Below, one piece after another: positions 1-64,000 of a stretch of DNA of 64,000 nucleotides. The number at the start of each line of letters is the position of its first letter. Position 1 is the stretch's first letter. The stretch is from an uncultured Lachnospiraceae bacterium. GTDB taxonomy: Bacteria; Bacillota; Clostridia; Lachnospirales; Lachnospiraceae. The stretch lies in NCBI GenBank assembly GCA_900314445.1, contig OMVA01000086.1:1-64000 (forward strand), in the 5' to 3' direction. The translations under genes were made by a program, and so were the position numbers. A model generated the notes under the pieces. That model did no database searches, had not been told where the DNA came from, and saw only the letters and a program-made list of their open reading frames with translations.

Positions 1-1
1 A

Positions 2-271
2 ACTGTAATGGTTGGTTGTGTAGAAGGAATTCTGGGTATGAGACCTGATTTTTACGGACTTCGCATTCAGCCAGCAGTTCCTGCGGAGTGGGATTCCTTT
101 AAGATTTCTAAGGATTTCCGTGGTAAGCACTTATCTATTCAGGTATTGAATCCGGATCATGTTACATCTGGCTTCAAGAGTCTTACATGTAATGGTACTG
201 TTTTAGAGGATAATTATATCCCAGCAGATCTGTTGCAGGATGAAAATGAAATTGTTTTAAAACTTTCGTAA
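2..271 (+). CDS. GH94 glycoside phosphorylase (cellobiose phosphorylase type), C-terminal end only
   Basis: The reading frame is open from base 2, so the gene begins before the window and only about 89 C-terminal residues are visible. The stretch LGMRPDFYGLRIQPAVP followed by a W-x-S-F-x-I-S segment and FRGKHLSIQVLNP matches the last part of the catalytic barrel and the C-terminal beta jelly roll of glycosyltransferase-36/GH94 enzymes. These cytoplasmic enzymes split beta-glucosides such as cellobiose with phosphate to give glucose-1-phosphate. The exact substrate (cellobiose, cellodextrin, chitobiose, laminaribiose) cannot be told from this end. A strong terminator follows at once, so this is the last gene of its transcript. 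An internal ATG at 8 is not a plausible start, because conserved sequence extends through it. Confidence 0.85.
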   Translation, partial: TVMVGCVEGILGMRPDFYGLRIQPAVPAEWDSFKISKDFRGKHLSIQVLNPDHVTSGFKSLTCNGTVLEDNYIPADLLQDENEIVLKLS

Positions 272-275
272 CATC

Positions 276-311
276 ATCCTCCGCATAGTAAAATGTGCGG
301 AGGATTTTTAA
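276..311 (+). terminator. Rho-independent terminator after the GH94 gene
   Basis: A perfect 10-bp stem (276-285 with 296-305, ATCCTCCGCA/TGCGGAGGAT) has a 10-base loop and is followed by a short T run. It sits 4 bases after the GH94 stop codon and separates that gene from ftsK. Confidence 0.85.
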
Positions 312-328
312 GGTAGAGAGGTTGTCTC

Positions 329-3217
329 GTGGCACAAAGTACAAATAGTAAAAAAACTACATCACAAACAAAGGCGGCTGGTGCAGACACGAAGAAAAGA
401 ACAACTAGTACAAAACAGAAAACACCAACTCGTGAAGAGCAGTATAGAGGAAAACATTTTAATGGTTCCCCTAAACTTCCTGCTGCAAGAGTAAGAGAGA
501 TTTATCTGTACATCTCATTTGCATTAAATGTATTCTTATTCCTTGGGGCTATTGGTCTTTGCGGCGTTGTGGGAAAAGCAATCAGTGGTTTCTTCTTTGG
601 ACTTTTCGGAACGGTTTTCTTCCCACTTCCTTTCTTCTTCTTTGTAGCTGCAGCTCTTTTGCTTGCAAATGGACCTAAACCGAAGCTCATTAAAGTTCTG
701 GTCTGGTCCTTTATATTAGCTATGATTGTTGGCTTTATTTTCCAATTATCTGTTGGCATTGATGCTAAGAGCCTGAAGGTTCTTTACTTTAATGGTTATT
801 CAGACCATCAGGGTGGAGGTATCATTTTTGGTGGTATTGTTGTTCTTATGTCCAAACTGATTGGTAAGGTGGGCGCAATCATTGTTACGGTATTACTTTT
901 GGTAGTAACCGTAATTGAAATTACCGGCATTTCTCTTATTCAAATGTTGAAGTCATTCTTTTCTTTCCGTTATGAAGATCAAGATGAGTATGATTGCCAG
1001 AGAGAGCTTGAGTTATCCCAGCCTAGACGTGTTCATCGAGAAAGAGAACATGGTATTTTAGGTAAAATTACTGTACAGGACGATGATCATGATGGAATTG
1101 CTGATACAGCAAGCTTAGGGAAAAAGAAGAAAAAGCAGATTGTTGCCAGTGAAGAAGTTCATGAATTGAAACCTGAAAATGCTGACCCGTCTGGTTTTAT
1201 TTCCACTATGCAGGAGGAATTAGAACTGGATAATGAAAACGAAGATGTAGCAGTTAGAAGGAGCAGAAATGCAGCGAAGCAGACTGCTGCTGAAAGGAAA
1301 ACAGCCAGACGTTTGGTTGAAAATCCACTGGTTCATTATCATCGTACAGAATATAAAGATTTCTTTGATTTAGAGCCGGATTCTGCTACCTATGCAGATC
1401 CTCTTGGAAATCAGAATTATTATGACGCGGAAACGGGCAAGGTTGCAAAGAATGCAGCTCCAGTGGCAAAGGCAGAAGAGAGTAAAGAAGAATCTGATGA
1501 TATTGCAGATGATTTCTTAATCCAAGGTGAAGTTGTCGATGGAAATAAGGTTTCTCCTGCCATGCCTAGTGCTTCTGAAATGGAAGCTACCAGAACAGCT
1601 ACAGATGAATTAAGAACAAACATTCCTTCTTTTCCAGCAAGGGTGGAGGAAGAGAAGGTTACTAAGCAGGATAAGTTAAATGAAACTGCTGAAATTATCA
1701 ATGAAATTTCTCAGGATAAGAAGCCGGAAAAGAAATATGTATTCCCTCCAGTGACTTTACTTAAGTCTGATGGAAAGAATACAGGTCGCAAGTCTACGGA
1801 ACATGTTCGAGAGACTGCAGTAAAACTGAAGTCTACATTAGAAAGTTTTGGTGTAAATGTTACCATTACCAATTGTAGTGTAGGCCCTACAGTTACCAGA
1901 TATGAAATGCAGCCTGAACAGGGTGTTAAGGTTAGCCGAATTCTGAATCTTCAGGATGATATTAAGTTGAATCTTGCCGCTGCAGATATTCGAATCGAGG
2001 CTCCAATTCCAGGAAAAGCAGCCATTGGCATTGAGGTTCCAAATTCTGAAAGCTCTGTAGTTTACTTTAGAGATCTTGTTGATAACGATACCTTCAAGCG
2101 TTTCAAATCAAAGCTTTGTTTTGCCGTTGGTAAGGATATTAGTGGACAGCCTATCATTACGGATATTGCTAAGATGCCTCACTTACTCATTGCTGGTTCT
2201 ACTGGATCTGGTAAGTCTGTATGTATCAATACAATAATTATGAGTATCCTTTACAAGGCAGATCCTAAGGAAGTAAAGATGATCATGATTGATCCGAAGA
2301 TGGTAGAACTTACTTCCTACAATGGTATTCCGCATCTTCTGATTCCTGTTGTAACAGATCCAAAGAAAGCAGCAGGTGCTTTGAACTGGGCTGTTCAGGA
2401 AATGACAGACCGTTATCAGAAGTTTGCAAAATACAATGTTCGTAATCTGGAAGGATTCAATAAACTTGTAGATTCCTATAAGCCTTCTGATCCAGAGAAT
2501 CCAGATAAGGCCATGCAGGAAAGAATGCCTCAGTTGCTGGTTATTGTAGATGAGCTTGCTGATCTTATGATGGTTGCTCATGGAGAAGTGGAAGATTCTA
2601 TCGTAAGACTTTCTCAGCTTGCACGTGCTGCTGGTATTCATCTGGTTATTGCTACACAGCGTCCATCTGTTGACGTTATTACTGGTTTGATTAAAGCGAA
2701 TGTTCCATCTAGAATCGCATTTGCGGTTTCTTCCGGAATAGATTCCAGAACAATCCTGGATATGAATGGTGCAGAAAAGTTGCTTGGTAAGGGAGATATG
2801 TTATTCTATCCTGCAGGTAACTCTAAGCCTACTCGCGTTCAGGGTGCCTTTATTTCAGATGATGAAGTAAATGATGTTGTTGGATTCATTAAGGAAAATT
2901 ATGGGGAAATGACCTATGATGCTACAGTAACCAACAAGATTGATACTACAGGTGCAGAAACAAGAATTGAAGATGGGGAAGAAGTAGAACGCTTCGATGA
3001 ATACTTTGATGATGCTGGTCGCCTTGTTATTGAGAAAGATAAGGCTTCCATTGGTTATTTACAAAGAGTATTCCGTATTGGATTTAATCGTGCTGCTCGT
3101 ATTATGGACCAGCTTGCTGATTGCGGTGTTGTCGGACCAGAAGAGGGTACGAAACCTAGAAAGGTTCTTATGACCTTAGAAGAATTTGAACAGTTCCTGT
3201 CCAGTCCTTCTGAATAA
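329..3217 (+). CDS. ftsK: DNA translocase FtsK/SpoIIIE
   Basis: This is a hexameric, ATP-driven DNA pump that clears chromosomes from the division or sporulation septum. The 962-residue protein has a basic, Ser/Thr/Lys-rich head (1-50), about four membrane segments (55-205), a long charged linker (210-480), the alpha/beta motor and a C-terminal winged-helix gamma domain (about 895-955) that would read KOPS-type sequences. The Walker A motif GSTGSGKS lies near residue 627 and the Walker B stretch LLVIVDELADLMM near 735. The start is GTG at 329, preceded by GAGAGG at 316-321. Family knowledge does not separate FtsK from SpoIIIE here; in Clostridia one protein usually does both jobs. It stands alone between a terminator and fhs. 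Confidence 0.95.
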   Translation: MAQSTNSKKTTSQTKAAGADTKKRTTSTKQKTPTREEQYRGKHFNGSPKLPAARVREIYLYISFALNVFLFLGAIGLCGVVGKAISGFFFGLFGTVFFPLPFFFFVAAALLLANGPKPKLIKVLVWSFILAMIVGFIFQLSVGIDAKSLKVLYFNGYSDHQGGGIIFGGIVVLMSKLIGKVGAIIVTVLLLVVTVIEITGISLIQMLKSFFSFRYEDQDEYDCQRELELSQPRRVHREREHGILGKITVQDDDHDGIADTASLGKKKKKQIVASEEVHELKPENADPSGFISTMQEELELDNENEDVAVRRSRNAAKQTAAERKTARRLVENPLVHYHRTEYKDFFDLEPDSATYADPLGNQNYYDAETGKVAKNAAPVAKAEESKEESDDIADDFLIQGEVVDGNKVSPAMPSASEMEATRTATDELRTNIPSFPARVEEEKVTKQDKLNETAEIINEISQDKKPEKKYVFPPVTLLKSDGKNTGRKSTEHVRETAVKLKSTLESFGVNVTITNCSVGPTVTRYEMQPEQGVKVSRILNLQDDIKLNLAAADIRIEAPIPGKAAIGIEVPNSESSVVYFRDLVDNDTFKRFKSKLCFAVGKDISGQPIITDIAKMPHLLIAGSTGSGKSVCINTIIMSILYKADPKEVKMIMIDPKMVELTSYNGIPHLLIPVVTDPKKAAGALNWAVQEMTDRYQKFAKYNVRNLEGFNKLVDSYKPSDPENPDKAMQERMPQLLVIVDELADLMMVAHGEVEDSIVRLSQLARAAGIHLVIATQRPSVDVITGLIKANVPSRIAFAVSSGIDSRTILDMNGAEKLLGKGDMLFYPAGNSKPTRVQGAFISDDEVNDVVGFIKENYGEMTYDATVTNKIDTTGAETRIEDGEEVERFDEYFDDAGRLVIEKDKASIGYLQRVFRIGFNRAARIMDQLADCGVVGPEEGTKPRKVLMTLEEFEQFLSSPSE

Positions 3218-3296
3218 TGAATTTCATTGGTCTTTTTTTAAAAGAACGGTTTTAGGAGAAGGCTGTAAATAATGAATGTGTAAAGGAGTATTTGAT

Positions 3297-4967
3297 ATGA
3301 AAACAGATATTGAAATCGCACAGAGCGCAACTATGCTCGACATTAAAGAGGTAGCAGAGAAAATCGGTGCTACCGGGGATGATATCGAGCAATACGGAAA
3401 GTATATGGCAAAGGTATCTAATCAGTTCCTTGATAAGATTAAAGATAATGAGAATGGTAAATTAATTCTGGTTACTGCTATCAATCCAACACCTGCAGGT
3501 GAAGGAAAGACTACGGTAACGATTGGCCTTGCTGATGCTTTACGTGAGCAGGGAAAGAAAGCTGTAGTTGCGATGCGGGAGCCTTCTCTTGGACCTTGTT
3601 TTGGTATCAAAGGTGGTGCAGCGGGGGGCGGATATGCTCAGGCTGTTCCAATGGAAAAGTTAAATCTTCACTTCACTGGAGATTTCCATGCCATTACATC
3701 TGCAAATAACTTAATGTGTGCAATGCTGGATAATACTCTGAAGTTCGGTAATCCACTGAATATTGATCCTAAGAGAATTGTAGTTAAGAGATGTATGGAT
3801 ATGAATGATCGTACTCTTCGTAATGTTATTATCGGTATGGGGAATAATGGTGATGGTGTTGTACGTCAGGATCACTTCATGATTACAGTTGCTACTGAAG
3901 TAATGGCCGTTTTCTGCCTTGCAGATTCTCTGGAAGATTTAAAAGCAAGACTGGAAAGAATCATTGTAGCTTATACATATGATAATGAACCTGTCACTGC
4001 AAAAGAACTGAAGTGCGTAGGCGCTATGACAGTTCTACTGAAGGATGCCATTCGTCCAAATATTATTCAGACACTTGAGAATACACCAGTATTTGTACAT
4101 GGTGGTCCATTTGCTAACATTGCTCACGGTTGTAACTCTATTCGTGCAACAAAGACAGCAATGAAGTGTGCGGATTATGTAATTACAGAAGCTGGTTTCG
4201 GTGCTGATCTTGGTGCTGAAAAGTTCATGGATATTAAGTGCCGTATGGCTAATATTTCTCCTGATGCAGTTGTTCTCGTAGCGACTATTCGTGCTCTTAA
4301 GTACAATGGCGGCGTTGCTAAGGAAGATTTAGGTGCTGAGAACCTGGATGCTCTGAATAAGGGTATTGTTAACTTGGGTAAGCATATTGAAAATTTGAAG
4401 AAGTATGGTGTACCTGTTGTTGTGACAGCAAACCGATTTGTTTCAGATACGGATGCTGAAATGGACGTACTCCGTAAATATGTAGAAAGTCATGGATGCA
4501 AATTTACTGTTTCAACTGTTTGGGGCGAAGGCGGAAAGGGTGGTCAGGAACTTTGCAATGCAATTCTTGACATCATGGCAAATGAAAAGCCTGATTATCA
4601 CAGTATTTATACAGACGATATGCCTCTGGTAGATAAGATTCGTACAATTGCTTCTGAAATTTATGGTGCAGCAGATGTGACATTCTCACCAGAAGCTAGT
4701 CGTGCTCTTACAAAGATTACAGACATGGGATTTGGAAATTATCCGGTTTGTATTGCAAAAACACAGTATTCTCTTTCTGATGACGCTAAACTTCTTGGAC
4801 GTCCAGAAGGCTTTACGGTTCATATTAGAGAAGCTTATGTTTCAGCTGGTGCAGGATTCGTTGTTGCTATTGCCGGCTCTATTATGACAATGCCGGGACT
4901 TCCTAAGTCACCTGCAGCTGAAAGAATTGATATTGATGAAAATGGAGAGACATTTGGCCTCTTCTAA
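3297..4967 (+). CDS. fhs: Formate--tetrahydrofolate ligase
   Basis: It catalyses ATP-dependent formylation of tetrahydrofolate to 10-formyl-THF, feeding purine and one-carbon metabolism (and the methyl branch of the Wood-Ljungdahl pathway in acetogens). The ATP-binding segment [18 protein letters not shown] lies near residues 65-82, and the family block [20 protein letters not shown] follows. I choose ATG 3297, which gives 556 residues, the usual length, because AAGGAG at 3283-3288 sits 8 bases upstream. The ATG at 3276 lies before that ribosome-binding site and would add seven unconserved residues. No other Wood-Ljungdahl gene is adjacent, so a general folate role is the safer inference. Confidence 0.96.
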
Positions 4968-4984
4968 ATAGTAATAAAAGTGGA

Positions 4985-5026
4985 GCGAGTCCATTTGTAA
5001 ACTCTGCTAATGGACTTGCCTTTCTG
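4985..5026 (+). terminator. Hairpin after fhs, probable weak terminator
   Basis: An 11-bp stem (4985-4995 with 5009-5019, one G-T pair) lies 17 bases past the fhs stop and is followed by CTTTCT. The T tract is poor, so partial read-through into rimO is possible. Confidence 0.5.
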
Positions 5027-5052
5027 GGTAATAAAAAGATTGGAAATAATTT

Positions 5053-6396
5053 ATGTTTAATATTTATATGGCTTCCCTGGGTTGTGATAAAAACACTGCG
5101 GATAGTGAAAAAATGCTGAGCATTTTATCCCACCGTGGATATATGCTTGTGAATGCCCCGGAAGAAGCAGATGCAGCAGTAGTAAATACTTGCTGTTTTA
5201 TTCAGTCTGCAACAGAAGAAAGTATTCAGCAGCTCCTTGATCTGGCTGAATATAAGAAAGACAGACTGCAGTATCTCATTGCGGTTGGCTGCATGGCAGA
5301 GCGCTTTAAGGATGATATGAAAAAGAATCTTCCTGAGGTGGATGCACTTATTGGAACCGCTGGACTGGATCAGATTGCTGATGTTCTGGATGATTTACGT
5401 GGTGGTAAGAAGGATGTTGATGTCTTTGAGGATATCAATAAGAAATTCGAAGATCAGGGTCCTGTTGAACGTGTAATCACAGAACACCCATATATGGAAT
5501 ATCTGAAAATCGCTGAGGGTTGTGATAAGAGATGTACTTATTGTGCTATCCCTTATTTCAAAGGTAAGTACCGTTCAGTTCCTATGGAAAGGATTCTCCT
5601 GGAAGCAAGAGGTCTTGTTCGAAATGGTGTAAAGGAACTTATCTTAGTTGCTCAGGAAACAACATGTTATGGCGTGGATCTCTATGGTGAAAAGAGGCTT
5701 CCTCAATTACTTCAGGCCCTTGGCAGAATTGAAGGTCTGGAATGGATTCGACTTCTTTACTGTTATCCTGAAGCCATTGACGATGAGTTGATTGCAGAAA
5801 TGGCTTCAAACCCTAAGGTACTTCATTATGTAGATATGCCAATTCAGCATACAGAAGATTCTGTATTAAAGAGAATGGGTAGAAGAATTGATCATAAGGG
5901 AATTATTGACGTGGTTGCTAAAATGAGAGCAGTTATGCCAGACATTGCCATTCGTTCTACCATTATCACTGGTTTTCCTGGAGAGACCCAGGAAGATCAT
6001 GCAAATCTTATGGAGACTTTAGCATCCCTTAAGCTTGATCATGTGGGTGCCTTCACTTATTCCAGAGAAGAAGGAACACCAGCTTTTGATTTCCCTGATC
6101 AGGTTGAAGAGGAGATGAAAGAAAGCTACCGGGATGACATTATGGAACTCCAGGCAGAAATCTCCAATGAACACAATGAGAATCTTGTGGGAAAAGAACT
6201 GGATGTTCTCATTGAAGGCTATCTGCCAGATGATGGGGTATATATGGGACGTACCTATAGAGATGCCCCTGAAGTTGACAGCTTTGTCTGGGTAAAGGCA
6301 GACCGTGAATTAATGTCTGGCTCTATCGTTCCAGTTCAAATTACAGATCACAATGAATATGATCTCTTCGCAGACCTTGTAGAAGAAGATTATTAA
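5053..6396 (+). CDS. rimO: Ribosomal protein S12 methylthiotransferase RimO
   Basis: This radical-SAM enzyme adds a methylthio group to a conserved Asp of ribosomal protein S12. Three domains are visible. The N-terminal UPF0004 domain carries cluster ligands C11 (SLGCDKN), C47 and C80. The radical-SAM core carries the C157-x3-C161-x2-C164 motif (GCDKRCTYCAIP). A C-terminal TRAM domain covers about 375-447. The SLGCDKN start distinguishes RimO from its tRNA-modifying relatives MiaB and MtaB. The length of 447 residues is typical. The gap to pgsA is 15 bases with a good ribosome-binding site, so the two genes are likely cotranscribed. Confidence 0.95.
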   Translation: MFNIYMASLGCDKNTADSEKMLSILSHRGYMLVNAPEEADAAVVNTCCFIQSATEESIQQLLDLAEYKKDRLQYLIAVGCMAERFKDDMKKNLPEVDALIGTAGLDQIADVLDDLRGGKKDVDVFEDINKKFEDQGPVERVITEHPYMEYLKIAEGCDKRCTYCAIPYFKGKYRSVPMERILLEARGLVRNGVKELILVAQETTCYGVDLYGEKRLPQLLQALGRIEGLEWIRLLYCYPEAIDDELIAEMASNPKVLHYVDMPIQHTEDSVLKRMGRRIDHKGIIDVVAKMRAVMPDIAIRSTIITGFPGETQEDHANLMETLASLKLDHVGAFTYSREEGTPAFDFPDQVEEEMKESYRDDIMELQAEISNEHNENLVGKELDVLIEGYLPDDGVYMGRTYRDAPEVDSFVWVKADRELMSGSIVPVQITDHNEYDLFADLVEEDY

Positions 6397-6411
6397 GCAA
6401 AGGAGATTGTT

Positions 6412-6963
6412 ATGAATTTACCAAATAAGATTACAATTTTCAGAGTTATATTAATTCCATTTTTCTTGGTGGCACTTTTAGTAGATGCGATCCCTGCAGG
6501 CAAATGGATTGCGCTTGGAATTTTTATTGTGGCGTCACTTTCAGATATGGTGGATGGTAAGCTTGCCAGAAAGTATAACCTGGTTACAGATTTCGGTAAG
6601 TTTATGGATCCATTAGCGGATAAGCTGCTTACATGTTCAGCCATGATAGCAATGATTTCTTTAAATCTGATTCCATCCTGGGTTGTTATTGTGATCATCG
6701 CAAGAGAATTCACAATTAGTGGATTTAGACTGATTGCTTCCGATAACGGTAAAGTTATTGCTGCAAATATGTGGGGCAAGGTAAAAACCACAGTACAGAT
6801 GATTATGATTATTTATCTGATTGTTAAGGTTGCCGCAAATTGGGATAGCCTTTTCTTCAATGTGGTTGCCCAGGTGCTGATTTATGCAGCTCTTGCTTTA
6901 ACAGTAATTTCTTTGATGACATATATCCTTGGAAATAAGGATGTACTTTCATCAAGCAAATAA
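6412..6963 (+). CDS. pgsA: CDP-diacylglycerol--glycerol-3-phosphate 3-phosphatidyltransferase
   Basis: An integral membrane enzyme that makes phosphatidylglycerol phosphate, the committed step toward phosphatidylglycerol and cardiolipin. The CDP-alcohol phosphotransferase signature is complete: D45-x2-D48-G49-x2-A52-R53-x8-G62-x3-D66-x3-D70. It is 183 residues long with about five hydrophobic segments, normal for the family. AAGGAG precedes ATG 6412. The pair rimO-pgsA is common in Firmicutes. A 200-base AT-rich gap with a regulated promoter follows, so this gene ends its transcript, although I see no clear terminator. Confidence 0.94.
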   Translation: MNLPNKITIFRVILIPFFLVALLVDAIPAGKWIALGIFIVASLSDMVDGKLARKYNLVTDFGKFMDPLADKLLTCSAMIAMISLNLIPSWVVIVIIAREFTISGFRLIASDNGKVIAANMWGKVKTTVQMIMIIYLIVKVAANWDSLFFNVVAQVLIYAALALTVISLMTYILGNKDVLSSSK

Positions 6964-7027
6964 GATGAGATTCAATTACTATACAGAATTTACTTCTTAT
7001 CTGATAATTAGAAAATTAATTATATAA

Positions 7028-7056
7028 TTGACAATAACTTATAATTTTCGCATAAA
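7028..7056 (+). promoter_or_regulatory. Possible upstream promoter of the decarboxylase operon
   Basis: TTGACA (7028-7033) is followed after 17 bases by CATAAA (7051-7056). The -35 box is perfect and the -10 box poor. The -10 overlaps the first arm of the inverted repeat at 7050-7071. Confidence 0.45.
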
Positions 7057-7071
7057 TTTAACGTTTTATGC
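7050..7071. promoter_or_regulatory. Inverted repeat 1 upstream of the decarboxylase operon
   Basis: GCATAAA (7050-7056) and TTTATGC (7065-7071) form a perfect 7-8-7 inverted repeat. It has the size of an operator for a dimeric helix-turn-helix regulator. A second repeat with the same CATAAA/TTTATG half-site lies 39 bp downstream, centre to centre. No regulator gene is adjacent. Confidence 0.5.
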
Positions 7072-7085
7072 AAAAGTTCACAATC

Positions 7086-7113
7086 CTTTTATGTTGAATA
7101 AAGTACATAAAAG
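7086..7113. promoter_or_regulatory. Inverted repeat 2 overlapping the proximal promoter
   Basis: CTTTTATG (7086-7093) and CATAAAAG (7106-7113) form a perfect 8-12-8 inverted repeat. The arms flank and cover the -35 region and spacer of the promoter at 7094-7122, a position expected to repress if a protein binds. Confidence 0.5.
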
Positions 7114-7122
7114 TTATAAAAT
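7094..7122 (+). promoter_or_regulatory. Probable proximal promoter of the decarboxylase operon
   Basis: TTGAAT (7094-7099), a 17-base spacer and TAAAAT (7117-7122) lie about 45 bases before the start codon of the first operon gene, in a strongly AT-rich stretch. Confidence 0.55.
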
Positions 7123-7165
7123 ATTTCTGTTTGTGAAAAAAAATTTCTTATGGAGGGCTTAAGTA

Positions 7166-8587
7166 ATGAGCGATAAGCTTACACTGTCAGCAAGCGAGAG
7201 AATTAACACTCTTCTTGATGACGCTAGTTTTGTCGAAATCGGTTCTGGTGTTACAGCCAGATCTACAGATTTCAATTTAAACAAAACAGAAACTCCAGGA
7301 GACGGCGTTGTAACTGGTTACGGCGTTATCAATGGCAAGCTGGTTTATGTATATAGCCAGGATGCTAGCGTTCTCGGTGGTTCTGTTGGAGAAATGCATG
7401 CAAAGAAGATTTCTGCTTTGTATACACTTGCGATGAAAGTTGGCGCACCTGTTATTGGTCTGATTGACTGCGCAGGCCTTCGTCTTTCAGAAGCAACAGA
7501 CGCATTAGAAGCATTCGGACATCTTTTCAAGAAGTCTACACTTGCTTCAGGTCTTGTACCACAGATTACAGCAGTATTTGGTAATTGTGGTGGTGGTGCA
7601 GGTATTCTTGCATCCCTTTCTGATTTTACATTTATGACAAAGAGCGCAAAGCTTTTTGTTAACAGCCCAAATGCACTGGCAGAAAACTATGAGGAGAAGT
7701 GTGATACTTCATCCGCTGAATATGTAAGTGCTAGTAGTCCTCTTGTCGATGGTGTATATGACGATGATGCAACTTTACTTTCAGACATCCGTAATCTTGT
7801 AAGTCTTCTTCCATCAAATAACGAAGAGGAAGCTCTCACAAGCTGCACAGATAATCTCAACCGTACAATTCCAAATCTTGGAACTATGGCTGATGATGGA
7901 AGAGCAGTTGTTCAGAACATTGCAGACGATAACCTCTTTGTAGAAACAAAGAAGGAGTTTGGTAAGGATGTAGTTATTGGACTTATTCGTCTTAACGGAG
8001 CAACAGTTGGTGTAGTTGCAAACCAGGTTTCTGGTGGTGCTGACAGACTTTCAACAGCAGGTGCTACAAAGGCATCTGCATTTGTAAGCTTCTGTGATTC
8101 ATTTGGAATTCCAGTACTTACTCTTACAAATGTTAAGGGCTTTGCTGCAACAATTGAAGAAGAGAAGACAATTGCTAGAGAAGCTGGAAAACTTACAATG
8201 GCATTTGCTGATGCAACAGTTCCAAAGGTAAATGTTGTAACAGGTTCTGCTCTCGGTTCTGCATATATTGTTATGAATTCAAAGGCTCTTGGTGCTGATA
8301 TTGTATTTGCTTGGCCAGATGCAGAAGTAGGCGCTATGGATCCAGTAGCTGCTGCAAAGATTATTGCAAGTGAAGAAATTGCATCTTCTGCAGACAAGGT
8401 TCAGGCTGAAAAGGATGCTGCTGCCAGACTTCGTGCTGACCAGACTTCAGCTTCAGCTGCTGCTCGTCGTGGTCTCGTTGATGATATCATCGAACCAGAT
8501 GCTACAAGAAAGCGTGTAATTGCAGCATTCGAAATGCTTGCAACTAAGAATGAAGATAGACCAATCAAGAAACATATTGCTTTTTAG
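7166..8587 (+). CDS. Acyl-CoA carboxyltransferase subunit (MmdA/PccB/12S family)
   Basis: It belongs to the crotonase-fold carboxyltransferases that move CO2 between a biotin carrier and an acyl-CoA. The N-half has the conserved LLDDASFVEIGS and GDGVVTGYG blocks and an oxyanion-hole stretch GNCGGGAGILASLSDF. The C-half has GSALGSAYIVMNSKALGADI and FAWPDAEVGAMDP. At 473 residues it lacks about 30 N-terminal residues that typical 510-residue members carry before the ERI-x2-LLD block; the frame upstream contains no conserved extension. Context (biotin carrier, OadB, OadG) says decarboxylase or transcarboxylase rather than ATP-driven carboxylase, since no biotin carboxylase is present. The acyl-CoA (methylmalonyl, malonyl or glutaconyl) is not decided by sequence alone. 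Confidence 0.85.
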   Translation: MSDKLTLSASERINTLLDDASFVEIGSGVTARSTDFNLNKTETPGDGVVTGYGVINGKLVYVYSQDASVLGGSVGEMHAKKISALYTLAMKVGAPVIGLIDCAGLRLSEATDALEAFGHLFKKSTLASGLVPQITAVFGNCGGGAGILASLSDFTFMTKSAKLFVNSPNALAENYEEKCDTSSAEYVSASSPLVDGVYDDDATLLSDIRNLVSLLPSNNEEEALTSCTDNLNRTIPNLGTMADDGRAVVQNIADDNLFVETKKEFGKDVVIGLIRLNGATVGVVANQVSGGADRLSTAGATKASAFVSFCDSFGIPVLTLTNVKGFAATIEEEKTIAREAGKLTMAFADATVPKVNVVTGSALGSAYIVMNSKALGADIVFAWPDAEVGAMDPVAAAKIIASEEIASSADKVQAEKDAAARLRADQTSASAAARRGLVDDIIEPDATRKRVIAAFEMLATKNEDRPIKKHIAF

Positions 8588-8600
8588 GAGGACACGCATC

Positions 8601-9563
8601 ATGAAGAAAAGATTAATTCTTTGTCTCGTGCTGTCATGCCTCGCTGCATTATTCCTTACTGGTTGTAAAGAGAAGGAAGTAAAACTTCCCTTCGAAGCAA
8701 ATCAGTCTCAGATGGTGCAGTACACAGAAGGAATTGTTCAGAACTATAATGACGTTCCTGCTGATGAAGCAAAATATTATTTGAACGATGGTACAGCAAT
8801 TGAAAAATCTGCTGTTTCAGGTTTCAAATTAGCACAGACAACTGATAAGGTTGGCGAATTCCTGGGTTACTTTGATACTTCAGGCAATAACCTTATATTT
8901 AGAGATGGTGGACACGACAACATCCTTTGCTCAATTGTTGCAAAGTATGAGAATCGTGACGTACAGGTTACAGTTTCATTTGTAGAGAATAGAGAATATC
9001 CATTACAGTTAAAGGATACAAAGGCTAAACTTGTATCTGAAGCTGCTCAAAATGGATTTGATGAAACAAACTTGCTTTCATACATTCAGCAGGCTTATGG
9101 TGCTTATCAGGTAGACACATCAAGTGTTGATGCTTTCCTCGGTGAAGTACTTGCAGCTCAGGGAGTTTACTCCTTTGAAGCGGATGAATGTGAAGTAAGC
9201 CCTATCTATTCAAGACAGGAACTTCTGAAAAAAGCTGCAGGAAATACTGGTATCGGTATGGGTACGGTATTTGTAGTACTGATTTTCATTTCCTTTATCA
9301 TTTCTCTTCTGAAGTTTGTACCTATGTTATTTGGACAGGGTGAAACAAAGAAGGCATCAGCTACAAAGAAGGCTTCTACAAAGGCAGAAGCTCCAGCAAA
9401 GAAGGCAGCAACTGCAAGCACTCCATCTGCAAATCTTGCTGATGATGCAGAACTTGTTGCTGTAATTACAGCTGCAATTTATGCTGCAGAAGCTGATAAG
9501 GGTACTTATACTACAGATAGTAAAGATAAGCTCGTTGTTCGTTCAATCAGACGAGTAAGATAA
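8601..9563 (+). CDS. OadG-like lipoprotein, small membrane subunit of the decarboxylase pump
   Basis: I choose ATG 8601, preceded by AGGAGG and giving 320 residues. It starts with a lipoprotein signal peptide ending in the lipobox LTGC. A soluble region of about 190 residues follows, then a single membrane segment near 215-240 (GIGMGTVFVVLIFISFIISL). After that come an Ala/Lys-rich linker and a C-terminal cytoplasmic tail. The segment MGTVFVVLIFISF and the tail resemble the gamma subunit (OadG/MmdD) that tethers soluble and membrane subunits of Na+-pumping decarboxylases. The long exported domain in front is extra compared with the roughly 80-120 residues of classical OadG and has no function I can name. 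It may touch the outer face of the OadB pump. Confidence 0.75.
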   Translation: MKKRLILCLVLSCLAALFLTGCKEKEVKLPFEANQSQMVQYTEGIVQNYNDVPADEAKYYLNDGTAIEKSAVSGFKLAQTTDKVGEFLGYFDTSGNNLIFRDGGHDNILCSIVAKYENRDVQVTVSFVENREYPLQLKDTKAKLVSEAAQNGFDETNLLSYIQQAYGAYQVDTSSVDAFLGEVLAAQGVYSFEADECEVSPIYSRQELLKKAAGNTGIGMGTVFVVLIFISFIISLLKFVPMLFGQGETKKASATKKASTKAEAPAKKAATASTPSANLADDAELVAVITAAIYAAEADKGTYTTDSKDKLVVRSIRRVR

Positions 9564-9578
9564 TCGGAGGATAATAAA

Positions 9579-9941
9579 ATGAAAAATTATAGAATTACCG
9601 TTAATGGTACAACATATGATGTAGCAGTAGAAGAGACTGGCGCTAGCGCATCTGCACCAGTTGCAGCAGCTCCTAAGGCAGCAGCTCCTGCTCCTGCAGC
9701 AGTTCCAGCTGCAACAGGTTCTGCAGGTTCTGTAGTAGTTTCTGCACCAATGCCTGGTAAGATCCTTTCTGTTAAGACAGAAGTTGGCGCTTCTGTAAAG
9801 AAGGGTGATGTACTTATAGTTCTTGAAGCTATGAAGATGGAAAACGAAATCGTTGCTCCAGAAGATGGTACAGTTGCATCTGTTAATGCTCAGGCTGGTT
9901 CTCAGGTTGAGTCTGGCGATACTCTTGTTACATTAAACTAA
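9579..9941 (+). CDS. Biotin carboxyl carrier protein (biotinyl domain, MmdC/1.3S type)
   Basis: The swinging biotin arm of the complex. The 120-residue protein has a short N-terminal beta region (1-20), a flexible Ala/Pro linker (24-48) and a C-terminal biotinyl domain (50-120). The biotinylation motif EAMKMEN is intact with Lys86 as acceptor, and APMPGKI and GDTLV mark the domain ends. Similarity is closest to the 1.3S transcarboxylase subunit and MmdC. It carries the CO2 between the carboxyltransferase subunits (7166 and 11118 genes) and the OadB pump. A GGAGG ribosome-binding site precedes ATG 9579. Confidence 0.92.
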   Translation: MKNYRITVNGTTYDVAVEETGASASAPVAAAPKAAAPAPAAVPAATGSAGSVVVSAPMPGKILSVKTEVGASVKKGDVLIVLEAMKMENEIVAPEDGTVASVNAQAGSQVESGDTLVTLN

Positions 9942-9981
9942 TTAGAGTACATGATTCAAAATAACCTGAGGAGGTAAAAAC

Positions 9982-11103
9982 ATGCTGGAAGTATTTCAAA
10001 ACTTACTTTCGCAGACTGGTTTTGTCACCCTCGACTGGAAGAATTATGTAATGATTCTCATTGCCTTTATCTTTATGTATCTGGCAATTGTTAAGGGATT
10101 CGAACCACTTCTGCTCGTACCAATCGCATTTGGTATGTTCCTTGTAAATATGTTCCCTTCTATCATTCAGGAAGGCGGACTTCTGTATTATTTCTATAAA
10201 CTGGATGAATGGAGTATTTTACCATCCCTGATCTTCATGGGCGTAGGCGCTATGACAGATTTCGGACCACTGATTGCTTACCCACCATCATTTATTCTTG
10301 GTGCTGCAGCTCAGTTCGGTATTTACGCTGCTTATTTCATCGCAATCCTTATGGGATTCTCTGGTAAGGAAGCTGCAGCTATTTCCATCATCGGTGGTGC
10401 TGATGGTCCTACATCAATCTTCCTTGCTGGTAAGCTTGGAATGGGTGGTACACTTATGGGACCTATCGCCGTAGCTGCTTATTCTTATATGTCACTGGTT
10501 CCTGTTATTCAGCCACCAGTAATGAAGCTCTTAACTACTAAGAAAGAGCGTCTCATTAAGATGCCTCAGCTTCGTAAAGTAACAAAGATGGAAAAAATTC
10601 TTTTCCCTATCGTTGTTACACTTGTTGTATGTATGATTCTCCCAACAACAGCTCCACTTGTTGGTATGCTTATGCTTGGAAATCTTTTCCGTGAGTGTGG
10701 TGTTGTTAAGCAGCTTACAGAAACTGCTTCCAACGCTTTGATGTACATCGTAGTTATCTTACTGGGTACATCAGTAGGTGCTTCAACAAGTGCTGAAGCA
10801 TTCCTTAAGATTTCTACACTTAAGATTACCGCTCTTGGACTTATTGCATTCGTTATTGCTACTACAGCGGGAACTCTGTTCGGTAAGTTAATGTGTGCTG
10901 TAACCCATGGAAAAGTAAATCCTTTAATTGGTTCTGCAGGCGTTTCAGCCGTTCCTATGGCTGCACGTGTATCTCAGAAGGTTGCATCACAGTATGATCC
11001 AACAAACTTCCTTCTGATGAATGCAATGGGACCAAACGTTGCAGGTGTTATCGGTACTGCAGTAGCAGCCGGTTCATTCCTTGCAATCTTTAATGTTAAG
11101 TAA
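9982..11103 (+). CDS. oadB: Na+-translocating decarboxylase beta subunit
   Basis: A polytopic membrane protein of 373 residues with about ten hydrophobic segments. It decarboxylates carboxybiotin and couples this to Na+ export. The signature GGADGPTSIFLAGKLG contains Asp141, matching the essential Asp of OadB (family knowledge). The second pore motif is seen in NAMGPNVAGVIGTAVAAG near the C-terminus. OadB, MmdB and GcdB are alike, so the name marks the family and not the substrate. AGGAGG precedes ATG 9982. The gene ends 14 bases before the next start, consistent with a tight operon. Confidence 0.92.
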   Translation: MLEVFQNLLSQTGFVTLDWKNYVMILIAFIFMYLAIVKGFEPLLLVPIAFGMFLVNMFPSIIQEGGLLYYFYKLDEWSILPSLIFMGVGAMTDFGPLIAYPPSFILGAAAQFGIYAAYFIAILMGFSGKEAAAISIIGGADGPTSIFLAGKLGMGGTLMGPIAVAAYSYMSLVPVIQPPVMKLLTTKKERLIKMPQLRKVTKMEKILFPIVVTLVVCMILPTTAPLVGMLMLGNLFRECGVVKQLTETASNALMYIVVILLGTSVGASTSAEAFLKISTLKITALGLIAFVIATTAGTLFGKLMCAVTHGKVNPLIGSAGVSAVPMAARVSQKVASQYDPTNFLLMNAMGPNVAGVIGTAVAAGSFLAIFNVK

Positions 11104-11117
11104 TGGAGGAGATTAAA

Positions 11118-12524
11118 ATGGCTGAAGAAAGAAAGCTTAAAATTACAGAGACAGTCCTTCGTGACGCACATCAGTCTCTGATTGCTACACGTATGCCAAC
11201 TGAAGAAATGCTCCCAATCATCGATAAGATGGATCAGGTTGGTTACCATTCAGTAGAATGCTGGGGCGGTGCAACATTTGATGCATGCCTTCGTTTCCTG
11301 AAGGAAGATCCATGGGAGAGACTTAGAAAACTGAAAGATGGATTCAAGAACACAAAGCTTCAGATGCTGTTCCGTGGACAGAATATCCTTGGTTACAGAC
11401 CTTACGCTGATGACGTTGTTGAATACTTCGTACAGAAGTCAATTGCAAATGGTATTGACATCATTCGTATCTTTGACTGCTTGAACGACCTTCGTAACCT
11501 TGAGACAGCTGTTAAGGCTGCTAATAAGGAAAAGGGCCATGCACAGGTTGCTCTTTCTTACACATTAGGTGATGCTTATACTATGGATTACTGGAAAGAA
11601 ACAGCTCGTCGCATCGAAGAGATGGGTGCTGATTCTATCTGTATTAAAGATATGTCTGGACTTCTTGTTCCTTACAAGGCTGAAGAGCTTGTTAAGGCAC
11701 TTAAGGAAGGTTCAAAGCTTCCAATCCAGTTACATACTCATTACACATCAGGTGTTGCTTCTATGACATATCTGAAGGCTGTTGAAGCTGGATGTGACGT
11801 TATCGATACCGCTATTTCTCCATTTGCTATGGGTACATCACAGCCTGCAACAGAAGTTATGGTTGAGACGTTTAAGGGAACTCCTTATGATACAGGTCTC
11901 GATCAGAACCTTCTTTCAGAAATTGCTGATTACTTCAAGCCTTATAGAGAAGAGTGCCTGAAATCAGGCCTTATGTCTACAAAGGTTCTTGGCGTAAATA
12001 TCAATACACTTCGTTACCAGGTACCTGGTGGTATGCTTTCAAACCTTGTTTCTCAGCTTAAGGAAGCTAAGCAGGATGATAAGCTTACAGCAGTACTTGA
12101 GGAAGTTCCAAGAGTTCGTAAGGACTTTGGTGAACCACCACTTGTTACACCTTCATCACAGATCGTTGGTACACAGGCTGTACTTAACGTACTGACAGGT
12201 GAAAGATATAAGATGATTACTAAGGAATCTAAGGATCTTCTTGCAGGAAGATATGGACAGACAATTAAGCCTGTAGATCCAGAAATCCAGAAGAAGGCAC
12301 TTGGCGATGAAAAGCCAATTACTTACAGACCAGCTGATGATCTTAAGCCAGAACTTGAAACTCTCGAGAAGGAAATGGCTCAGTACAAGCAGCAGGATGA
12401 AGACGTACTTTCATACGCTTTATTCCCACAGGTTGCTACAGAGTTCTTCAAGTACAGAGAAGCTCAGGCAACAAAGGTTGATGCTAAGAAGGCTGATACT
12501 ACAAATAAGACATATCCAGTTTAA
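11118..12524 (+). CDS. oadA: Pyruvate/oxaloacetate carboxyltransferase subunit (OadA/PycB/5S type, no biotin domain)
   Basis: It catalyses CO2 transfer between oxaloacetate/pyruvate and biotin in a TIM barrel. TETVLRDAHQSL carries the metal-binding Asp, LHTHYTSG the metal-binding histidines, and CIKDMSGLL the lysine carbamylated in this family. MLFRGQNILGYRPYADDVV is the pyruvate-site block. The 468-residue length ends after the conserved PycA-type C-terminal helical region and lacks a biotinyl domain, which is supplied by the separate carrier at 9579. In this it resembles the 5S subunit of transcarboxylase. ATG 11118 is chosen because GGAGGAG lies 10 bases upstream; the ATG at 11103 precedes that site. 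Confidence 0.88.
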   Translation: MAEERKLKITETVLRDAHQSLIATRMPTEEMLPIIDKMDQVGYHSVECWGGATFDACLRFLKEDPWERLRKLKDGFKNTKLQMLFRGQNILGYRPYADDVVEYFVQKSIANGIDIIRIFDCLNDLRNLETAVKAANKEKGHAQVALSYTLGDAYTMDYWKETARRIEEMGADSICIKDMSGLLVPYKAEELVKALKEGSKLPIQLHTHYTSGVASMTYLKAVEAGCDVIDTAISPFAMGTSQPATEVMVETFKGTPYDTGLDQNLLSEIADYFKPYREECLKSGLMSTKVLGVNINTLRYQVPGGMLSNLVSQLKEAKQDDKLTAVLEEVPRVRKDFGEPPLVTPSSQIVGTQAVLNVLTGERYKMITKESKDLLAGRYGQTIKPVDPEIQKKALGDEKPITYRPADDLKPELETLEKEMAQYKQQDEDVLSYALFPQVATEFFKYREAQATKVDAKKADTTNKTYPV

Positions 12525-12533
12525 TTAAATGTT

Positions 12534-12551
12534 TGCCAAATGCATTTGGCA
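12534..12551. repeat. Perfect 18-bp palindrome
   Basis: TGCCAAATGCATTTGGCA is an exact palindrome lying 9 bases after the oadA stop and before the operon terminator. Its core ATGCAT with flanking AAAT resembles the ATTTGCAT hairpins found in other gaps of this window. Confidence 0.7.
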
Positions 12552-12569
12552 TAGGGTTTAGTTTTGAGA

Positions 12570-12602
12570 AGAGCAGGGCTGCAAACAGTTCTGCTCTTTC
12601 TT
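12570..12602 (+). terminator. Terminator of the decarboxylase operon
   Basis: AGAGCAG (12570-12576) pairs with CTGCTCT (12591-12597), followed by TTCTT. It ends the five-gene operon 16 bases before ktrB. Confidence 0.65.
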
Positions 12603-12617
12603 AAAAGTAGGTGAAGG

Positions 12618-13994
12618 ATGGAAACTCAATCTAGAATGAAAATTACATCAGCACAGTTGATTCCAGCTGGATTTTTATGCATGATTTTAGTTGGTGCATT
12701 TTTACTCATGCTGCCAGTATCTACTGTTGCGGGTGAAACAACTACATTTTTAACTGCACTTTTTACATCTACAACGTCTGTCTGTGTAACTGGACTTGTT
12801 GTAGTGGACACTTTTTCACATTGGACTTTGATGGGGAAAGTGGTTATTTTAATTCTGATTCAGCTGGGAGGACTTGGGATTATTGCTGTTTCATCATCTG
12901 TTCTTTTAATGCTTCATAAGAAGTTTTCTCTGAAAGACAGACTTTTGATTCATGATGCTTTTAATTTGAATAGTATGCAGGGCCTTGTTCGCTTTTTATC
13001 GAAGGTTTTCAAAGGAACTTTCATGGTAGAAGGACTGGGCGCGCTTTTATATATGTTTGCTTTTATTCCTCAGTTTGGAGTAAAGCAGGGCCTTTGGATT
13101 TCCGTATTCAATTCCATTTCAGCTTTTTGTAATGCAGGAATTGATATTATCGGACCAAGCAGCCTTATGTCTTATTCACAGAATGTTCTGGTTATGGTTA
13201 CAACCATGTTCCTTATTGTATTTGGTGGTTTGGGTTACGTAGTATGGTTCGATCTCTATACTACATTTCATATGGCTATTATTCACGGAGATGGTTTAAA
13301 ATCAACTATAAAACGCTTGAATGCACATACAAAATTGGTTATTAATGTAACCATTACTTTGATTTTAGTGGGTGGATTATTAACATTTCTTTTCGAAAGA
13401 AAAAATCCAGCTACCATCGGAAATATGTCCTTTGGTTATAAAATTTTAAATAGTTTTTTTCAATCCATTACATACCGTACGGCAGGGTTTGCTTCGATTC
13501 CTCAGGATCAGCTCACAGGAGCATCTTGCCTTATGGGCTGTGTATGGATGTTCATTGGTGGATCACCTGTGGGTACAGCAGGTGGTGTTAAGACTGTAAC
13601 AGTATTCGTTATTCTCTTAAATGCAGTTTCCGTTATCCGTAATCGAGATGAAGCGGTTGTATTTGGCCGAAGAGTAAGTGGCGATATGATTCAAAAGGCA
13701 TCTGCCATTGTTACAGTTAGTTTTTTAGTAACAATCGTAATGACTCTTGCCTTGATGCTGACAACTGGCGCGAATCCAATTGATAGTATGTATGAAATCT
13801 TTAGTGCAACAGCTACGGTAGGCCTTTCGCGTGGACTTACACCGGAACTGAATTCCATTGGGCGAATTATTGTTATAGTGTCCATGTATCTGGGACGAAT
13901 CGGCCCTATTTCCATGGCTCTTTTCTTCCATACAGGAGCAGGAAATCGGAAAAACAAAGTTAGTTATGCTGAAGGAAAGTTTATTATTGGCTAG
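12618..13994 (+). CDS. ktrB: TrkH/KtrB-type potassium uptake protein
   Basis: The membrane channel subunit of a Na+- or H+-coupled K+ uptake system. It has 458 residues with the expected four pore repeats: selectivity-filter loops are visible in TSTTSVCVTGL, FNSISAFCNAGID, SITYRTAGFASI and SATATVGLSRGL. Each carries the near-invariant Gly of the TrkH/KtrB filter. The length and the pairing with a single-RCK partner directly downstream favour Ktr over Trk, but the two are hard to separate by eye. It starts at ATG 12618 after AGGTGAAGG and is followed 9 bases later by ktrA. Confidence 0.9.
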   Translation: METQSRMKITSAQLIPAGFLCMILVGAFLLMLPVSTVAGETTTFLTALFTSTTSVCVTGLVVVDTFSHWTLMGKVVILILIQLGGLGIIAVSSSVLLMLHKKFSLKDRLLIHDAFNLNSMQGLVRFLSKVFKGTFMVEGLGALLYMFAFIPQFGVKQGLWISVFNSISAFCNAGIDIIGPSSLMSYSQNVLVMVTTMFLIVFGGLGYVVWFDLYTTFHMAIIHGDGLKSTIKRLNAHTKLVINVTITLILVGGLLTFLFERKNPATIGNMSFGYKILNSFFQSITYRTAGFASIPQDQLTGASCLMGCVWMFIGGSPVGTAGGVKTVTVFVILLNAVSVIRNRDEAVVFGRRVSGDMIQKASAIVTVSFLVTIVMTLALMLTTGANPIDSMYEIFSATATVGLSRGLTPELNSIGRIIVIVSMYLGRIGPISMALFFHTGAGNRKNKVSYAEGKFIIG

Positions 13995-14003
13995 GAGGGG
14001 AAT

Positions 14004-14651
14004 ATGAATAAAACTTTTGCTATTCTGGGACTTGGCAAATTTGGTATGAGTGTTGCCAGATCTCTTATGAGAGATGGTGGAGAAGTTCTGGTTGCAGACA
14101 ACAGTGAGGAAGTAATTAATCAGATTAGTGGTGAGGTAACTTATGCAATGACATGTGATCTCACAAATGCGGACGCAATTCGAGACCTTGGTATTTCAAA
14201 CTTTGATGTAGTGGTTGTATGCATGGCTCAGAGTTTTGAAGCTTCTGTTATGTGCGTAGTGGTTGCCAAGGAATTGGGTGTTCCATATGTTATGGCAAAG
14301 GCTTCTTCTCATAGAACGGGAGATATTCTTAAGAGAATTGGTGCGGATCAGATTATCTATCCAGAGGAAGAAACAGGTATTCGTATTGCAAAGAAATTAA
14401 CATCCAATGATTTCCTTGAATTCTTTGATATTTCAGAAAATCTCTGCCTTATCGAGATGAAAGTGCCAAAGGATTGGGTAGGAAAGACGCTTATGGAATT
14501 GGATTTACGTAAACGTTTCAAGATGAATGTGGTTGCTGTCAGTGATGATAAGAATGAAATGTCCCATATGGATCCAGCCCATCCCCTTTCTGCAAATGAA
14601 ACATTACTTGTAATTACAGAAAAGAAGGATTTAAAAAAGATTAGAGTATGA
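14004..14651 (+). CDS. ktrA: KtrA/TrkA-type RCK regulatory subunit of K+ uptake
   Basis: A cytoplasmic ring-forming subunit that gates KtrB in response to ATP/ADP or NAD(H). It has one Rossmann RCK_N domain beginning AILGLGKFGMSVARSL (GxGxxG) and one RCK_C domain (about 135-215), total 215 residues, as in KtrA; classical TrkA is twice this size. AGGAGGGG precedes ATG 14004. The stop overlaps the next gene's ATG by four bases (ATGA), so translation is coupled to the flavoprotein downstream. Confidence 0.92.
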   Translation: MNKTFAILGLGKFGMSVARSLMRDGGEVLVADNSEEVINQISGEVTYAMTCDLTNADAIRDLGISNFDVVVVCMAQSFEASVMCVVVAKELGVPYVMAKASSHRTGDILKRIGADQIIYPEEETGIRIAKKLTSNDFLEFFDISENLCLIEMKVPKDWVGKTLMELDLRKRFKMNVVAVSDDKNEMSHMDPAHPLSANETLLVITEKKDLKKIRV

Positions 14652-15961
14652 AAAAACTTTTAATAATTGGTGCTGGTGCAGCAGGTATGATGGCTGCCAT
14701 AAAAGCACCTGCTGGTTATCAGGTTACGATTTTAGAAAAAAATGAAAAAGCTGGAAAGAAGCTTTTTATTACAGGAAAAGGTCGTTGCAATGTAACCAAC
14801 GATTCAGATTCCGATAATTTTATGAGACATACAGTTTCTAATCCCAAGTTTCTCTTCACAGCTATTTCTGCCTATGATCAGCATGCCTTGATGGATGATC
14901 TATCAAAATGGGGATTAAAGCTGAAAACCGAGAGAGGTGATCGTGTATTCCCTCTTTCTGATCATTCATCGGATGTGATTCGAACACTGGAAACTCAGGT
15001 AAAGAAAAGAAATGGAAAAATCATTTACGGGGAAAATGTGTCCGAACTACTTTATGAAAGTTTTCAAAGTGATAATCCAAAAGATAAGTACCAATGGAAG
15101 GCAAATGGAGTGCGCACTAAATCAGGAAAGACTTATATGGCAGATACCATAATTTTTGCAACAGGTGGTCTTTCTTATCCCCAGACTGGTTCTACAGGAG
15201 ATGGTCATAGGATTCTGCAGAAGATAGGTGTTTCCTCTACTGAAATGTTACCTGCTCTTTGTGCTCTAGAGACGGCAGGTCCGGATGCTCCATCCATGAT
15301 GGGACTTGCTATGAAGAATGTGTCAGGTTCCCTGATTGTAAGAAAGAATCCTGACTGGAAAATTAAGAAAGATAAGGTCATTTACCAGGAATTAGGTGAG
15401 ATGCTCTTTACCCATTTTGGTATTAGTGGTCCTATTGTGCTTTCTGCTTCTTCTTACCTTGCTAATATTATGAGAAAACATGGTGTTAGAAGAGTGGAAA
15501 AGGGTTTTGTTACCTTCAGTCTTGATTTGAAACCAGCTCTGACAGAAGAAAAACTGGATTTAAGATTGCAGAGAGATTTTGAAAAGTATCAGAATAGAGA
15601 ATTTCAAAATGCATTGTCTGATTTGCTTCCAAGAATGATGATTCCAGTTGTTGTTAAGCGTTCTGGAATTGAAGCAGAAAAAAAGGTGAATCAGATTACA
15701 CATGAAGAAAGAAAAAATCTTCTTTCTTTATTGAAAAATCTTGAATTTGACATTGTTGGCATGAGAGATTTTCCAGAGGCAATCATTACTTCTGGTGGAA
15801 TTGATGTGAAAGAAATTAATCCATCCACCATGGAACTTAAGAAAATCAAAAATGTAAAGTGCGTGGGTGAACTTATTGATTGTGACGCATTAACTGGTGG
15901 CTATAATCTTCAGATTGCCTGGGCTACATCGTGCCTTGCATCCAGCACCCTGGATGATTAA
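14648..15961 (+). CDS. NAD(P)/FAD-dependent oxidoreductase, HI0933/YhiN family
   Basis: A flavoprotein of the HI0933 family, 437 residues. The N-terminal FAD-binding motif is IIGAGAAGMMAAIKAP, followed by LEKNEKAGKKLFITGKGRCN, the family's second block. A central ATGGLSYPQTGSTGDGH block and the C-terminal GGYNLQIAWATSCLA close the FAD site. Members include BaiN-type bile acid reductases and uncharacterised housekeeping oxidoreductases; the substrate is not known here. Its ATG overlaps the ktrA stop, and cmk follows after 141 bases. The pairing with ktrA looks like transcription economy more than shared function. Confidence 0.85.
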   Translation: MKKLLIIGAGAAGMMAAIKAPAGYQVTILEKNEKAGKKLFITGKGRCNVTNDSDSDNFMRHTVSNPKFLFTAISAYDQHALMDDLSKWGLKLKTERGDRVFPLSDHSSDVIRTLETQVKKRNGKIIYGENVSELLYESFQSDNPKDKYQWKANGVRTKSGKTYMADTIIFATGGLSYPQTGSTGDGHRILQKIGVSSTEMLPALCALETAGPDAPSMMGLAMKNVSGSLIVRKNPDWKIKKDKVIYQELGEMLFTHFGISGPIVLSASSYLANIMRKHGVRRVEKGFVTFSLDLKPALTEEKLDLRLQRDFEKYQNREFQNALSDLLPRMMIPVVVKRSGIEAEKKVNQITHEERKNLLSLLKNLEFDIVGMRDFPEAIITSGGIDVKEINPSTMELKKIKNVKCVGELIDCDALTGGYNLQIAWATSCLASSTLDD

Positions 15962-16102
15962 TTGGTTTTATATATTAAGTTGAGAATAAACTTTTAAGTT
16001 ATAATTATAATGAATGCTAATAGATTAATATCTGAATGAATGCATAAAGATGCATAACTAAATGAATACACATAATAGATAAAACGAGTGGAGGAATTAT
16101 TC

Positions 16103-16774
16103 ATGAATATCGCGATTGATGGACCTGCTGGTGCAGGTAAAAGTACTATTGCAAGACTTGTTGCAAATAGACTTGGCTTTTTATATGTAGATACAGGGGC
16201 GATGTATCGTGCTATTGCACTTTACATTCTTGATTCACATGTTGATCCAGAGAATGCAGATGCCTTAAATACTGCATTAGATCAGATTCACATTGATATT
16301 GTTTATGAAAATGGAGTACAGCACGTGCTTCTTAATTTACAGGATGTATCAGCTGAAATCAGAAGCCCTAAGGTTAGTATGATGGCTTCCACAACATCAG
16401 CAATTCCTGCTGTTCGTGCAAAACTTTTGGACCTGCAGAGAAATCTTGCAGCGAAGAATGATGTACTTATGGATGGAAGAGATATTGGTACTAATATTTT
16501 ACCAAATGCAGAATTAAAGATTTTCCTTACTGCTTCTGTAGAAGTAAGAGCCAAGAGAAGATTTGATGAAATGGTTCAGCGTGGCGAACGTCTTGATATT
16601 GAAGATGTAAAAGCGGATATTCAGCAGAGAGATACGCAGGATATGAATCGTGCCGTCGCACCTCTAAAGCAGGCTGAAGATGCAGTATTTATTGACTCTT
16701 CATACATGACTATTGAAGAAGTTGTAAAAGAAATTATGACTCTTGCTGAAAAAGTTAAGCAGGAAAATGCGTAG
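16103..16774 (+). CDS. cmk: Cytidylate kinase
   Basis: It phosphorylates CMP and dCMP to the diphosphates. The P-loop IDGPAGAGKSTIARLVA lies at residues 4-20. The CMP-binding DTGAMYRAIALYIL and the MDGRDIGTNILPNAELKIFL block are typical. I choose ATG 16103 (223 residues), which follows GGAGGAATTATTC; the earlier in-frame ATG at 16088 lies on the Shine-Dalgarno itself. cmk followed by ispH and rpsA is a conserved order in Clostridia. The gap to ispH is 13 bases. Confidence 0.95.
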   Translation: MNIAIDGPAGAGKSTIARLVANRLGFLYVDTGAMYRAIALYILDSHVDPENADALNTALDQIHIDIVYENGVQHVLLNLQDVSAEIRSPKVSMMASTTSAIPAVRAKLLDLQRNLAAKNDVLMDGRDIGTNILPNAELKIFLTASVEVRAKRRFDEMVQRGERLDIEDVKADIQQRDTQDMNRAVAPLKQAEDAVFIDSSYMTIEEVVKEIMTLAEKVKQENA

Positions 16775-16787
16775 GAAAGGGTAGTTA

Positions 16788-18734
16788 ATGGAAGTAGTAT
16801 TAGCCGAACATGCTGGTTTTTGTTTTGGTGTTAAAAGAGCAGTTGAAACAGCTTTTCATGCTGCGAAAACCGGTAAGAATGAAGGACGACCAGTCTTTAC
16901 CTATGGCTCAATTATTCATAATGAGTCTGTAGCATCCAGACTTGTAGAAGATGGAGCGAAAGAAATTAATACAATAGAAGAAATACTTGCTTTACCAGAG
17001 AATGCAGAGCTTATTATTCGTTCTCATGGAGTAGGTAAAGATGTATATGATGCCTGCGAGAGAAAGGGACTTTCCCTTATTGATGCTACCTGTCCTTTTG
17101 TAAATCGTATTCATGATATTGTTGCCAAGCAAAGTCAGGTGGGAGATGTAATTCTGATTATTGGCAAGCCAGGACATGCAGAGGTGGAAGGCACAATTGG
17201 ATGGAGTAAGACAAGTCCATTTGTCATTGATTCCAAAGAGGACATTGCAGCTCTTCCAAAGGAAATATCCAAAAAAAATATAACTGTTGTGGCTCAAACA
17301 ACTTATTCTTTAAAAAAATTTGAGGAATTAGTTGAAATATTGCAGCAACTTGATTATAATATTACTGTTTGTAAAACTATATGTAATGCTACTGAGGAAA
17401 GACAGGGCGAAGCAGAGGAGCTTGCAAAGCAATGTGACGCCATGATTGTTATTGGTGGTAAGTCTAGTTCAAACACACAAAAGCTTTTTGATATTTGTCA
17501 AAAGCAATGTAGAAATACTTACTATATACAGACACTTGATGACTTGGATTTTTCTGTTTTTGAATCCACGAGTAAGGTAGGTATTGCTGCCGGGGCCAGC
17601 ACCCCAAATTATATTATCGAGGAGGTTCTAAACAGAATGTCAGAAGAAAGTTTTGCACAAATGCTTGAGAATGAGCAGCCAACAAACATCCGCCCAGGAC
17701 AGGTGGTGGAAGGAAAGGTTATTCAGGTAAAGCCTGATCAGCTTGTTGTCAACATCAATTACAAGTCAGAGGGAATCGTGACTGCTTCTGAATATTCCAG
17801 CACTCCTGTTGATTTAACTACAGAGGTGAAGGAAGGGGATCCTATCACAGTTAAGGTAGTTAAGATTAACGATGGTGAAGGTCAGGTAGTTCTTTCCCGT
17901 AAGAGAGTTGCACAGGAAAAGGTAAATAAGGAGCTTGAAGAAGCTTTCAATAATAAGACAGTTCTTACTGGTAAGGTTGTTCGTATTCTTTCAGGCGGTC
18001 TTCAGGTAAGTGTTGACGATGCACGCGTATTCATCCCTGCATCACTTGTATCAGACGGTTTCGTTCGTGATTTCTCTTCATACATGGATCAGGAAATTCA
18101 GTTTGTTATTACTGAATACAATCCACAGAAGCACAGAATCATTGGTAACCGCAAGCAGTTAGTAGAAGCTGAAAAGGCTGAAAAGGCTGCTGAATTATTC
18201 AGCAATATCCACGAAGGTGATGTTGTTGAAGGAACAGTTAAGAATATCACAAACTTCGGTGCATTCATCGATCTCGGTGGCGCTGATGGACTTCTCCACA
18301 TTTCAGAAATGTCTTGGGGACGTGTTGATCACCCAGATAAGCTCTTCAAGGTTGGGGATCATGTAAAGTGCTTCATTAAGGAAATCCACGGCGAGAAGAT
18401 TGCTCTTTCTTGCAAGTTTGATGATGCAAATCCTTGGAATGGTGCTGACGAAAAGTACGCTGTTGGTAAGGTTGTAACTGGTAAGGTTGCTCGTATGACA
18501 GAGTTCGGTGCTTTTGTTAACCTTGAGCCGGGTATTGATGCACTTCTTCATGTATCTCAGATTTCTAAGGATCACATTGAAAAGCCATCAGACGTTCTTA
18601 AGCAGGGTCAGGAAGTTACAGCAGAAGTTGTAGACCTCAAGATTCCAGAGCAGAAGATCAGCATCTCTATCAAGAGATATGAAGCTCGTCAGAATGGTGA
18701 AGCTGTAGCAGAAGATGCAGGTTCAGAAGAATAA
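16788..18734 (+). CDS. ispH: Fused IspH (HMBPP reductase) and ribosomal protein S1
   Basis: Two functions in one 648-residue frame. Residues 1-283 are IspH, the [4Fe-4S] enzyme making IPP/DMAPP in the MEP pathway. Its three cluster cysteines are present as C12 (AGFCFGV), C102 (DATCPFV) and C199 (KTICNATEERQ), with catalytic Glu in GHAEVEGT. Residues 304-630 hold four S1 RNA-binding repeats starting near 304, 388, 474 and 558, as in clostridial S1. IspH-S1 fusions are known in Clostridia. Odd points: a strong internal Shine-Dalgarno (17619-17625) precedes ATG 17637, codon 284, exactly at the junction. Lysine codons are mixed AAA/AAG in the IspH half but essentially all AAG in the S1 half. Confidence 0.95.
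   Translation: MEVVLAEHAGFCFGVKRAVETAFHAAKTGKNEGRPVFTYGSIIHNESVASRLVEDGAKEINTIEEILALPENAELIIRSHGVGKDVYDACERKGLSLIDATCPFVNRIHDIVAKQSQVGDVILIIGKPGHAEVEGTIGWSKTSPFVIDSKEDIAALPKEISKKNITVVAQTTYSLKKFEELVEILQQLDYNITVCKTICNATEERQGEAEELAKQCDAMIVIGGKSSSNTQKLFDICQKQCRNTYYIQTLDDLDFSVFESTSKVGIAAGASTPNYIIEEVLNRMSEESFAQMLENEQPTNIRPGQVVEGKVIQVKPDQLVVNINYKSEGIVTASEYSSTPVDLTTEVKEGDPITVKVVKINDGEGQVVLSRKRVAQEKVNKELEEAFNNKTVLTGKVVRILSGGLQVSVDDARVFIPASLVSDGFVRDFSSYMDQEIQFVITEYNPQKHRIIGNRKQLVEAEKAEKAAELFSNIHEGDVVEGTVKNITNFGAFIDLGGADGLLHISEMSWGRVDHPDKLFKVGDHVKCFIKEIHGEKIALSCKFDDANPWNGADEKYAVGKVVTGKVARMTEFGAFVNLEPGIDALLHVSQISKDHIEKPSDVLKQGQEVTAEVVDLKIPEQKISISIKRYEARQNGEAVAEDAGSEE
17619..17639 (+). promoter_or_regulatory. 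Internal ribosome-binding site and ATG at the IspH/S1 junction
   Basis: GAGGAGG (17619-17625) is followed after 11 bases by ATG (17637-17639), in the fusion frame. Translation from here would give a 365-residue protein beginning MSEESFAQMLEN, which looks like the natural start of a free clostridial S1. The two Glu codons that form the site are GAG GAG, while nearby Glu codons are mostly GAA. Confidence 0.55.
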
Positions 18735-18753
18735 TTAAAATGAATTTTTTGGG

Positions 18754-18780
18754 GGGGATGCATATTTGCATCCCCTTTTT
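18754..18780 (+). terminator. Terminator after the ispH-rpsA fusion
   Basis: GGGGATGCA (18754-18762) pairs perfectly with TGCATCCCC (18767-18775) across a TATT loop and is followed by TTTTTC. It contains the TTTGCAT motif seen in other intergenic hairpins. Confidence 0.9.
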
Positions 18781-18841
18781 CATTTACAAATGAAATGCAC
18801 ATTCCATTTGCATAAAGATTTAAATGTTTATAAAATAGGGC

Positions 18842-18870
18842 TTGCATTCATATAGTCACTGTGCTATATT
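18842..18870 (+). promoter_or_regulatory. rplS promoter
   Basis: TTGCAT (18842-18847), a 17-base spacer and TATATT (18865-18870). Transcription would start near 18877, just before the structured leader. Confidence 0.75.
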
Positions 18871-18879
18871 AAACAAGTT

Positions 18880-18945
18880 GTTGTAAGACGGTCCGCTGTA
18901 CCTTCGGTAGTATGAACGTCTGAAAATATATATCTATACTATTTG
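18880..18945 (+). promoter_or_regulatory. Candidate ribosomal protein L19 leader
   Basis: The untranslated stretch between promoter and rplS can fold with AGACG (18886-18890) against CGTCT (18917-18921) enclosing a small TACC-TTC-GGTA hairpin (18899-18909). A leader upstream of rplS is a known regulatory RNA family in low-GC Gram-positives; membership here is by position and fold sketch only. Confidence 0.5.
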
Positions 18946-18958
18946 GAGGTTTTTTATC

Positions 18959-19312
18959 ATGACAAATGCAGACATCATTAAGAACATTGAAGATGCGCAG
19001 ATTCGTAAGGATGCTCTTGAATTCTCAGTAGGTGATACTATTAAGGTTCATGGTCTTATCAAGGAAGGCGACAAGCAGCGTATCCAGGTATTCGAAGGAA
19101 CAGTTATTAAGATTCAGGGTACAGGCGCTAGAAAGACATTTACAGTACGTAAGTCTTCAAACGGCGTTGGCGTTGAAAAGACATGGCCAATGAATTCCCC
19201 ACTTGTTGAGAAGGTTGAAGTTGTTCGTCAGGGTAAAGCTAGACGTGCTAAGCTCTTCTATCTTCGTGACCGTGTTGGTAAGCGTGCAAAGGTTAAGCAG
19301 CTTATTAAATAA
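18959..19312 (+). CDS. rplS: Ribosomal protein L19
   Basis: A 117-residue 50S protein located at the interface with the 30S subunit. The blocks [23 protein letters not shown] and [17 protein letters not shown] are diagnostic, and the basic C-terminus [20 protein letters not shown] is normal. TTGGAGG precedes ATG 18959. It has its own promoter, leader and terminator, so it is monocistronic. Codon use is biased as in highly expressed genes. Confidence 0.98.
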
Positions 19313-19324
19313 TTATGTTCATCT

Positions 19325-19355
19325 AGGCCGGATGCGAATCGTATCCGGTCTTTTA
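19325..19355 (+). terminator. rplS terminator
   Basis: AGGCCGGAT (19325-19333) pairs with ATCCGGTCT (19343-19351, one G-T pair), followed by TTTTATTTTT. Confidence 0.85.
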
Positions 19356-19421
19356 TTTTTCCTTTTTTAAACATTTGTTGTATGATATATACAGTTTATT
19401 TACTAAAGGTTTGGAGATTTT

Positions 19422-20018
19422 ATGCGTAGAAAACATAGAGATTCTGCATATTTTCATTTGCAGAAAGAAAAAGTTGAAAAGAATATTTCCTGGTGGAAAA
19501 TTTTGGTGAATTATCTGCTGGTTATTTTTGCAGCTGTTGTGTTGGCATATGGCTTTGTTACTTTTTTATGCCAGTGCATACGTATGAATGATTCGTCAAT
19601 GGAACCACTTTGTCATCAGAGAAATGTGCTTCTTGTGGATAAAATCAGCTATAAAATCAGAGAGGTTAAGCGTGGTGATGTTGTTGCCATTGAGAGAACT
19701 GAAAATAAGAACACAATGATTATAAAAAGAGTTGTAGGACTTCCTGGCGATACGGTGGCTGTTGTGGGAGGTCGTCTGGTAATTAATGGAAAACAGACAG
19801 ATGCAAGTCTTTCCTATTCTTATATAGAAAGAGAAGGAAGACTGACCGAACCTGTTACATTAGATGATGATGAATATTTCGTAATTGGAGATTCACCAAG
19901 TCAGAGTGAAGATTCCAGATTTGTAAGTTTTGGAGACATTAATAAGTCCGAAATTAAAGGACGTGTTTTTTATGCCTGGGTTGATCACCAGGGAAAGAAG
20001 GTAACGAATGGCGATTGA
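19422..20018 (+). CDS. Type I signal peptidase (short form)
   Basis: It cleaves signal peptides from exported proteins. The 198-residue protein has a cytoplasmic head, one membrane anchor (about 28-50), and the Ser/Lys dyad: Ser59 in NDSSMEPLC and Lys102 in IIKRVVGLPGD. The C-terminal box appears as VIGDSPSQSEDSR, whereas most members have GDNR-x-NSxDSR, so that box is slightly degenerate. Two of the three residues after the catalytic SM also differ (EPL for xPT). It ends overlapping rbgA by 11 bases. A second signal peptidase follows rbgA, so this locus has two in a row. Confidence 0.9.
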   Translation: MRRKHRDSAYFHLQKEKVEKNISWWKILVNYLLVIFAAVVLAYGFVTFLCQCIRMNDSSMEPLCHQRNVLLVDKISYKIREVKRGDVVAIERTENKNTMIIKRVVGLPGDTVAVVGGRLVINGKQTDASLSYSYIEREGRLTEPVTLDDDEYFVIGDSPSQSEDSRFVSFGDINKSEIKGRVFYAWVDHQGKKVTNGD

Positions 20019-20868
20019 ATGGTATCCTGGACATATGACCGCGGCTATGCGCCGTATGGAAAAAGATTTACCTTTGGTAGATTTAGTTATTGAATTATTG
20101 GATGCAAGAATTCCTATTTCCAGTAAAAATCCAAAGCTGGATTCTCTGGTAAAAGGAAAAAAGAAAATCATTGTTCTCAATAAGGCAGATCTTGCTGATC
20201 CGAAATTCACGGAAGAATGGGTAAAAGTTTTAAAGAAGAAATATGAATTTGTAATTCCAATGGATTCTCGAAGCAAAAAGGGAATGACTGAAGTTAAAAA
20301 GGCTGCTGGTATTGTACTTCAGGAGAAGAGAGAAAGAGATAAGAAGAAGGGAATTGCTGCAAGACCTATTAAGACTATGATTGCTGGTATTCCTAATGTA
20401 GGAAAGTCAACATTCATTAATTCTTTTGTAGGTAAAGTAACAGCTAAGACTGGAAATAAGCCTGGTGTTACTCGTGGCAATCAGTGGATTCGTATCTCTC
20501 AGGATTTAAATCTTTTAGATACACCTGGTGTTCTTTGGCCTAAATTTGATGATCAGGCTGTTGGTTACAAGCTGGCTTCTTATGGAGCTATTGCAGACCA
20601 TGTGTTTGATGAAGGGGATGTTGCCTTTACTGCCATTGGATACATGAAAAAATATTATTGCAATGCTTTATCTGAGAGGTATAAAATAGAAAATGTGTCC
20701 GAAATGGACAATTTAGCTATTTTAACGCAGATTGGAATTAACAAAAAGCTTTTGAAAAAGGGAGCTGAAGTAGACTTTAGCAGAGCTTCTCATATGCTTT
20801 TAGAGGATTTGCGTTCTGGTCGTCTGGGAAGAATTTCATTGGATGATCCATTTGAACAAGAAGATTAA
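20008..20868 (+). CDS. rbgA: Ribosome biogenesis GTPase RbgA (YlqF)
   Basis: A circularly permuted GTPase needed for late assembly of the 50S subunit. The permuted order is visible: G4 (LNKADLA) comes first, then G1 (IAGIPNVGKSTFINS), then G3 (LLDTPGVLWPKF), with a C-terminal RNA-binding helical domain. The 286-residue length is typical, as is the start IEWYPGHMTAAMRRME. It overlaps the end of the upstream signal peptidase gene by 11 bases. Proximity to rplS fits the rplS-lepB-rbgA-rnhB order found in Bacillus and Clostridia. Confidence 0.96.
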   Translation: MAIEWYPGHMTAAMRRMEKDLPLVDLVIELLDARIPISSKNPKLDSLVKGKKKIIVLNKADLADPKFTEEWVKVLKKKYEFVIPMDSRSKKGMTEVKKAAGIVLQEKRERDKKKGIAARPIKTMIAGIPNVGKSTFINSFVGKVTAKTGNKPGVTRGNQWIRISQDLNLLDTPGVLWPKFDDQAVGYKLASYGAIADHVFDEGDVAFTAIGYMKKYYCNALSERYKIENVSEMDNLAILTQIGINKKLLKKGAEVDFSRASHMLLEDLRSGRLGRISLDDPFEQED

Positions 20869-20886
20869 TTGTCGGGGTAGACTGAT

Positions 20887-21921
20887 TTGAATTTTCAAGA
20901 AGAAGAGAATGATTTCTTTAAACTCGCTGAAGAGGAATCTGCAGAGCGAGAAAGAAAAGAACAAAAGAAGCTTGAAAAGGCTGAAAAAAGGGCTGAAAAG
21001 AGAGCTTTAAAACTTAAGAAAAAAGAAGAAAAGCGTCATAAGAAGTTAGGCTTATCGGATGATGTGGATGCTGAATCTACAGAATCTAAAGAAGGTGCTG
21101 CTGATGAAGTTAGTTCTAATGAAGAGGAAGCTTCTGCTGATGCAGTAACTACTGCTGAGAAAGACACTTCTACGGAGAATGGAACTGCTACAGAAGAAGT
21201 AAAAGCTAAAGAAGAAGCAACTTCTAAGGAAGAAGTGGCTTCACAGGGAGATGAATCCCCTGCCAGGGATTTGGCTGCAAGTGATTCGGAAAATACAGAA
21301 AAAAAGTCTCTAGAATCTGAAAAAGATTCAGAGGATGATGATAAAAAATCCCGCAGACGTAAACGTAAGAGGGGTGAGAAATATAGAGACCCTAATCTTA
21401 ATATCGTTCAGGAATTACTGAGTCTCATCGTCTACATTGGTGTAGTAATTCTTATTTGTTTTATTATCATGAACTTTGTTGGTGGACGTGTTCAGGTTGA
21501 AGGTCCATCCATGCAGGATACTCTCTATACAGGTGATAATCTTTGGGTAGACAGAGTCTCCTATAAGTTCTCAGATCCAAAGCGATTTGATGTGGTTGTA
21601 TTCCCAGTTGCTGATGGTAGCTATTATATCAAGCGTGTTATTGGACTGCCTGGAGAAAAGGTACAGATTCTTCCAGATGGTACCATCTTAATTAATGATA
21701 AGGCTTTGGATGAGCATTATGGCAAGGAAACCATTTGGGATCCTGGTATCGCCGCTCAGCCATTCTATCTTGGCAAGGATGAGTATTTTGTACTTGGTGA
21801 TAATCGTAACGATAGCCATGATAGCCGTGCATCAGATATAGGTAATATTTCTAAGGATGATATTTTTGGTAAAGCAGTATTCCGACTGTCGCCAATTGAA
21901 AAATTCGGAAAGATTGACTAA
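20887..21921 (+). CDS. Type I signal peptidase with long charged N-terminal extension
   Basis: The catalytic part (about 173-344) is a normal signal peptidase I: membrane anchor near 175-198, Ser208 in EGPSMQDTLYTGDN, Lys249 in YYIKRVIGLPGEKV, and the VLGDNRNDSHDSR box. In front of it lie about 170 extra residues that are almost all Glu, Lys, Ala, Ser, Thr and Asp. They begin as a basic/acidic predicted coiled coil (10-55), continue as an acidic repeat-rich region (58-150) and end in a KSRRRKRKRGEKYR patch before the anchor. They would lie in the cytoplasm. The start is TTG at 20887 after CGGGGTAG; no ATG lies between it and the conserved region. Confidence 0.9.
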   Translation: MNFQEEENDFFKLAEEESAERERKEQKKLEKAEKRAEKRALKLKKKEEKRHKKLGLSDDVDAESTESKEGAADEVSSNEEEASADAVTTAEKDTSTENGTATEEVKAKEEATSKEEVASQGDESPARDLAASDSENTEKKSLESEKDSEDDDKKSRRRKRKRGEKYRDPNLNIVQELLSLIVYIGVVILICFIIMNFVGGRVQVEGPSMQDTLYTGDNLWVDRVSYKFSDPKRFDVVVFPVADGSYYIKRVIGLPGEKVQILPDGTILINDKALDEHYGKETIWDPGIAAQPFYLGKDEYFVLGDNRNDSHDSRASDIGNISKDDIFGKAVFRLSPIEKFGKID

Positions 21922-21925
21922 TTTT

Positions 21926-21953
21926 AAGCGCATCTTCTTTTGGAGATGCGCTT
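21926..21953 (+). terminator. Hairpin between signal peptidase and rnhB
   Basis: AAGCGCATCT (21926-21935) pairs perfectly with AGATGCGCTT (21944-21953). No T tract follows, so it may protect the upstream mRNA or attenuate weakly. Confidence 0.45.
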
Positions 21954-21981
21954 ATCTGCATATTTATGGAAGGATGGAATT

Positions 21982-22767
21982 ATGAAAATCGTAGATATTA
22001 AATCGGAACTTTCAGAGATTGTAAAAATGCCAGTGGAAGCGTATTTTCAGCGCAAAGTTCATTTGCAGGAATTTATTAAAAAGTATGAGGCGGATGATCG
22101 GGCTGGTGTTGTCAAAATCTGCCAGTCAGCAGAAAAAACCATTGCGGAAATTGATGCTGAGTTGATCCGTTTGGATGGCATGTATTTCTACGAAAGAGAA
22201 AATCGTAATAAATATCCTGTGATTTGTGGAGTGGATGAAGTGGGAAGAGGTCCATTTGCCGGTCCAATTGTTACAGCAGCTGTTATTTTGCCAAATGATA
22301 TTTGCATTCCATATTTAAATGATTCCAAGAAACTTTCCCATCAGAAAAGGGAAGAAATTTATGACTTAATCATGGAGAAAGCTGTTTCTGTTTCATTTGG
22401 TATTCATTCTGAAAAGACCATTGACGAGATTGGTGTAGGGAAAGCGGATAGTGATGCTATGAAGAATGCGGTACTGGGACTGTCCCAGCCACCTGACCTT
22501 GTGCTTGTGGATGCTTTCCCTATTCCTGGTCTTTCAATGAAGCAGATTCCTATTATTAAAGGTGATGCCAAGTCTGCTTCCATTGCAGCGGCATCCATTG
22601 TTGCCAAGGTAAAAAGAGACCGTTTTATGGTAGAAATGGATGAGAAATATCCTGGATATGGCTTTGCAAAGAACAAGGGATATGGTTCCAAGGACCACAT
22701 TGAAGCTTTGAAGAAAATGGGACCATGTGAAATCCACAGAAAATCATTCATTCATAATTATATTTAA
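21982..22767 (+). CDS. rnhB: Ribonuclease HII
   Basis: It removes RNA, including single ribonucleotides, from RNA-DNA hybrids. The signature GVDEVGRGPFAGP holds Asp85 and Glu86 of the active site, and KGDAKSASIAAASIVAKV-R-D-R is the typical second block. ATG 21982 follows GGAAGGATGG, giving 261 residues, including the roughly 70-residue N-terminal domain seen in Gram-positive RNase HII. The in-frame ATG at 21940 falls inside the preceding hairpin. rbgA-lepB-rnhB is a conserved neighbourhood. Confidence 0.96.
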   Translation: MKIVDIKSELSEIVKMPVEAYFQRKVHLQEFIKKYEADDRAGVVKICQSAEKTIAEIDAELIRLDGMYFYERENRNKYPVICGVDEVGRGPFAGPIVTAAVILPNDICIPYLNDSKKLSHQKREEIYDLIMEKAVSVSFGIHSEKTIDEIGVGKADSDAMKNAVLGLSQPPDLVLVDAFPIPGLSMKQIPIIKGDAKSASIAAASIVAKVKRDRFMVEMDEKYPGYGFAKNKGYGSKDHIEALKKMGPCEIHRKSFIHNYI

Positions 22768-22771
22768 GGAT

Positions 22772-22816
22772 ATCCTTGCATTTATTCTTGCAAATGATAT
22801 TTGCATAAGCAAGGAT
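22772..22816. repeat. Nested intergenic hairpin with TTTGCAT core
   Basis: The outer stem ATCCTTGC (22772-22779) pairs with GCAAGGAT (22809-22816), and the inner stem TGCAAAT (22789-22795) pairs with ATTTGCA (22799-22805). The 16-mer CAAATGATATTTGCAT (22791-22806) also occurs inside rnhB at 22292-22307. Confidence 0.6.
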
Positions 22817-22861
22817 TCATCTATTAAGTACTTTTTGTTTTGTATTTCATGGGGGATGAGT

Positions 22862-23218
22862 ATGCAAAATGACCGTAAAGTGGGGGCAGACTATGAGAGT
22901 AAGGCTGCCGCATATCTTGAGGCAAAGGGGTATAGAATACTGGAAAGAAATTTCCGTAACCGAATGGGAGAGATTGATATTATTGCAATGTCGCCTGAAA
23001 ATGTGATTGCCTTTGTTGAAGTAAAATTCAGGAAAAATGAAAACTATGGCAGTCCATTTGAAGCGGTGAATGAAAGAAAGCAATACCAGATATTTAGAGT
23101 TGCTTCCTTTTATCTCGCTTCTAAAAATATTGATCCTGATTTTCCTCTTCGTTTCGATGTGATTGGAATAGTAGGAAATGGGAAAATCAAGCATTTGGAA
23201 AATGCATTTACTCGCTAA
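22862..23218 (+). CDS. yraN: UPF0102 nuclease-fold protein YraN
   Basis: A 118-residue member of the YraN/UPF0102 family, which has a restriction-endonuclease-like fold. The motif GEIDIIA-x17-FVEVKFR contains the D-ExK type catalytic residues, and the preceding GADYESKAAAYLEAKGYRILERNFR block is typical. It is often next to rnhB, as here. The cellular role is unsettled; links to DNA processing and cell division have been proposed. ATG 22862 is chosen because the GGGGGATG purine run ends 6 bases before it. The frame is open further upstream but that part is intergenic hairpin. Confidence 0.88.
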   Translation: MQNDRKVGADYESKAAAYLEAKGYRILERNFRNRMGEIDIIAMSPENVIAFVEVKFRKNENYGSPFEAVNERKQYQIFRVASFYLASKNIDPDFPLRFDVIGIVGNGKIKHLENAFTR

Positions 23219-23238
23219 GGAGGGCAAGTGTGGTTTTC

Positions 23239-23267
23239 TTTACTTTGCCACGTGATTATTGTAAAAT
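23239..23267 (+). promoter_or_regulatory. Possible der promoter
   Basis: TTTACT (23239-23244), a 17-base spacer and TAAAAT (23262-23267), 32 bases before the der start codon. Confidence 0.45.
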
Positions 23268-23298
23268 TTATTAGTTAAAAAATGAACAGGAGTAAAAT

Positions 23299-24624
23299 AT
23301 GGCAGGTAGAGTAGTAGCAGTTGTAGGAAGACCAAACGTGGGTAAATCCACTCTCTTCAATACACTTGCTGGAGATAAAATTTCAATTGTAAAAGATACA
23401 CCTGGTGTTACCCGCGATCGTATTTATGCGGATGTTGAATGGTTAAACGAAAAGTTTACCCTGATTGATACAGGTGGTATTGATAGTAATTCGGATGACG
23501 TGTTGTTTCGTTCTATGCGTGAGCAGGCTGAAATCGCTATTGAAACAGCAGACGTCATTATTTTTGTGACTGATGTTAAGGCAGGTGTCACTGCTGATGA
23601 TATGGCAGTTGCAGACATGCTTAGAAGAAGTAAAAAGCCTATTATTCTTTGCGTAAATAAGGTTGATAACTTTGATAAGTATGAATCCTATGTTTATGAA
23701 TTCTATAATCTTGGTTTAGGAGATCCAATTGCGGTTTCAGCAAGTGGAATGCTGGGACTTGGTGATTTAATGGATGAAGTAATCAAGCATTTCCCAGAGG
23801 GTTCTGACCAAATTGATGATACAGATACTCCTCGCATTGCTGTAATTGGTAAGCCTAATACAGGAAAATCATCTATGATCAATAAAATGCTGGGCGAGAA
23901 TCGCCTGATTGTATCGGATATTGCCGGCACAACAAGAGATGCAGTTGATACCAAGATAAAACGTAACGGACAGGAATATATCTTTATCGATACAGCGGGT
24001 CTTCGTAGAAAGTCTAAGATCCACGATGAAATCGAAAGATATTCCATCATTCGTACGGTGTCTGCGGTAGAACGCTGTGATATTGCTGTTCTCATGATTG
24101 ATGCTGAAACTGGCGTAACAGATCAGGATACCAAGATTGCTGGTATTGCTCATGAGCGCGGCAAGGGTATGATTATTGTTGTTAATAAGTGGGATCTGGT
24201 TGAAAAAGAAACTGGAACCATGGAAAAGATGAAGAAAGAAATTCAGCAGAAACTGGCTTACATGCCTTATGCTGAAATGATTTTTGTGTCTGCTCTTACA
24301 GGTCAGAGACTGAATAAAATCTTTGCTTTAATTGATAGCGTTGTTCAGTTCCAGTGCCTGAGAATTCAGACTGGTGTTCTGAATGAAATTCTCACAGAAG
24401 CAGTTGCAGAAAATGAACCACCAAATGATAAAGGTAAAAAACTGAAACTTTACTACATTACACAGGTTTCTGTAAAACCACCAACATTTGTGTTGTTTGT
24501 AAATAGTAGAGAACTTGCGCATTTCTCATATATTCGTTACATCGAAAACAAGTTAAGGGAGGCATTTCTCTTTAAGGGAACACCAATTCGTATCCTTGTA
24601 AGAGAAAGAAAAGAAAAAAATTGA
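23299..24624 (+). CDS. der: Ribosome biogenesis GTPase Der (EngA)
   Basis: A tandem GTPase for 50S assembly, 441 residues. The first G domain has GRPNVGKSTLFNTLAG and DTPGVTRDR, with NKVD. The second has GKPNTGKSSMINKMLG and DIAGTTRD, with NKWD. A C-terminal KH-like domain (about 350-441) binds rRNA. The start ATG 23299 follows AGGAG. The stop overlaps the TTG start of plsY by four bases (TTGA), so the two genes are translationally coupled; der-plsY-gpsA is a conserved order in Firmicutes. Confidence 0.97.
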   Translation: MAGRVVAVVGRPNVGKSTLFNTLAGDKISIVKDTPGVTRDRIYADVEWLNEKFTLIDTGGIDSNSDDVLFRSMREQAEIAIETADVIIFVTDVKAGVTADDMAVADMLRRSKKPIILCVNKVDNFDKYESYVYEFYNLGLGDPIAVSASGMLGLGDLMDEVIKHFPEGSDQIDDTDTPRIAVIGKPNTGKSSMINKMLGENRLIVSDIAGTTRDAVDTKIKRNGQEYIFIDTAGLRRKSKIHDEIERYSIIRTVSAVERCDIAVLMIDAETGVTDQDTKIAGIAHERGKGMIIVVNKWDLVEKETGTMEKMKKEIQQKLAYMPYAEMIFVSALTGQRLNKIFALIDSVVQFQCLRIQTGVLNEILTEAVAENEPPNDKGKKLKLYYITQVSVKPPTFVLFVNSRELAHFSYIRYIENKLREAFLFKGTPIRILVRERKEKN

Positions 24625-25277
24625 CTATAATTATTCGATTTTTATGTTTGATCATTGGTTATGCATGCGGTCTTTTAGAAACTGGAGTTTTATATGGTAA
24701 GGCAAAGGGAATAGATATTAGGGAGCACGGTAGTGGTAATTCAGGTACTACAAATGCACTGCGCGTACTTGGTAAAAAAGCAGGACTGGTTGTATTTATC
24801 GGTGACTTCTGTAAGTCCTTTATTCCTTGCTTAATTGTAAATTTGGTAGGCAGACATTTCTTTGCTGACACATACCTTCTTTACGTACTTTATATTGGAT
24901 TTGGTGCAGTACTTGGTCATAACTTCCCATTCTATCTTAATTTCAAGGGTGGAAAAGGTGTTGCCACAACAGCTGGAACAATTGTAGGCCTTTTAAGTGG
25001 TTGGATGATTCTTATTCTACTTATCCTTTTTGTGGCTACTGTTGCTGTTTCAAGATATGTATCACTGGGCTCAATTCTTCTTATGATTGAGTTCACAGTT
25101 CTTTATTTCATTTTTGCTATCAATGGATTCTTATGTTTCAATCCCCAGATAGCATCGTCTAAGACTGCTATGATTGAAAGTATGATTTTAGTAGTTTTAT
25201 TCTCAGGTCTTGCAATTTATAAGCATAAGGCAAATATACTTCGTCTGAAAAATCACGAAGAAAATAAATTATTTTAG
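24621..25277 (+). CDS. plsY: Acyl-phosphate:glycerol-3-phosphate acyltransferase PlsY
   Basis: A membrane enzyme that acylates glycerol-3-phosphate with acyl phosphate made by PlsX (gene at 40301 in this window), the first step of phospholipid synthesis. It has 218 residues with about six membrane segments. Three conserved loops are visible: HGSGNSGTTNALRVLGKKAG, GHNFPFYLNFKGGKGVATT, and a shorter third near SRYVSLGS. The start is TTG 24621, overlapping the der stop (TTGA); there is no nearby ATG before the conserved first helix. gpsA, which supplies glycerol-3-phosphate, follows after 11 bases. Confidence 0.94.
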   Translation: MTIIIRFLCLIIGYACGLLETGVLYGKAKGIDIREHGSGNSGTTNALRVLGKKAGLVVFIGDFCKSFIPCLIVNLVGRHFFADTYLLYVLYIGFGAVLGHNFPFYLNFKGGKGVATTAGTIVGLLSGWMILILLILFVATVAVSRYVSLGSILLMIEFTVLYFIFAINGFLCFNPQIASSKTAMIESMILVVLFSGLAIYKHKANILRLKNHEENKLF

Positions 25278-25288
25278 GGGGATTCTTT

Positions 25289-26296
25289 ATGAAGATTTGT
25301 GTGCTGGGAGCAGGTAGCTGGGGTATCGCCTTAACAAAACTGCTTTCTTTTAATAATCACGAGCTTTCTGTTTGGTCTATTGATCCAGAAGAAGTTGCCA
25401 TGCTGAAAGAATATTGTGAACAGAAAGATAAGTTACCTGGTGTAATTCTTCCAGGAAATGTTACATTTACTACCAATGTGGAAGAAGCGCTGGCAGATAA
25501 GGAACTTGTAGTTATGGCAGTTCCTTCTCCATTTGTTCGCTCTACTGCAAAGAATGTTTCTAAGTTTATTAAGGATGGAGAAATCATTGTTAGTGTAGCT
25601 AAGGGAATTGAAGAAACAACATTAATGCGTCTTGATCAGATTATTGAGGAAGAAATTCCTCAGGCTAGAGTTGCTGTTCTTTCTGGTCCAAGCCATGCTG
25701 AAGAAGTTGGTAAATGTATGCCAACTACAGTAGTAGCTGCGTCCAAGGATCATGCACTGGCTAAGGAAGTTCAGAATACGTTTATGACAGATTTCTTCCG
25801 TGTATATACCAGCCCGGATGTTATTGGGGTGGAACTCGGTGCAGCTCTGAAGAATGTTATTGCTCTGGCTGCAGGTATGGCGGATGGTCTTGGTTGTGGA
25901 GACAATACAAAGGCAGCACTTATCACCAGAGGTATTGTAGAAATTACAGCCCTTGGTACAGCAATGGGTGGTGCACCTGAGACCTTCTCAGGACTTTCCG
26001 GTATTGGTGATCTTATTGTTACCTGTGCTTCTCAGCATAGTCGTAACCGTAAGGCTGGCTTTTTGATTGGACAGGGTCATACATATCAGGAAGCTATGAA
26101 TGAAGTTAAGATGGTAGTAGAAGGCGTATATTCAGCTAAAGCGGCTCTTGCTTTAGCAAAGAAATATGATGTTTCTATGCCAATTGTAGAGAATGTAAAT
26201 AAGGTCTTATTTGAAGATTATCCAGCTAAGGATGCCCTTCATGACCTTTTAACAAGAGATAGAAAGCGTGAGGTATCAACACTTCACTGGTCTTAA
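25289..26296 (+). CDS. gpsA: NAD(P)-dependent glycerol-3-phosphate dehydrogenase
   Basis: It reduces dihydroxyacetone phosphate to sn-glycerol-3-phosphate for PlsY, its upstream neighbour. The Rossmann motif is VLGAGSWGIALTKLL (GxGxxG, residues 5-19). The catalytic region ELGAALKNVIALAAGMADGLG and the GLSGIGDLIVTCASQHSRNR block are complete. The length of 335 residues is normal. AGGGGG precedes ATG 25289. The next gene follows after 12 bases with its own AAGGAGG. Confidence 0.97.
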   Translation: MKICVLGAGSWGIALTKLLSFNNHELSVWSIDPEEVAMLKEYCEQKDKLPGVILPGNVTFTTNVEEALADKELVVMAVPSPFVRSTAKNVSKFIKDGEIIVSVAKGIEETTLMRLDQIIEEEIPQARVAVLSGPSHAEEVGKCMPTTVVAASKDHALAKEVQNTFMTDFFRVYTSPDVIGVELGAALKNVIALAAGMADGLGCGDNTKAALITRGIVEITALGTAMGGAPETFSGLSGIGDLIVTCASQHSRNRKAGFLIGQGHTYQEAMNEVKMVVEGVYSAKAALALAKKYDVSMPIVENVNKVLFEDYPAKDALHDLLTRDRKREVSTLHWS

Positions 26297-26308
26297 GGAG
26301 GCCTATTA

Positions 26309-27199
26309 ATGTCTGCACAACTTAAGGTGGTGCTGTTTACGCTGGCAATTTTGATTCTATCCTTTGGAATTGTTGCTTTCATGAACGGATATCTGGGTGG
26401 AGCCCAAGCAAAAAAATATATGGCTGAATCAGGGGATGAAGATGCGAATTCCAACTCTATGCCTGAGGATGTAACAACAGCTGATACAGAGTTCGAACTT
26501 TTGAGTCAGTATGCCACAGCAAGTAATGCAACCATCTCGGATGCATTTACGATTAAGCAGGATATTGAAGGGGATGATTATTTTGATCCTTCCCAGTTTG
26601 CTTATGTTGCTCGTGTGGGTGATTCTTACTTTGATACCACTGTATTTATTGGTGATGGAAGAGTTGTGGATTTATCTTTGTATGGTGGCCGTGCAAATTT
26701 TAAATCCTTCGCCACAGAAAGCCTGAGCTTAGATAAAATTTCTACAGATACCATTATTCCAATGAATGGAACGAATCTTACTGTGGTGGATGCAATTAAT
26801 AATTCTTCCTACAACAATTATTACATTGCTTTTGGACTGAATGAGATTGCTTTGTATGATTCAACCACCTTTGCAAATGAGATTAGTGCCTTGATTGATA
26901 CGATTCTGGCTCATAATTCCAAGGCAATTGTCTATGTTGTGAACGTTTCGCCAACTACTGCAGATATATCCAATACAACTATTTATAATTTGGATAATAT
27001 AAATGCCTTTAACTATGCGTTAAAGTCTATGTGCCAAACAAGAAAAGATGTTGTATATTTGGACCTTGCCAGCAGTGTAAAGGGTGACGATGGATATCTT
27101 TCACCAGATGATAGTCCAGACGGCATGAGAATGAATGCCAGTTCTGCGGCGAAAATGGTTGAGTATATTCGTCAGCACGTTGTAGAAAGAACAAATTAA
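26309..27199 (+). CDS. Membrane-anchored SGNH-hydrolase-like protein with degenerate active site
   Basis: A 296-residue protein with an uncleaved-looking N-terminal membrane segment (about 6-28), an acidic linker (40-65) and an exported domain. The domain follows the SGNH/GDSL layout of many clostridial exported esterases: block I is VFIGDGRVVDL (114-121), block III is FGLNEI (175-180) and block V is DGMRMN (271-276). In active enzymes block I reads GDSR and block V DG-x-H. Here the nucleophile is Gly117 and the histidine position is Arg274, so hydrolysis is not expected. Block III Gly and Asn remain. It may bind a glycan or partner. It starts at ATG 26309 after AAGGAGG and ends 2 bases before scpA. 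No name is warranted. Confidence 0.7.
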   Translation: MSAQLKVVLFTLAILILSFGIVAFMNGYLGGAQAKKYMAESGDEDANSNSMPEDVTTADTEFELLSQYATASNATISDAFTIKQDIEGDDYFDPSQFAYVARVGDSYFDTTVFIGDGRVVDLSLYGGRANFKSFATESLSLDKISTDTIIPMNGTNLTVVDAINNSSYNNYYIAFGLNEIALYDSTTFANEISALIDTILAHNSKAIVYVVNVSPTTADISNTTIYNLDNINAFNYALKSMCQTRKDVVYLDLASSVKGDDGYLSPDDSPDGMRMNASSAAKMVEYIRQHVVERTN

Positions 27200-27201
27200 C
27201 C

Positions 27202-27963
27202 ATGCATAAAATAGATAAGCTTGATTTCAAATTAGAAAAATTTGAGGGACCTCTGGATCTTCTTTTACATCTGATTGATCGAAATAAATTTGATATTTTT
27301 GATATCCCTATTGTTGAGATTACGAAACAATATCTGGAATATGTGGATCAGTTGGAAGAGGAAGATATGGATGTCATGAGTGATTTCCTGGTCATGGCAT
27401 CTACTTTAATTTCCATTAAGTCCAAGATGTTACTTCCGAAAGATGAAGAGGTGGAAGAGGATGAAGCAGATCCTCGTCAGGAACTTGTTCGTAGACTTTT
27501 GGAATATAAGGTATATAAGTATGCTTCCTTGGAATTAAAGGATATGGAACTGGATGCTGGTGATACATATTTTAAAAAGGCTTCTATTCCAAAGGAAGTT
27601 AAGGAACATCAGGAACCAGTTGATCCGTTTCAGTTAGTAGAAGAAAGTGGAATAACGATATCCGCACTGAATGAAATTTTTCAGACTTTGCTGAAAAGAG
27701 AAGTTGCTCGAATCGATCCTGTTCGAAGCAAGTTTGGTACCATTACAAAAGAAGAGATTCGTTTGGAAGATCGAATGATTGAAGTTCGAGAACAAATGAA
27801 GGGTCTGAAAAGTATTAATTTTAAGACACTTTTGGGTACTAAGCGTACGAAGATGAATGTGATTGTTACCTTTATGGCTATTCTGGAATTAATGAAGTAC
27901 GGACATTTATTTATTCGCCAGACTGAGATGTTTGGAGATATTTTGATTGATTCACTGGAATAA
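27202..27963 (+). CDS. scpA: Segregation and condensation protein A
   Basis: The kleisin subunit that bridges the SMC dimer (smc lies at 42071). It has 253 residues, beginning FKLEKFEGPLDLLLHLIDRNK, the diagnostic ScpA N-terminus, with a conserved middle YLEYVDQLEEEDMDVMSDFL and a C-terminal winged helix ending in LLGTKRTKMNVIVTFMAILE. The Shine-Dalgarno is weak; the gene starts 2 bases after the SGNH-like gene, so coupled translation is likely. scpB follows after 47 bases. Confidence 0.96.
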   Translation: MHKIDKLDFKLEKFEGPLDLLLHLIDRNKFDIFDIPIVEITKQYLEYVDQLEEEDMDVMSDFLVMASTLISIKSKMLLPKDEEVEEDEADPRQELVRRLLEYKVYKYASLELKDMELDAGDTYFKKASIPKEVKEHQEPVDPFQLVEESGITISALNEIFQTLLKREVARIDPVRSKFGTITKEEIRLEDRMIEVREQMKGLKSINFKTLLGTKRTKMNVIVTFMAILELMKYGHLFIRQTEMFGDILIDSLE

Positions 27964-27983
27964 GTATTAAAGATTAAGGGAAA

Positions 27984-27999
27984 GTCACCTGGTGGTGAC
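27984..27999. promoter_or_regulatory. Small hairpin between scpA and scpB
   Basis: GTCACC (27984-27989) pairs with GGTGAC (27994-27999) over a TGGT loop, 11 bases before the scpB ATG, whose own Shine-Dalgarno is weak. It could lower scpB initiation and tune the ScpA:ScpB ratio. Confidence 0.4.
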
Positions 28000-28010
28000 G
28001 CAAGTGGTAT

Positions 28011-28595
28011 ATGGATACAATTAAGTGTAAAGCAGCTATTGAAGCAGTACTTTTTGCTACTGGTAGCGCGGTTGAAAAAAATATTTTGAAAAATGTTATT
28101 GTCAAAGAAGGAGAACAGCTTTCTGACAAAACATTTAAAGAAGCGGTAGAATCTTTATTGGAAGATTATAGTTCAGAAGAACGTGGAATTCGTTTGATTG
28201 AATTAAATGGAAAACTGCAGTTATGTACAAAGAATGAGTATTATGATGCTCTCATTCAGCTGGTAAATGCTCCTGAAAAGAGGACATTAACGGATGTGCT
28301 TTTAGAGACCTTATCCATTGTTGCTTATAAACAGCCTGTTACACGTGCTGAAGTAGAAAAAATCAGAGGTGTATCCTGTGCCCATGCAATCAATAGATTA
28401 GTAGACTTTAATTTTATTACAGAAGTTGGACGACTGGATGCACCAGGTCATCCAATTCTTTTTGGAACTACGGACGACTTTCTTCGGGCCTTTGGTATTT
28501 CATCCATGGATGATCTCCCTGACATTTCACCGGATAAAATGGCTGATTTCCAAAAACAGGCTGAGGAAGAAGCAAGAATTAAGGTAGAGACATAA
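28011..28595 (+). CDS. scpB: Segregation and condensation protein B
   Basis: The winged-helix dimer that binds ScpA in the Smc-ScpAB condensin. It has 194 residues, with AAIEAVLFATGSAVEKN at the start of the first winged helix and LETLSIVAYKQPVTRAEVEKIRGV in the second, followed by GRLDAPGHPILFGTT, all characteristic. The start ATG 28011 has only a weak GTGG-type site and sits behind a small hairpin. The acidic C-terminal tail is ordinary. Confidence 0.96.
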   Translation: MDTIKCKAAIEAVLFATGSAVEKNILKNVIVKEGEQLSDKTFKEAVESLLEDYSSEERGIRLIELNGKLQLCTKNEYYDALIQLVNAPEKRTLTDVLLETLSIVAYKQPVTRAEVEKIRGVSCAHAINRLVDFNFITEVGRLDAPGHPILFGTTDDFLRAFGISSMDDLPDISPDKMADFQKQAEEEARIKVET

Positions 28596-28596
28596 T

Positions 28597-29451
28597 ATGA
28601 AAAAATGGAATCGACTTCTGCTTAGTGCTGCTGCGGTGGCGAGTCTTTTGCTGGCAGAGAGTAAGCGTGAGCGTAGGAAAGTAAAGAAAACAGTTTACAA
28701 GATTCCTAGGAATATTACGCCTGAAGGGATGCATGGAAAGACTGTTTGCTTTCTTACGGATTTTCATGAGTCAGAGGGTGGCCATAACAATGCAGAGATA
28801 CTCCGTATTGTAGATGACTTAAAACCCTCTTTTCTTGTATTAGGTGGTGATATCTTTAACGGCAGAGATACTTTGGAAAAAACAGGTCCTGCCATGGATC
28901 TGATTCAAAGTCTGGCGGATGAGTATCCTGTCTACTATGGAATTGGTAATCACGAAAAAAGAATAATGAATAATATATACGGAAATGGAGAAATTTGGGA
29001 CTCTTTTCTAAGTCAAAAACCAAGAATGGTACAGCTTTTGGATAATGCCTCTGAACATTTCGAACAAGTTTGCATTACTGGCCTTGATTTACCTCTTATA
29101 TATTATAAACGCGGCATTCATATGAAACTTTCAGTGGAAGATATGAATCAAATGATAGGCAAAAAGAAAGAGGATACCTATACCATTTTACTAGCTCATG
29201 ATCCTGAGTATATGGATACATATTTAAAATGGGGAGCTGATCTTGTTTTGTCTGGTCATTTTCACGGTGGTATGGTGAGAGTACCGGGCCTTGGAGGAGT
29301 GATTTCTCCTCATTTATCTGTATTTCCATCCTATGATTATGGTTATTATCAAAATGGTAATCAGATTTCGATTATTTCAAGTGGCTTAGGCCAGCATTCT
29401 ATTCCGGTTCGATTGGGGAATCTTCCGGAGGTAGTAGTAATTCAGTTTTAG
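28597..29451 (+). CDS. Calcineurin-type metallophosphoesterase (YaeI-like)
   Basis: A 284-residue binuclear metallophosphoesterase. The five metal-site motifs are in order: TDFHES (D-x-H), GGDIFNGRD (GD-x2-xxR), GNHEKR (GNH-E), LLAHDPE and SGHFHGG (GH-x-H). The first 20 residues are hydrophobic after two lysines (WNRLLLSAAAVASLLLAE), suggesting a membrane anchor with the enzyme at the surface or periphery. Related YaeI-type proteins include UDP-2,3-diacylglucosamine-hydrolase-like and uncharacterised enzymes; the substrate is unknown. AAGGTAGAG lies 7 bases before ATG 28597, inside the end of scpB. It is the last gene before an IS remnant. Confidence 0.85.
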   Translation: MKKWNRLLLSAAAVASLLLAESKRERRKVKKTVYKIPRNITPEGMHGKTVCFLTDFHESEGGHNNAEILRIVDDLKPSFLVLGGDIFNGRDTLEKTGPAMDLIQSLADEYPVYYGIGNHEKRIMNNIYGNGEIWDSFLSQKPRMVQLLDNASEHFEQVCITGLDLPLIYYKRGIHMKLSVEDMNQMIGKKKEDTYTILLAHDPEYMDTYLKWGADLVLSGHFHGGMVRVPGLGGVISPHLSVFPSYDYGYYQNGNQISIISSGLGQHSIPVRLGNLPEVVVIQF

Positions 29452-29460
29452 TGGGGAAGC

Positions 29461-29703
29461 GGAATAATCAGAATTTTATAAGCAAGCGGGAAGACAATCA
29501 ATGCGTACGTCAACGGAGCATTGAACATCATGCGTAAAAGTAGCGTTGTGGATGTCAGCATCCTATACGGTAGAGGCGAAGTGGACACGCCTGTAAGAAT
29601 AAGGATTGCCTGACTTGTCAGGTGGAAACTTAAATATCAAACTTCTTAAATAGAACCGTCAGGTTCTTAGAATCCACCTACCTTTAGGTGGGTGGCAGTT
29701 CAC
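29461..29703 (+). mobile_element. Remnant of an IS200/IS605-family element (tnpB 3' end plus right end/omegaRNA-like region)
   Basis: This accounts for most of the 301-base gap between genes. It holds a decayed tnpB C-terminus (29482-29613) followed by about 90 bases with three hairpins. These are CCTGA/TCAGG (29609-29613 with 29618-29622), AGAACC-GTCA-GGTTCT (29652-29667), and the terminal CCACCTACC-TTTA-GGTGGGTGG (29674-29695, one G-T pair), then CAGTTCAC. The last hairpin with a TTTA loop followed by a short CA-rich end is the usual right end of these elements, and the same segment forms the 3' scaffold of a TnpB omegaRNA. No left end and no tnpA are present. The exact outer boundary near 29703 is an estimate. 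Confidence 0.75.
29482..29613 (+). pseudogene. TnpB (OrfB) C-terminal fragment
   Basis: Translation from 29482 gives 43 residues that include ASGKTINAYVNGALNIMRK and, further on, LYGRGEVDTPVRIR, then TGA. This matches the end of clostridial TnpB proteins, where the third RuvC motif reads INADVNGALNI; here the catalytic Asp is replaced by Tyr. An in-frame TAA at 29479 cuts it off. The bases before it (AGAATTTTATAAGCAAGC) look like a damaged version of the R-G-L-Y-K-A-S segment, so homology probably extends some way upstream. The zinc ribbon and the RuvC I and II parts are absent. It is non-functional as a nuclease. Confidence 0.8.
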
Positions 29704-29752
29704 AAAATAAATTATAAACGGTATAGTACCATTTTTACTGGGGGTGAAAATA

Positions 29753-30520
29753 ATGGAAGAATGTAAAAGTGCTATTGTACTAGGTTCTGGTCTTGGCAAT
29801 CTTGCAGACCGGTTACATGTACAAAAGATTGTGGCTTTTGAAGATATTGATGGATTACCTGTTCCTGCTGTTGCAGGGCATAAGGGAGAAATGGTGGTGG
29901 CGGATTTAGATGGAAAATCTGTACTTCTCCTTAAGGGGCGAGTTCACTACTATGAAGGCTATTCAATGAAAGAGGTCACAAAATATATTTCTTTCCTTAA
30001 AAATGTGGGAATTGAAAATTTAATCCTCACAAATTCAGCTGGTGGCATTAACGAGAACTTTGCCAAAGGTGATTTCATGGAAATTACAGATCACATTTCT
30101 TCCTTTGTTCCCTCTCCATTAATTGGAGTGAATTTGGAAGAGCAGGGCCATCAAAGATTTGCAGACATGTCAGAGGTTTATGATAAATCCTTACGCGAAA
30201 AGCTGGAAGTGGCAGCAACAGGTTGTGGCATTGAATTAAAACAGGGCGTTTACGTACAGACCACCGGACCGAATTATGAGACGCCAGCAGAAATTCGTGC
30301 TTACAGAAGCCTTGGCGCAGATGCAGTTGGAATGAGTACTGCTGTGGAAGCAATCTTTGCAAATGCACTTGGCATGCGAGTTTTGGGTATTTCCTATATA
30401 TCCAATCTTGCAGCGGGAATGTCAGAAAATCCATTAAGCCATGAAGAAGTAACCAGCAGTGCTAATGAAGGAGCTGACAGATTTGCAAAATTAATCCTGG
30501 CGTTGATTCCCCAATTATAA
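29753..30520 (+). CDS. punA: Purine nucleoside phosphorylase (trimeric type) with short N-terminus
   Basis: It splits inosine/guanosine nucleosides with phosphate in purine salvage. Motifs: phosphate-binding GSGLG (12-16), GHKGEMV, GRVHYYEGYSM, LTNSAGGINENF, TTGPNYETPAEIRAYRSLGA and SNLAAGM. ATG 29753 follows GGGGGTG. The resulting 255-residue protein starts only about a dozen residues before GSGLG, about 15 fewer than Bacillus PunA (about 270 residues). The frame is closed by a stop at 29708, and the IS605 remnant ends about 50 bases upstream. The missing N-terminal helix may have been cut off by that insertion. Alternative start: GTG 29744 (258 residues). Activity is likely retained, since all core motifs are present. 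Confidence 0.9.
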   Translation: MEECKSAIVLGSGLGNLADRLHVQKIVAFEDIDGLPVPAVAGHKGEMVVADLDGKSVLLLKGRVHYYEGYSMKEVTKYISFLKNVGIENLILTNSAGGINENFAKGDFMEITDHISSFVPSPLIGVNLEEQGHQRFADMSEVYDKSLREKLEVAATGCGIELKQGVYVQTTGPNYETPAEIRAYRSLGADAVGMSTAVEAIFANALGMRVLGISYISNLAAGMSENPLSHEEVTSSANEGADRFAKLILALIPQL

Positions 30521-30609
30521 GGATTCATTCATAAGATCATGGCGTAGATATGATGATATAAATTAAATGATTTAGAAATAATGATAATAATATTTAAGGC
30601 GGTGGAAAA

Positions 30610-31107
30610 TTGACTAGAGTTACCATGTATACCGATGGATCTGCCAGAGGAAATCCAAATGGGCCTGGTGGTTACGGTACAGTAATTGAATTTCAAAAGA
30701 GTGATGGGGAATTGCTTGTTAAGGAATTGTCCCAGGGCTATGTAAAGACTACGAATAATAGAATGGAACTAATGGGAGTAATTGCAGGTTTTGAAGCATT
30801 AACAAGACCCTGTGAAATCCAATTGTTCTCAGATTCTCAATATGTAGTTAAAGCTTTTCAGGATCATTGGATAGATGGCTGGCAAAAGAAGGGCTGGAAG
30901 AATGCATCTGGAAAAGCGGTAAAGAATATTGATTTATGGAAAAGGTTACTTGTGGCTATGGAACCCCATTTGGTTCACTGGAACTGGGTAAAGGGGCATA
31001 ATGGAAATCCAGGTAATGAAAGATGTGATGTGCTGGCTACCAGTGCTGCGGATTCCAATGATCTTTTAGAAGATACTGTTTATGAAAATGAGCAAATCAT
31101 TAAATGA
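30610..31107 (+). CDS. rnhA: Ribonuclease HI
   Basis: It degrades RNA in RNA-DNA hybrids. The four catalytic acids are in place: Asp9 (YTDGSARGNPN), Glu53 (NRMELMG), Asp75 (FSDSQYV) and Asp140 (NERCDVLA), with His130 in WVKGHNGNPG. It is 165 residues, a little longer than E. coli RNase HI at the C-terminus. The start is TTG 30610 behind AAGGCGGTGG; the next Met (residue 6) lies inside the first beta strand. The genome thus encodes both RNase HI and HII in this window. Confidence 0.95.
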   Translation: MTRVTMYTDGSARGNPNGPGGYGTVIEFQKSDGELLVKELSQGYVKTTNNRMELMGVIAGFEALTRPCEIQLFSDSQYVVKAFQDHWIDGWQKKGWKNASGKAVKNIDLWKRLLVAMEPHLVHWNWVKGHNGNPGNERCDVLATSAADSNDLLEDTVYENEQIIK

Positions 31108-31166
31108 TGTTTTTTCATAAAACATATAAAATTTATGCACAAAACAAAAATATACCGTAAATTTTA

Positions 31167-31195
31167 TTGACATTGTAAATGTACGTTGTTAGAAT
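31167..31195 (+). promoter_or_regulatory. ilvN-ilvC promoter
   Basis: TTGACA (31167-31172), a 17-base spacer and TAGAAT (31190-31195), a near-consensus sigma-A promoter about 45 bases before ilvN. The leader is too short for a T-box, so control by tRNA charging is not supported here. Confidence 0.85.
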
Positions 31196-31246
31196 ACGAG
31201 TTATGTTTTGAAAACAATTCAAGACAGGGTGAAAGGTGGTATGTAT

Positions 31247-31729
31247 ATGAAAACAAAGGTTTTATCACTTCTGGTAGATAATACAGCAGGCGTACTTAGC
31301 CGGGTTGCCGGTATGTTCAGCCGTAGAGGTTACAACATTGATAGCCTTTCTGTAGGCGAGACGGAAAATCCAAAATATTCTCGCATGACAGTGGTCGTCA
31401 GCGGAGATGATAAGATTATTGTTCAGATTAAGAATCAGCTGAATAAGTTGGAAGACGTAGTACAGGTTATTGAATTAGAAGATAATCTTTCCGTTTGCAG
31501 AGAACTTGTTCTTGTGAAAGTTAAAGCTGATGCTGCCACTCGTCAGCAGATTATTGCTGTTGCGGATGTATTCCGTGCTAATATCGTTGATGTAGCAACA
31601 GATAGTTTGATGATTGAAATTACAGGTACACCAAGTAAGATTGAAGCTTTCATCCGTCTCTTGGATGGTTTTGAAATTCTTGAACTTGTTCGTACTGGTC
31701 TTACAGGACTTTCAAGGGGAGAGTTCTAA
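31247..31729 (+). CDS. ilvN: Acetolactate synthase small (regulatory) subunit
   Basis: The regulatory subunit that gives acetohydroxyacid synthase its valine sensitivity. It has 160 residues with an N-terminal ACT domain (VLSLLVDNTAGVLSRVAGMF, then RRGYNIDSLSVGETE) and the ALS_ss C-terminal domain. ATG 31247 is chosen because GAAAGGTGG ends 7 bases before it; the TTG at 31208 and ATG at 31241 are in frame but badly placed. The catalytic subunit ilvB is not adjacent, and ilvC follows after 81 bases from the same promoter. Confidence 0.95.
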   Translation: MKTKVLSLLVDNTAGVLSRVAGMFSRRGYNIDSLSVGETENPKYSRMTVVVSGDDKIIVQIKNQLNKLEDVVQVIELEDNLSVCRELVLVKVKADAATRQQIIAVADVFRANIVDVATDSLMIEITGTPSKIEAFIRLLDGFEILELVRTGLTGLSRGEF

Positions 31730-31774
31730 GACAAACTCATTTGCATGGGTGAAAAAATTGTTTACAACTGCTAA

Positions 31775-32827
<1,053 letters not shown>

Positions 32828-32857
32828 TATGTATCAATTAGTAAAAAGCTAAATATT

Positions 32858-32904
32858 AAGGCATATCCAGACAAGTACATTTTGTCCGGGTATGCCTTTT
32901 TTAT
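32858..32904 (+). terminator. ilvNC terminator
   Basis: AAGGCATA (32858-32865) pairs with TATGCCTT (32891-32898), extended by further pairs inside (TCC with GGG, ACAA with TTGT), followed by a T run. Confidence 0.88.
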
Positions 32905-33013
32905 TCTTTACAGGATTTGAAATTGACTTGGAGTGTTGCTTGGGCAACAGGTTAAAAATTTACATTTATATACAATATCTATCATATTAATGCCTCTGGA
33001 ATTGGATATGCAA

Positions 33014-33042
33014 TTGCACTGAATTTCTCTCAATGGTAAAAT
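33014..33042 (+). promoter_or_regulatory. Promoter of the zinc-finger/polA transcript
   Basis: TTGCAC (33014-33019), a 17-base spacer and TAAAAT (33037-33042), 27 bases before the GTG start at 33070. Confidence 0.65.
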
Positions 33043-33069
33043 ATTTCATGAGTTTAGAGAGGTAGAATC

Positions 33070-33669
33070 GTGAATCATTTAGAGGCACAATCTTATATTA
33101 TTCCATTCATAGAACACCGTATTCCTGATAGTAAACAGGAAGACTTTGTTATGCATATGCAGTCTTGTCCAAAATGCCATGAAGAGCTGGAAGTTTATTA
33201 TACACTTTTGGTTGGTATGCAACAGCTGGATCATAATGAAAAACTTTGTTCTAACTTTGAAAAAGACCTTGATTTACAGCTGGTAAAATTAGGAAGAAAG
33301 GTTAGAAATAGAAGAGGTGTTCGTGTTTCTGCGTTTTCCATTGTAATGGCACTTGCTATTACTTTTGGAATTCTTTTTTATGGTTCCTGCATTAGCAGAG
33401 TCTACAACTTTGAACAGGCAACAAAGAAGGAATATCAGGGTGAATACTATTTTGCTCACAGTGTTTATCCAGATCTTACTTTCCATGAAAATGATTATGT
33501 GGAAGAGGCTTTAAATAATCAGGAAGAGAAAATTACTGATTTCCAGAGAATTCGTAAGTATCGTAAGTTAAGAGATGATCAGGATAAACTTCTGCAACTT
33601 ACAGACAAAATCGCTCAAAATGATCTGGAACTTGAAAAAGAAAAGAAAAATGAAAAGGGAAGCAGATAA
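33070..33669 (+). CDS. Putative zinc-finger (zf-HC2) anti-sigma-like membrane protein
   Basis: A 199-residue protein with the H29-x3-C33-x2-C36 zinc motif (HMQSCPKCHEEL) of ZAS-type anti-sigma factors near its N-terminus. It has one membrane segment (about 86-107) and an outside part ending in a Lys/Glu-rich predicted coiled coil (160-199). This is the build of a transmembrane anti-sigma factor, yet no ECF sigma gene is nearby; the neighbour is polA, whose ATG overlaps this gene's stop (TAATG). It starts at GTG 33070 after GAGAGGTAG. What it binds is unknown. A promoter lies directly upstream, so this gene leads the polA-coaE transcript. Confidence 0.7.
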   Translation: MNHLEAQSYIIPFIEHRIPDSKQEDFVMHMQSCPKCHEELEVYYTLLVGMQQLDHNEKLCSNFEKDLDLQLVKLGRKVRNRRGVRVSAFSIVMALAITFGILFYGSCISRVYNFEQATKKEYQGEYYFAHSVYPDLTFHENDYVEEALNNQEEKITDFQRIRKYRKLRDDQDKLLQLTDKIAQNDLELEKEKKNEKGSR

Positions 33670-36281
33670 TGGCTACTAATAAATTATTATTAATTGATGG
33701 GAATAGTATGATGAACCGAGGATATTTTGCGGTACCGAAGGACCTTGTGAATGCAAGTGGCCTTCATACAAATGCAATCCTCGGCTTTTTGAATATATTT
33801 TTTAAGGTCTTTGATGAAGAAAATCCAACCCATATTGCGGTTGCTTTTGATGTGCATGAACCTACTTTCAGACATAAGATGTTTGCTGAATATAAGGGTA
33901 CTCGACATGGCATGGATCCTGAACTTAGAGAACAGTTTCCGGTTATCAAAGAAATCCTCCATAAAATGCATATTCATACGGTGGAAAAAGGCGGACTGGA
34001 AGCGGATGATTTGATTGGTTCTTATTCCAGAAAAGCGGATGATGATTTTCAGGTAACGATTCTCTCTGGTGATCGTGATTTATTACAGTTGGCTACTGAT
34101 AAAATTATGGTGCGTATTCCCAAAACCAAGGATGGACAGACTGTTGTTCTGAACTACCATGCAGAGGATGTGGTGGAGGAATATGGTGTTACGCCAATTG
34201 AATTTATTGAGATGAAGGGACTTATGGGAGATACTTCCGATAATATTCCAGGTGTTCCTGGTATCGGTCCTAAGACTGCCTCCAAAATCATCCAGACCTA
34301 TCACAGTGTTGAAAATGCCATTGCAAATCTTGAAAACATCACTCCAAATAAAGCGAGAGAAAACTTAACAGAGTTTCAGGATCAGGCAATTTTTTCTAGA
34401 GATCTTGCAACAATTAAGCTGGATTGCGAATTGGAAGTAGCAGTCCCGGATCTTGCGGTTAGTCATGAAGAAATATTTAGTGCAGATGTATATCATGAAT
34501 TTGAACAGGTGGGGCTTCATAGTCTTCTAAAGAGATTACCTTTTGAAAAGAATGAAGTGGAAGATAATTTAGAAATTGTCACAGTGGATAATTTCTCAGA
34601 ACTTCCTTCCGGAGATGAATATATTGGCATGGAACTGGCCCAAACGACTGATTCACAAATCATCGGCGTAGCTGTTTGCTCTGAGGGGGTAACCTATATT
34701 AAGTCTATCTATGGTGATTCTGATCTTGATGAGTTAATTGCATACCTTCATAGTGGCGTTCATGTTTCATTCCTGACATTTAAACCATATATTGATCAGT
34801 TAAAGATTACTTTGGATGATCCATTTTTGGATCTACAAATTCTTGCTTACCTTGCCAATGCAAGTTCAGGAAAATATGATTTTGAAACACTTTCCATTTT
34901 CTATTTGCAGAGAGAAATGAAATCAGAAAAGGAACTTGTGGGCAAAAAGGAAATTACTCCTTTTAGTTTACAGGATGAAGATTACAGATTACTTCTTGCT
35001 GAGAAGGCCTATGTGGCTGAGAAGTGTTCATCTATTCTGGTAAATAAGTGTAAAGATCTTGGCGAATGGGATTTGTACGAAAATATAGAAAAACCTCTGG
35101 AATTTGTTCTTTATGAGCTTCAGAAAACTGGGATCTGCTGTGATAAGTTCATGTTAGAAGAATATGGCAAGAATTGCAGAAATCGTTTAGATGAGCTTGA
35201 AAATATCATTTACCAGGCTGCTGGTGAGGAGTTTAATATTCTGTCTACGAAGCAGTTGGGTGTGATCTTATTTGAAAAACTTGGTCTCACCAGTGGTAAG
35301 AAAACAAAAACCGGTTACTCAACAAGTGTTGAGGTATTAGAAAAGATTAAAGACGAGCATCCTATAGTAGAAGCAATCCTTGAATATCGTCAGTTACAGA
35401 AGCTTCTTTCTACTTATGTAGAGGGCTTACTTTCTTCCATCAAACCAGATGGACGTATTCATAGTACCTTTAACCAGACAGTGGCATCTACTGGAAGACT
35501 TAGTTCTGCAGACCCCAATCTGCAAAATATTCCGACAAGAACCAAGCTTGGAAGAGAATTGCGTAAAGCCTTTGTGCCAAGAGAGGGTTGGACATTTGTG
35601 GATGCGGACTATTCTCAGATTGAACTTCGTGTTATGGCATCTATTTCAGGGGATGAGAATCTGATTTCTGCTTTCTCTGAGGGAAAGGATATTCATGCCA
35701 TCACTGCTTCTAAGGTATTCAATATACCTCTGGAGGAAGTTACATCCGATATCAGACGTAAGGCAAAGGCGGTTAACTTCGGTATTATTTACGGCATCAG
35801 CTCCTTTGGCTTAGGACAGGATCTGGATATTACCAGAGAGGAAGCCAAAGAATATATTGAGAAATACTTCGCTACCTATCCCAAAATCAAGGAATACATG
35901 GATCAGCAGGTAGAAGAAGCCAAAAAGACTGGTGTTACGAAGACTATTTACAATAGAATTCGACCAATTCCTGAATTACAGAGCAAGAATTTCATGCAAA
36001 GACAATTTGGCGAAAGAGCTGCCATGAATGCGCCTATTCAGGGTACTGCAGCAGATATCATGAAAATTGCCATGATTAAGGTTGCCAATGCCTTAAAGGA
36101 ACAGGGGCTTAAGGCAAAGTTAGTTCTGCAGATTCACGATGAACTTCTTATTGAAGCACCAAGTGAAGAAGTGGAAGCTGTAAAGCTGATCTTAATGGAT
36201 TATATGCAGAATGCTGTATCCCTTGCTGTGCCAATGTATATTGATATACACACAGGCAAGGATATGTATGCTGTAAAGTAA
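33669..36281 (+). CDS. polA: DNA polymerase I
   Basis: A repair polymerase that also removes Okazaki primers, 870 residues. The 5'-3' exonuclease/FEN domain (1-290) is intact with LIDGNSMMNRGYF, LEADDLIGSYSR and GDTSDNIPGVPGIGPKTA. The 3'-5' exonuclease region (about 305-480) has lost its acids: the expected D-x-E reads IGMELAQ, and the second motif is SFLTFKPYID, so proofreading is absent as in Bacillus. The polymerase domain carries DADYSQIELR (near 644) and IHDELLIE (near 822). It starts at ATG 33669, sharing one base with the stop of the zinc-finger gene; coaE follows 11 bases later. Confidence 0.97.
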   Translation: MATNKLLLIDGNSMMNRGYFAVPKDLVNASGLHTNAILGFLNIFFKVFDEENPTHIAVAFDVHEPTFRHKMFAEYKGTRHGMDPELREQFPVIKEILHKMHIHTVEKGGLEADDLIGSYSRKADDDFQVTILSGDRDLLQLATDKIMVRIPKTKDGQTVVLNYHAEDVVEEYGVTPIEFIEMKGLMGDTSDNIPGVPGIGPKTASKIIQTYHSVENAIANLENITPNKARENLTEFQDQAIFSRDLATIKLDCELEVAVPDLAVSHEEIFSADVYHEFEQVGLHSLLKRLPFEKNEVEDNLEIVTVDNFSELPSGDEYIGMELAQTTDSQIIGVAVCSEGVTYIKSIYGDSDLDELIAYLHSGVHVSFLTFKPYIDQLKITLDDPFLDLQILAYLANASSGKYDFETLSIFYLQREMKSEKELVGKKEITPFSLQDEDYRLLLAEKAYVAEKCSSILVNKCKDLGEWDLYENIEKPLEFVLYELQKTGICCDKFMLEEYGKNCRNRLDELENIIYQAAGEEFNILSTKQLGVILFEKLGLTSGKKTKTGYSTSVEVLEKIKDEHPIVEAILEYRQLQKLLSTYVEGLLSSIKPDGRIHSTFNQTVASTGRLSSADPNLQNIPTRTKLGRELRKAFVPREGWTFVDADYSQIELRVMASISGDENLISAFSEGKDIHAITASKVFNIPLEEVTSDIRRKAKAVNFGIIYGISSFGLGQDLDITREEAKEYIEKYFATYPKIKEYMDQQVEEAKKTGVTKTIYNRIRPIPELQSKNFMQRQFGERAAMNAPIQGTAADIMKIAMIKVANALKEQGLKAKLVLQIHDELLIEAPSEEVEAVKLILMDYMQNAVSLAVPMYIDIHTGKDMYAVK

Positions 36282-36292
36282 AGGACACTCAT

Positions 36293-36883
36293 ATGAAAGT
36301 TATTGGTATCACCGGTGGGATAGGAGCAGGCAAGTCCATGGTCCTGTCTTACCTATCTGCCAAAGATAAAAGTGAAACCCTGGAAGCTGACAAGCTTGCG
36401 CATCAGTTAATGAAAAAGGGACAGGAAACTTACAAAAAGATTGCAAATGAGTTTGGCGAAGAAATTCTGGATGCGAATCAGGAAATCGACAGAGCTTCTC
36501 TTGCCAAAGTAGTACTGAATGATAAGGATGCTTTGCATAGACTAAACTCCATTGTTCATCCAGATGTTAAAGAATATATCCGTGACTTAATTAGGCAAAA
36601 GAAAGAGGAAGGACTTGAATTTCTATTCATAGAAGCTGCTCTTTTAATTCAGGATGGATATAAAGAAATATGCAACGAAATCTGGTTTATTCAAACAGAT
36701 GCTGAAATTAGGAAAAGTAGAATCATTGAAAGCAGAGGTTATTCGGTTGAGAAGGCTGAAGGCTTTTTAAATTCCCAACCTCAAGATGATTTTTTCTATG
36801 AAAATACAGACCGTGTAATTCATAATAATGGGGACTTTGAATTTACGAAAATAGAAATTGAACAGGCCCTAGCAGCTGTTTGA
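36293..36883 (+). CDS. coaE: Dephospho-CoA kinase
   Basis: The last step of coenzyme A synthesis, phosphorylating the 3'-hydroxyl of dephospho-CoA. The P-loop is GITGGIGAGKSMVLSYL, with ADKLAHQL and the lid region near residues 90-125. It is 196 residues, standard length. AAAGGA precedes ATG 36293. polA followed by coaE is a widespread gene pair in Firmicutes. Confidence 0.95.
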   Translation: MKVIGITGGIGAGKSMVLSYLSAKDKSETLEADKLAHQLMKKGQETYKKIANEFGEEILDANQEIDRASLAKVVLNDKDALHRLNSIVHPDVKEYIRDLIRQKKEEGLEFLFIEAALLIQDGYKEICNEIWFIQTDAEIRKSRIIESRGYSVEKAEGFLNSQPQDDFFYENTDRVIHNNGDFEFTKIEIEQALAAV

Positions 36884-36941
36884 TGATTGCATTTTTGTGT
36901 GATAAAATTTCCTATAAATTGGGGCGGAGGAGTGGGACAAA

Positions 36942-38645
36942 TTGCCAGTCGAGTTTAAACTTGAATTTTTAAAGAAATTAAGAACCTTTCATCGCTATTT
37001 CTATGCAGTTATAATGGTTTTATTTTTTGTTCTGTTTGCTGCAAAATATATTAGTTGGCATGTGCAGACAATCTATTTTATTCTCATGTTTTTGATTTTC
37101 TGGTTAGTGGATGAACTTATTTTCTATGCAAAGAATCATGTGAATCCAGCACCGTTTCAAATCAGACTTGTGGCCTATTCTTTGGTTATGTTAGTCGGCA
37201 GACATATTGCAGATACTAGTATTCCTGTTGCTTGTGTATTATTTATCTATGTATTTCTGCTTATGACCGAAGAAATCTTTTTTTCTGATGTTTTTTCGGA
37301 TACAAACTCCATGTTTTTATGTATTCTCATGAGTTTGATTTCTACGGCCATTGTAGTGCCTTTTAAGGCTAAAATGTCGGCAGCCTATGTTATGGTTATT
37401 ATATTGACCTTCATAATCTGTTTACTTACTTATTACCTTGTATATTTATTATATTCGCAGAGTATTAAGAATTTCGATGATCGATATACGAAGCTGTATT
37501 TTAAAAATGCTGACACGGTGGAAGAAAACCTAAAATTAGGTGAATTTCAGCAAAAGGTAGAAAAAGTTAATAGTGAAATTAATCTGCAGAAGTTAAATCT
37601 TACTAAAGCAAATGACGAACTGCAGAAGATTAATACGGAAACAAGATCACTTATTGAAGTTATGAAATACTTTTCCTCCAACTTCAATGTGCCTCTTAAC
37701 GCGAAACAAATGATTTCCAATGTTATGGAAATTAAGAAAACAAGTATGTGTGGCTTCTATATGGAAAAAGATACATACATGAATGAAGCGCCATATCTTG
37801 AAATTCTTTCTGTTAGTTCTACGTCAAAAATGATTTTGGAACAGGATATTCTGGATATCTATAACACGATTAAAAGAAAGAAAATTCCAGAACCATTGGT
37901 AATCTGTAAGAATAATGATTTTAAATATCCTTATCTTGCCGGGGCAGATATTTGCAATGCTGTTGCATTCCCAGCTTTTGAAAATGATAAGGTTTATGGT
38001 GTTATGGTTGTTACATCCGGTAAATACGATTTCTTTGATGGAGGATTTGCCTTCTATGAGACATCTATTATGAATTTTACAGCCGCTCTGATTAGTGATC
38101 GACTCTATTTACAGACAGAGGATATGGCTAAAAAGGATGGTCTTACTCATATTTACAATCGTATTTACTTTAATAATTTCTATCCAAAGCTTTGCAATGA
38201 AGTTTTAGCAGAAAATGGTGAACTTACTGTTGCTATGATGGATATTGACCATTTCAAATCTGTAAATGATACCTATGGCCATTTAGCTGGTGATGAAGTT
38301 ATTAAAATGGTAGCCAGTACTGATCAGGAATTTGCTAAGAAATATGGTGGAACTGCGGTTCGATTTGGTGGTGAAGAATTCCTTTTAATTCTTCCAAATA
38401 CAAGCCTGGAAAAGGCCTATCGTATTCTTTGTGAAATGCATGCAAAAATTAAGAATACAGAAGTTAACTTTGAAGATTTAGTAATTAATGTCAATACATC
38501 TATGGGACTAGCTTCCTTTAAGGAAACGACAGATGATATACATGCTGTAATTGAAGGTGCTGATAGTGCCATGTATTACAGTAAGGAACATGGGCGTGGT
38601 CGGATTACCATTAGCGGTAAGGAAGGCCAGGATATTGATTGGTAA
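36942..38645 (+). CDS. Membrane diguanylate cyclase (GGDEF) with GAF-like domain
   Basis: A predicted sensor that makes cyclic di-GMP. The 567 residues begin with about six membrane segments (17-172). A coiled coil (185-235) and a GAF-like sensor domain (about 245-390) follow, then a GGDEF domain (400-560). The active-site loop reads RFGGEEF near residue 477, and the metal/nucleotide motif AMMDIDHFKSVNDTYGHLAGDE is complete, so it should be catalytic. The stimulus is unknown. The start is TTG 36942 behind a strong GGCGGAGGAG; it gives a slightly amphipathic head before the first membrane segment. No EAL or HD-GYP gene is in the window. Confidence 0.9.
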   Translation: MPVEFKLEFLKKLRTFHRYFYAVIMVLFFVLFAAKYISWHVQTIYFILMFLIFWLVDELIFYAKNHVNPAPFQIRLVAYSLVMLVGRHIADTSIPVACVLFIYVFLLMTEEIFFSDVFSDTNSMFLCILMSLISTAIVVPFKAKMSAAYVMVIILTFIICLLTYYLVYLLYSQSIKNFDDRYTKLYFKNADTVEENLKLGEFQQKVEKVNSEINLQKLNLTKANDELQKINTETRSLIEVMKYFSSNFNVPLNAKQMISNVMEIKKTSMCGFYMEKDTYMNEAPYLEILSVSSTSKMILEQDILDIYNTIKRKKIPEPLVICKNNDFKYPYLAGADICNAVAFPAFENDKVYGVMVVTSGKYDFFDGGFAFYETSIMNFTAALISDRLYLQTEDMAKKDGLTHIYNRIYFNNFYPKLCNEVLAENGELTVAMMDIDHFKSVNDTYGHLAGDEVIKMVASTDQEFAKKYGGTAVRFGGEEFLLILPNTSLEKAYRILCEMHAKIKNTEVNFEDLVINVNTSMGLASFKETTDDIHAVIEGADSAMYYSKEHGRGRITISGKEGQDIDW

Positions 38646-38673
38646 ATAAATACATTTAAAAGGTGGTATTGAA

Positions 38674-39870
38674 ATGAAAGTATTAGTTATTAATTGTGGA
38701 TCCTCATCACTGAAGTATCAGCTCATTGATTCAGAATCTGAAGAAGTATTAGCGAAGGGTATTTGCGAAAGAATTGGTATTGAGCATAGCTGCATTAAAG
38801 CCAAGAATCCAGTTCTTGGCAAGGAAGTAAAGACAGAAATCGATATGCCAGATCATGGCGTAGCCTTAAAGCAGGTTATTGATGCACTTTTAAATCCAGA
38901 ATTCGGTGCAATTTCTTCACTGGATGAAATTGATGCTGTTGGTCACCGTGTAGTACACGGCGGAGAATTCTTTAATTCATCCGTACTTGTAAATGATGAA
39001 GTAATGAAGAAGATTGATGCATGTTCTGATCTTGCACCTCTCCATAATCCTGCAAATGTACTTGGTATCAAGGCTTGTCAGGAATTAATGCCAAATGTTC
39101 CTCAGGCAGTTACATTTGACACTGCATTCCATCAGACAATGCCATCAAAGGCATATTTATATGGTATTCCTACAAAGTACTACACGGATTATAAGATTCG
39201 TCGTTATGGTTTCCATGGCACATCTCATTCTTACGTTTCAAAGGAAGCTGTAAAGCATATTGATAAAGCAGTAGAAGACACAAAGGTAATCGTATGTCAT
39301 CTTGGTGGTGGTGCTTCCGTTACAGCTGTAAAGGGTGGTAAGTCAGTGGATACATCCATGGGTCTTACTCCACTGGAAGGTATGATTATGGGTACACGTT
39401 CAGGTTCCCTTGATCCAGCAGTTGTACAGTTCATTGCAGATAAGGAAAATCTTTCAGTTGATGAAGTACTTACAATTCTCAATAAGAAGTCAGGTCTGGA
39501 AGGAATGACAGACGTTTCCAGTGATATGAGAGATATTGATGCAGGATACAAGAATGGTGATCCACGTTGTGTTGAAGCATTTGAATCATTCTGTTATTCA
39601 TGTGCTAAATTGGTTGGTGCTTACGCAGCATCTATGAATGGTGTAGATTTAATTGCCTTCACAGCAGGTATCGGAGAGAATGACAATTTGGTTCGTGAGC
39701 ATATACTGAATTATCTTACATACCTTGGTGTTGAAATTAATCCAGAAGTAAATGCAGCAACCCATGGAGTTGAAGCAGAACTTAGTACAGCAGATTCTAA
39801 GGTTAAGGTATATGTAATTCCTACAAACGAAGAACTGGCCATCTGTAGAGAAACAGTAGCCCTTCTTTAA
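38674..39870 (+). CDS. ackA: Acetate kinase
   Basis: It makes ATP from acetyl phosphate, the main energy-yielding end step of acetate fermentation. The 398-residue protein shows all ASKHA motifs: VLVINCGSSSLKYQLID (phosphate 1), VGHRVVHGGEFF, RYGFHGTSHSYV with the catalytic His, HLGGGASVTAV and FTAGIGEND. AAGGTGG precedes ATG 38674. The usual partner pta is not beside it. ackA next to rpmF and plsX is a common order. Confidence 0.98.
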   Translation: MKVLVINCGSSSLKYQLIDSESEEVLAKGICERIGIEHSCIKAKNPVLGKEVKTEIDMPDHGVALKQVIDALLNPEFGAISSLDEIDAVGHRVVHGGEFFNSSVLVNDEVMKKIDACSDLAPLHNPANVLGIKACQELMPNVPQAVTFDTAFHQTMPSKAYLYGIPTKYYTDYKIRRYGFHGTSHSYVSKEAVKHIDKAVEDTKVIVCHLGGGASVTAVKGGKSVDTSMGLTPLEGMIMGTRSGSLDPAVVQFIADKENLSVDEVLTILNKKSGLEGMTDVSSDMRDIDAGYKNGDPRCVEAFESFCYSCAKLVGAYAASMNGVDLIAFTAGIGENDNLVREHILNYLTYLGVEINPEVNAATHGVEAELSTADSKVKVYVIPTNEELAICRETVALL

Positions 39871-39924
39871 TTCAAAAAGGACCAAATGGCTGATAATTTG
39901 TTTACGTAAATTTTTATAAAGTTG

Positions 39925-39953
39925 TTGACAGAAAGTCGGCTCATTTGTATAAT
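39925..39953 (+). promoter_or_regulatory. rpmF promoter
   Basis: TTGACA (39925-39930), a 17-base spacer and TATAAT (39948-39953): a perfect sigma-A consensus, 37 bases before the rpmF start. Confidence 0.95.
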
Positions 39954-39990
39954 GGTGCAAGTGTGATTTTTGCAAGGAGGTGTAACAAGC

Positions 39991-40173
39991 ATGTCAATCT
40001 GTCCTAAGAATAAGATTTCTAAAGCTAGACGTGACAAGAGAAGAGCTAACTGGAAAATGTCTGCTCCAAATCTTGTTAAGTGTCCAAAGTGTGGCGAACT
40101 TATGATGCCTCACAGAGTCTGCAAGAGCTGTGGTTCATATAGCCAGAAGCAGATCATCAACGTTGAAGCTTAA
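39991..40173 (+). CDS. rpmF: Ribosomal protein L32 (zinc-binding form)
   Basis: A 60-residue 50S protein. The C-x2-C...C-x2-C zinc ribbon (CPKCGELM and CKSCGSY) marks the zinc-containing paralogue. The basic start KNKISKARRDKRRANWK is typical. ATG 39991 lies 11 bases after AAGGAGG; the in-frame ATG at 39970 is upstream of that site. The DUF177/YceD gene that normally precedes rpmF is missing here: only a 120-base gap with a consensus promoter lies between ackA and rpmF. Confidence 0.97.
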   Translation: MSICPKNKISKARRDKRRANWKMSAPNLVKCPKCGELMMPHRVCKSCGSYSQKQIINVEA

Positions 40174-40196
40174 TTCAATCATAAATGATAATGATC

Positions 40197-40226
40197 AAGG
40201 ACTGTACGTAGGTACAGTCCTTTTTC
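40197..40226 (+). terminator. rpmF terminator
   Basis: AAGGACTGTAC (40197-40207) pairs perfectly with GTACAGTCCTT (40212-40222) around a 4-base loop, followed by TTTC. Confidence 0.92.
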
Positions 40227-40235
40227 TTATGTTTC

Positions 40236-40264
40236 TTGCAAACTCCCCTTAAGTAGCATAAAAT
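40236..40264 (+). promoter_or_regulatory. plsX promoter
   Basis: TTGCAA (40236-40241), a 17-base spacer and TAAAAT (40259-40264), 36 bases before the plsX start. Confidence 0.65.
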
Positions 40265-40300
40265 AGATATGTTTTTTTAGTAGAATGGGAGGAATATAGG

Positions 40301-41350
40301 TTGAAGAAAGAAGTTCGAATTGTTATTGATACAATCGGTGGCGACAATGGCGCTGAGGTTTGTGTGAATGGTGCAATTGAAGGATTAAAACAACACCCGG
40401 AAGTACATATTATTCTCACTGGTCATGAAGAAGAGATTAATAAGTATCTGGAAGGAAAAGAATATGATAAGAATCGTTTAGAGATTATAAATACCACAGA
40501 AGAGATTTCTCTGAATGAGCCACCTGTAAAGGCTGTTCGTGAAAAGAAGGATTCCTCTTTAGTAGTTGGCATGAATCAGGTTAAGGAAGGTAAGGCAGAT
40601 GCCTTTATTTCAGCTGGTTGTAGTGGTGCTATTCTTGCAGGTGGTACCTTTATCATTGGACGCAGCAAAGGAGTTAAGAGAGCTCCTCTTGCACCTCTTC
40701 TTCCTACAACTAAAACACCAGCACTCTTAATTGACTGTGGCGCAAATGTGGATGCTAAACCAGAAGTGCTGGTTCAGTTTGCACAGATTGGATCCATCTA
40801 TATGCAGAAAATTTGTGGCGTAAAGAATCCACGTGTGGCCATCGTAAATATCGGTCTTGAGGAAGAAAAGGGAAATGCACTTGTAAAGAGTACTTATCCA
40901 CTATTAAAGGCTTGTAAGTCAATTAATTTCATTGGATCAATTGAATCTAGAGAAATTCCAAATGGAAAGGCAGATGTCATTCTTACAGAAGCCTTTGTTG
41001 GTAATGTTATTCTTAAGCTTTATGAAGGACTTGCCAAGATGCTCCTGGGTGAGATTAAGGGAGCCATTATGTCATCTCTGAAGTCAAAGATTGGTGGACT
41101 TTTCATTAAGTCATCTTTAAAGGGGTTGAAATCAAGATTCAGTGCCTCTGAATATGGTGGAGCGCCACTTCTTGGCTTAAATGGTCTGGTGGTAAAAATT
41201 CATGGTAATTCCAAAGAAGGAGAGGTAATTTCTGCTATCAGACAGTGCCTCACTTTTGTGGATCAGGATGTAAATGGACTGATTGCCAAAGGACTTGCTG
41301 ATGAAGTAGCAGAAGAGAGTCTTGAAGCTTCAGCAAATGCTGCAGAATAA
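40301..41350 (+). CDS. plsX: Phosphate acyltransferase PlsX
   Basis: It converts acyl-ACP and phosphate to acyl phosphate, which PlsY (gene at 24621) uses. The 349-residue protein has VIDTIGGDNGAEVCVNGA at the start (family: MDAMGGD) and the GALLA-type SAGCSGAILAGGTFIIGR block, and ends with the EYGGAPLLGLNG-x-V-KIHG motif. The start is TTG 40301, 7 bases after GGGAGGA. It has its own promoter, behind the rpmF terminator. The gene for acyl carrier protein often found between plsX and rnc is absent. Confidence 0.95.
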   Translation: MKKEVRIVIDTIGGDNGAEVCVNGAIEGLKQHPEVHIILTGHEEEINKYLEGKEYDKNRLEIINTTEEISLNEPPVKAVREKKDSSLVVGMNQVKEGKADAFISAGCSGAILAGGTFIIGRSKGVKRAPLAPLLPTTKTPALLIDCGANVDAKPEVLVQFAQIGSIYMQKICGVKNPRVAIVNIGLEEEKGNALVKSTYPLLKACKSINFIGSIESREIPNGKADVILTEAFVGNVILKLYEGLAKMLLGEIKGAIMSSLKSKIGGLFIKSSLKGLKSRFSASEYGGAPLLGLNGLVVKIHGNSKEGEVISAIRQCLTFVDQDVNGLIAKGLADEVAEESLEASANAAE

Positions 41351-41382
41351 GTAGCAAAATAAGTATTTAAAAGGAGAATGAT

Positions 41383-42051
41383 ATGGATTATTCGAAATTA
41401 GAAGAAATCCTTCATTATCAATTTCATAATAAAGAACTACTGGATACCGCTTTTACGCATAAATCTTATGTGAATGAAAGTCATACAGTATGTGAATCCT
41501 ATGAAAGATTAGAATTTCTTGGAGATTCTATTTTAGAGTTTGTTTCTTCTGATGTTTTATATCATCAATATCCAGATTATCCAGAAGGTAAGCTTACAAA
41601 ACTCAGAGCAAGTCTGGTTTGTGAGTATACACTTTCCCAGATAACACGGGATCTTGGTTATGGAGATTATCTTTACCTGAGTCATGGAGAAGAAATGACT
41701 GGAGGCAGAAATAGAAGTTCTATTCTTTGTGATTTATTCGAGTCGGTTCTGGGGGCAATTTATTTGGATGGTGGCATTGAAGCTGCAAGAGAATATGTAA
41801 ATAGATTTTTACTTACGGATATTGAGAATAAATCTACTTTCCATGATGCAAAATCATTACTGCAGGAGTATTCCCAGGGTAAGGGCCTAACTCTTGAGTA
41901 TAAATTGGTGGCATCTCGTGGTCCGGAACATAACAAAGAGTATGAAGTTGTTGCTATTTTGAATGGCGTGGAAAAAGAAAAAGGAACAGGTTCTACCAAG
42001 AAGATGGCGGAGCAAATTGCTGCTCATCGTACGCTGCTCAAAATTAAATAG
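41383..42051 (+). CDS. rnc: Ribonuclease III
   Basis: A double-strand-specific endoribonuclease for rRNA processing. The 222-residue protein has the catalytic signature YERLEFLGDSILEF (Glu and Asp metal ligands), a second acidic patch in DLFESVLGAIYLDGG, and a C-terminal double-stranded RNA-binding domain (153-222) ending GTGSTKKMAEQIAAHRTL. AAGGAG precedes ATG 41383. smc follows after 19 bases; rnc-smc-ftsY is a conserved block. Confidence 0.96.
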   Translation: MDYSKLEEILHYQFHNKELLDTAFTHKSYVNESHTVCESYERLEFLGDSILEFVSSDVLYHQYPDYPEGKLTKLRASLVCEYTLSQITRDLGYGDYLYLSHGEEMTGGRNRSSILCDLFESVLGAIYLDGGIEAAREYVNRFLLTDIENKSTFHDAKSLLQEYSQGKGLTLEYKLVASRGPEHNKEYEVVAILNGVEKEKGTGSTKKMAEQIAAHRTLLKIK

Positions 42052-42070
42052 TTAAATAAGGGAACTTCCT

Positions 42071-45000
42071 ATGTATTTAAAAAGTATTGAAATTAATGGC
42101 TTTAAGTCGTTTGCAAATAAATTAGTATTTAAATTTGAAAATGGTATTACCGGTATTGTCGGCCCTAATGGCTCTGGTAAGAGTAACGTTGCTGATGCTG
42201 TTAGATGGGTATTGGGTGAACAAAGTGCATCTCGTCTTCGTGGTAAGAAGATGGAAGATGTCATTTTCGCTGGTACGGAAGCAAGAAAACCTCAGGGCTC
42301 AGCTTATGTAGCGATTACTCTGGATAATTCTGACCACAGTCTTCCTATTGATTATACAGAGGTTACTGTAGCAAGACGTGTGTATCGTTCCGGCGAAAGT
42401 GAGTATTTAATCAATGGTACCGTAAGCAAATTAAAAGATGTTACTGCTTTATTCTTTGATACCGGTATTGGTAAAGAGGGGTACTCTATCATCGGTCAGG
42501 GTCAGGTAGAACGTATTCTTTCTGATAAACCAGATGAAAGAAGAGCTCTTTTTGATGAAGCTGCAGGTATTGTTAAATATAAGAAGAATAAGCAGATTAC
42601 AGAAAAACAGCTGGCTGATGAACATGATAATCTGAATCGTGTAAATGATATTCTTTCTGGTTTGGAAGAGCGAGTTGGACCTCTGGCGATGCAGGCCGAA
42701 AAAGCCAAGCAGTATCTGGAGTTAAAAGATGACTTAAAGAAGCTGGATATCAATTCTTTCTTATTAGTTGTGGATTCTCTTCGTGCTGAAATTAAGGAAA
42801 TTGAAGATAAGCAGAAGATTACACAGGAAGCTATTGCAGAGAAGAAAAATGCCTTTGAAGAAACAAAGGCTGAATATGAACGCCTGGAAGCTGAAATTGA
42901 GAATATTACCATGGAAATGGAAGGCGAACGTCTCAATATTCATGATCAGCAGATTCAAATGGAGCATGCTTCTGGTGAAATCCGTGTAATGCAGGAAAAA
43001 ATTGCCTCCGTTGATCAGCGTAAGGCAGAAATGAAACGTCAGATTAATATTCTTCAGTCTGAAAAAGAAGATATTGAAAGAGAACTTTCATTAAATGCGG
43101 ATAAGGTAAAAGAAATTGAAGATACTTTAAAGCTTGCTAAGGAAGAAGAATCGAAGGCTAGAGAAAATGCTGAAAAGATTTCTTCGGAAGAAGCGGAAAT
43201 CGAAGGAAAAATTCAGGCTGCCAATTCCGATATTCTTGAATTTATGAATGCTGGTTCTTCTTTAAAGGAAAAACAGGCAAGATACGATACTATGCTGGAA
43301 AATATTGATCTTCGAAAGATCGAATTAAAGGGCAGGTATTTATCCGATAAGAGCCAGCAGCAAAAGAATCAGACCACATACGAAACGCTGGTTGCACAGC
43401 AGACTTCTGTAAATGATGCTGTAAATCGTCATCAGAAGGAACTTACAGAAACCGAGACAAATCTTCGAAATGCTACAGATCGTGCTTCTAGTCTTCGAAA
43501 TCAGATTGATTCTTTAAGTTCTGAAGTCATTCGTTTACGTTCTCAGTTTGAAAACCTTAGAAATTTATCTGAACGTTATGAAGGATATGGAAACAGTATT
43601 CGTAAGGTAATGGAACAGAAGGACAAGCAAAAGGGCGTTCTGGGTGTTGTTGCGGATATTATTAAAGTAGATGAAAAGTACGAAACTGCCATTGAAACAG
43701 CGCTTGGTGGAAGTATTCAGAATATCGTTACAGAAGATGAAGATACTGCAAAGAGAATGATTGCATATCTGCGTAATAATAAGTTTGGTCGTGCTACCTT
43801 CCTGCCAATTACAACGGTTAAGAACAGAGGTAACGTAGATCAGAATGCTCTGAAGGAAGCTGGTGTTATTGGTGTAGCATCTCAGCTGGTTAAGACAGAT
43901 AGTAAATTTACTGGTGTAATTGAGAGCCTTCTTGGCCGCTCCATCGTTGTGGAAGATATTGATGCCGCAACTAGAATTGCTAAGAAATATCATCAGTCCC
44001 TGCGTCTGGTTACCCCTAGTGGAGAACTGATTAATCCAGGTGGTGCCATGACCGGTGGTGCTTTCCGTAATAATAGTAACCTTCTTGGTCGTAAGCGTGA
44101 ATTAGATGAAATTACCAAGTCTATTGGTGAAAAGACAAATGAACTGCGTGCGTCTAAGGAAGAAGAGACTTCTCTCCAGATGAAGAGAGAGTCCTTAAAG
44201 GAAAGCAGAAATAAATTACAGGCAGAACTGAATCATCTTTCAATTGAACAGAACAGCGTAAAGATGCAGCTGGAAAATTGCATTCAGGAAAAGAGTGCAA
44301 TTGAGAAGGATCTGCAGTCTATCGAAAGAGAACAGGCAGAACTGGAAGAACAGATTTCTACTATTGCCATAAATAAGGATGAACTTCTTGCCAGTGGTAA
44401 GGAGCAAGAGGCTTCTATTACAGAAAGAAAGTCTATAATTGACAGATTGAATCAGAGCCTTGTTGAGAAACGTACAGAAAAGATCAACGCGGAAGCTACT
44501 CTTAGTTCTGCAAATCTGAATACACAGTCTATTCAGCAGAACTATTCATTTGCTAATGCTGAAAAGAATCGTATTGAAGATGAAATCAGAAAGAACGAGG
44601 CAAAACAGCGTGAGTACCAGGAGAGACTTTTATCTGGTGGTTCTGAAGCAGAAGAACTTACAGCAAATCTTGCTGAACAGAACAAACTCATTGATTCTGC
44701 AAAGGCTGAAATTGAAGCCTTAACGAAGAAACTGGAAGCCTTAAAGGAAAAACAGACTAAGGTTAATGCAAGCCATAAGGAATTCTTTGAAGAACGTGAA
44801 AAAATGTCCACAGAAATCGCAGGTCTGGAAAAGACAGATTTCACTTTGGGCATGAAGTTAGAAAAACTCAACGTGGAAAAAGATGAAAAGTCCGATTATA
44901 TGTGGAATGAGTATGAACTCACATATAGTAGTGCGGAAGCCTTAAAGGTTGAAGGTCTGGGTGATGAAGCAGAATTAAAGAGAAGAACTTCTGAAGTTCG

Positions 45001-45628
45001 TAGGCAGATTAAGGGCCTGGGGGATGTAAATGTAGGTGCTATTGAAGAGTATGCAGAGGTCAATGAACGTTATACCTTCCTGAAAACCCAGCATGATGAC
45101 ATTATCGAAGCAGAAAATAATCTGAAGAATATTATTGCAGAACTTGATGTAGCTATGAAGAGACAGTTTGCTGAAAAGTTCAAGGATATTCAGGTCGCCT
45201 TTGGTAAGGTATTCAAAGAACTCTTTGGTGGGGGTAAGGGTACCCTTACCCTTGTGGATGAAGATGATCTTCTTGAAACGGGTATTATGATCAATGCTCA
45301 GCCACCTGGAAAGAAGTTACAGAATATGATGCAGCTCTCCGGTGGTGAGAAATCACTGACAGCCATCAGTTTGCTTTTTGCTATTCAGAGTCTGAAGCCA
45401 TCTCCATTCTGTATTCTTGATGAAATTGAGGCTGCTCTTGATGATTCTAACGTGGGTCTTTACGCACAGTATCTGCACAGACTTACAAAGCATACACAGT
45501 TCATCGTTATTACACACCGTAAGGGTACTATGGAAGCTGCTGACGTACTGTATGGTATTACCATGCAGGAAAAGGGTGTTTCTACTCTTGTATCTGTAAG
45601 CATGATTGAAGATAAACTTGATAAGTAA
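42071..45628 (+). CDS. smc: Chromosome segregation ATPase SMC
   Basis: The condensin ATPase that works with ScpA and ScpB (27202, 28011). The 1185 residues follow the standard plan: N-terminal Walker A GPNGSGKSNVADAVRW (about 32-47), a long coiled coil (170-505), hinge domain (about 515-665), return coiled coil (670-1010), then the signature LSGGEKSLTAISLLF and Walker B FCILDEIEAALDDSNV. Both heads are complete. The Shine-Dalgarno is weak (AAGGGAAC). ftsY follows 15 bases later. Confidence 0.98.
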   Translation: MYLKSIEINGFKSFANKLVFKFENGITGIVGPNGSGKSNVADAVRWVLGEQSASRLRGKKMEDVIFAGTEARKPQGSAYVAITLDNSDHSLPIDYTEVTVARRVYRSGESEYLINGTVSKLKDVTALFFDTGIGKEGYSIIGQGQVERILSDKPDERRALFDEAAGIVKYKKNKQITEKQLADEHDNLNRVNDILSGLEERVGPLAMQAEKAKQYLELKDDLKKLDINSFLLVVDSLRAEIKEIEDKQKITQEAIAEKKNAFEETKAEYERLEAEIENITMEMEGERLNIHDQQIQMEHASGEIRVMQEKIASVDQRKAEMKRQINILQSEKEDIERELSLNADKVKEIEDTLKLAKEEESKARENAEKISSEEAEIEGKIQAANSDILEFMNAGSSLKEKQARYDTMLENIDLRKIELKGRYLSDKSQQQKNQTTYETLVAQQTSVNDAVNRHQKELTETETNLRNATDRASSLRNQIDSLSSEVIRLRSQFENLRNLSERYEGYGNSIRKVMEQKDKQKGVLGVVADIIKVDEKYETAIETALGGSIQNIVTEDEDTAKRMIAYLRNNKFGRATFLPITTVKNRGNVDQNALKEAGVIGVASQLVKTDSKFTGVIESLLGRSIVVEDIDAATRIAKKYHQSLRLVTPSGELINPGGAMTGGAFRNNSNLLGRKRELDEITKSIGEKTNELRASKEEETSLQMKRESLKESRNKLQAELNHLSIEQNSVKMQLENCIQEKSAIEKDLQSIEREQAELEEQISTIAINKDELLASGKEQEASITERKSIIDRLNQSLVEKRTEKINAEATLSSANLNTQSIQQNYSFANAEKNRIEDEIRKNEAKQREYQERLLSGGSEAEELTANLAEQNKLIDSAKAEIEALTKKLEALKEKQTKVNASHKEFFEEREKMSTEIAGLEKTDFTLGMKLEKLNVEKDEKSDYMWNEYELTYSSAEALKVEGLGDEAELKRRTSEVRRQIKGLGDVNVGAIEEYAEVNERYTFLKTQHDDIIEAENNLKNIIAELDVAMKRQFAEKFKDIQVAFGKVFKELFGGGKGTLTLVDEDDLLETGIMINAQPPGKKLQNMMQLSGGEKSLTAISLLFAIQSLKPSPFCILDEIEAALDDSNVGLYAQYLHRLTKHTQFIVITHRKGTMEAADVLYGITMQEKGVSTLVSVSMIEDKLDK

Positions 45629-45643
45629 TAAAGGGGAATGCAA

Positions 45644-46621
45644 ATGGGATTTTTTCAGAAATTAAAAGATGGTCTCAAAAAGACCAGTGATAGTATTGCA
45701 AATGTATTTGCTGTAAATGAAATTGACGATGATTTCTATGATGATTTGGAGGAAACACTGATTTCTGCAGATATGGGTTTCGAAACTACGGAAAAGGTTA
45801 TTGACGACCTGAAGGACAAGGTGGAAGAACTTCATCTTAAAAAGGCAGAAGAATGTAAGGAACTGGTTATGAATTCTCTTCGTAACCAGATGGAAGTGAC
45901 AGACCGTGCCTATGGTTTTGAAGATGCACATACCGTTGTATTTGTTATCGGTGTAAATGGTGTAGGAAAGACCACATCCATTGGAAAACTTGCTGCCCAA
46001 TATAAAAACAGAGGGAAGAAGGTACTTGTAGCTGCTGCAGATACCTTCCGTGCCGGTGCTATTGCCCAGTTAAAGACTTGGACAGACCGAGCTGGTGTAG
46101 ATCTCATTTCCCAGGGAGAAGGAAGTGATCCTTCTGCTGTAGTTTATGATGCAGTATCCGCTGCAAAAGCAAGAAAAGCTGACCTTCTTCTGGTTGACAC
46201 AGCAGGACGACTTCATAATAAGAAAAATCTTATGGATGAACTTGCTAAGATGAGACGTGTTATTGAAAGAGAATATCCAGAAGCATATGTGGAAACACTG
46301 ATTGTTCTGGACGGTTCTACTGGCCAGAATGCGCTGGAACAGGCTCGGCAGTTCTCTACAGTTACAGAAATCAACGGAATTATTATTACAAAGCTGGATG
46401 GTACAGCAAAAGGTGGTATTGCGGTTGCTATTCAGTCTGAATTATCTGTACCAGTTAAGTATATTGGTGTGGGAGAGAAGATTGATGATTTACAGCGCTT
46501 CGATCCAGATGAGTATATTCAGGCTCTTTTCTCTGATTTCGGAAATGAAACAGACCTCGAGATTCTTATGAGAAGTCAGGAAGAAGAGGAAGAAGAGGAA
46601 GAATCTGAGGACCAGGAATAA
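45644..46621 (+). CDS. ftsY: Signal recognition particle receptor FtsY
   Basis: The SRP-receptor GTPase that docks ribosomes making membrane proteins. The 325-residue protein has an amphipathic N-terminus (GFFQKLKDGLKKTSDSI), an N domain, and a G domain with GVNGVGKTTSIGKLA, DTFRAGAIAQLK, VDTAGRLHNKKNLMDEL and TKLDGTAKGG. ATG 45644 is chosen because AAGGGG ends 7 bases before it; the ATG at 45638 is too close. Oddly, the long acidic N-terminal A domain of many FtsY proteins is lacking and a run of about a dozen acidic residues is at the C-terminus instead. Confidence 0.96.
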   Translation: MGFFQKLKDGLKKTSDSIANVFAVNEIDDDFYDDLEETLISADMGFETTEKVIDDLKDKVEELHLKKAEECKELVMNSLRNQMEVTDRAYGFEDAHTVVFVIGVNGVGKTTSIGKLAAQYKNRGKKVLVAAADTFRAGAIAQLKTWTDRAGVDLISQGEGSDPSAVVYDAVSAAKARKADLLLVDTAGRLHNKKNLMDELAKMRRVIEREYPEAYVETLIVLDGSTGQNALEQARQFSTVTEINGIIITKLDGTAKGGIAVAIQSELSVPVKYIGVGEKIDDLQRFDPDEYIQALFSDFGNETDLEILMRSQEEEEEEEESEDQE

Positions 46622-46768
46622 TCTATGGATTAAAATAATCTATGGAGCTGGAATAATTTAAGGGCCAGGAAACAGACGTTCTAAGGTCCTTATATAGATA
46701 ATTCAATGAATCAATAGGAAATATGCAAAAATATTTTGGGCAAAAATTGAAAAATAGTAAAAAATATT

Positions 46769-46797
46769 TTGCATTTTGGGGATGATGCGAGTATCAT
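46769..46797 (+). promoter_or_regulatory. ilvA promoter
   Basis: TTGCAT (46769-46774), a 17-base spacer and TATCAT (46792-46797), 43 bases before the ilvA start. Just upstream lies an AT-rich imperfect inverted repeat with ATGCAAAA near 46724 and TTTTGCAT at 46767-46774, the latter overlapping the -35 box. Confidence 0.6.
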
Positions 46798-46839
46798 AAG
46801 AACATTATTTTATTGATACGACACAGGAGGTTGTAGAAG

Positions 46840-48069
46840 GTGGATAAGATTACTAGACAGAAGTGTGAAGAAGCATACGAGATTGTATCTAAGGTTGCTA
46901 AGAATACTGGTCTTATTGAATCAGAATATTTTTCAGAACTTACAGGGAATAAAGTTTATTTAAAGCCTGAAAATATGCAGGTTACAGGTGCATATAAAAT
47001 TCGTGGTGCTTATTATAAGATTAGTCAGTTATCAGATGAAGAAAGACAAAAAGGACTGATTACTGCATCCGCTGGTAACCATGCCCAGGGTGTTGCTTAT
47101 GCAGCAAAGGCTTATGGTGTAAAGGCAGTTATTGTTATGCCTACAACCACTCCTCTTATTAAGGTAAATAGAACAAAGGCTTATGGCGCTGAAGTTGTTT
47201 TATACGGTGATGTTTATGATGAAGCATGTGACTACGCTTTAAAACTTGCGAAGGAACATGGATATACATTTATTCATCCATTTGATGATCTGGAAGTTGC
47301 AACCGGTCAGTCCACTGTTGCCATGGAAATTTTAAAAGAAGTTCCATTCGTTGATACAATTTTAGTACCAATTGGTGGTGGTGGACTTGCAACAGGTGTT
47401 TCCACACTGGCAAAGATGCTGAATCCAAAGATTAAGGTTATTGGTGTAGAGCCATCTGGCGCTGCGTGTATGAAGGCTAGTATCCAAAATGGTCAGGTAA
47501 CAACCTTACCTACTGTAAATACCATTGCGGATGGTACTGCCGTAAAGACTCCTGGTAAGAACATTTTCCCTTATATTCAGAAAAATATTGATGATATTAT
47601 CACAATTGATGATGGTGAACTTATCGTTACTTTCCTGGATATGATTGAAAATCATAAGATGATTGCTGAAAACTCTGGTTTACTTACTGTTGCTGCTCTA
47701 AAGCACCTGAAACCAGAAGGCAAGAAGGTTGCTGCCATTATTTCTGGTGGTAATATGGACGTTATTACACTTTCTTCTGTAGTAAGACATGGTCTGATTG
47801 CACGTTCAAGAATCTTCACAGTTTCTGTACAGCTTCCTGATAAGCCAGGTGAGCTCATGAACGTATCTAAGGTTATTGCAGATATGAAGGGTAATATTAT
47901 TAAGCTTGAACACAACCAGTTCTTCTCTATTAATAGACAGGCTGCTGTAGAACTTGTTATTACTCTCGAAGCCTTTGGCCCTGAGCACAAGGCAGAGATT
48001 ATTAAGACTCTTGATGAAAAGGGATATCATCCTGTAATAAAGAATCCGACAGCCGATTCTCAGGATTAG
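46840..48069 (+). CDS. ilvA: Threonine ammonia-lyase
   Basis: A PLP enzyme that deaminates threonine to 2-oxobutanoate, the entry to isoleucine synthesis or threonine fermentation. The PLP lysine is Lys53 in TGAYKIRGAYYK, the phosphate-binding loop is PIGGGGLATG, and SAGNHAQGVAYAAK is typical. A single C-terminal ACT domain (about 325-400, from VSVQLPDKPGELM) makes this the 400-residue single-ACT form and not the 500-residue biosynthetic form. Anabolic or catabolic use cannot be decided, although ilvN and ilvC are elsewhere in the window. The start is GTG 46840 after AGGAGG. walJ follows 8 bases after the stop. Confidence 0.92.
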   Translation: MDKITRQKCEEAYEIVSKVAKNTGLIESEYFSELTGNKVYLKPENMQVTGAYKIRGAYYKISQLSDEERQKGLITASAGNHAQGVAYAAKAYGVKAVIVMPTTTPLIKVNRTKAYGAEVVLYGDVYDEACDYALKLAKEHGYTFIHPFDDLEVATGQSTVAMEILKEVPFVDTILVPIGGGGLATGVSTLAKMLNPKIKVIGVEPSGAACMKASIQNGQVTTLPTVNTIADGTAVKTPGKNIFPYIQKNIDDIITIDDGELIVTFLDMIENHKMIAENSGLLTVAALKHLKPEGKKVAAIISGGNMDVITLSSVVRHGLIARSRIFTVSVQLPDKPGELMNVSKVIADMKGNIIKLEHNQFFSINRQAAVELVITLEAFGPEHKAEIIKTLDEKGYHPVIKNPTADSQD

Positions 48070-48077
48070 GATTTTGA

Positions 48078-48887
48078 ATGAAATTAATGAATATTGCCAG
48101 TGGCAGCAGTGGTAACTGTAGTATGGTTGGTACTGACCAAACCACAGTCCTTGTTGACACTGGAATTAGCATGAAGCGAATTGAGGCTGGCCTTACAACA
48201 TGTGGGCTTACTCCTAGAGATTTAGATGGAATATTTATCACCCATGAGCACGCAGATCATATTCATGGATTGGGCGTTATTTCCAGAAAATATAATATTC
48301 CCATCTATGGTACAATGGGCACTCTGGATGGTGCTCTAAAGTCTGGAAAATTAGGGACTTTTGATTTCAATTTGCTTCACGGTATTTCTGCAAATGGGAC
48401 AATGACCATTGGTGATTTGAAAATCACTTCACATTCCATTTCCCATGATGCTGCGGATCCTGTTTGTTATAAGTTTGAAGAAGCAGGTGATGAGAAGGAA
48501 AAGGTTGTAACAGTTGCTACAGATATCGGTTATGCCAGTGAGGATTTAATTGACTTTCTTCAGGGAGCAGATGCTATGCTTATTGAAGCAAATCATGATG
48601 TCCGAATGCTGGAGGCTGGACCTTATCCATTTTATTTAAAGCAGAGAATACTTGGTGATCATGGACATTTGTCAAATGAAGCCAGCGGCAGAATGATAAA
48701 ATCTCTCCTGAATGATCATATTAAGATGATTCAGTTGGGTCATTTATCAAAAGAAAACAATTTTAAAGAACTTGCTTTTGAAACGGTTAAGCAGGAACTT
48801 GATGGAAATGAGTTTTCTAATGATGTAAGAGATTTCAATCTTTGCGTTGCTAGTAGATTAGAACCTTCGGACTTACTTGAATTTTAG
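48078..48887 (+). CDS. walJ: MBL-fold metallohydrolase WalJ/YycJ family
   Basis: A 269-residue metallo-beta-lactamase-fold protein. It begins MNIASGSSGNCSMVGTDQT, the YycJ signature, followed by the metal motif THEHADHIHGL (H-x-H-x-D-H) and later metal ligands in HSISHDAADP, ATDIGYA, EANHD and LGHLSKEN. In Bacillus the homologue sits with the WalKR two-component system and acts in DNA processing; no walKR is here, so the role is inferred from the family only. It follows ilvA by 8 bases without an evident promoter. Confidence 0.88.
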   Translation: MKLMNIASGSSGNCSMVGTDQTTVLVDTGISMKRIEAGLTTCGLTPRDLDGIFITHEHADHIHGLGVISRKYNIPIYGTMGTLDGALKSGKLGTFDFNLLHGISANGTMTIGDLKITSHSISHDAADPVCYKFEEAGDEKEKVVTVATDIGYASEDLIDFLQGADAMLIEANHDVRMLEAGPYPFYLKQRILGDHGHLSNEASGRMIKSLLNDHIKMIQLGHLSKENNFKELAFETVKQELDGNEFSNDVRDFNLCVASRLEPSDLLEF

Positions 48888-48929
48888 TTAATAAATAGAT
48901 TTATTCTATTAATGAAAGGAATTATAAAG

Positions 48930-49202
48930 ATGGCTAAGACTATTATTACTGTAGTAGGACAGGATACTGTTGGTATTATTGCAAAGGTATGTAATTACCT
49001 TGCAGATAATCAGATTAATATCATGGACATCACACAGACTGTTATGCAGGGATATTTCAACATGATGATGATTGTTGATACTTCAGCATGCACAAAGTCT
49101 CATGGTGATCTTTCATCTGAACTTGCTACACTTGGAGATAGCATCGGCGTTCAGATTAAAGCTCAGAAGGAAGAAATCTTCGATATGATGCATCGAATCT
49201 AA
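48930..49202 (+). CDS. ACT-domain protein (UPF0237)
   Basis: A 90-residue protein that is one ACT domain plus a short tail: TIITVVGQDTVGIIAKVCNYLADNQINIMDITQTV is the ligand-binding first half. ATG 48930 lies 9 bases after GAAAGGA; the ATG at 48912 overlaps that site. It is almost always paired with the UPF0210/DUF711 gene that follows here after 49 bases, so the two likely work together; the regulator ligand is unknown but ACT domains usually bind amino acids. Confidence 0.88.
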   Translation: MAKTIITVVGQDTVGIIAKVCNYLADNQINIMDITQTVMQGYFNMMMIVDTSACTKSHGDLSSELATLGDSIGVQIKAQKEEIFDMMHRI

Positions 49203-49251
49203 GTTAGTATGATTCACCTTTATCATTAAATATATTTGTTAGGAGATAAAA

Positions 49252-50616
49252 ATGATTACACTTGATGAAGTCATCGAAACCAATTCCATGATAAGTTCGA
49301 TGAACCTGGATGTAAGAACTATTACTATGGGCATCTCTTTATTGGATTGTGTTGGACCTGATTTAAAGACTACATGTGACAATATTTATAATAAGATCAC
49401 TACTAAGGCTAAAAACCTTGTGGCAACTGGTGAAGAAATCACAAAGATGTACGGTATTCCTATCGTAAACAAGCGTGTTTCTGTAACTCCAATTGCTTTA
49501 GTTGGTGGTTCTGTTTGTAAAAACTCGGATGATTTTGTGGAAATCGCAAAGACACTGGATAAGGCTGCACACACAGTTGGCGTTAACTTCCTTGGTGGTT
49601 ATTCTGCTCTTGTTTGTAAGGGAATGACAGAGGCTGATTGTCTCCTCATTGAGTCACTTCCTAAGGCACTTGCGGAAACTGAACTTGTTTGTGCATCTGT
49701 TAACTGCGGTTCTACAAAGACTGGTATTGATATGGATGCTGTTCGCATGATTGGCGAAAAGATTCATGAAATGGCAGTGGTTACACAGGATAGAGATTCT
49801 ATTGCCTGTGCCAAGTTTGTCGTATTCTGTAATGCACCGGATGATAACCCATTTATGGCAGGTGCTTTCCACGGTGTTACAGAAGGTGACTGCGTTATTA
49901 ACGTAGGTGTCAGTGGCCCTGGTGTTGTAAAGAGAGCTCTTGAAGAAGTTAGAGGAGAGTCTTTCGAAGTTCTTTGCGAAACCATTAAGAAGACTGCATT
50001 TAAGATTACTCGTGTTGGCCAGCTGGTTGCTAAGGAAGCTTCTAAAAAGCTGGGCATCCCATTTGGCATTGTTGATTTATCACTGGCTCCAACTCCAGCC
50101 ATTGGTGATTCTGTTGCAGATATCCTTTGCGAAATTGGTGTTGAATACGCAGGTGCTCCGGGTACAACAGCAGCCCTTGCACTTCTGAATGACCAGGTTA
50201 AGAAGGGCGGTATCATGGCTTCTTCTTATGTAGGTGGCCTTTCTGGTGCTTTCATTCCTGTTTCAGAAGATCAGGGTATGATTGACGCTGCAAACCTTGG
50301 TTGTCTTACAATTGAAAAGCTGGAAGCTATGACTTGCGTATGTTCAGTAGGTCTGGATATGATTGCCATTCCTGGTTCTACACCAAGTACAACAATTTCC
50401 GGTATCATTGCAGATGAAATGGCAATTGGTATGATTAACCAGAAGACAACAGCAGTTCGTATCATGCCTGTTATTGGTAAGGAAGTTGGAGATAAGATTG
50501 TCCTTGGCGGACTTCTTGGCGAAGCTCCCATTATGCCAGTTAACAAGTATGGTTGCGAGAATCTGATTAAGAGAACTGGTAGAATCCCAGCTCCAATTCA
50601 TAGCTTTAAGAACTAA
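49252..50616 (+). CDS. UPF0210 (DUF711, PFL-family) protein
   Basis: A 454-residue protein of the UPF0210 family, which is distantly related to pyruvate formate-lyase-like folds but lacks the glycyl-radical loop. The stretches [42 protein letters not shown] and [20 protein letters not shown]-type sequence mark it. Its biochemical role is not established. The tight pairing with the ACT protein upstream argues for ACT-based control of this protein. AGGAGA precedes ATG 49252. Codon bias suggests good expression. Confidence 0.88.
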
Positions 50617-50626
50617 TAACAATGAC

Positions 50627-50651
50627 AAATCCATTTGCATCATATGGATTT
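50627..50651. repeat. ATTTGCAT-type intergenic hairpin
   Basis: AAATCCAT (50627-50634) pairs perfectly with ATGGATTT (50644-50651); the loop holds TTGCAT. It lies 10 bases after the UPF0210 stop and just before the terminator. Confidence 0.6.
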
Positions 50652-50657
50652 TGAAGG

Positions 50658-50680
50658 AGCCTCCTCCGGGAGGCTTTTTC
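50658..50680 (+). terminator. Terminator after the UPF0210 gene
   Basis: AGCCTCC (50658-50664) pairs with GGAGGCT (50669-50675) around TCCG, followed by TTTTC. Confidence 0.92.
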
Positions 50681-50755
50681 TTTTACCTAAATTAGGGAAA
50701 TGTGTGGTATCATTTACATGCATTATATTACTTTGAAAGATTTCGAGGAAAGAGA

Positions 50756-51982
50756 ATGGCAACAGCCTTAGTTATAACAACCTATCAAAAAGTTCTTCTG
50801 GAAATGGTCTTTGAAGACAATAAACTGGTGGAAGCTCACAATATTTCGACAAATGATATTCTGGGGAATATTTATTCAGCCAGTGTTACCAATGTGATTC
50901 CATCCATTGGGGCGGCCTTTCTGGATGCGGGTTTGGGAGATACTTTATATTATAATATTGCTGATTTCTCTGGACGTGAGCTATATGCCAGACATGGAAA
51001 GCAGAATCATCCATGTGTTGGAGATACCATGCTTATTCAGGTTAGTAGAGAAGCTATGCAAAAGAAAAAGGCTTCCTGCTCATCCAATTTATCTTTAACC
51101 GGAAAATATTTGGTTGTAAACCGTTCAAATGCCATTGGCATTTCTAAGTCCATTACTGATTCTTCCAAGAGAGACGAGCTGAAAAGTTTTGCAGAAAATC
51201 TGGATACATATCTATCCTGTAAAGAAAAATTTGGAGCTGGAATCATTTTTAGAACTTCTTGTCAGTTAGCTGACATAGAATCTATCAAGGAAGAAACTAT
51301 AAAATTATTATGTGAACTAGATTCTATAATTAGTCGTGGCCTCCATGAAATTCCAAAAAAATGTCTTTACTCCAAAACAGATGGTAGTGCATCCTATATA
51401 AATTATATTCGGAATTTTATAGCAAAACATAGAGATGAAGTACTTCGGGTTCATACAGATATTGAAAGTGTCAGAGATGGAATTCGCTCTATGCCTGAAC
51501 TTGCAGATGAATTATTCGAATTCCATTATGAAAAATTCCAGGAACTGGACCTGATTTTTAAGGTTGATACCCAAATTCAAAAGGTACTACAAAGAAAAAT
51601 TTATTTAAAGTCTGGCGGAAGTATTGTTATTGACCAGACGGAGGCATTGACAGCAATCGATGTGAATTCAGGCCAGTTTACCAAAGGCGCTAATGCGGAA
51701 AAACACTATTTGAAAACAAATATGGAAGCTGCAGAAGAGATTGCCAGAGTGCTTAGACTTCGTAATTTATCTGGTATGATTCTGATTGATTTTATAAATA
51801 TGAAAAATAAAGAGTCAGAAAAAACTCTGATCAGTCATTTAAAAACCTGTATTTCTAAGGATCCTGTTAAAACAATTTTTGTGGATCTTACAGGACTGGG
51901 TCTTGCAGAAATGACAAGACAGAAGATCGAAAAGCCCTTAAATGAGCTGTTTTACGAAAAAACTTCTGGAAAAAATGATTGA
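50756..51982 (+). CDS. rng: Ribonuclease E/G family protein
   Basis: A single-strand endoribonuclease of the RNase E/G family, 408 residues. It has an N-terminal S1 RNA-binding part (about 35-100, GNIYSASVTNVIPSIGAAFL), the RNase H-like and 5'-sensor regions, and the catalytic DNase I-like domain with the metal aspartates in TAIDVNSGQF and LIDFINM. It lacks the CPxC zinc link of E. coli RNase E and the long scaffold tail, fitting a short G-type enzyme. ATG 50756 follows GAGGAAAG; the frame extends 18 codons upstream without conservation. Its position before rplU is usual in Clostridia. Confidence 0.92.
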   Translation: MATALVITTYQKVLLEMVFEDNKLVEAHNISTNDILGNIYSASVTNVIPSIGAAFLDAGLGDTLYYNIADFSGRELYARHGKQNHPCVGDTMLIQVSREAMQKKKASCSSNLSLTGKYLVVNRSNAIGISKSITDSSKRDELKSFAENLDTYLSCKEKFGAGIIFRTSCQLADIESIKEETIKLLCELDSIISRGLHEIPKKCLYSKTDGSASYINYIRNFIAKHRDEVLRVHTDIESVRDGIRSMPELADELFEFHYEKFQELDLIFKVDTQIQKVLQRKIYLKSGGSIVIDQTEALTAIDVNSGQFTKGANAEKHYLKTNMEAAEEIARVLRLRNLSGMILIDFINMKNKESEKTLISHLKTCISKDPVKTIFVDLTGLGLAEMTRQKIEKPLNELFYEKTSGKND

Positions 51983-52007
51983 CATAATTTTTCTTAGATG
52001 TTAGTAT
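51979..52007 (+). promoter_or_regulatory. rplU promoter
   Basis: TTGACA (51979-51984), a 17-base spacer and TAGTAT (52002-52007). The -35 overlaps the stop codon of rng (TGA at 51980-51982). Confidence 0.85.
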
Positions 52008-52011
52008 ATTC

Positions 52012-52083
52012 CATGTGCCGCTCGATGAGGCCCAAAGTGTGCCTAAATGAAGGTGCCGCCAAAGTCGGCGAGTTTATTATAAT
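52012..52083 (+). promoter_or_regulatory. Candidate ribosomal protein L21 leader
   Basis: The 90-base untranslated region before rplU contains a GCCGC...GTCGGC-rich structured segment with the conserved-looking core AAAGTGTGCCTAAATGAAGG (52032-52051). A leader RNA upstream of rplU is a known family in Firmicutes. I assign it by position and core sequence, not by a covariance search. Confidence 0.55.
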
Positions 52084-52098
52084 AGGAGGTTTTCCCAT

Positions 52099-52407
52099 AT
52101 GTATGCTATTATCGCAACTGGAGGAAAGCAGTACAAGGTAGCAGAAGGTGATGTAATTCGCGTTGAAAAGCTTAATGCTGAAGACGGCGCTAGCGTTACA
52201 TTCGACAATGTTATTGTTCTCAACAATGACAAGGACGTTCTTACAGGAGATGCTGTTAAGAATGCATCTGTAAAGGCTTCTGTTGTAAAGACTGCAAAGT
52301 CCAAGAAGGTAACTGTTTACAAGTTCAAACCAAAGACTGGTTACCACAAGAAGAATGGTCACAGACAGATCTTTACTGAAGTTAAGATCGAAGCTATCAA
52401 TGCTTAA
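52099..52407 (+). CDS. rplU: Ribosomal protein L21
   Basis: A 102-residue 50S protein. MYAIIATGGKQYKVAEGDVI and the C-terminal FKPKTGYHKKNGHRQ-x-T block are diagnostic. AGGAGG precedes ATG 52099. It is the first gene of the rplU-prp-rpmA operon, which has its own promoter, leader and terminator. Confidence 0.98.
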   Translation: MYAIIATGGKQYKVAEGDVIRVEKLNAEDGASVTFDNVIVLNNDKDVLTGDAVKNASVKASVVKTAKSKKVTVYKFKPKTGYHKKNGHRQIFTEVKIEAINA

Positions 52408-52418
52408 GGAATTTTAGA

Positions 52419-52748
52419 ATGATTAAGGCAATTTTTTATCAAAAGGACGGTATCACATTTGGCTTTTCCGTGACAGGACATGCCGGATATGATGAATCAG
52501 GAAAAGATATCGTGTGCGCAGGTGTTTCTGCACTTGTTATTAATGCGATTAATTCGTTAGAGACCTTTACGGATGATAGTATTATTTCCCGAATCGAAGA
52601 GGAAGGAATGACCAAAGTCAAGATTAAAGGTATTGTAAGTCCTGAAAGTGAATTATTACTGAAATCACTCAGACTTGGTCTCTGTAAGATCTATGAAGAG
52701 TATGGAGACGACTACATTACTGTATTTTTTAGGGAGGTAAAGTCATGA
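52419..52748 (+). CDS. prp: Ribosomal-processing cysteine protease Prp
   Basis: The YsxB-family protease that trims the N-terminal peptide of L27. The 109-residue protein has the catalytic pair His21 ([12 protein letters not shown]) and Cys33 ([18 protein letters not shown]). It lies between rplU and rpmA as in all L27-processing Firmicutes. Its stop overlaps the rpmA start (ATGA). The Shine-Dalgarno AAGGAATTT is modest. Confidence 0.95.
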
Positions 52749-53026
52749 TTAAGATGAATTTACAGCTCTTCGCGCATAAGAAAGGAATGGGTTCTACAAA
52801 GAACGGCCGTGATTCCGAATCAAAGAGACTCGGCGCGAAGCGAGCAGACGGACAGTTTGTTAAAGCAGGAAATATCCTGTACAGACAGCGTGGAACAAAG
52901 ATCCATCCAGGACTTAATGTTGGACGTGGCGGAGACGACACATTATTCGCATTAACAGATGGTGTTGTAAGATTTGAAAGACTTGGTAGAGACCGCAAGC
53001 AGGTTTCAATCTACCCTGTTGCTTAA
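52745..53026 (+). CDS. rpmA: Ribosomal protein L27 with cleavable N-terminal peptide
   Basis: A 93-residue 50S protein whose mature N-terminus reaches the peptidyl transferase centre. The start [20 protein letters not shown] shows the Firmicute extension; Prp (upstream gene) is expected to cut after NLQLFA, leaving HKKG. GGGAGG sits 8 bases before ATG 52745, so the extension is translated. A second Met at residue 4 could also serve and keeps the cleavage site. The terminator follows within 20 bases. Confidence 0.97.
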
Positions 53027-53044
53027 ATTTTAAAGCGAATTATG

Positions 53045-53082
53045 GAGCTTTGTGATTATTTCACAAGGCTCTTTTATTTTTT
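53045..53082 (+). terminator. Terminator of the rplU-prp-rpmA operon
   Basis: GAGCTTTGTGA (53045-53055) pairs with TCACAAGGCTC (53061-53071, one G-T pair), followed by TTTTATTTTTTAG. Confidence 0.93.
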
Positions 53083-53103
53083 AGAACAATTAAGTTTTTT
53101 TTC

Positions 53104-53119
53104 GATACGAAAACGTATC
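53104..53119. promoter_or_regulatory. Small inverted repeat before obg
   Basis: GATACG (53104-53109) and CGTATC (53114-53119) flank AAAA, ending 3 bases before the AAGGAG ribosome-binding site of obg. It could form a weak hairpin that touches initiation, or be an operator. Confidence 0.35.
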
Positions 53120-53134
53120 CTAAGGAGTTTTTTT

Positions 53135-54427
53135 ATGTTTGCAGATCAGGCAAAAATTTATGTAAAATCCGGTAAGGGTGGCGATGGCCATGTATCTTTC
53201 CGTCGTGAAATCTATGTTCCCAATGGTGGACCAGATGGGGGTGACGGTGGTAAAGGTGGCGACGTTATTTTTACTGTGGATGAGGGTATGAACACTCTTG
53301 AAGATTTGAGAAATCATCCTAAATATAGAGCACAGGATGGTGAACCTGGTTCCAAGAAGAAGTGTCATGGTAAAGATGGTGCGGATATTGTTATTAAGGT
53401 ACCACCTGGAACCCTTGTGAAAGATTTTGAGAGTGGTAAAGTCATTCTTGATATGGGTAATCGTACAGAACCTGTTGTTTTCTTAAAAGGTGGACGTGGC
53501 GGAAAGGGAAATCAGCATTACGCAACCTCAGTTATGCAGGCTCCTAAATACGCTCAGCCTGGTCAGCCTGCCATTGAAATGACTTTACGTCTGGAAATGA
53601 AAATGATCGCGGATGTTGGACTTGTAGGATTCCCAAGTGTAGGTAAATCCACATTGCTTTCTAAGGTTTCTAATGCGAGACCTAAGATTGCCAATTATCA
53701 CTTTACAACACTTGCTCCAAACCTTGGCGTAGTATCCATGTCTGGAAGCCGAAGCTTCATTATGGCTGATATTCCTGGAATTATTGAAGGTGCTGCAGAA
53801 GGTGTTGGCCTGGGCCTTGATTTCCTCAGACATATTGAACGTACACGTGTAATTTTACACGTTGTAGATGCAGGTTCCGTGGAAGGAAGAGATCCTATTG
53901 AGGATGTGAAAGCAATTAATAGCGAGCTTTCACAGTATAGTGATGATATTTTAAGTCGTCCAACGATCCTTGTTGCGAATAAATTAGATGTACTACCACC
54001 AGAAGAAAGAGAAGAAGTATTAAAGAAATTGAAGGATGCTTTTGAACCAGAAATTCCTGTAATGCCAATTTCTGCTGCTACTGGTGAAGGAGTTAAGGAA
54101 CTTCTGGATTTAACATTTGAAATGGTTCAGAAGGCACCGAAAGAAGTTATGCACTTTAAGGAAGAAATCAGTCTGGAGTCACTTGTTGCCCCGAAGGAAC
54201 TTCCATTCTCTGTATTCATTGACCCTAAGGATAAACACGTATTCCACGTGGAAGGTCCTAAGATTGAAAGAATGCTGGGCTACACAAACCTTGAAGATGA
54301 TAAGGGATTCCGCTTCTTCCAGGAGTTTATGAAGAAAAATAATATTATTGAAGAATTAGAAAAACTTGGTATCGAAAATGGCGATACCGTTAAGTTATAC
54401 GGTAATGAATTTACCTGGGAGGAATAA
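53135..54427 (+). CDS. obgE: GTPase Obg
   Basis: An essential GTPase for 50S maturation and stress signalling, 430 residues. It has the Gly-rich OBG domain (1-158, with VSFRREIYVPNGGPDGGDGG and KGGRGGKGNQHYAT), the G domain (159-330: GFPSVGKSTLLSKVS, DIPGIIEGA, NKLD) and the C-terminal OCT domain (about 355-430). ATG 53135 follows AAGGAG; an open frame back to 53042 runs through the upstream terminator and is rejected. The order rplU-rpmA-obg-yhbY-nadD-yqeK-rsfS is classical. Confidence 0.97.
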   Translation: MFADQAKIYVKSGKGGDGHVSFRREIYVPNGGPDGGDGGKGGDVIFTVDEGMNTLEDLRNHPKYRAQDGEPGSKKKCHGKDGADIVIKVPPGTLVKDFESGKVILDMGNRTEPVVFLKGGRGGKGNQHYATSVMQAPKYAQPGQPAIEMTLRLEMKMIADVGLVGFPSVGKSTLLSKVSNARPKIANYHFTTLAPNLGVVSMSGSRSFIMADIPGIIEGAAEGVGLGLDFLRHIERTRVILHVVDAGSVEGRDPIEDVKAINSELSQYSDDILSRPTILVANKLDVLPPEEREEVLKKLKDAFEPEIPVMPISAATGEGVKELLDLTFEMVQKAPKEVMHFKEEISLESLVAPKELPFSVFIDPKDKHVFHVEGPKIERMLGYTNLEDDKGFRFFQEFMKKNNIIEELEKLGIENGDTVKLYGNEFTWEE

Positions 54428-54430
54428 GAT

Positions 54431-54730
54431 ATGACAACAAAGCAGCGTGCTTACTTAAAGAGTCTTGCCATGAATATGTCCCCAATTTTATCATTGGGAA
54501 AGAACAGCGTTACACCAGAATTTGTTAACTCTGTTTCTGAAGCATTAAAGGCTAGAGAATTAATCAAAGTTAATGTATTAAAGAATTGTGAAGATTCACC
54601 TGAGGATGTGGCAAGAACAGTTGCTGAACGTACACGTTCTGTCCTGGTTCAGGTAATTGGAAGAAAATTTGTTCTGTATAAGAGAAATGAGGAGAATCCA
54701 ATCATTGAACTTCCAAAGAAACTCGGATAA
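54431..54730 (+). CDS. yhbY: YhbY-family (CRM domain) RNA-binding protein
   Basis: A 99-residue CRS1-YhbY domain protein that associates with pre-50S particles. The start TTKQRAYLKSLA, the loop LGKNSVTPEFVNSV (GKxGx type), and the end GRKFVLYKRNEENP-x-IELP are characteristic. It starts 3 bases after the obg stop and overlaps nadD at its 3' end. Confidence 0.94.
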   Translation: MTTKQRAYLKSLAMNMSPILSLGKNSVTPEFVNSVSEALKARELIKVNVLKNCEDSPEDVARTVAERTRSVLVQVIGRKFVLYKRNEENPIIELPKKLG

Positions 54731-55337
54731 TCGAATAGCGATTTTAGGAGGATCTTTTAATCCAATCCATTACGGCCACCTTGCCATGGCGAAAGCAGCA
54801 TATGATAGCTTTCATTTTGCAAATGTACTGCTCATGCCAAATGCCACAACTTACTACAAGGAAAATATTCCTTCCATTAAAGATACAGACAGACTTTCTA
54901 TGCTGGACCTGGTGGTAAAAGAATATTCTTACCTTTCCATCTCTGATATTGAGATTAAAAGAGGTGGCATTACCCATACCATTGACACAGTTCGTGAGCT
55001 GGAAAAAGAGATGCCGGATAGCAAAATCTACTTTATAATAGGGGGGGATTCTTTGCTTCATCTTCCTGGTTGGGTTGAAGCGAAAGAGTTGTTCAAAAAA
55101 GTAGTATTTCTTACCTGCATCAGAGAAGATGTAGATCAGTCTGAGTCTCTTGCACTAATCGATAAGTACAAGAAAGACTATGTGGGTGCGGAAATTGAAC
55201 TTTTGCCTATGGCAAAGTATGATATTTCTTCCTCTAAGATTAGAGAAATGGTAAGAAATGGACAATCAATCAAAGGTCTTCTGCCTGAAAGTGTAGTGGA
55301 TTTTATTCAGGCAAATGGACTTTATTTGGAGGATTAA
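54705..55337 (+). CDS. nadD: Nicotinate-nucleotide adenylyltransferase
   Basis: It adenylates nicotinate mononucleotide in NAD synthesis. The nucleotidyltransferase motif is ILGGSFNPIHYGHLAMA (GGxFxPxHxGH) and the C-terminal motif is ISSSKIREMVRNG. The start is uncertain: TTG 54705 lies 10 bases after AGGAG (210 residues, 9 residues before RIAILGG), while ATG 54687 and ATG 54657 in the same frame add up to 16 more residues with poorer sites. With TTG the gene overlaps yhbY by 26 bases, so translation is coupled. yqeK follows 3 bases after the stop. Confidence 0.92.
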   Translation: MNFQRNSDNRIAILGGSFNPIHYGHLAMAKAAYDSFHFANVLLMPNATTYYKENIPSIKDTDRLSMLDLVVKEYSYLSISDIEIKRGGITHTIDTVRELEKEMPDSKIYFIIGGDSLLHLPGWVEAKELFKKVVFLTCIREDVDQSESLALIDKYKKDYVGAEIELLPMAKYDISSSKIREMVRNGQSIKGLLPESVVDFIQANGLYLED

Positions 55338-55340
55338 GTT

Positions 55341-55919
55341 ATGAGCGTGATGGATAGAGATTCTATCATTGAAAGATTACAGGAAAAACTTACAGAAAGA
55401 AGATTTATTCATTCTGTGGGTGTGGAATATACAGCTGCCTGCATGGCCTATAAGTTCGATGTAGATGCTCAAAAAGCAAGAATTGCCGGACTTCTTCATG
55501 ACTGCGCAAAGTGTATCCCTAGGGAAGAAAAGCTTAGGAAAGCTGAAAAATTCGGTCTGCCTGTAAATGATAGTGAAAGAGAAAATCCAGACCTTTTACA
55601 CGGTAAGCTTGGTGCTTATTATGCACGTAAGAGATATGGGGTAGAAGATCCGGAGATATTATCCGCTATTACCTATCACACGACTGGACATCCTAATATG
55701 TCTAAATTAGATCAGATAATATTTATTGCTGATTTTATTGAGCCAAACAGAAAGATGATTCCTAGTCTGCCAGAAATCAGAAGGGAAGCATTTACAGATT
55801 TGGACCATTGCATGATGCATATTTTAAAGAATACTTTAGATTATCTTCATCAACGCAATGTTGTAATTGACGAAATGACACAAAAAACTTATGACTTTTA
55901 TCGTGAGGAAACATTATGA
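55341..55919 (+). CDS. yqeK: HD-domain hydrolase YqeK (symmetrical Ap4A hydrolase type)
   Basis: A 192-residue HD-fold metal enzyme. Members of this family split diadenosine tetraphosphate symmetrically into two ADP. The metal ligands appear as HSVGVEYTA (His), LLHDCAKCIP (HD), HGKLGAYYA (His), ITYHTTGHPNM (His) and IFIADFIEPNR (Asp). It is nearly always between nadD and rsfS, as here. GGAGGATTAAGTT precedes ATG 55341. Its stop overlaps the rsfS ATG by four bases. Confidence 0.94.
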   Translation: MSVMDRDSIIERLQEKLTERRFIHSVGVEYTAACMAYKFDVDAQKARIAGLLHDCAKCIPREEKLRKAEKFGLPVNDSERENPDLLHGKLGAYYARKRYGVEDPEILSAITYHTTGHPNMSKLDQIIFIADFIEPNRKMIPSLPEIRREAFTDLDHCMMHILKNTLDYLHQRNVVIDEMTQKTYDFYREETL

Positions 55920-56251
55920 CTAACGAAAAGGTATTAACTATTGTTAATGCAATGCAGGAACACCAGGGTATTGATATTAAGTCTTACTTCGTAGGTGACA
56001 CTGCTGGAATTACTGACTATTTTGTACTTGCAAGCGGAAACAGCAAGCCACAGGTTGATGCGCTCGTTGACGCTGTAGAAACAGCTTTAGGAAGACAGGG
56101 TATTAACTTACGTAATCGTGAAGGCCGTGCCGATGGTGGCTGGGTTCTTCTGGATTACGAAGATGTAATTGTCCATATTTTCTCAAGTGAAATGAGAGAG
56201 TTCTATAATCTGGACCATACATGGAATGGTGTTCCAACCGAAACTTTCTAA
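55916..56251 (+). CDS. rsfS: Ribosome silencing factor RsfS
   Basis: It binds L14 on the 50S subunit and blocks joining with the 30S subunit when nutrients are low. The 111-residue protein shows DIKSYFVGDTAGITDYFVLASGNS, then GWVLLDYEDVIVHIFSSEMREFYNLD, the family blocks. It starts with an ATGA overlap with yqeK. Its stop shares a base with a possible ATG of the next small gene (TAATG). Confidence 0.96.
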   Translation: MTNEKVLTIVNAMQEHQGIDIKSYFVGDTAGITDYFVLASGNSKPQVDALVDAVETALGRQGINLRNREGRADGGWVLLDYEDVIVHIFSSEMREFYNLDHTWNGVPTETF

Positions 56252-56277
56252 TGAGTAATCCTGGGGAGAAATCAGCT

Positions 56278-56607
56278 ATGTTTCGTGTTATGAATGATTA
56301 TTTGGCGAATATGAAGTGGGCCACCAATGAAAAAATTTACGGCGAAATAAATTCCTTTTTTGAAAAAGAGAAAAGTGTAAACAAAGTTTGCGTGAAAGTG
56401 AATTTTAATACTTATATTATTGATGTAAGAATGACAGGATTCAACATTAAAAAAGCCGATGGTCTTTTCAGAAAATTTAAAGGCCATTTTTCATATCCGT
56501 ATTCAGAATTGTCTGTGAGATATAACGAAGGAAGTCGTGTTGTATATCGTTATGCCACTTGCCAGGAAAATAAAACCGGAGTTTATATGCAGGTCATATT
56601 CTCTTAA
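56278..56607 (+). CDS. Small protein of unknown function downstream of rsfS
   Basis: A 109-residue soluble protein (128 if the longest frame from 56221 were used). GGGGAG at 56263-56268 lies 9 bases before ATG 56278, so that start is preferred; ATG 56251 would couple directly to the rsfS stop but has no Shine-Dalgarno. I do not recognise the family. It begins with a helical part (NDYLANMKWATNEKIYGEIN) and continues as alternating strand-like segments (VCVKVNFNTYIIDVRMTGF, VVYRYATCQENK), with a net basic charge in the middle. Position at the end of the obg-rsfS string suggests a housekeeping role; a promoter for hisZ follows. Confidence 0.65.
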   Translation: MFRVMNDYLANMKWATNEKIYGEINSFFEKEKSVNKVCVKVNFNTYIIDVRMTGFNIKKADGLFRKFKGHFSYPYSELSVRYNEGSRVVYRYATCQENKTGVYMQVIFS

Positions 56608-56662
56608 GAGAACAATGTAAAATTTTAGGCAAACACAAAAAAATTTTTGGTGATTTAGCCTT

Positions 56663-56691
56663 TTGACACAATTTCTTCAAAGTATTAGAAT
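56663..56691 (+). promoter_or_regulatory. his operon promoter
   Basis: TTGACA (56663-56668), a 17-base spacer and TAGAAT (56686-56691), about 30 bases before hisZ. The short leader has no T-box and no run of His codons, so attenuation by tRNA-His is not supported. Confidence 0.9.
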
Positions 56692-56721
56692 ATCAACTGT
56701 ATGTTAAAAATTGGAGGCGTC

Positions 56722-57990
56722 ATGAAAGAACTGAATCTACACACACCAGAAGGTGTAAGAGATATTTACAACATTGAATGTGCTGAACGAAAGAGTACCA
56801 TTAGCCGTATTCTGGACGAATTACATTTGCATGGAAATCATGATATCGAAACACCTACATTTGAATATTTTGATATTTTCAATAACGATAAGGGTTCTGC
56901 ACATTCTTATGAGATGTACAAATTCTTTGATCGTAATAACAACACTCTGGTTCTTAGACCGGATATGACACCTAGTATTGCCAGATCTGTAGCCAAATAT
57001 TATGCAGATGAGGCGTTACCCATCAGACTTTGCTATGAGGGACATACTTTCTTAAATGCACCTCAGCATCAGGGTAAATTAAATGAAACCACTCAGATTG
57101 GTTGTGAGCTTATTAATGACGACTCATCTGCTGCTGATGCAGAGATGATTGCTTGTGTTGTTGATTGTCTCAAGGCGGCTGGTCTTACAGAGTTCCAGAT
57201 TGAAATCGGTGAAGTAGAATTCTTCAAGGGTCTTATTAAAGAAGCTGGTGTTTCGGCGGATGTGGAAGAGAAGATTCGTGATTATATTCAGATTAAGAAT
57301 TTCTTTGGTCTTTCTGAGTTTGTATCTTCTTTAGATATTCCTGAAAATATTAAGTCTGTATTCGATACATTTGATACACTCTTTGGTGGCGCTGAAATGC
57401 TGGAAAAAGCTGCAAGTCTTACAGCTGGTAATGCTGAATGTAATCTTGCTCTGGAACGCTTAAATAAGGTTTATACGGCGCTTTCTTTCTACGGATATGA
57501 GAACTACGTTGGTTTTGATCTGTCCATGATTAATGGGTACGACTACTATACTGGCGTTGTTTTCAGTGCCTACACATATGGAACAGGTAACCCAATTGTA
57601 AAGGGTGGTCGTTATAACGATCTTCTCAAGCAGTACGGTAAGGATGCTCCTTCCATTGGTTTTGCAATTCAGATTGATGATCTTATGAACGCTAAGGCTA
57701 GACAAAAGATTAATGACGTAGTTATTCCTGAGGCAAGCCTGGTTATTTACACCATTGAAAATCAGGAAACTGCCATTCATCTTGCCGAAAAGCTTCGTGC
57801 AAAGAAGATTGTTACAGAACTTGTCCGTAAATCAAAGCAGCATGAAGAATCAGAATATGAAGCTTATGCAAAAGCAAATTCCATTTGCAAATCTTATTCA
57901 CTGATGGATACTGAAAATGTACGTATCGTTGATTACAAAAATGATACGGATCAAACAAAAACTATAAAAGATCTGGAGGCTTCTTTATGA
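56722..57990 (+). CDS. hisZ: ATP phosphoribosyltransferase regulatory subunit HisZ
   Basis: A catalytically dead relative of histidyl-tRNA synthetase that pairs with short HisG. The 422-residue protein starts TPEGVRDIYNIECAERKST, with the class II synthetase motif 2 region (VLRPDMTPSIARSVAKYY) and motif 3 region (IVKGGRYNDLLKQYGKDAPSIGFAI). The HisS anticodon-binding domain is replaced by a shorter C-terminal part. ATG 56722 follows GGAGG by 4 bases; ATG 56701 lies upstream of that site. hisG overlaps by four bases directly downstream, which settles HisZ over HisS. Confidence 0.93.
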   Translation: MKELNLHTPEGVRDIYNIECAERKSTISRILDELHLHGNHDIETPTFEYFDIFNNDKGSAHSYEMYKFFDRNNNTLVLRPDMTPSIARSVAKYYADEALPIRLCYEGHTFLNAPQHQGKLNETTQIGCELINDDSSAADAEMIACVVDCLKAAGLTEFQIEIGEVEFFKGLIKEAGVSADVEEKIRDYIQIKNFFGLSEFVSSLDIPENIKSVFDTFDTLFGGAEMLEKAASLTAGNAECNLALERLNKVYTALSFYGYENYVGFDLSMINGYDYYTGVVFSAYTYGTGNPIVKGGRYNDLLKQYGKDAPSIGFAIQIDDLMNAKARQKINDVVIPEASLVIYTIENQETAIHLAEKLRAKKIVTELVRKSKQHEESEYEAYAKANSICKSYSLMDTENVRIVDYKNDTDQTKTIKDLEASL

Positions 57991-58628
57991 GATATCTGAC
58001 ATTTGCCCTTGCTAAGGGAAGACTTGCCAAGAAAACTATGGCAATGTTTAAGCAAATTGGAATCCAGTGCGAAGAAGTTCTGGATCCGGATACCAGAAAA
58101 CTGATTTTCGTAAACGAAGAGCTTGGTATGCGCTTTTTCCTGGCAAAGCCAAGTGATGTTCCTACCTATGTAGAGTACGGCGCAGCAGATATTGGTATCG
58201 CTGGTAAGGATACTCTTTTGGAGGAAGGACGTAATCTTTACGAAGTTATGGATCTTGGTTTTGGCAAATGCCGCATGTGCGTCTGTGGACCAGAATCTGC
58301 ACGTGAAATTCTGAAAAAGAATGAAATTATTCGTGTTGCCAGCAAGTATCCCAATATTGCAAAATCTTACTTCTCAGACAAGAAAAATCAGACAGTTGAG
58401 ATTATTAAGCTCAATGGTTCTGTAGAGCTGGCTCCTATTGTTGGCCTGTCAGAAGTAATTGTAGATATTGTCGAAACAGGTTCTACATTAAAGGAAAACG
58501 GCCTGACTGTTTTGGAAGAAATCTGTCCACTGTCAGCTCGTGTGGTTGTTAACCAGGTTAGCCTTCGTATGGAACATGAGAGAATCCGCAAGATTCTTAC
58601 AGATCTGGATAAGGTTCTTCATCAGTAA
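57987..58628 (+). CDS. hisG: ATP phosphoribosyltransferase, short form HisG
   Basis: The first step of histidine synthesis, joining ATP and PRPP. At 213 residues it is the short form lacking the C-terminal His-binding ACT-like domain; feedback control then comes from HisZ. The motifs LAKGRLAKKTMAMF, GIAGKDTLLEEG and VDIVETGSTLKENGL (PRPP loop) are present. The start overlaps the hisZ stop (ATGA). Confidence 0.96.
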   Translation: MRYLTFALAKGRLAKKTMAMFKQIGIQCEEVLDPDTRKLIFVNEELGMRFFLAKPSDVPTYVEYGAADIGIAGKDTLLEEGRNLYEVMDLGFGKCRMCVCGPESAREILKKNEIIRVASKYPNIAKSYFSDKKNQTVEIIKLNGSVELAPIVGLSEVIVDIVETGSTLKENGLTVLEEICPLSARVVVNQVSLRMEHERIRKILTDLDKVLHQ

Positions 58629-58678
58629 GAGCCGCTCCAAATCGCTGCAATTTCTAGGAAACATAAATCTAAATTGAT

Positions 58679-58708
58679 ATGCAAATGAACTGCGCAGTCC
58701 ATTTGCAT
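58679..58708. repeat. 30-bp ATGCAAATG/CATTTGCAT inverted repeat
   Basis: ATGCAAATG (58679-58687) and CATTTGCAT (58700-58708) are perfect inverted arms around a self-complementary ACTGC-GCAGT centre, giving a 15-bp stem with one mismatch. It lies between hisG and hisD. Confidence 0.7.
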
Positions 58709-58745
58709 GAATAATAATAAATCTGGTACAGGAAAGGGAGATATC

Positions 58746-60044
58746 ATGAGAATTGTAAAATTAACACAAGAAACAAAAACTTCCTTATTGAAGGATCTTC
58801 TGAAGAGAAGTCCTGATGATTATGGTACTTATGAGGATACTGTTAAAGAAATCGTTGCTAATGTCCATAAAAATGGAGATGCTGCTCTTTTTTCTTATAC
58901 TGAAAAGTTCGATCACGCACATGTAGATGCTTCCAATGTGAAGGTTACGGATGCAGAAATTGAAGAAGCTTATAAGGAAATAAGCCCTGAACTTCTGACT
59001 GTTATCCGCAAGGCTATTAAAAATATTGAAGAGTTCCATTCTCTTCAGAAGAAGAATAGCTGGATTACAACTAAGGAAAATGGTATTGTTCTCGGCCAGA
59101 GAGTAACACCAATTGAGTCTGCTGGTGTTTATGTTCCAGGTGGTAAGGCTGCTTATCCTTCAACCGTTCTGATGAATGTAATTCCTGCTCATGTTGCAGG
59201 CGTTAAGAATATTATCATGACAACACCTTGTAACGCAGAGGGTAAGGTTTATCCTATGACTCTGGTTGCAGCTAAGGAAGCTGGTGTAACAGCTATCTAC
59301 AAGGCTGGTGGTGCTCAGGCAATTGCCGCTCTTGCTTATGGTACAGAGTCAATTCCAAAGGTTGATAAGATCGTTGGTCCTGGTAACATCTTTGTTGCCA
59401 TTGCTAAGCGTCTTGTATACGGCCATGTTTCCATCGATTCCATTGCCGGTCCTTCAGAAGTACTTGTACTTGCTGATGAAACTGCAAGCGCTAAGTGTGT
59501 AGCAGCAGATCTGCTTTCACAGGCTGAGCATGATGAACTTGCTTGTGCAACTCTTGTTACAACAAGTGAAAAGCTGGCAGAAGAAGTATCTGAATGGGTT
59601 GATAAGTTCGTTGCAGTTCTGCCTCGTGCAGATATCATGCAGAAGTCCCTGGACAATTTTGGTAATATCTTCGTTGCTGACAATATGGCTGATGCCATTG
59701 ATGCTGCAAATGATATTGCTCCAGAGCATATGGAAATTGTTACAGCAAATCCATTTGAAACAATGACAAAGATTAAGAATGCTGGTGCTATGTTCCTGGG
59801 AACATACTCATCTGAGCCACTTGGCGATTACTTCGCTGGTCCAAACCATGTACTTCCTACAAATGGAACAGCTAGATTCTTCTCACCACTGGGCGTAGAT
59901 GATTTCATTAAGCGTTCATCAATCATCAGCTACTCAGAAGAAGCTTTACGCGAAGTTCATAAGGATATCGAACTCTTCGCAGAATCAGAGCATTTAACAG
60001 CTCATGCAAATGCCATTCGCGTTCGTTTTGAGGATGAGCAGTAA
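58746..60044 (+). CDS. hisD: Histidinol dehydrogenase
   Basis: A zinc enzyme for the last two oxidations of histidine synthesis. The 432-residue protein shows QRVTPIESAGVYVPGGKAAYPS, GGAQAIAALAYGTES, IAGPSEVLVLADE, QAEHDELACATLVT (zinc Gln/His) and the C-terminal GPNHVLPTNGTARFFSPLGV with the catalytic His. ATG 58746 follows AAAGGGAG; the earlier ATG at 58707 is within the preceding palindrome. The gap to hisB is 124 bases and contains a strong hairpin. Confidence 0.96.
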   Translation: MRIVKLTQETKTSLLKDLLKRSPDDYGTYEDTVKEIVANVHKNGDAALFSYTEKFDHAHVDASNVKVTDAEIEEAYKEISPELLTVIRKAIKNIEEFHSLQKKNSWITTKENGIVLGQRVTPIESAGVYVPGGKAAYPSTVLMNVIPAHVAGVKNIIMTTPCNAEGKVYPMTLVAAKEAGVTAIYKAGGAQAIAALAYGTESIPKVDKIVGPGNIFVAIAKRLVYGHVSIDSIAGPSEVLVLADETASAKCVAADLLSQAEHDELACATLVTTSEKLAEEVSEWVDKFVAVLPRADIMQKSLDNFGNIFVADNMADAIDAANDIAPEHMEIVTANPFETMTKIKNAGAMFLGTYSSEPLGDYFAGPNHVLPTNGTARFFSPLGVDDFIKRSSIISYSEEALREVHKDIELFAESEHLTAHANAIRVRFEDEQ

Positions 60045-60098
60045 TCCATGTTTTCATATGGAATACGAATGGTATAAATTAAAATTGTAGTGTAAAAT

Positions 60099-60130
60099 GG
60101 TTAGCGGAATTTTGGTTTATTCCGCTAGCC
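60099..60130 (+). terminator. Strong hairpin between hisD and hisB
   Basis: GGTTAGCGGAAT (60099-60110) pairs with ATTCCGCTAGCC (60119-60130), one G-T pair, around an 8-base loop; CTTTATGTGTTTTATTT follows. It may be a leaky terminator or a processing and stability site that lowers hisB-hisI expression. Confidence 0.55.
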
Positions 60131-60168
60131 CTTTATGTGTTTTATTTATTAAATTGGGGGAGGACAGT

Positions 60169-60765
60169 ATGAGCGATAACAGACTGGCAAGTGTTTCAAG
60201 AAAAACTAGTGAAACGGATATTACATTAAGTCTTAACCTGGATGGCGCAGGCGTTTCAGAAGTGGATACAGGCATTGGATTTTTCGACCACATGCTTAAG
60301 AGTTTTGCCAAGCACGGCTTCTTTGATATGAATCTTCAGGCAAAGGGAGATTTATATGTGGACAGTCACCACACTATTGAAGATACAGGTATTGTCCTGG
60401 GTCAGGCCATTAAGCAGGCAGTGGGAGATAAGGCTGACATCAGGCGTTATGGTTCCTTCCTTATGCCTATGGATGAGTCACTTGTACTTTGTGCAGTTGA
60501 TTTATCTGGCCGCCCATATCTTTCATATGATTTAAATCTTTCAACACCTCGTGTTGGATACTTCGATACTGAAATGGTAAAGGAATTTTTCTATGCTGTT
60601 TCTTATGCGGCAGAAATGAATCTGCACATCAAGCAGATTAGTGGTGCCAATGATCACCACATTATTGAAGCAACCTTCAAGGCATTTGCAAATGCACTTG
60701 ATCTGGCAACCAGAATGGATCCTCGTTTAGATGGGGAAATCCTTTCTACTAAGGGAAGCCTCTAG
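60169..60765 (+). CDS. hisB: Imidazoleglycerol-phosphate dehydratase
   Basis: The dehydratase step of histidine synthesis, 198 residues, monofunctional. Manganese-binding motifs are visible: GIGFFDHMLKSFAKHG, DSHHTIEDTGIVLGQA, and later SGANDHHIIEATFKAFANAL. ATG 60169 follows GGGGGAGG; the open frame back to 60097 crosses the hairpin and is rejected. hisI starts 9 bases after the stop. Confidence 0.96.
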   Translation: MSDNRLASVSRKTSETDITLSLNLDGAGVSEVDTGIGFFDHMLKSFAKHGFFDMNLQAKGDLYVDSHHTIEDTGIVLGQAIKQAVGDKADIRRYGSFLMPMDESLVLCAVDLSGRPYLSYDLNLSTPRVGYFDTEMVKEFFYAVSYAAEMNLHIKQISGANDHHIIEATFKAFANALDLATRMDPRLDGEILSTKGSL

Positions 60766-60774
60766 GAGGGTAAA

Positions 60775-61173
60775 ATGGATAATAAAAAGATTGTTCCAGA
60801 ATCAATCTGTGATAATCAGGGAAAGCTTGTTTCAAGCATTCCATTTTCTGAATTTAAAAAGGATGCAAATGGACTTGTCCCAACTGTTGTTCAGGATTAT
60901 AAGACCGGCGAAGTTTTAATGCTTGCTTATATGAGCGAAGAGTCCTACAATCGTACATTGGAATTGGGCAGAATGACTTATTGGTCAAGATCCCGTCAGG
61001 AACTTTGGACCAAGGGGGATACAAGTGGTCATTACCAGTTTGTTAAGTCTTTAACCATTGATTGCGATAAAGATACAATCCTTGCCAAAGTATCTCAGAT
61101 TGGTGCAGCTTGTCATACAGGTAATCCAACCTGTTTCTTTACACCACTGGTAAAGAATGAAAGTGAAGAATAA
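60775..61173 (+). CDS. hisI: Phosphoribosyl-AMP cyclohydrolase
   Basis: The third step of histidine synthesis. The 132-residue protein is HisI only, without a HisE (PR-ATP pyrophosphatase) domain. The blocks [28 protein letters not shown]-type, DCDKDTIL (metal Asp residues) and [13 protein letters not shown] (metal Cys residues) are all present. About 25 residues precede the usual family start and are of unknown use. AGGAGGG precedes ATG 60775. The remaining genes hisC, hisE, hisA, hisF and hisH are not in the window. Confidence 0.94.
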
Positions 61174-61221
61174 ATTCCAACTGGACTTTATAATTCCTGG
61201 CTAAAAATAGTGAGTTTTGTA

Positions 61222-61282
61222 ACTTGTCTGAGTCTTTTAAGACAAGTGCATTTTATAAAAATTTTATCAGGACAAACCTGAT
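61222..61282 (+). promoter_or_regulatory. Two hairpins in the hisI-alaS gap
   Basis: ACTTGTCT (61222-61229) pairs with AGACAAGT (61240-61247), and ATCAGG (61266-61271) pairs with CCTGAT (61277-61282), the latter followed by TATTTT. They could end the his transcript or form the alaS leader. No T-box core is seen. Confidence 0.4.
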
Positions 61283-61302
61283 TATTTTAAGGAGAGACAG
61301 AC

Positions 61303-63972
61303 ATGCAGAAATACGGCTTGAACGAATTAAGAGAGATGTATCTTTCTTACTTTGCAGAGAAGAATGGACATTTAAGAATGCCATCATTCTCACTTGTACC
61401 AAAGAATGATAATTCACTTCTTCTCATTAACGCGGGTATGGCACCTTTAAAGCCTTACTTTACAGGACAGGAGGTTCCACCTAGAACACGTGTTACTACA
61501 TGTCAGAAGTGTATTCGTACAGGCGATATTGAAAATGTAGGTAAGACAGCTCGTCATGGTACTTTCTTTGAAATGCTTGGTAACTTCTCATTTGGTGATT
61601 ACTTTAAGCACGAGGCTATTAAGTGGTCTTGGGAATTCCTGACAGATGTTGTTGGCCTTGATGCTGACAGACTTTATCCATCAATTTACCAGGATGATGA
61701 TGAAGCATTTGATATCTGGAATAAGGAAGTTGGTATTCCAGCAGAACGTATTTTCCGTTTTGGTAAAGAAGATAACTTCTGGGAACATGGTTCAGGTCCA
61801 TGTGGTCCTTGCTCAGAAATTTACTATGACCGTGGCGAAAAGTATGGCTGTGGTAAGCCAGATTGTACAGTAGGTTGTGAATGCGACCGTTACATGGAAG
61901 TTTGGAACAACGTATTTACACAGTTCGAAAACGATGGTAAGGGTAACTACACAACACTGAAGCAGAAGAACATCGATACAGGTATGGGTCTGGAGAGACT
62001 TGCTGTAATTGTTCAGGATGTAGATTCAATCTTTGACGTAGATACTATTAAGGCTATTCGTGACAAGGTTTGCGAAATTGCCCATGTTGAATATGGAAAG
62101 GAATATCGCACAGACGTTTCTATCCGTGTTATTACTGACCATATCCGTTCCGTAACATTTATGGCATCTGATGGTATCCTTCCTTCCAATGAAGGACGTG
62201 GCTACGTTATGCGTCGACTTCTTCGTCGTGCAGCTCGTCATGGACGTTTACTTGGTATTTCTGGTGCATTCCTTAATCAGGTCGCTCAGACTGTAATTGA
62301 AAATTCAGAAGTTGCTTATCCAGAGCTTGCTGATAAGAAGGAACATATCTTCGCTGTTATCGGTAAGGAAGAAGAGAACTTCAACAGAACAATTGATCAG
62401 GGTCTTTCAATTCTGGATTCTTATAAGAAAGAAATCGAAGCAAGTGGTAGCAAGGTTCTTTCTGGGGATAAGGCATTTAAGCTTTATGATACTTATGGAT
62501 TCCCTCTGGATCTTACAAAGGAAATCTTAGAAGAGGCAGAAATCACTGTTGATGAAGATGGTTTCCATGCATGCATGGAAGAGCAGAGACAGAAGGCTCG
62601 TTCAGCTCGTAAGACAACAAACTACATGGGCGCAGATGCAACAATCTACGAAAGCCTTGATGTCAAAGTACATTCTAGCTTCGATGGATATGACAAGTTG
62701 GAAAAAGAATCTGATGTTCTTTTCCTGACAAAGTCTGAAAAGGATGCAGATGGCAAGGTTGTTTCTTCTGTAGTAGATACACTTTCAGATAGTGAAACAG
62801 GTTCTATCATTGTTTCTTCTACACCTTTCTATGGCACAATGGGTGGTCAGACAGGTGATACTGGTATTATCTCTACAGAAAACGGAACATTCGTTGTTCA
62901 GGATACAATTCATGTATCTGGTGAAAAGATTGCACATATCGGTTACGTTGAGTCAGGTGAAATCAATGTTAAGGATATCGTTAAGTTATCCGTTGATGCT
63001 GACAGACGTGCTCTGATTGCAAACAACCATTCAGCAACTCACCTTCTGATGGGTGCACTTCGTGCCGTTCTTGGTGGACATATTGAACAGCAGGGTTCTT
63101 ATGTAGATGCTGAAAGACTGAGATTCGACTTTACTCATAATCAGGCAGCTACAGCTGAAGAGATTCAGGCTATTGAAGATCTTGTAAATCAGAAGATTAT
63201 GGAAAATATCCCTGTAACAACAGAGGTTCTTTCCCTTGATGATGCAAAGAAGACAGGTGCTACAGCTCAGTTTGATGAGAAGTATGGCGCTGAAGTAAGA
63301 GTTGTATCCATTGCTGATTTCGATAAGGAATTCTGTGGTGGTACACATGCAAAGACAACTGGTCAGATCCGAATCTTCAAGATTATTTCTGAAGCTGGTG
63401 TTGCATCAGGCGTAAGACGTATCGAAGCTCTTACATCTGTAGGTGTTCAGAAGTACTTTGCAAATATGGAAGCTGAAATGAAGGAAGCTGCATCCATTGC
63501 CAAGGTTCCTGTAGATGAACTTCCATCAAAGGTTGCTCAGCTCCTGGAAGAAATCAAGACTCTTAAATCTGAAAACCAGAAGTTAAAGGATAAGCTTGCA
63601 AAGAACTCAGCAAGTGATGCTGCACAGGATGTAGTAGAAGTTGGAGACCTTAAGGTTCTTCCAGTTTCTGTTAAGGACGTTGACATGAATGGTCTTCGTA
63701 CACTGGGTGATGGCTTCAAAGCAAAGCTTGGTAAGTCAGTAATCATCCTTGCATCAGATGCAGGCGAGAAGGTTAACCTGATTGTTATGGCTACGGATGA
63801 TGCAGTTGCTTCTGGCGTACACGCTGGAAATATCGTTAAGAAGATTGCACCAATGGTTGGTGGTGGCGGCGGTGGTCGTCCAAACATGGCTCAGGCTGGT
63901 GGTAAGAATGCTGCTGGTATTGCTGATTGCCTGGCAGCTGGTGTAGAAGAAGTAAAAGCTCAGCTTCAGTAA
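61303..63972 (+). CDS. alaS: Alanyl-tRNA synthetase
   Basis: It charges tRNA-Ala. The 889 residues comprise the class II catalytic core (motif 1 to 3 region 1-250, with INAGMAPLKPYFTG and GRGYVMRRLLRRAARHG), the tRNA-recognition part, and the editing domain with zinc ligands NNHSATHLL (H-x3-H) and CGGTHAKTTGQI (C-x3-H). The C-terminal C-Ala DHHA1 domain ends in a GGGGGGRPNMAQAGG loop. AAGGAGA precedes ATG 61303. Codon bias is strong. Only 28 bases follow it in the window and nothing is visible there. Confidence 0.98.
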   Translation: MQKYGLNELREMYLSYFAEKNGHLRMPSFSLVPKNDNSLLLINAGMAPLKPYFTGQEVPPRTRVTTCQKCIRTGDIENVGKTARHGTFFEMLGNFSFGDYFKHEAIKWSWEFLTDVVGLDADRLYPSIYQDDDEAFDIWNKEVGIPAERIFRFGKEDNFWEHGSGPCGPCSEIYYDRGEKYGCGKPDCTVGCECDRYMEVWNNVFTQFENDGKGNYTTLKQKNIDTGMGLERLAVIVQDVDSIFDVDTIKAIRDKVCEIAHVEYGKEYRTDVSIRVITDHIRSVTFMASDGILPSNEGRGYVMRRLLRRAARHGRLLGISGAFLNQVAQTVIENSEVAYPELADKKEHIFAVIGKEEENFNRTIDQGLSILDSYKKEIEASGSKVLSGDKAFKLYDTYGFPLDLTKEILEEAEITVDEDGFHACMEEQRQKARSARKTTNYMGADATIYESLDVKVHSSFDGYDKLEKESDVLFLTKSEKDADGKVVSSVVDTLSDSETGSIIVSSTPFYGTMGGQTGDTGIISTENGTFVVQDTIHVSGEKIAHIGYVESGEINVKDIVKLSVDADRRALIANNHSATHLLMGALRAVLGGHIEQQGSYVDAERLRFDFTHNQAATAEEIQAIEDLVNQKIMENIPVTTEVLSLDDAKKTGATAQFDEKYGAEVRVVSIADFDKEFCGGTHAKTTGQIRIFKIISEAGVASGVRRIEALTSVGVQKYFANMEAEMKEAASIAKVPVDELPSKVAQLLEEIKTLKSENQKLKDKLAKNSASDAAQDVVEVGDLKVLPVSVKDVDMNGLRTLGDGFKAKLGKSVIILASDAGEKVNLIVMATDDAVASGVHAGNIVKKIAPMVGGGGGGRPNMAQAGGKNAAGIADCLAAGVEEVKAQLQ

Positions 63973-64000
63973 TAAATTGAAATAATATAAGAGTGAATTT

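Follow-up and report, generated by a model that had tools for sequence, protein, structure and literature searches.

MBOAT-SGNH pairs carry an acyl-shuttle hexapeptide, FXYXXF (PMC12148441). Active-site residues of the SGNH fold have been probed in the Streptomyces lipase SrL, where Ser10Ala and His216Ala are each reported to abolish activity and the block II substitution Gly54Ala is not (PMC10779480). Natural SGNH-like domains described as catalytically inactive have precedent in the OSK domain of insect Oskar (PMC12247748). Among the listings covered by our literature search, none described the subfamily considered here or a bacterial SGNH pseudoenzyme.

The window, a stretch of 64,000 nucleotides from an uncultured Lachnospiraceae bacterium (genome G000), contains an ORF between gpsA and scpA whose features are listed in Table 1. 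A reading made earlier from the sequence only had reported an intact frame with a good ribosome-binding site in a conserved housekeeping neighborhood. That description is correct: the ORF has no internal stop, its AGGAGG is near-perfect with a computed anti-SD duplex of -11.1 kcal/mol, and its place between gpsA and scpA is confirmed. In position, shared strand and succession of anchor, linker and SGNH domain, the ORF matches the gpsA-scpA orthologue group. A promoter and terminator scan found 17 promoter-like sites against 22.7 expected. Elsewhere in the window, two ORFs (19422-20018 and 20887-21921) that we take to resemble type I signal peptidases flank a GTPase-like ORF (20008-20868); the second of the two has a long acidic and lysine-rich N-terminus. 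In the same genome, an ORF in the region of L002 (G000:C4:31353) and L027 (G000:C4:33341) presumably resembles a glycoside hydrolase family 25 lysozyme. Its N-terminus weakly matches the pseudoenzyme's anchor and linker, and a GDSL gene lies about 2 kb away on the same strand.

Table 1. Window coordinates of the SGNH-fold gene, its neighbors and its motifs
Feature	Position	Strand	Details
SGNH-fold pseudoenzyme ORF	26309..27199	+	296 aa plus stop; ATG start; internal stops 0
Ribosome-binding site AGGAGG	26296..26301	+	7 nt before ATG; overlaps gpsA stop codon
gpsA, upstream neighbor	25289..26296	+	Pfam PF01210, PF07479
scpA, downstream neighbor	27202..27963	+	Pfam PF02616
Junction TAA-CC-ATG	27197..27204	+	scpA start 2 nt past pseudoenzyme stop
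N-terminal membrane anchor, residues 3-29	26315..26395	+	model helix 3-29; best 19-residue hydropathy 2.81
Low-confidence linker, about residues 30-96	26396..26596	+	pLDDT <50 at 38-50 and 53-68
SGNH alpha/beta/alpha domain, residues 102-295	26612..27193	+	model, Foldseek, VIA-align
Block I IGDGRVV	26648..26668	+	Gly117 (codon GGA, 26657-26659) for nucleophile Ser
Block II	26717..26722	+	E137-S138 where orthologues have invariant Lys-Gly
Block III GLNEIAL	26834..26854	+	G176, N178, E179 kept; I177L, G181A, W182L
Block V DGMR	27119..27130	+	D271, G272 kept; K273M; Arg274 (AGA) for His

The window protein is a member of the SGNH/GDSL fold superfamily (PF13472), as the sequence-only reading had proposed; Pfam, the AlphaFold model and structural superposition agree. 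The Pfam match scores 35 bits (cutoff 32.9) and is confined to the profile's C-terminal part. The model, built from a 75-row alignment, has a mean pLDDT of 87 and mostly exceeds 90 across residues 91-296; alignment A3 used 74 of 80 loci, with L189, L207, L213, L214, L215 and L217 left out. By both Foldseek and VIA-align the domain, about 195 residues long, groups with GDSL acylhydrolases. The best VIA-align superposition (Z 18.1, 2.8 Å, 172 residues) is to 7pzg, a sialate O-acetylesterase from Phocaeicola vulgatus, and those to the PatB catalytic domain and Ape1 reach Z 14.7 and about 15, respectively. The fold shared with acylhydrolases shows no function. NCBIfam matched no family to SGNH proteins of this subfamily. 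Compared with its 13 orthologues, the window protein is 27-39% identical over its full length, and its measured linker spans 79 amino acids versus 106-159.

Inspection of the catalytic blocks confirmed exactly the residues called earlier: Gly117 for Ser, Arg274 for His, and a retained Gly and Asn in block III. Block I reads I114-G-D-G117-R, with Arg118 kept, and in an alignment with the solved chain 4ppy DGMR falls opposite DGVH. In the orthologues the catalytic Ser is encoded by TCN (13/13) and the His by CAY (13/13); the window codons, GGA and AGA, lie at least two and three nucleotide steps, respectively, from any orthologue codon. The active site has also lost residues beyond those first noted (T119V, E120V, K137E, G138S, G181A, P265S, E266P and K273M). 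Ser138 replaces the block II Gly, a position at which Ser also occurs in intact relatives such as L021 and L057. Of the residues that mark an active enzyme, the block III Gly-x-Asn (G176, N178) and the block V Asp (D271) are present, and the nucleophile Ser and block V His are both absent; an intact triad elsewhere in the protein, the observation that would have overturned the earlier view, appeared in neither the alignment nor the model. Because its two defining residues were looked for and are absent, the window protein, judged by its sequence, does not count as an SGNH hydrolase where that name denotes an enzyme. Catalytic activity has presumably been lost, and no acyl-enzyme would be expected to form. 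A small practical lesson is that annotating this gene as GDSL would lead to the false prediction of an esterase.

The earlier expectation that loss of Ser and His would be conserved at the gpsA-scpA locus failed when the orthologues were collected: all 13 syntenic orthologues read GDSRTE and DGKH, and the residues are missing only in the window genome. Within its genus, 57 of 61 genomes have scpA, and upstream of it an intact SGNH gene follows gpsA in 10 genomes, no gene separates gpsA from scpA in 45, one genome is cut off (G072) and one is the window genome. With G072 and the four genomes lacking an scpA match left out, the gene is absent from the locus in 45 of 56 informative genomes. The intact gene also occurs outside the genus, in the three genomes G124, G154 and G213. 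Of 397 Lachnospiraceae genomes, 107 contained matches to the orthologue profile. Ser and His are present in 117 of the 117 non-window proteins among the 118 family matches listed, which were picked by whole-profile score rather than by motif, with a profile built mostly from intact members; for L334, whose alignment is partial, the residues were read from its ORF. Ser and His were likewise intact in 72/72 and 70/70 rows of an earlier aligned set. An earlier scan for relatives used patterns containing GDSRTE or DGKH, which made it blind to dead members, and it does not enter the claim of uniqueness. The window lineage, represented by the genome of one strain, holds the only dead copy seen.

We considered whether a working second copy of the subfamily exists in the window genome and rejected this, as the profile finds only this gene and weak partial matches (E 0.002 or worse). 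Two other PF13472 matches in the genome are not matched by the subfamily profile. A separate single-sequence scan of a collection of genome contigs found no relative. In other Lachnospiraceae, SpoIVA is encoded beside the SGNH gene. The order gpsA, SGNH gene, spoIVA-sized gap and scpA occurs at L147-L149, L151, L153-L155 and L157; in L074 and L075 such a gap holds an ORF, which Pfam identifies as SpoIVA in L075. The window genome's own genus appears to have lost spoIVA. Since it is absent from all 61 genus genomes, loss together with sporulation cannot explain the death of this copy only.

Further analysis addressed the history of the branch. In a tree of PlsY, GpsA, ScpA and ScpB from 58 genomes (G077 left out), G000 stands alone on a long branch (0.328), next to 28 species that form a clade and all lack the gene; it is missing from two other clades of the genus as well. 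At least two and probably three losses have occurred in the genus, with deeper nodes weakly supported (64 and below). At 46 domain positions the 13 orthologues do not vary, and the window protein has changed 16 of these: S117G, T119V, E120V, K137E, G138S, T166S, I177L, G181A, V216T, D222N, F226Y, P265S, E266P, K273M, H274R and R282K. Leave-one-out controls gave 0 to 3 changes in twelve other genomes and 11 of 57 in G213, whose housekeeping branch is as long as that of G000 and whose changes include no catalytic residue; the difference between G000 and G213 is not significant alone (p 0.11). Changes in G000 fell at 11 of 21 positions in the catalytic blocks versus 5 of 25 elsewhere (T166S, V216T, D222N, F226Y and R282K), a contrast whose Fisher p of 0.031 is indicative, the four-block split having been made by eye after seeing the data. 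Judged from these replacements, constraint on the active site is gone in the window lineage.

The ratio of SGNH to housekeeping branch length is 3.3 for G000 versus 1.83 on the remaining branches; similar ratios occur in G084 (3.46) and G213 (2.72). Where two intact orthologues are close to each other, dN/dS across the region that they match is 0.047-0.072; pairwise values that include the window protein are saturated (dN about 0.6, dS 2.7 or undefined). The earlier reading had taken the intact frame as a sign against decay, and a neutral simulation indeed explains the open frame badly. At 0.1 substitutions per site the probability of no stop is 0.007-0.042 and at 0.2 it is below 0.003; the chance of both catalytic codon changes is 2e-5 and 4.5e-4, respectively, under a nucleotide model that ignores indels and selection on replacements. 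Because a stop-free frame and such distant Ser and His codons are jointly improbable under neutral drift, the frame was probably protected long after the residues were lost.

We noticed a further difference in the window genome, which encodes no MBOAT protein. It is the only such case among the 31 genus genomes that are at least 90% complete (present in 30 of 31). MBOAT proteins occur in 93% of all family genomes, in 106 of 106 that are SGNH-positive versus 262 of 290 that are SGNH-negative; the Fisher p of 2e-4 is optimistic because the genomes are related, and nine MBOAT-negative genomes were called from gaps in the match list. The window genome is small (2.1 Mb), and the missing MBOAT may be coincidence. 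Six AT3 acyltransferase matches are still found in it. Searching the genus and the family gave 65 loci, and at 29 of these a same-strand MBOAT adjoins the subfamily SGNH gene; the number is 10 among the top 30 family loci and 7 among the 80 named loci. The C-terminal motif is F(L/M)Y(F/L)xF, for example FLYFRF, in all 15 complete MBOAT ORFs examined, a number of which adjoin other partners. No MBOAT adjoins any gpsA-scpA-type orthologue or the window gene. In six gpsA-type genomes inspected (L340-L345; G061, G014, G084, G082, G028 and G029), an ORF of about 375 amino acids comes after the MBOAT and is DHHW/AlgX-like in the four scanned with Pfam (G061, G028, G082 and G084). We infer a possible MBOAT partnership of the gpsA-scpA branch from co-occurrence only; the intact ancestor of the window gene could have been a second transferase or esterase on the same polymer.

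At ten other loci (L346-L355; G030, G071, G063, G074, G070, G080, G021, G026, G032 and G221), an MBOAT ending in FLYFRF, FLYLRF or FMYFSF lies directly upstream of a GDSR-type SGNH gene, and in G074 four tandem SGNH genes stand behind one MBOAT. These genes likely constitute a surface acylation system. If so, a large and frequently MBOAT-paired SGNH subfamily of Lachnospiraceae would likely serve to acylate surface polymers in gut bacteria.

The explanation that we favor, with moderate confidence, is that the window protein is a pseudoenzyme specific to its lineage, its frame still under selection, and that it descends from an SGNH O-acyltransferase or O-acetylesterase (GDSR...DGxH) that was extracellular and anchored in the membrane. 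The ancestor would have been a Ser/His enzyme encoded between gpsA and scpA, with spoIVA there too in spore formers, and its substrate a polymer of the cell surface. The window lineage would then have dismantled its acylation machinery until no MBOAT was left in the genome. The enzyme would have lost its donor or substrate and with it catalytic constraint, after which Ser could become Gly, His could become Arg and the surrounding pocket residues could change. The protein, presumably still translated from its strong ribosome-binding site, should fold, be anchored and be exposed without forming an acyl-enzyme. Non-catalytic binding by the folded domain would most likely account for retention of the frame, and coupling to scpA translation would be a second, possibly sufficient, reason. 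The surface location, the order of events and the cause of retention are all what we infer. It is tempting to speculate that, once MBOAT-dependent acylation was lost, an SGNH transferase became a membrane-anchored glycan-binding pseudoenzyme here and was deleted in related lineages; this fuller account is tentative, and we would sooner doubt than assert it.

Translational coupling might by itself have kept the frame open, with the protein idle and scpA dependent on ribosomes that finish the SGNH frame, a possibility that we regard as unlikely yet serious. The scpA start lies immediately past the stop, where a ribosome-binding site is nearly lacking: at -1.2, against -11.1 at the SGNH start, the anti-SD energy of scpA is the second weakest among 48 loci and the weakest among the 14 gene-bearing loci (49 loci were submitted, and 10 further genus loci were left out). 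The accelerated branch fits an idle protein, and sister species without the gene show that it is dispensable in the genus. However, conserved positions changed far less often outside the blocks than inside them, and the few replacements away from the active site are conservative. The domain has lost no large piece, although losing one in frame would cost nothing, and is still modeled with high confidence. Short gpsA-scpA spacing, moreover, is common in genomes without the SGNH gene, so that coupling is not special to it. We lean to a residual binding role over coupling alone because the latter would allow domain deletions and free amino-acid drift, neither of which is seen; in a single genome, however, selection on the protein since the loss blends with the history before it.

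A recent, plain pseudogene that has not yet collected stops would account for relaxed constraint and for repeated loss in relatives, but it is quite improbable: the distant catalytic codons together with an open frame of 296 codons were improbable at every drift time tried, and the ribosome-binding site is strong. Least credible of all is new chemistry in a pocket formed by Asp271, Asn178, Ser138 and Arg274. Asp271, Asn178, Gly176 and Arg118 are indeed kept, and Arg274, three nucleotide changes from His, could have been selected; yet no substitute pair of nucleophile and base is apparent, and the conserved pocket residues T119, E120, K137, G138, P265 and E266 were lost as well. The sequence-only reading is supported in part, and its verdict, a retained non-enzymatic role and not decay, may or may not hold. 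Neutral drift explains the open frame badly, but the active site is no longer constrained, the branch evolves faster and coupling to scpA had been overlooked. If the reading of a lineage-specific pseudoenzyme is right, a single operon position has had three outcomes in one genus, a working enzyme in 10 genomes, no gene in 45 and a dead enzyme in one, and the fate of an orphaned enzyme becomes testable.

Comparison with known systems sets the window protein apart at several levels. The closest solved folds, 7pzg and other GDSL acylhydrolases, share only 16% identity with it and are, we assume, active enzymes with a triad. Oskar OSK is SGNH-like, as is the window protein, and is described as inactive, but it is eukaryotic, binds RNA and belongs to an unrelated context. 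The MBOAT partners PatB, AlgX/AlgJ and DltD have the SGNH fold in common with the window protein, and other members of its subfamily adjoin acyl-shuttle MBOATs; unlike the MBOAT-SGNH pairs, the window protein has no adjacent MBOAT, no MBOAT in its genome and no catalytic Ser or His. Intact GDSR...DGKH orthologues keep the Ser, the His, the block II Lys-Gly and GINE(L/I)G, which the window protein does not. Those at gpsA-(spoIVA)-scpA in other Lachnospiraceae, such as Eubacterium ruminantium FB3002 (L159), nevertheless have the same locus, anchor, linker and domain.
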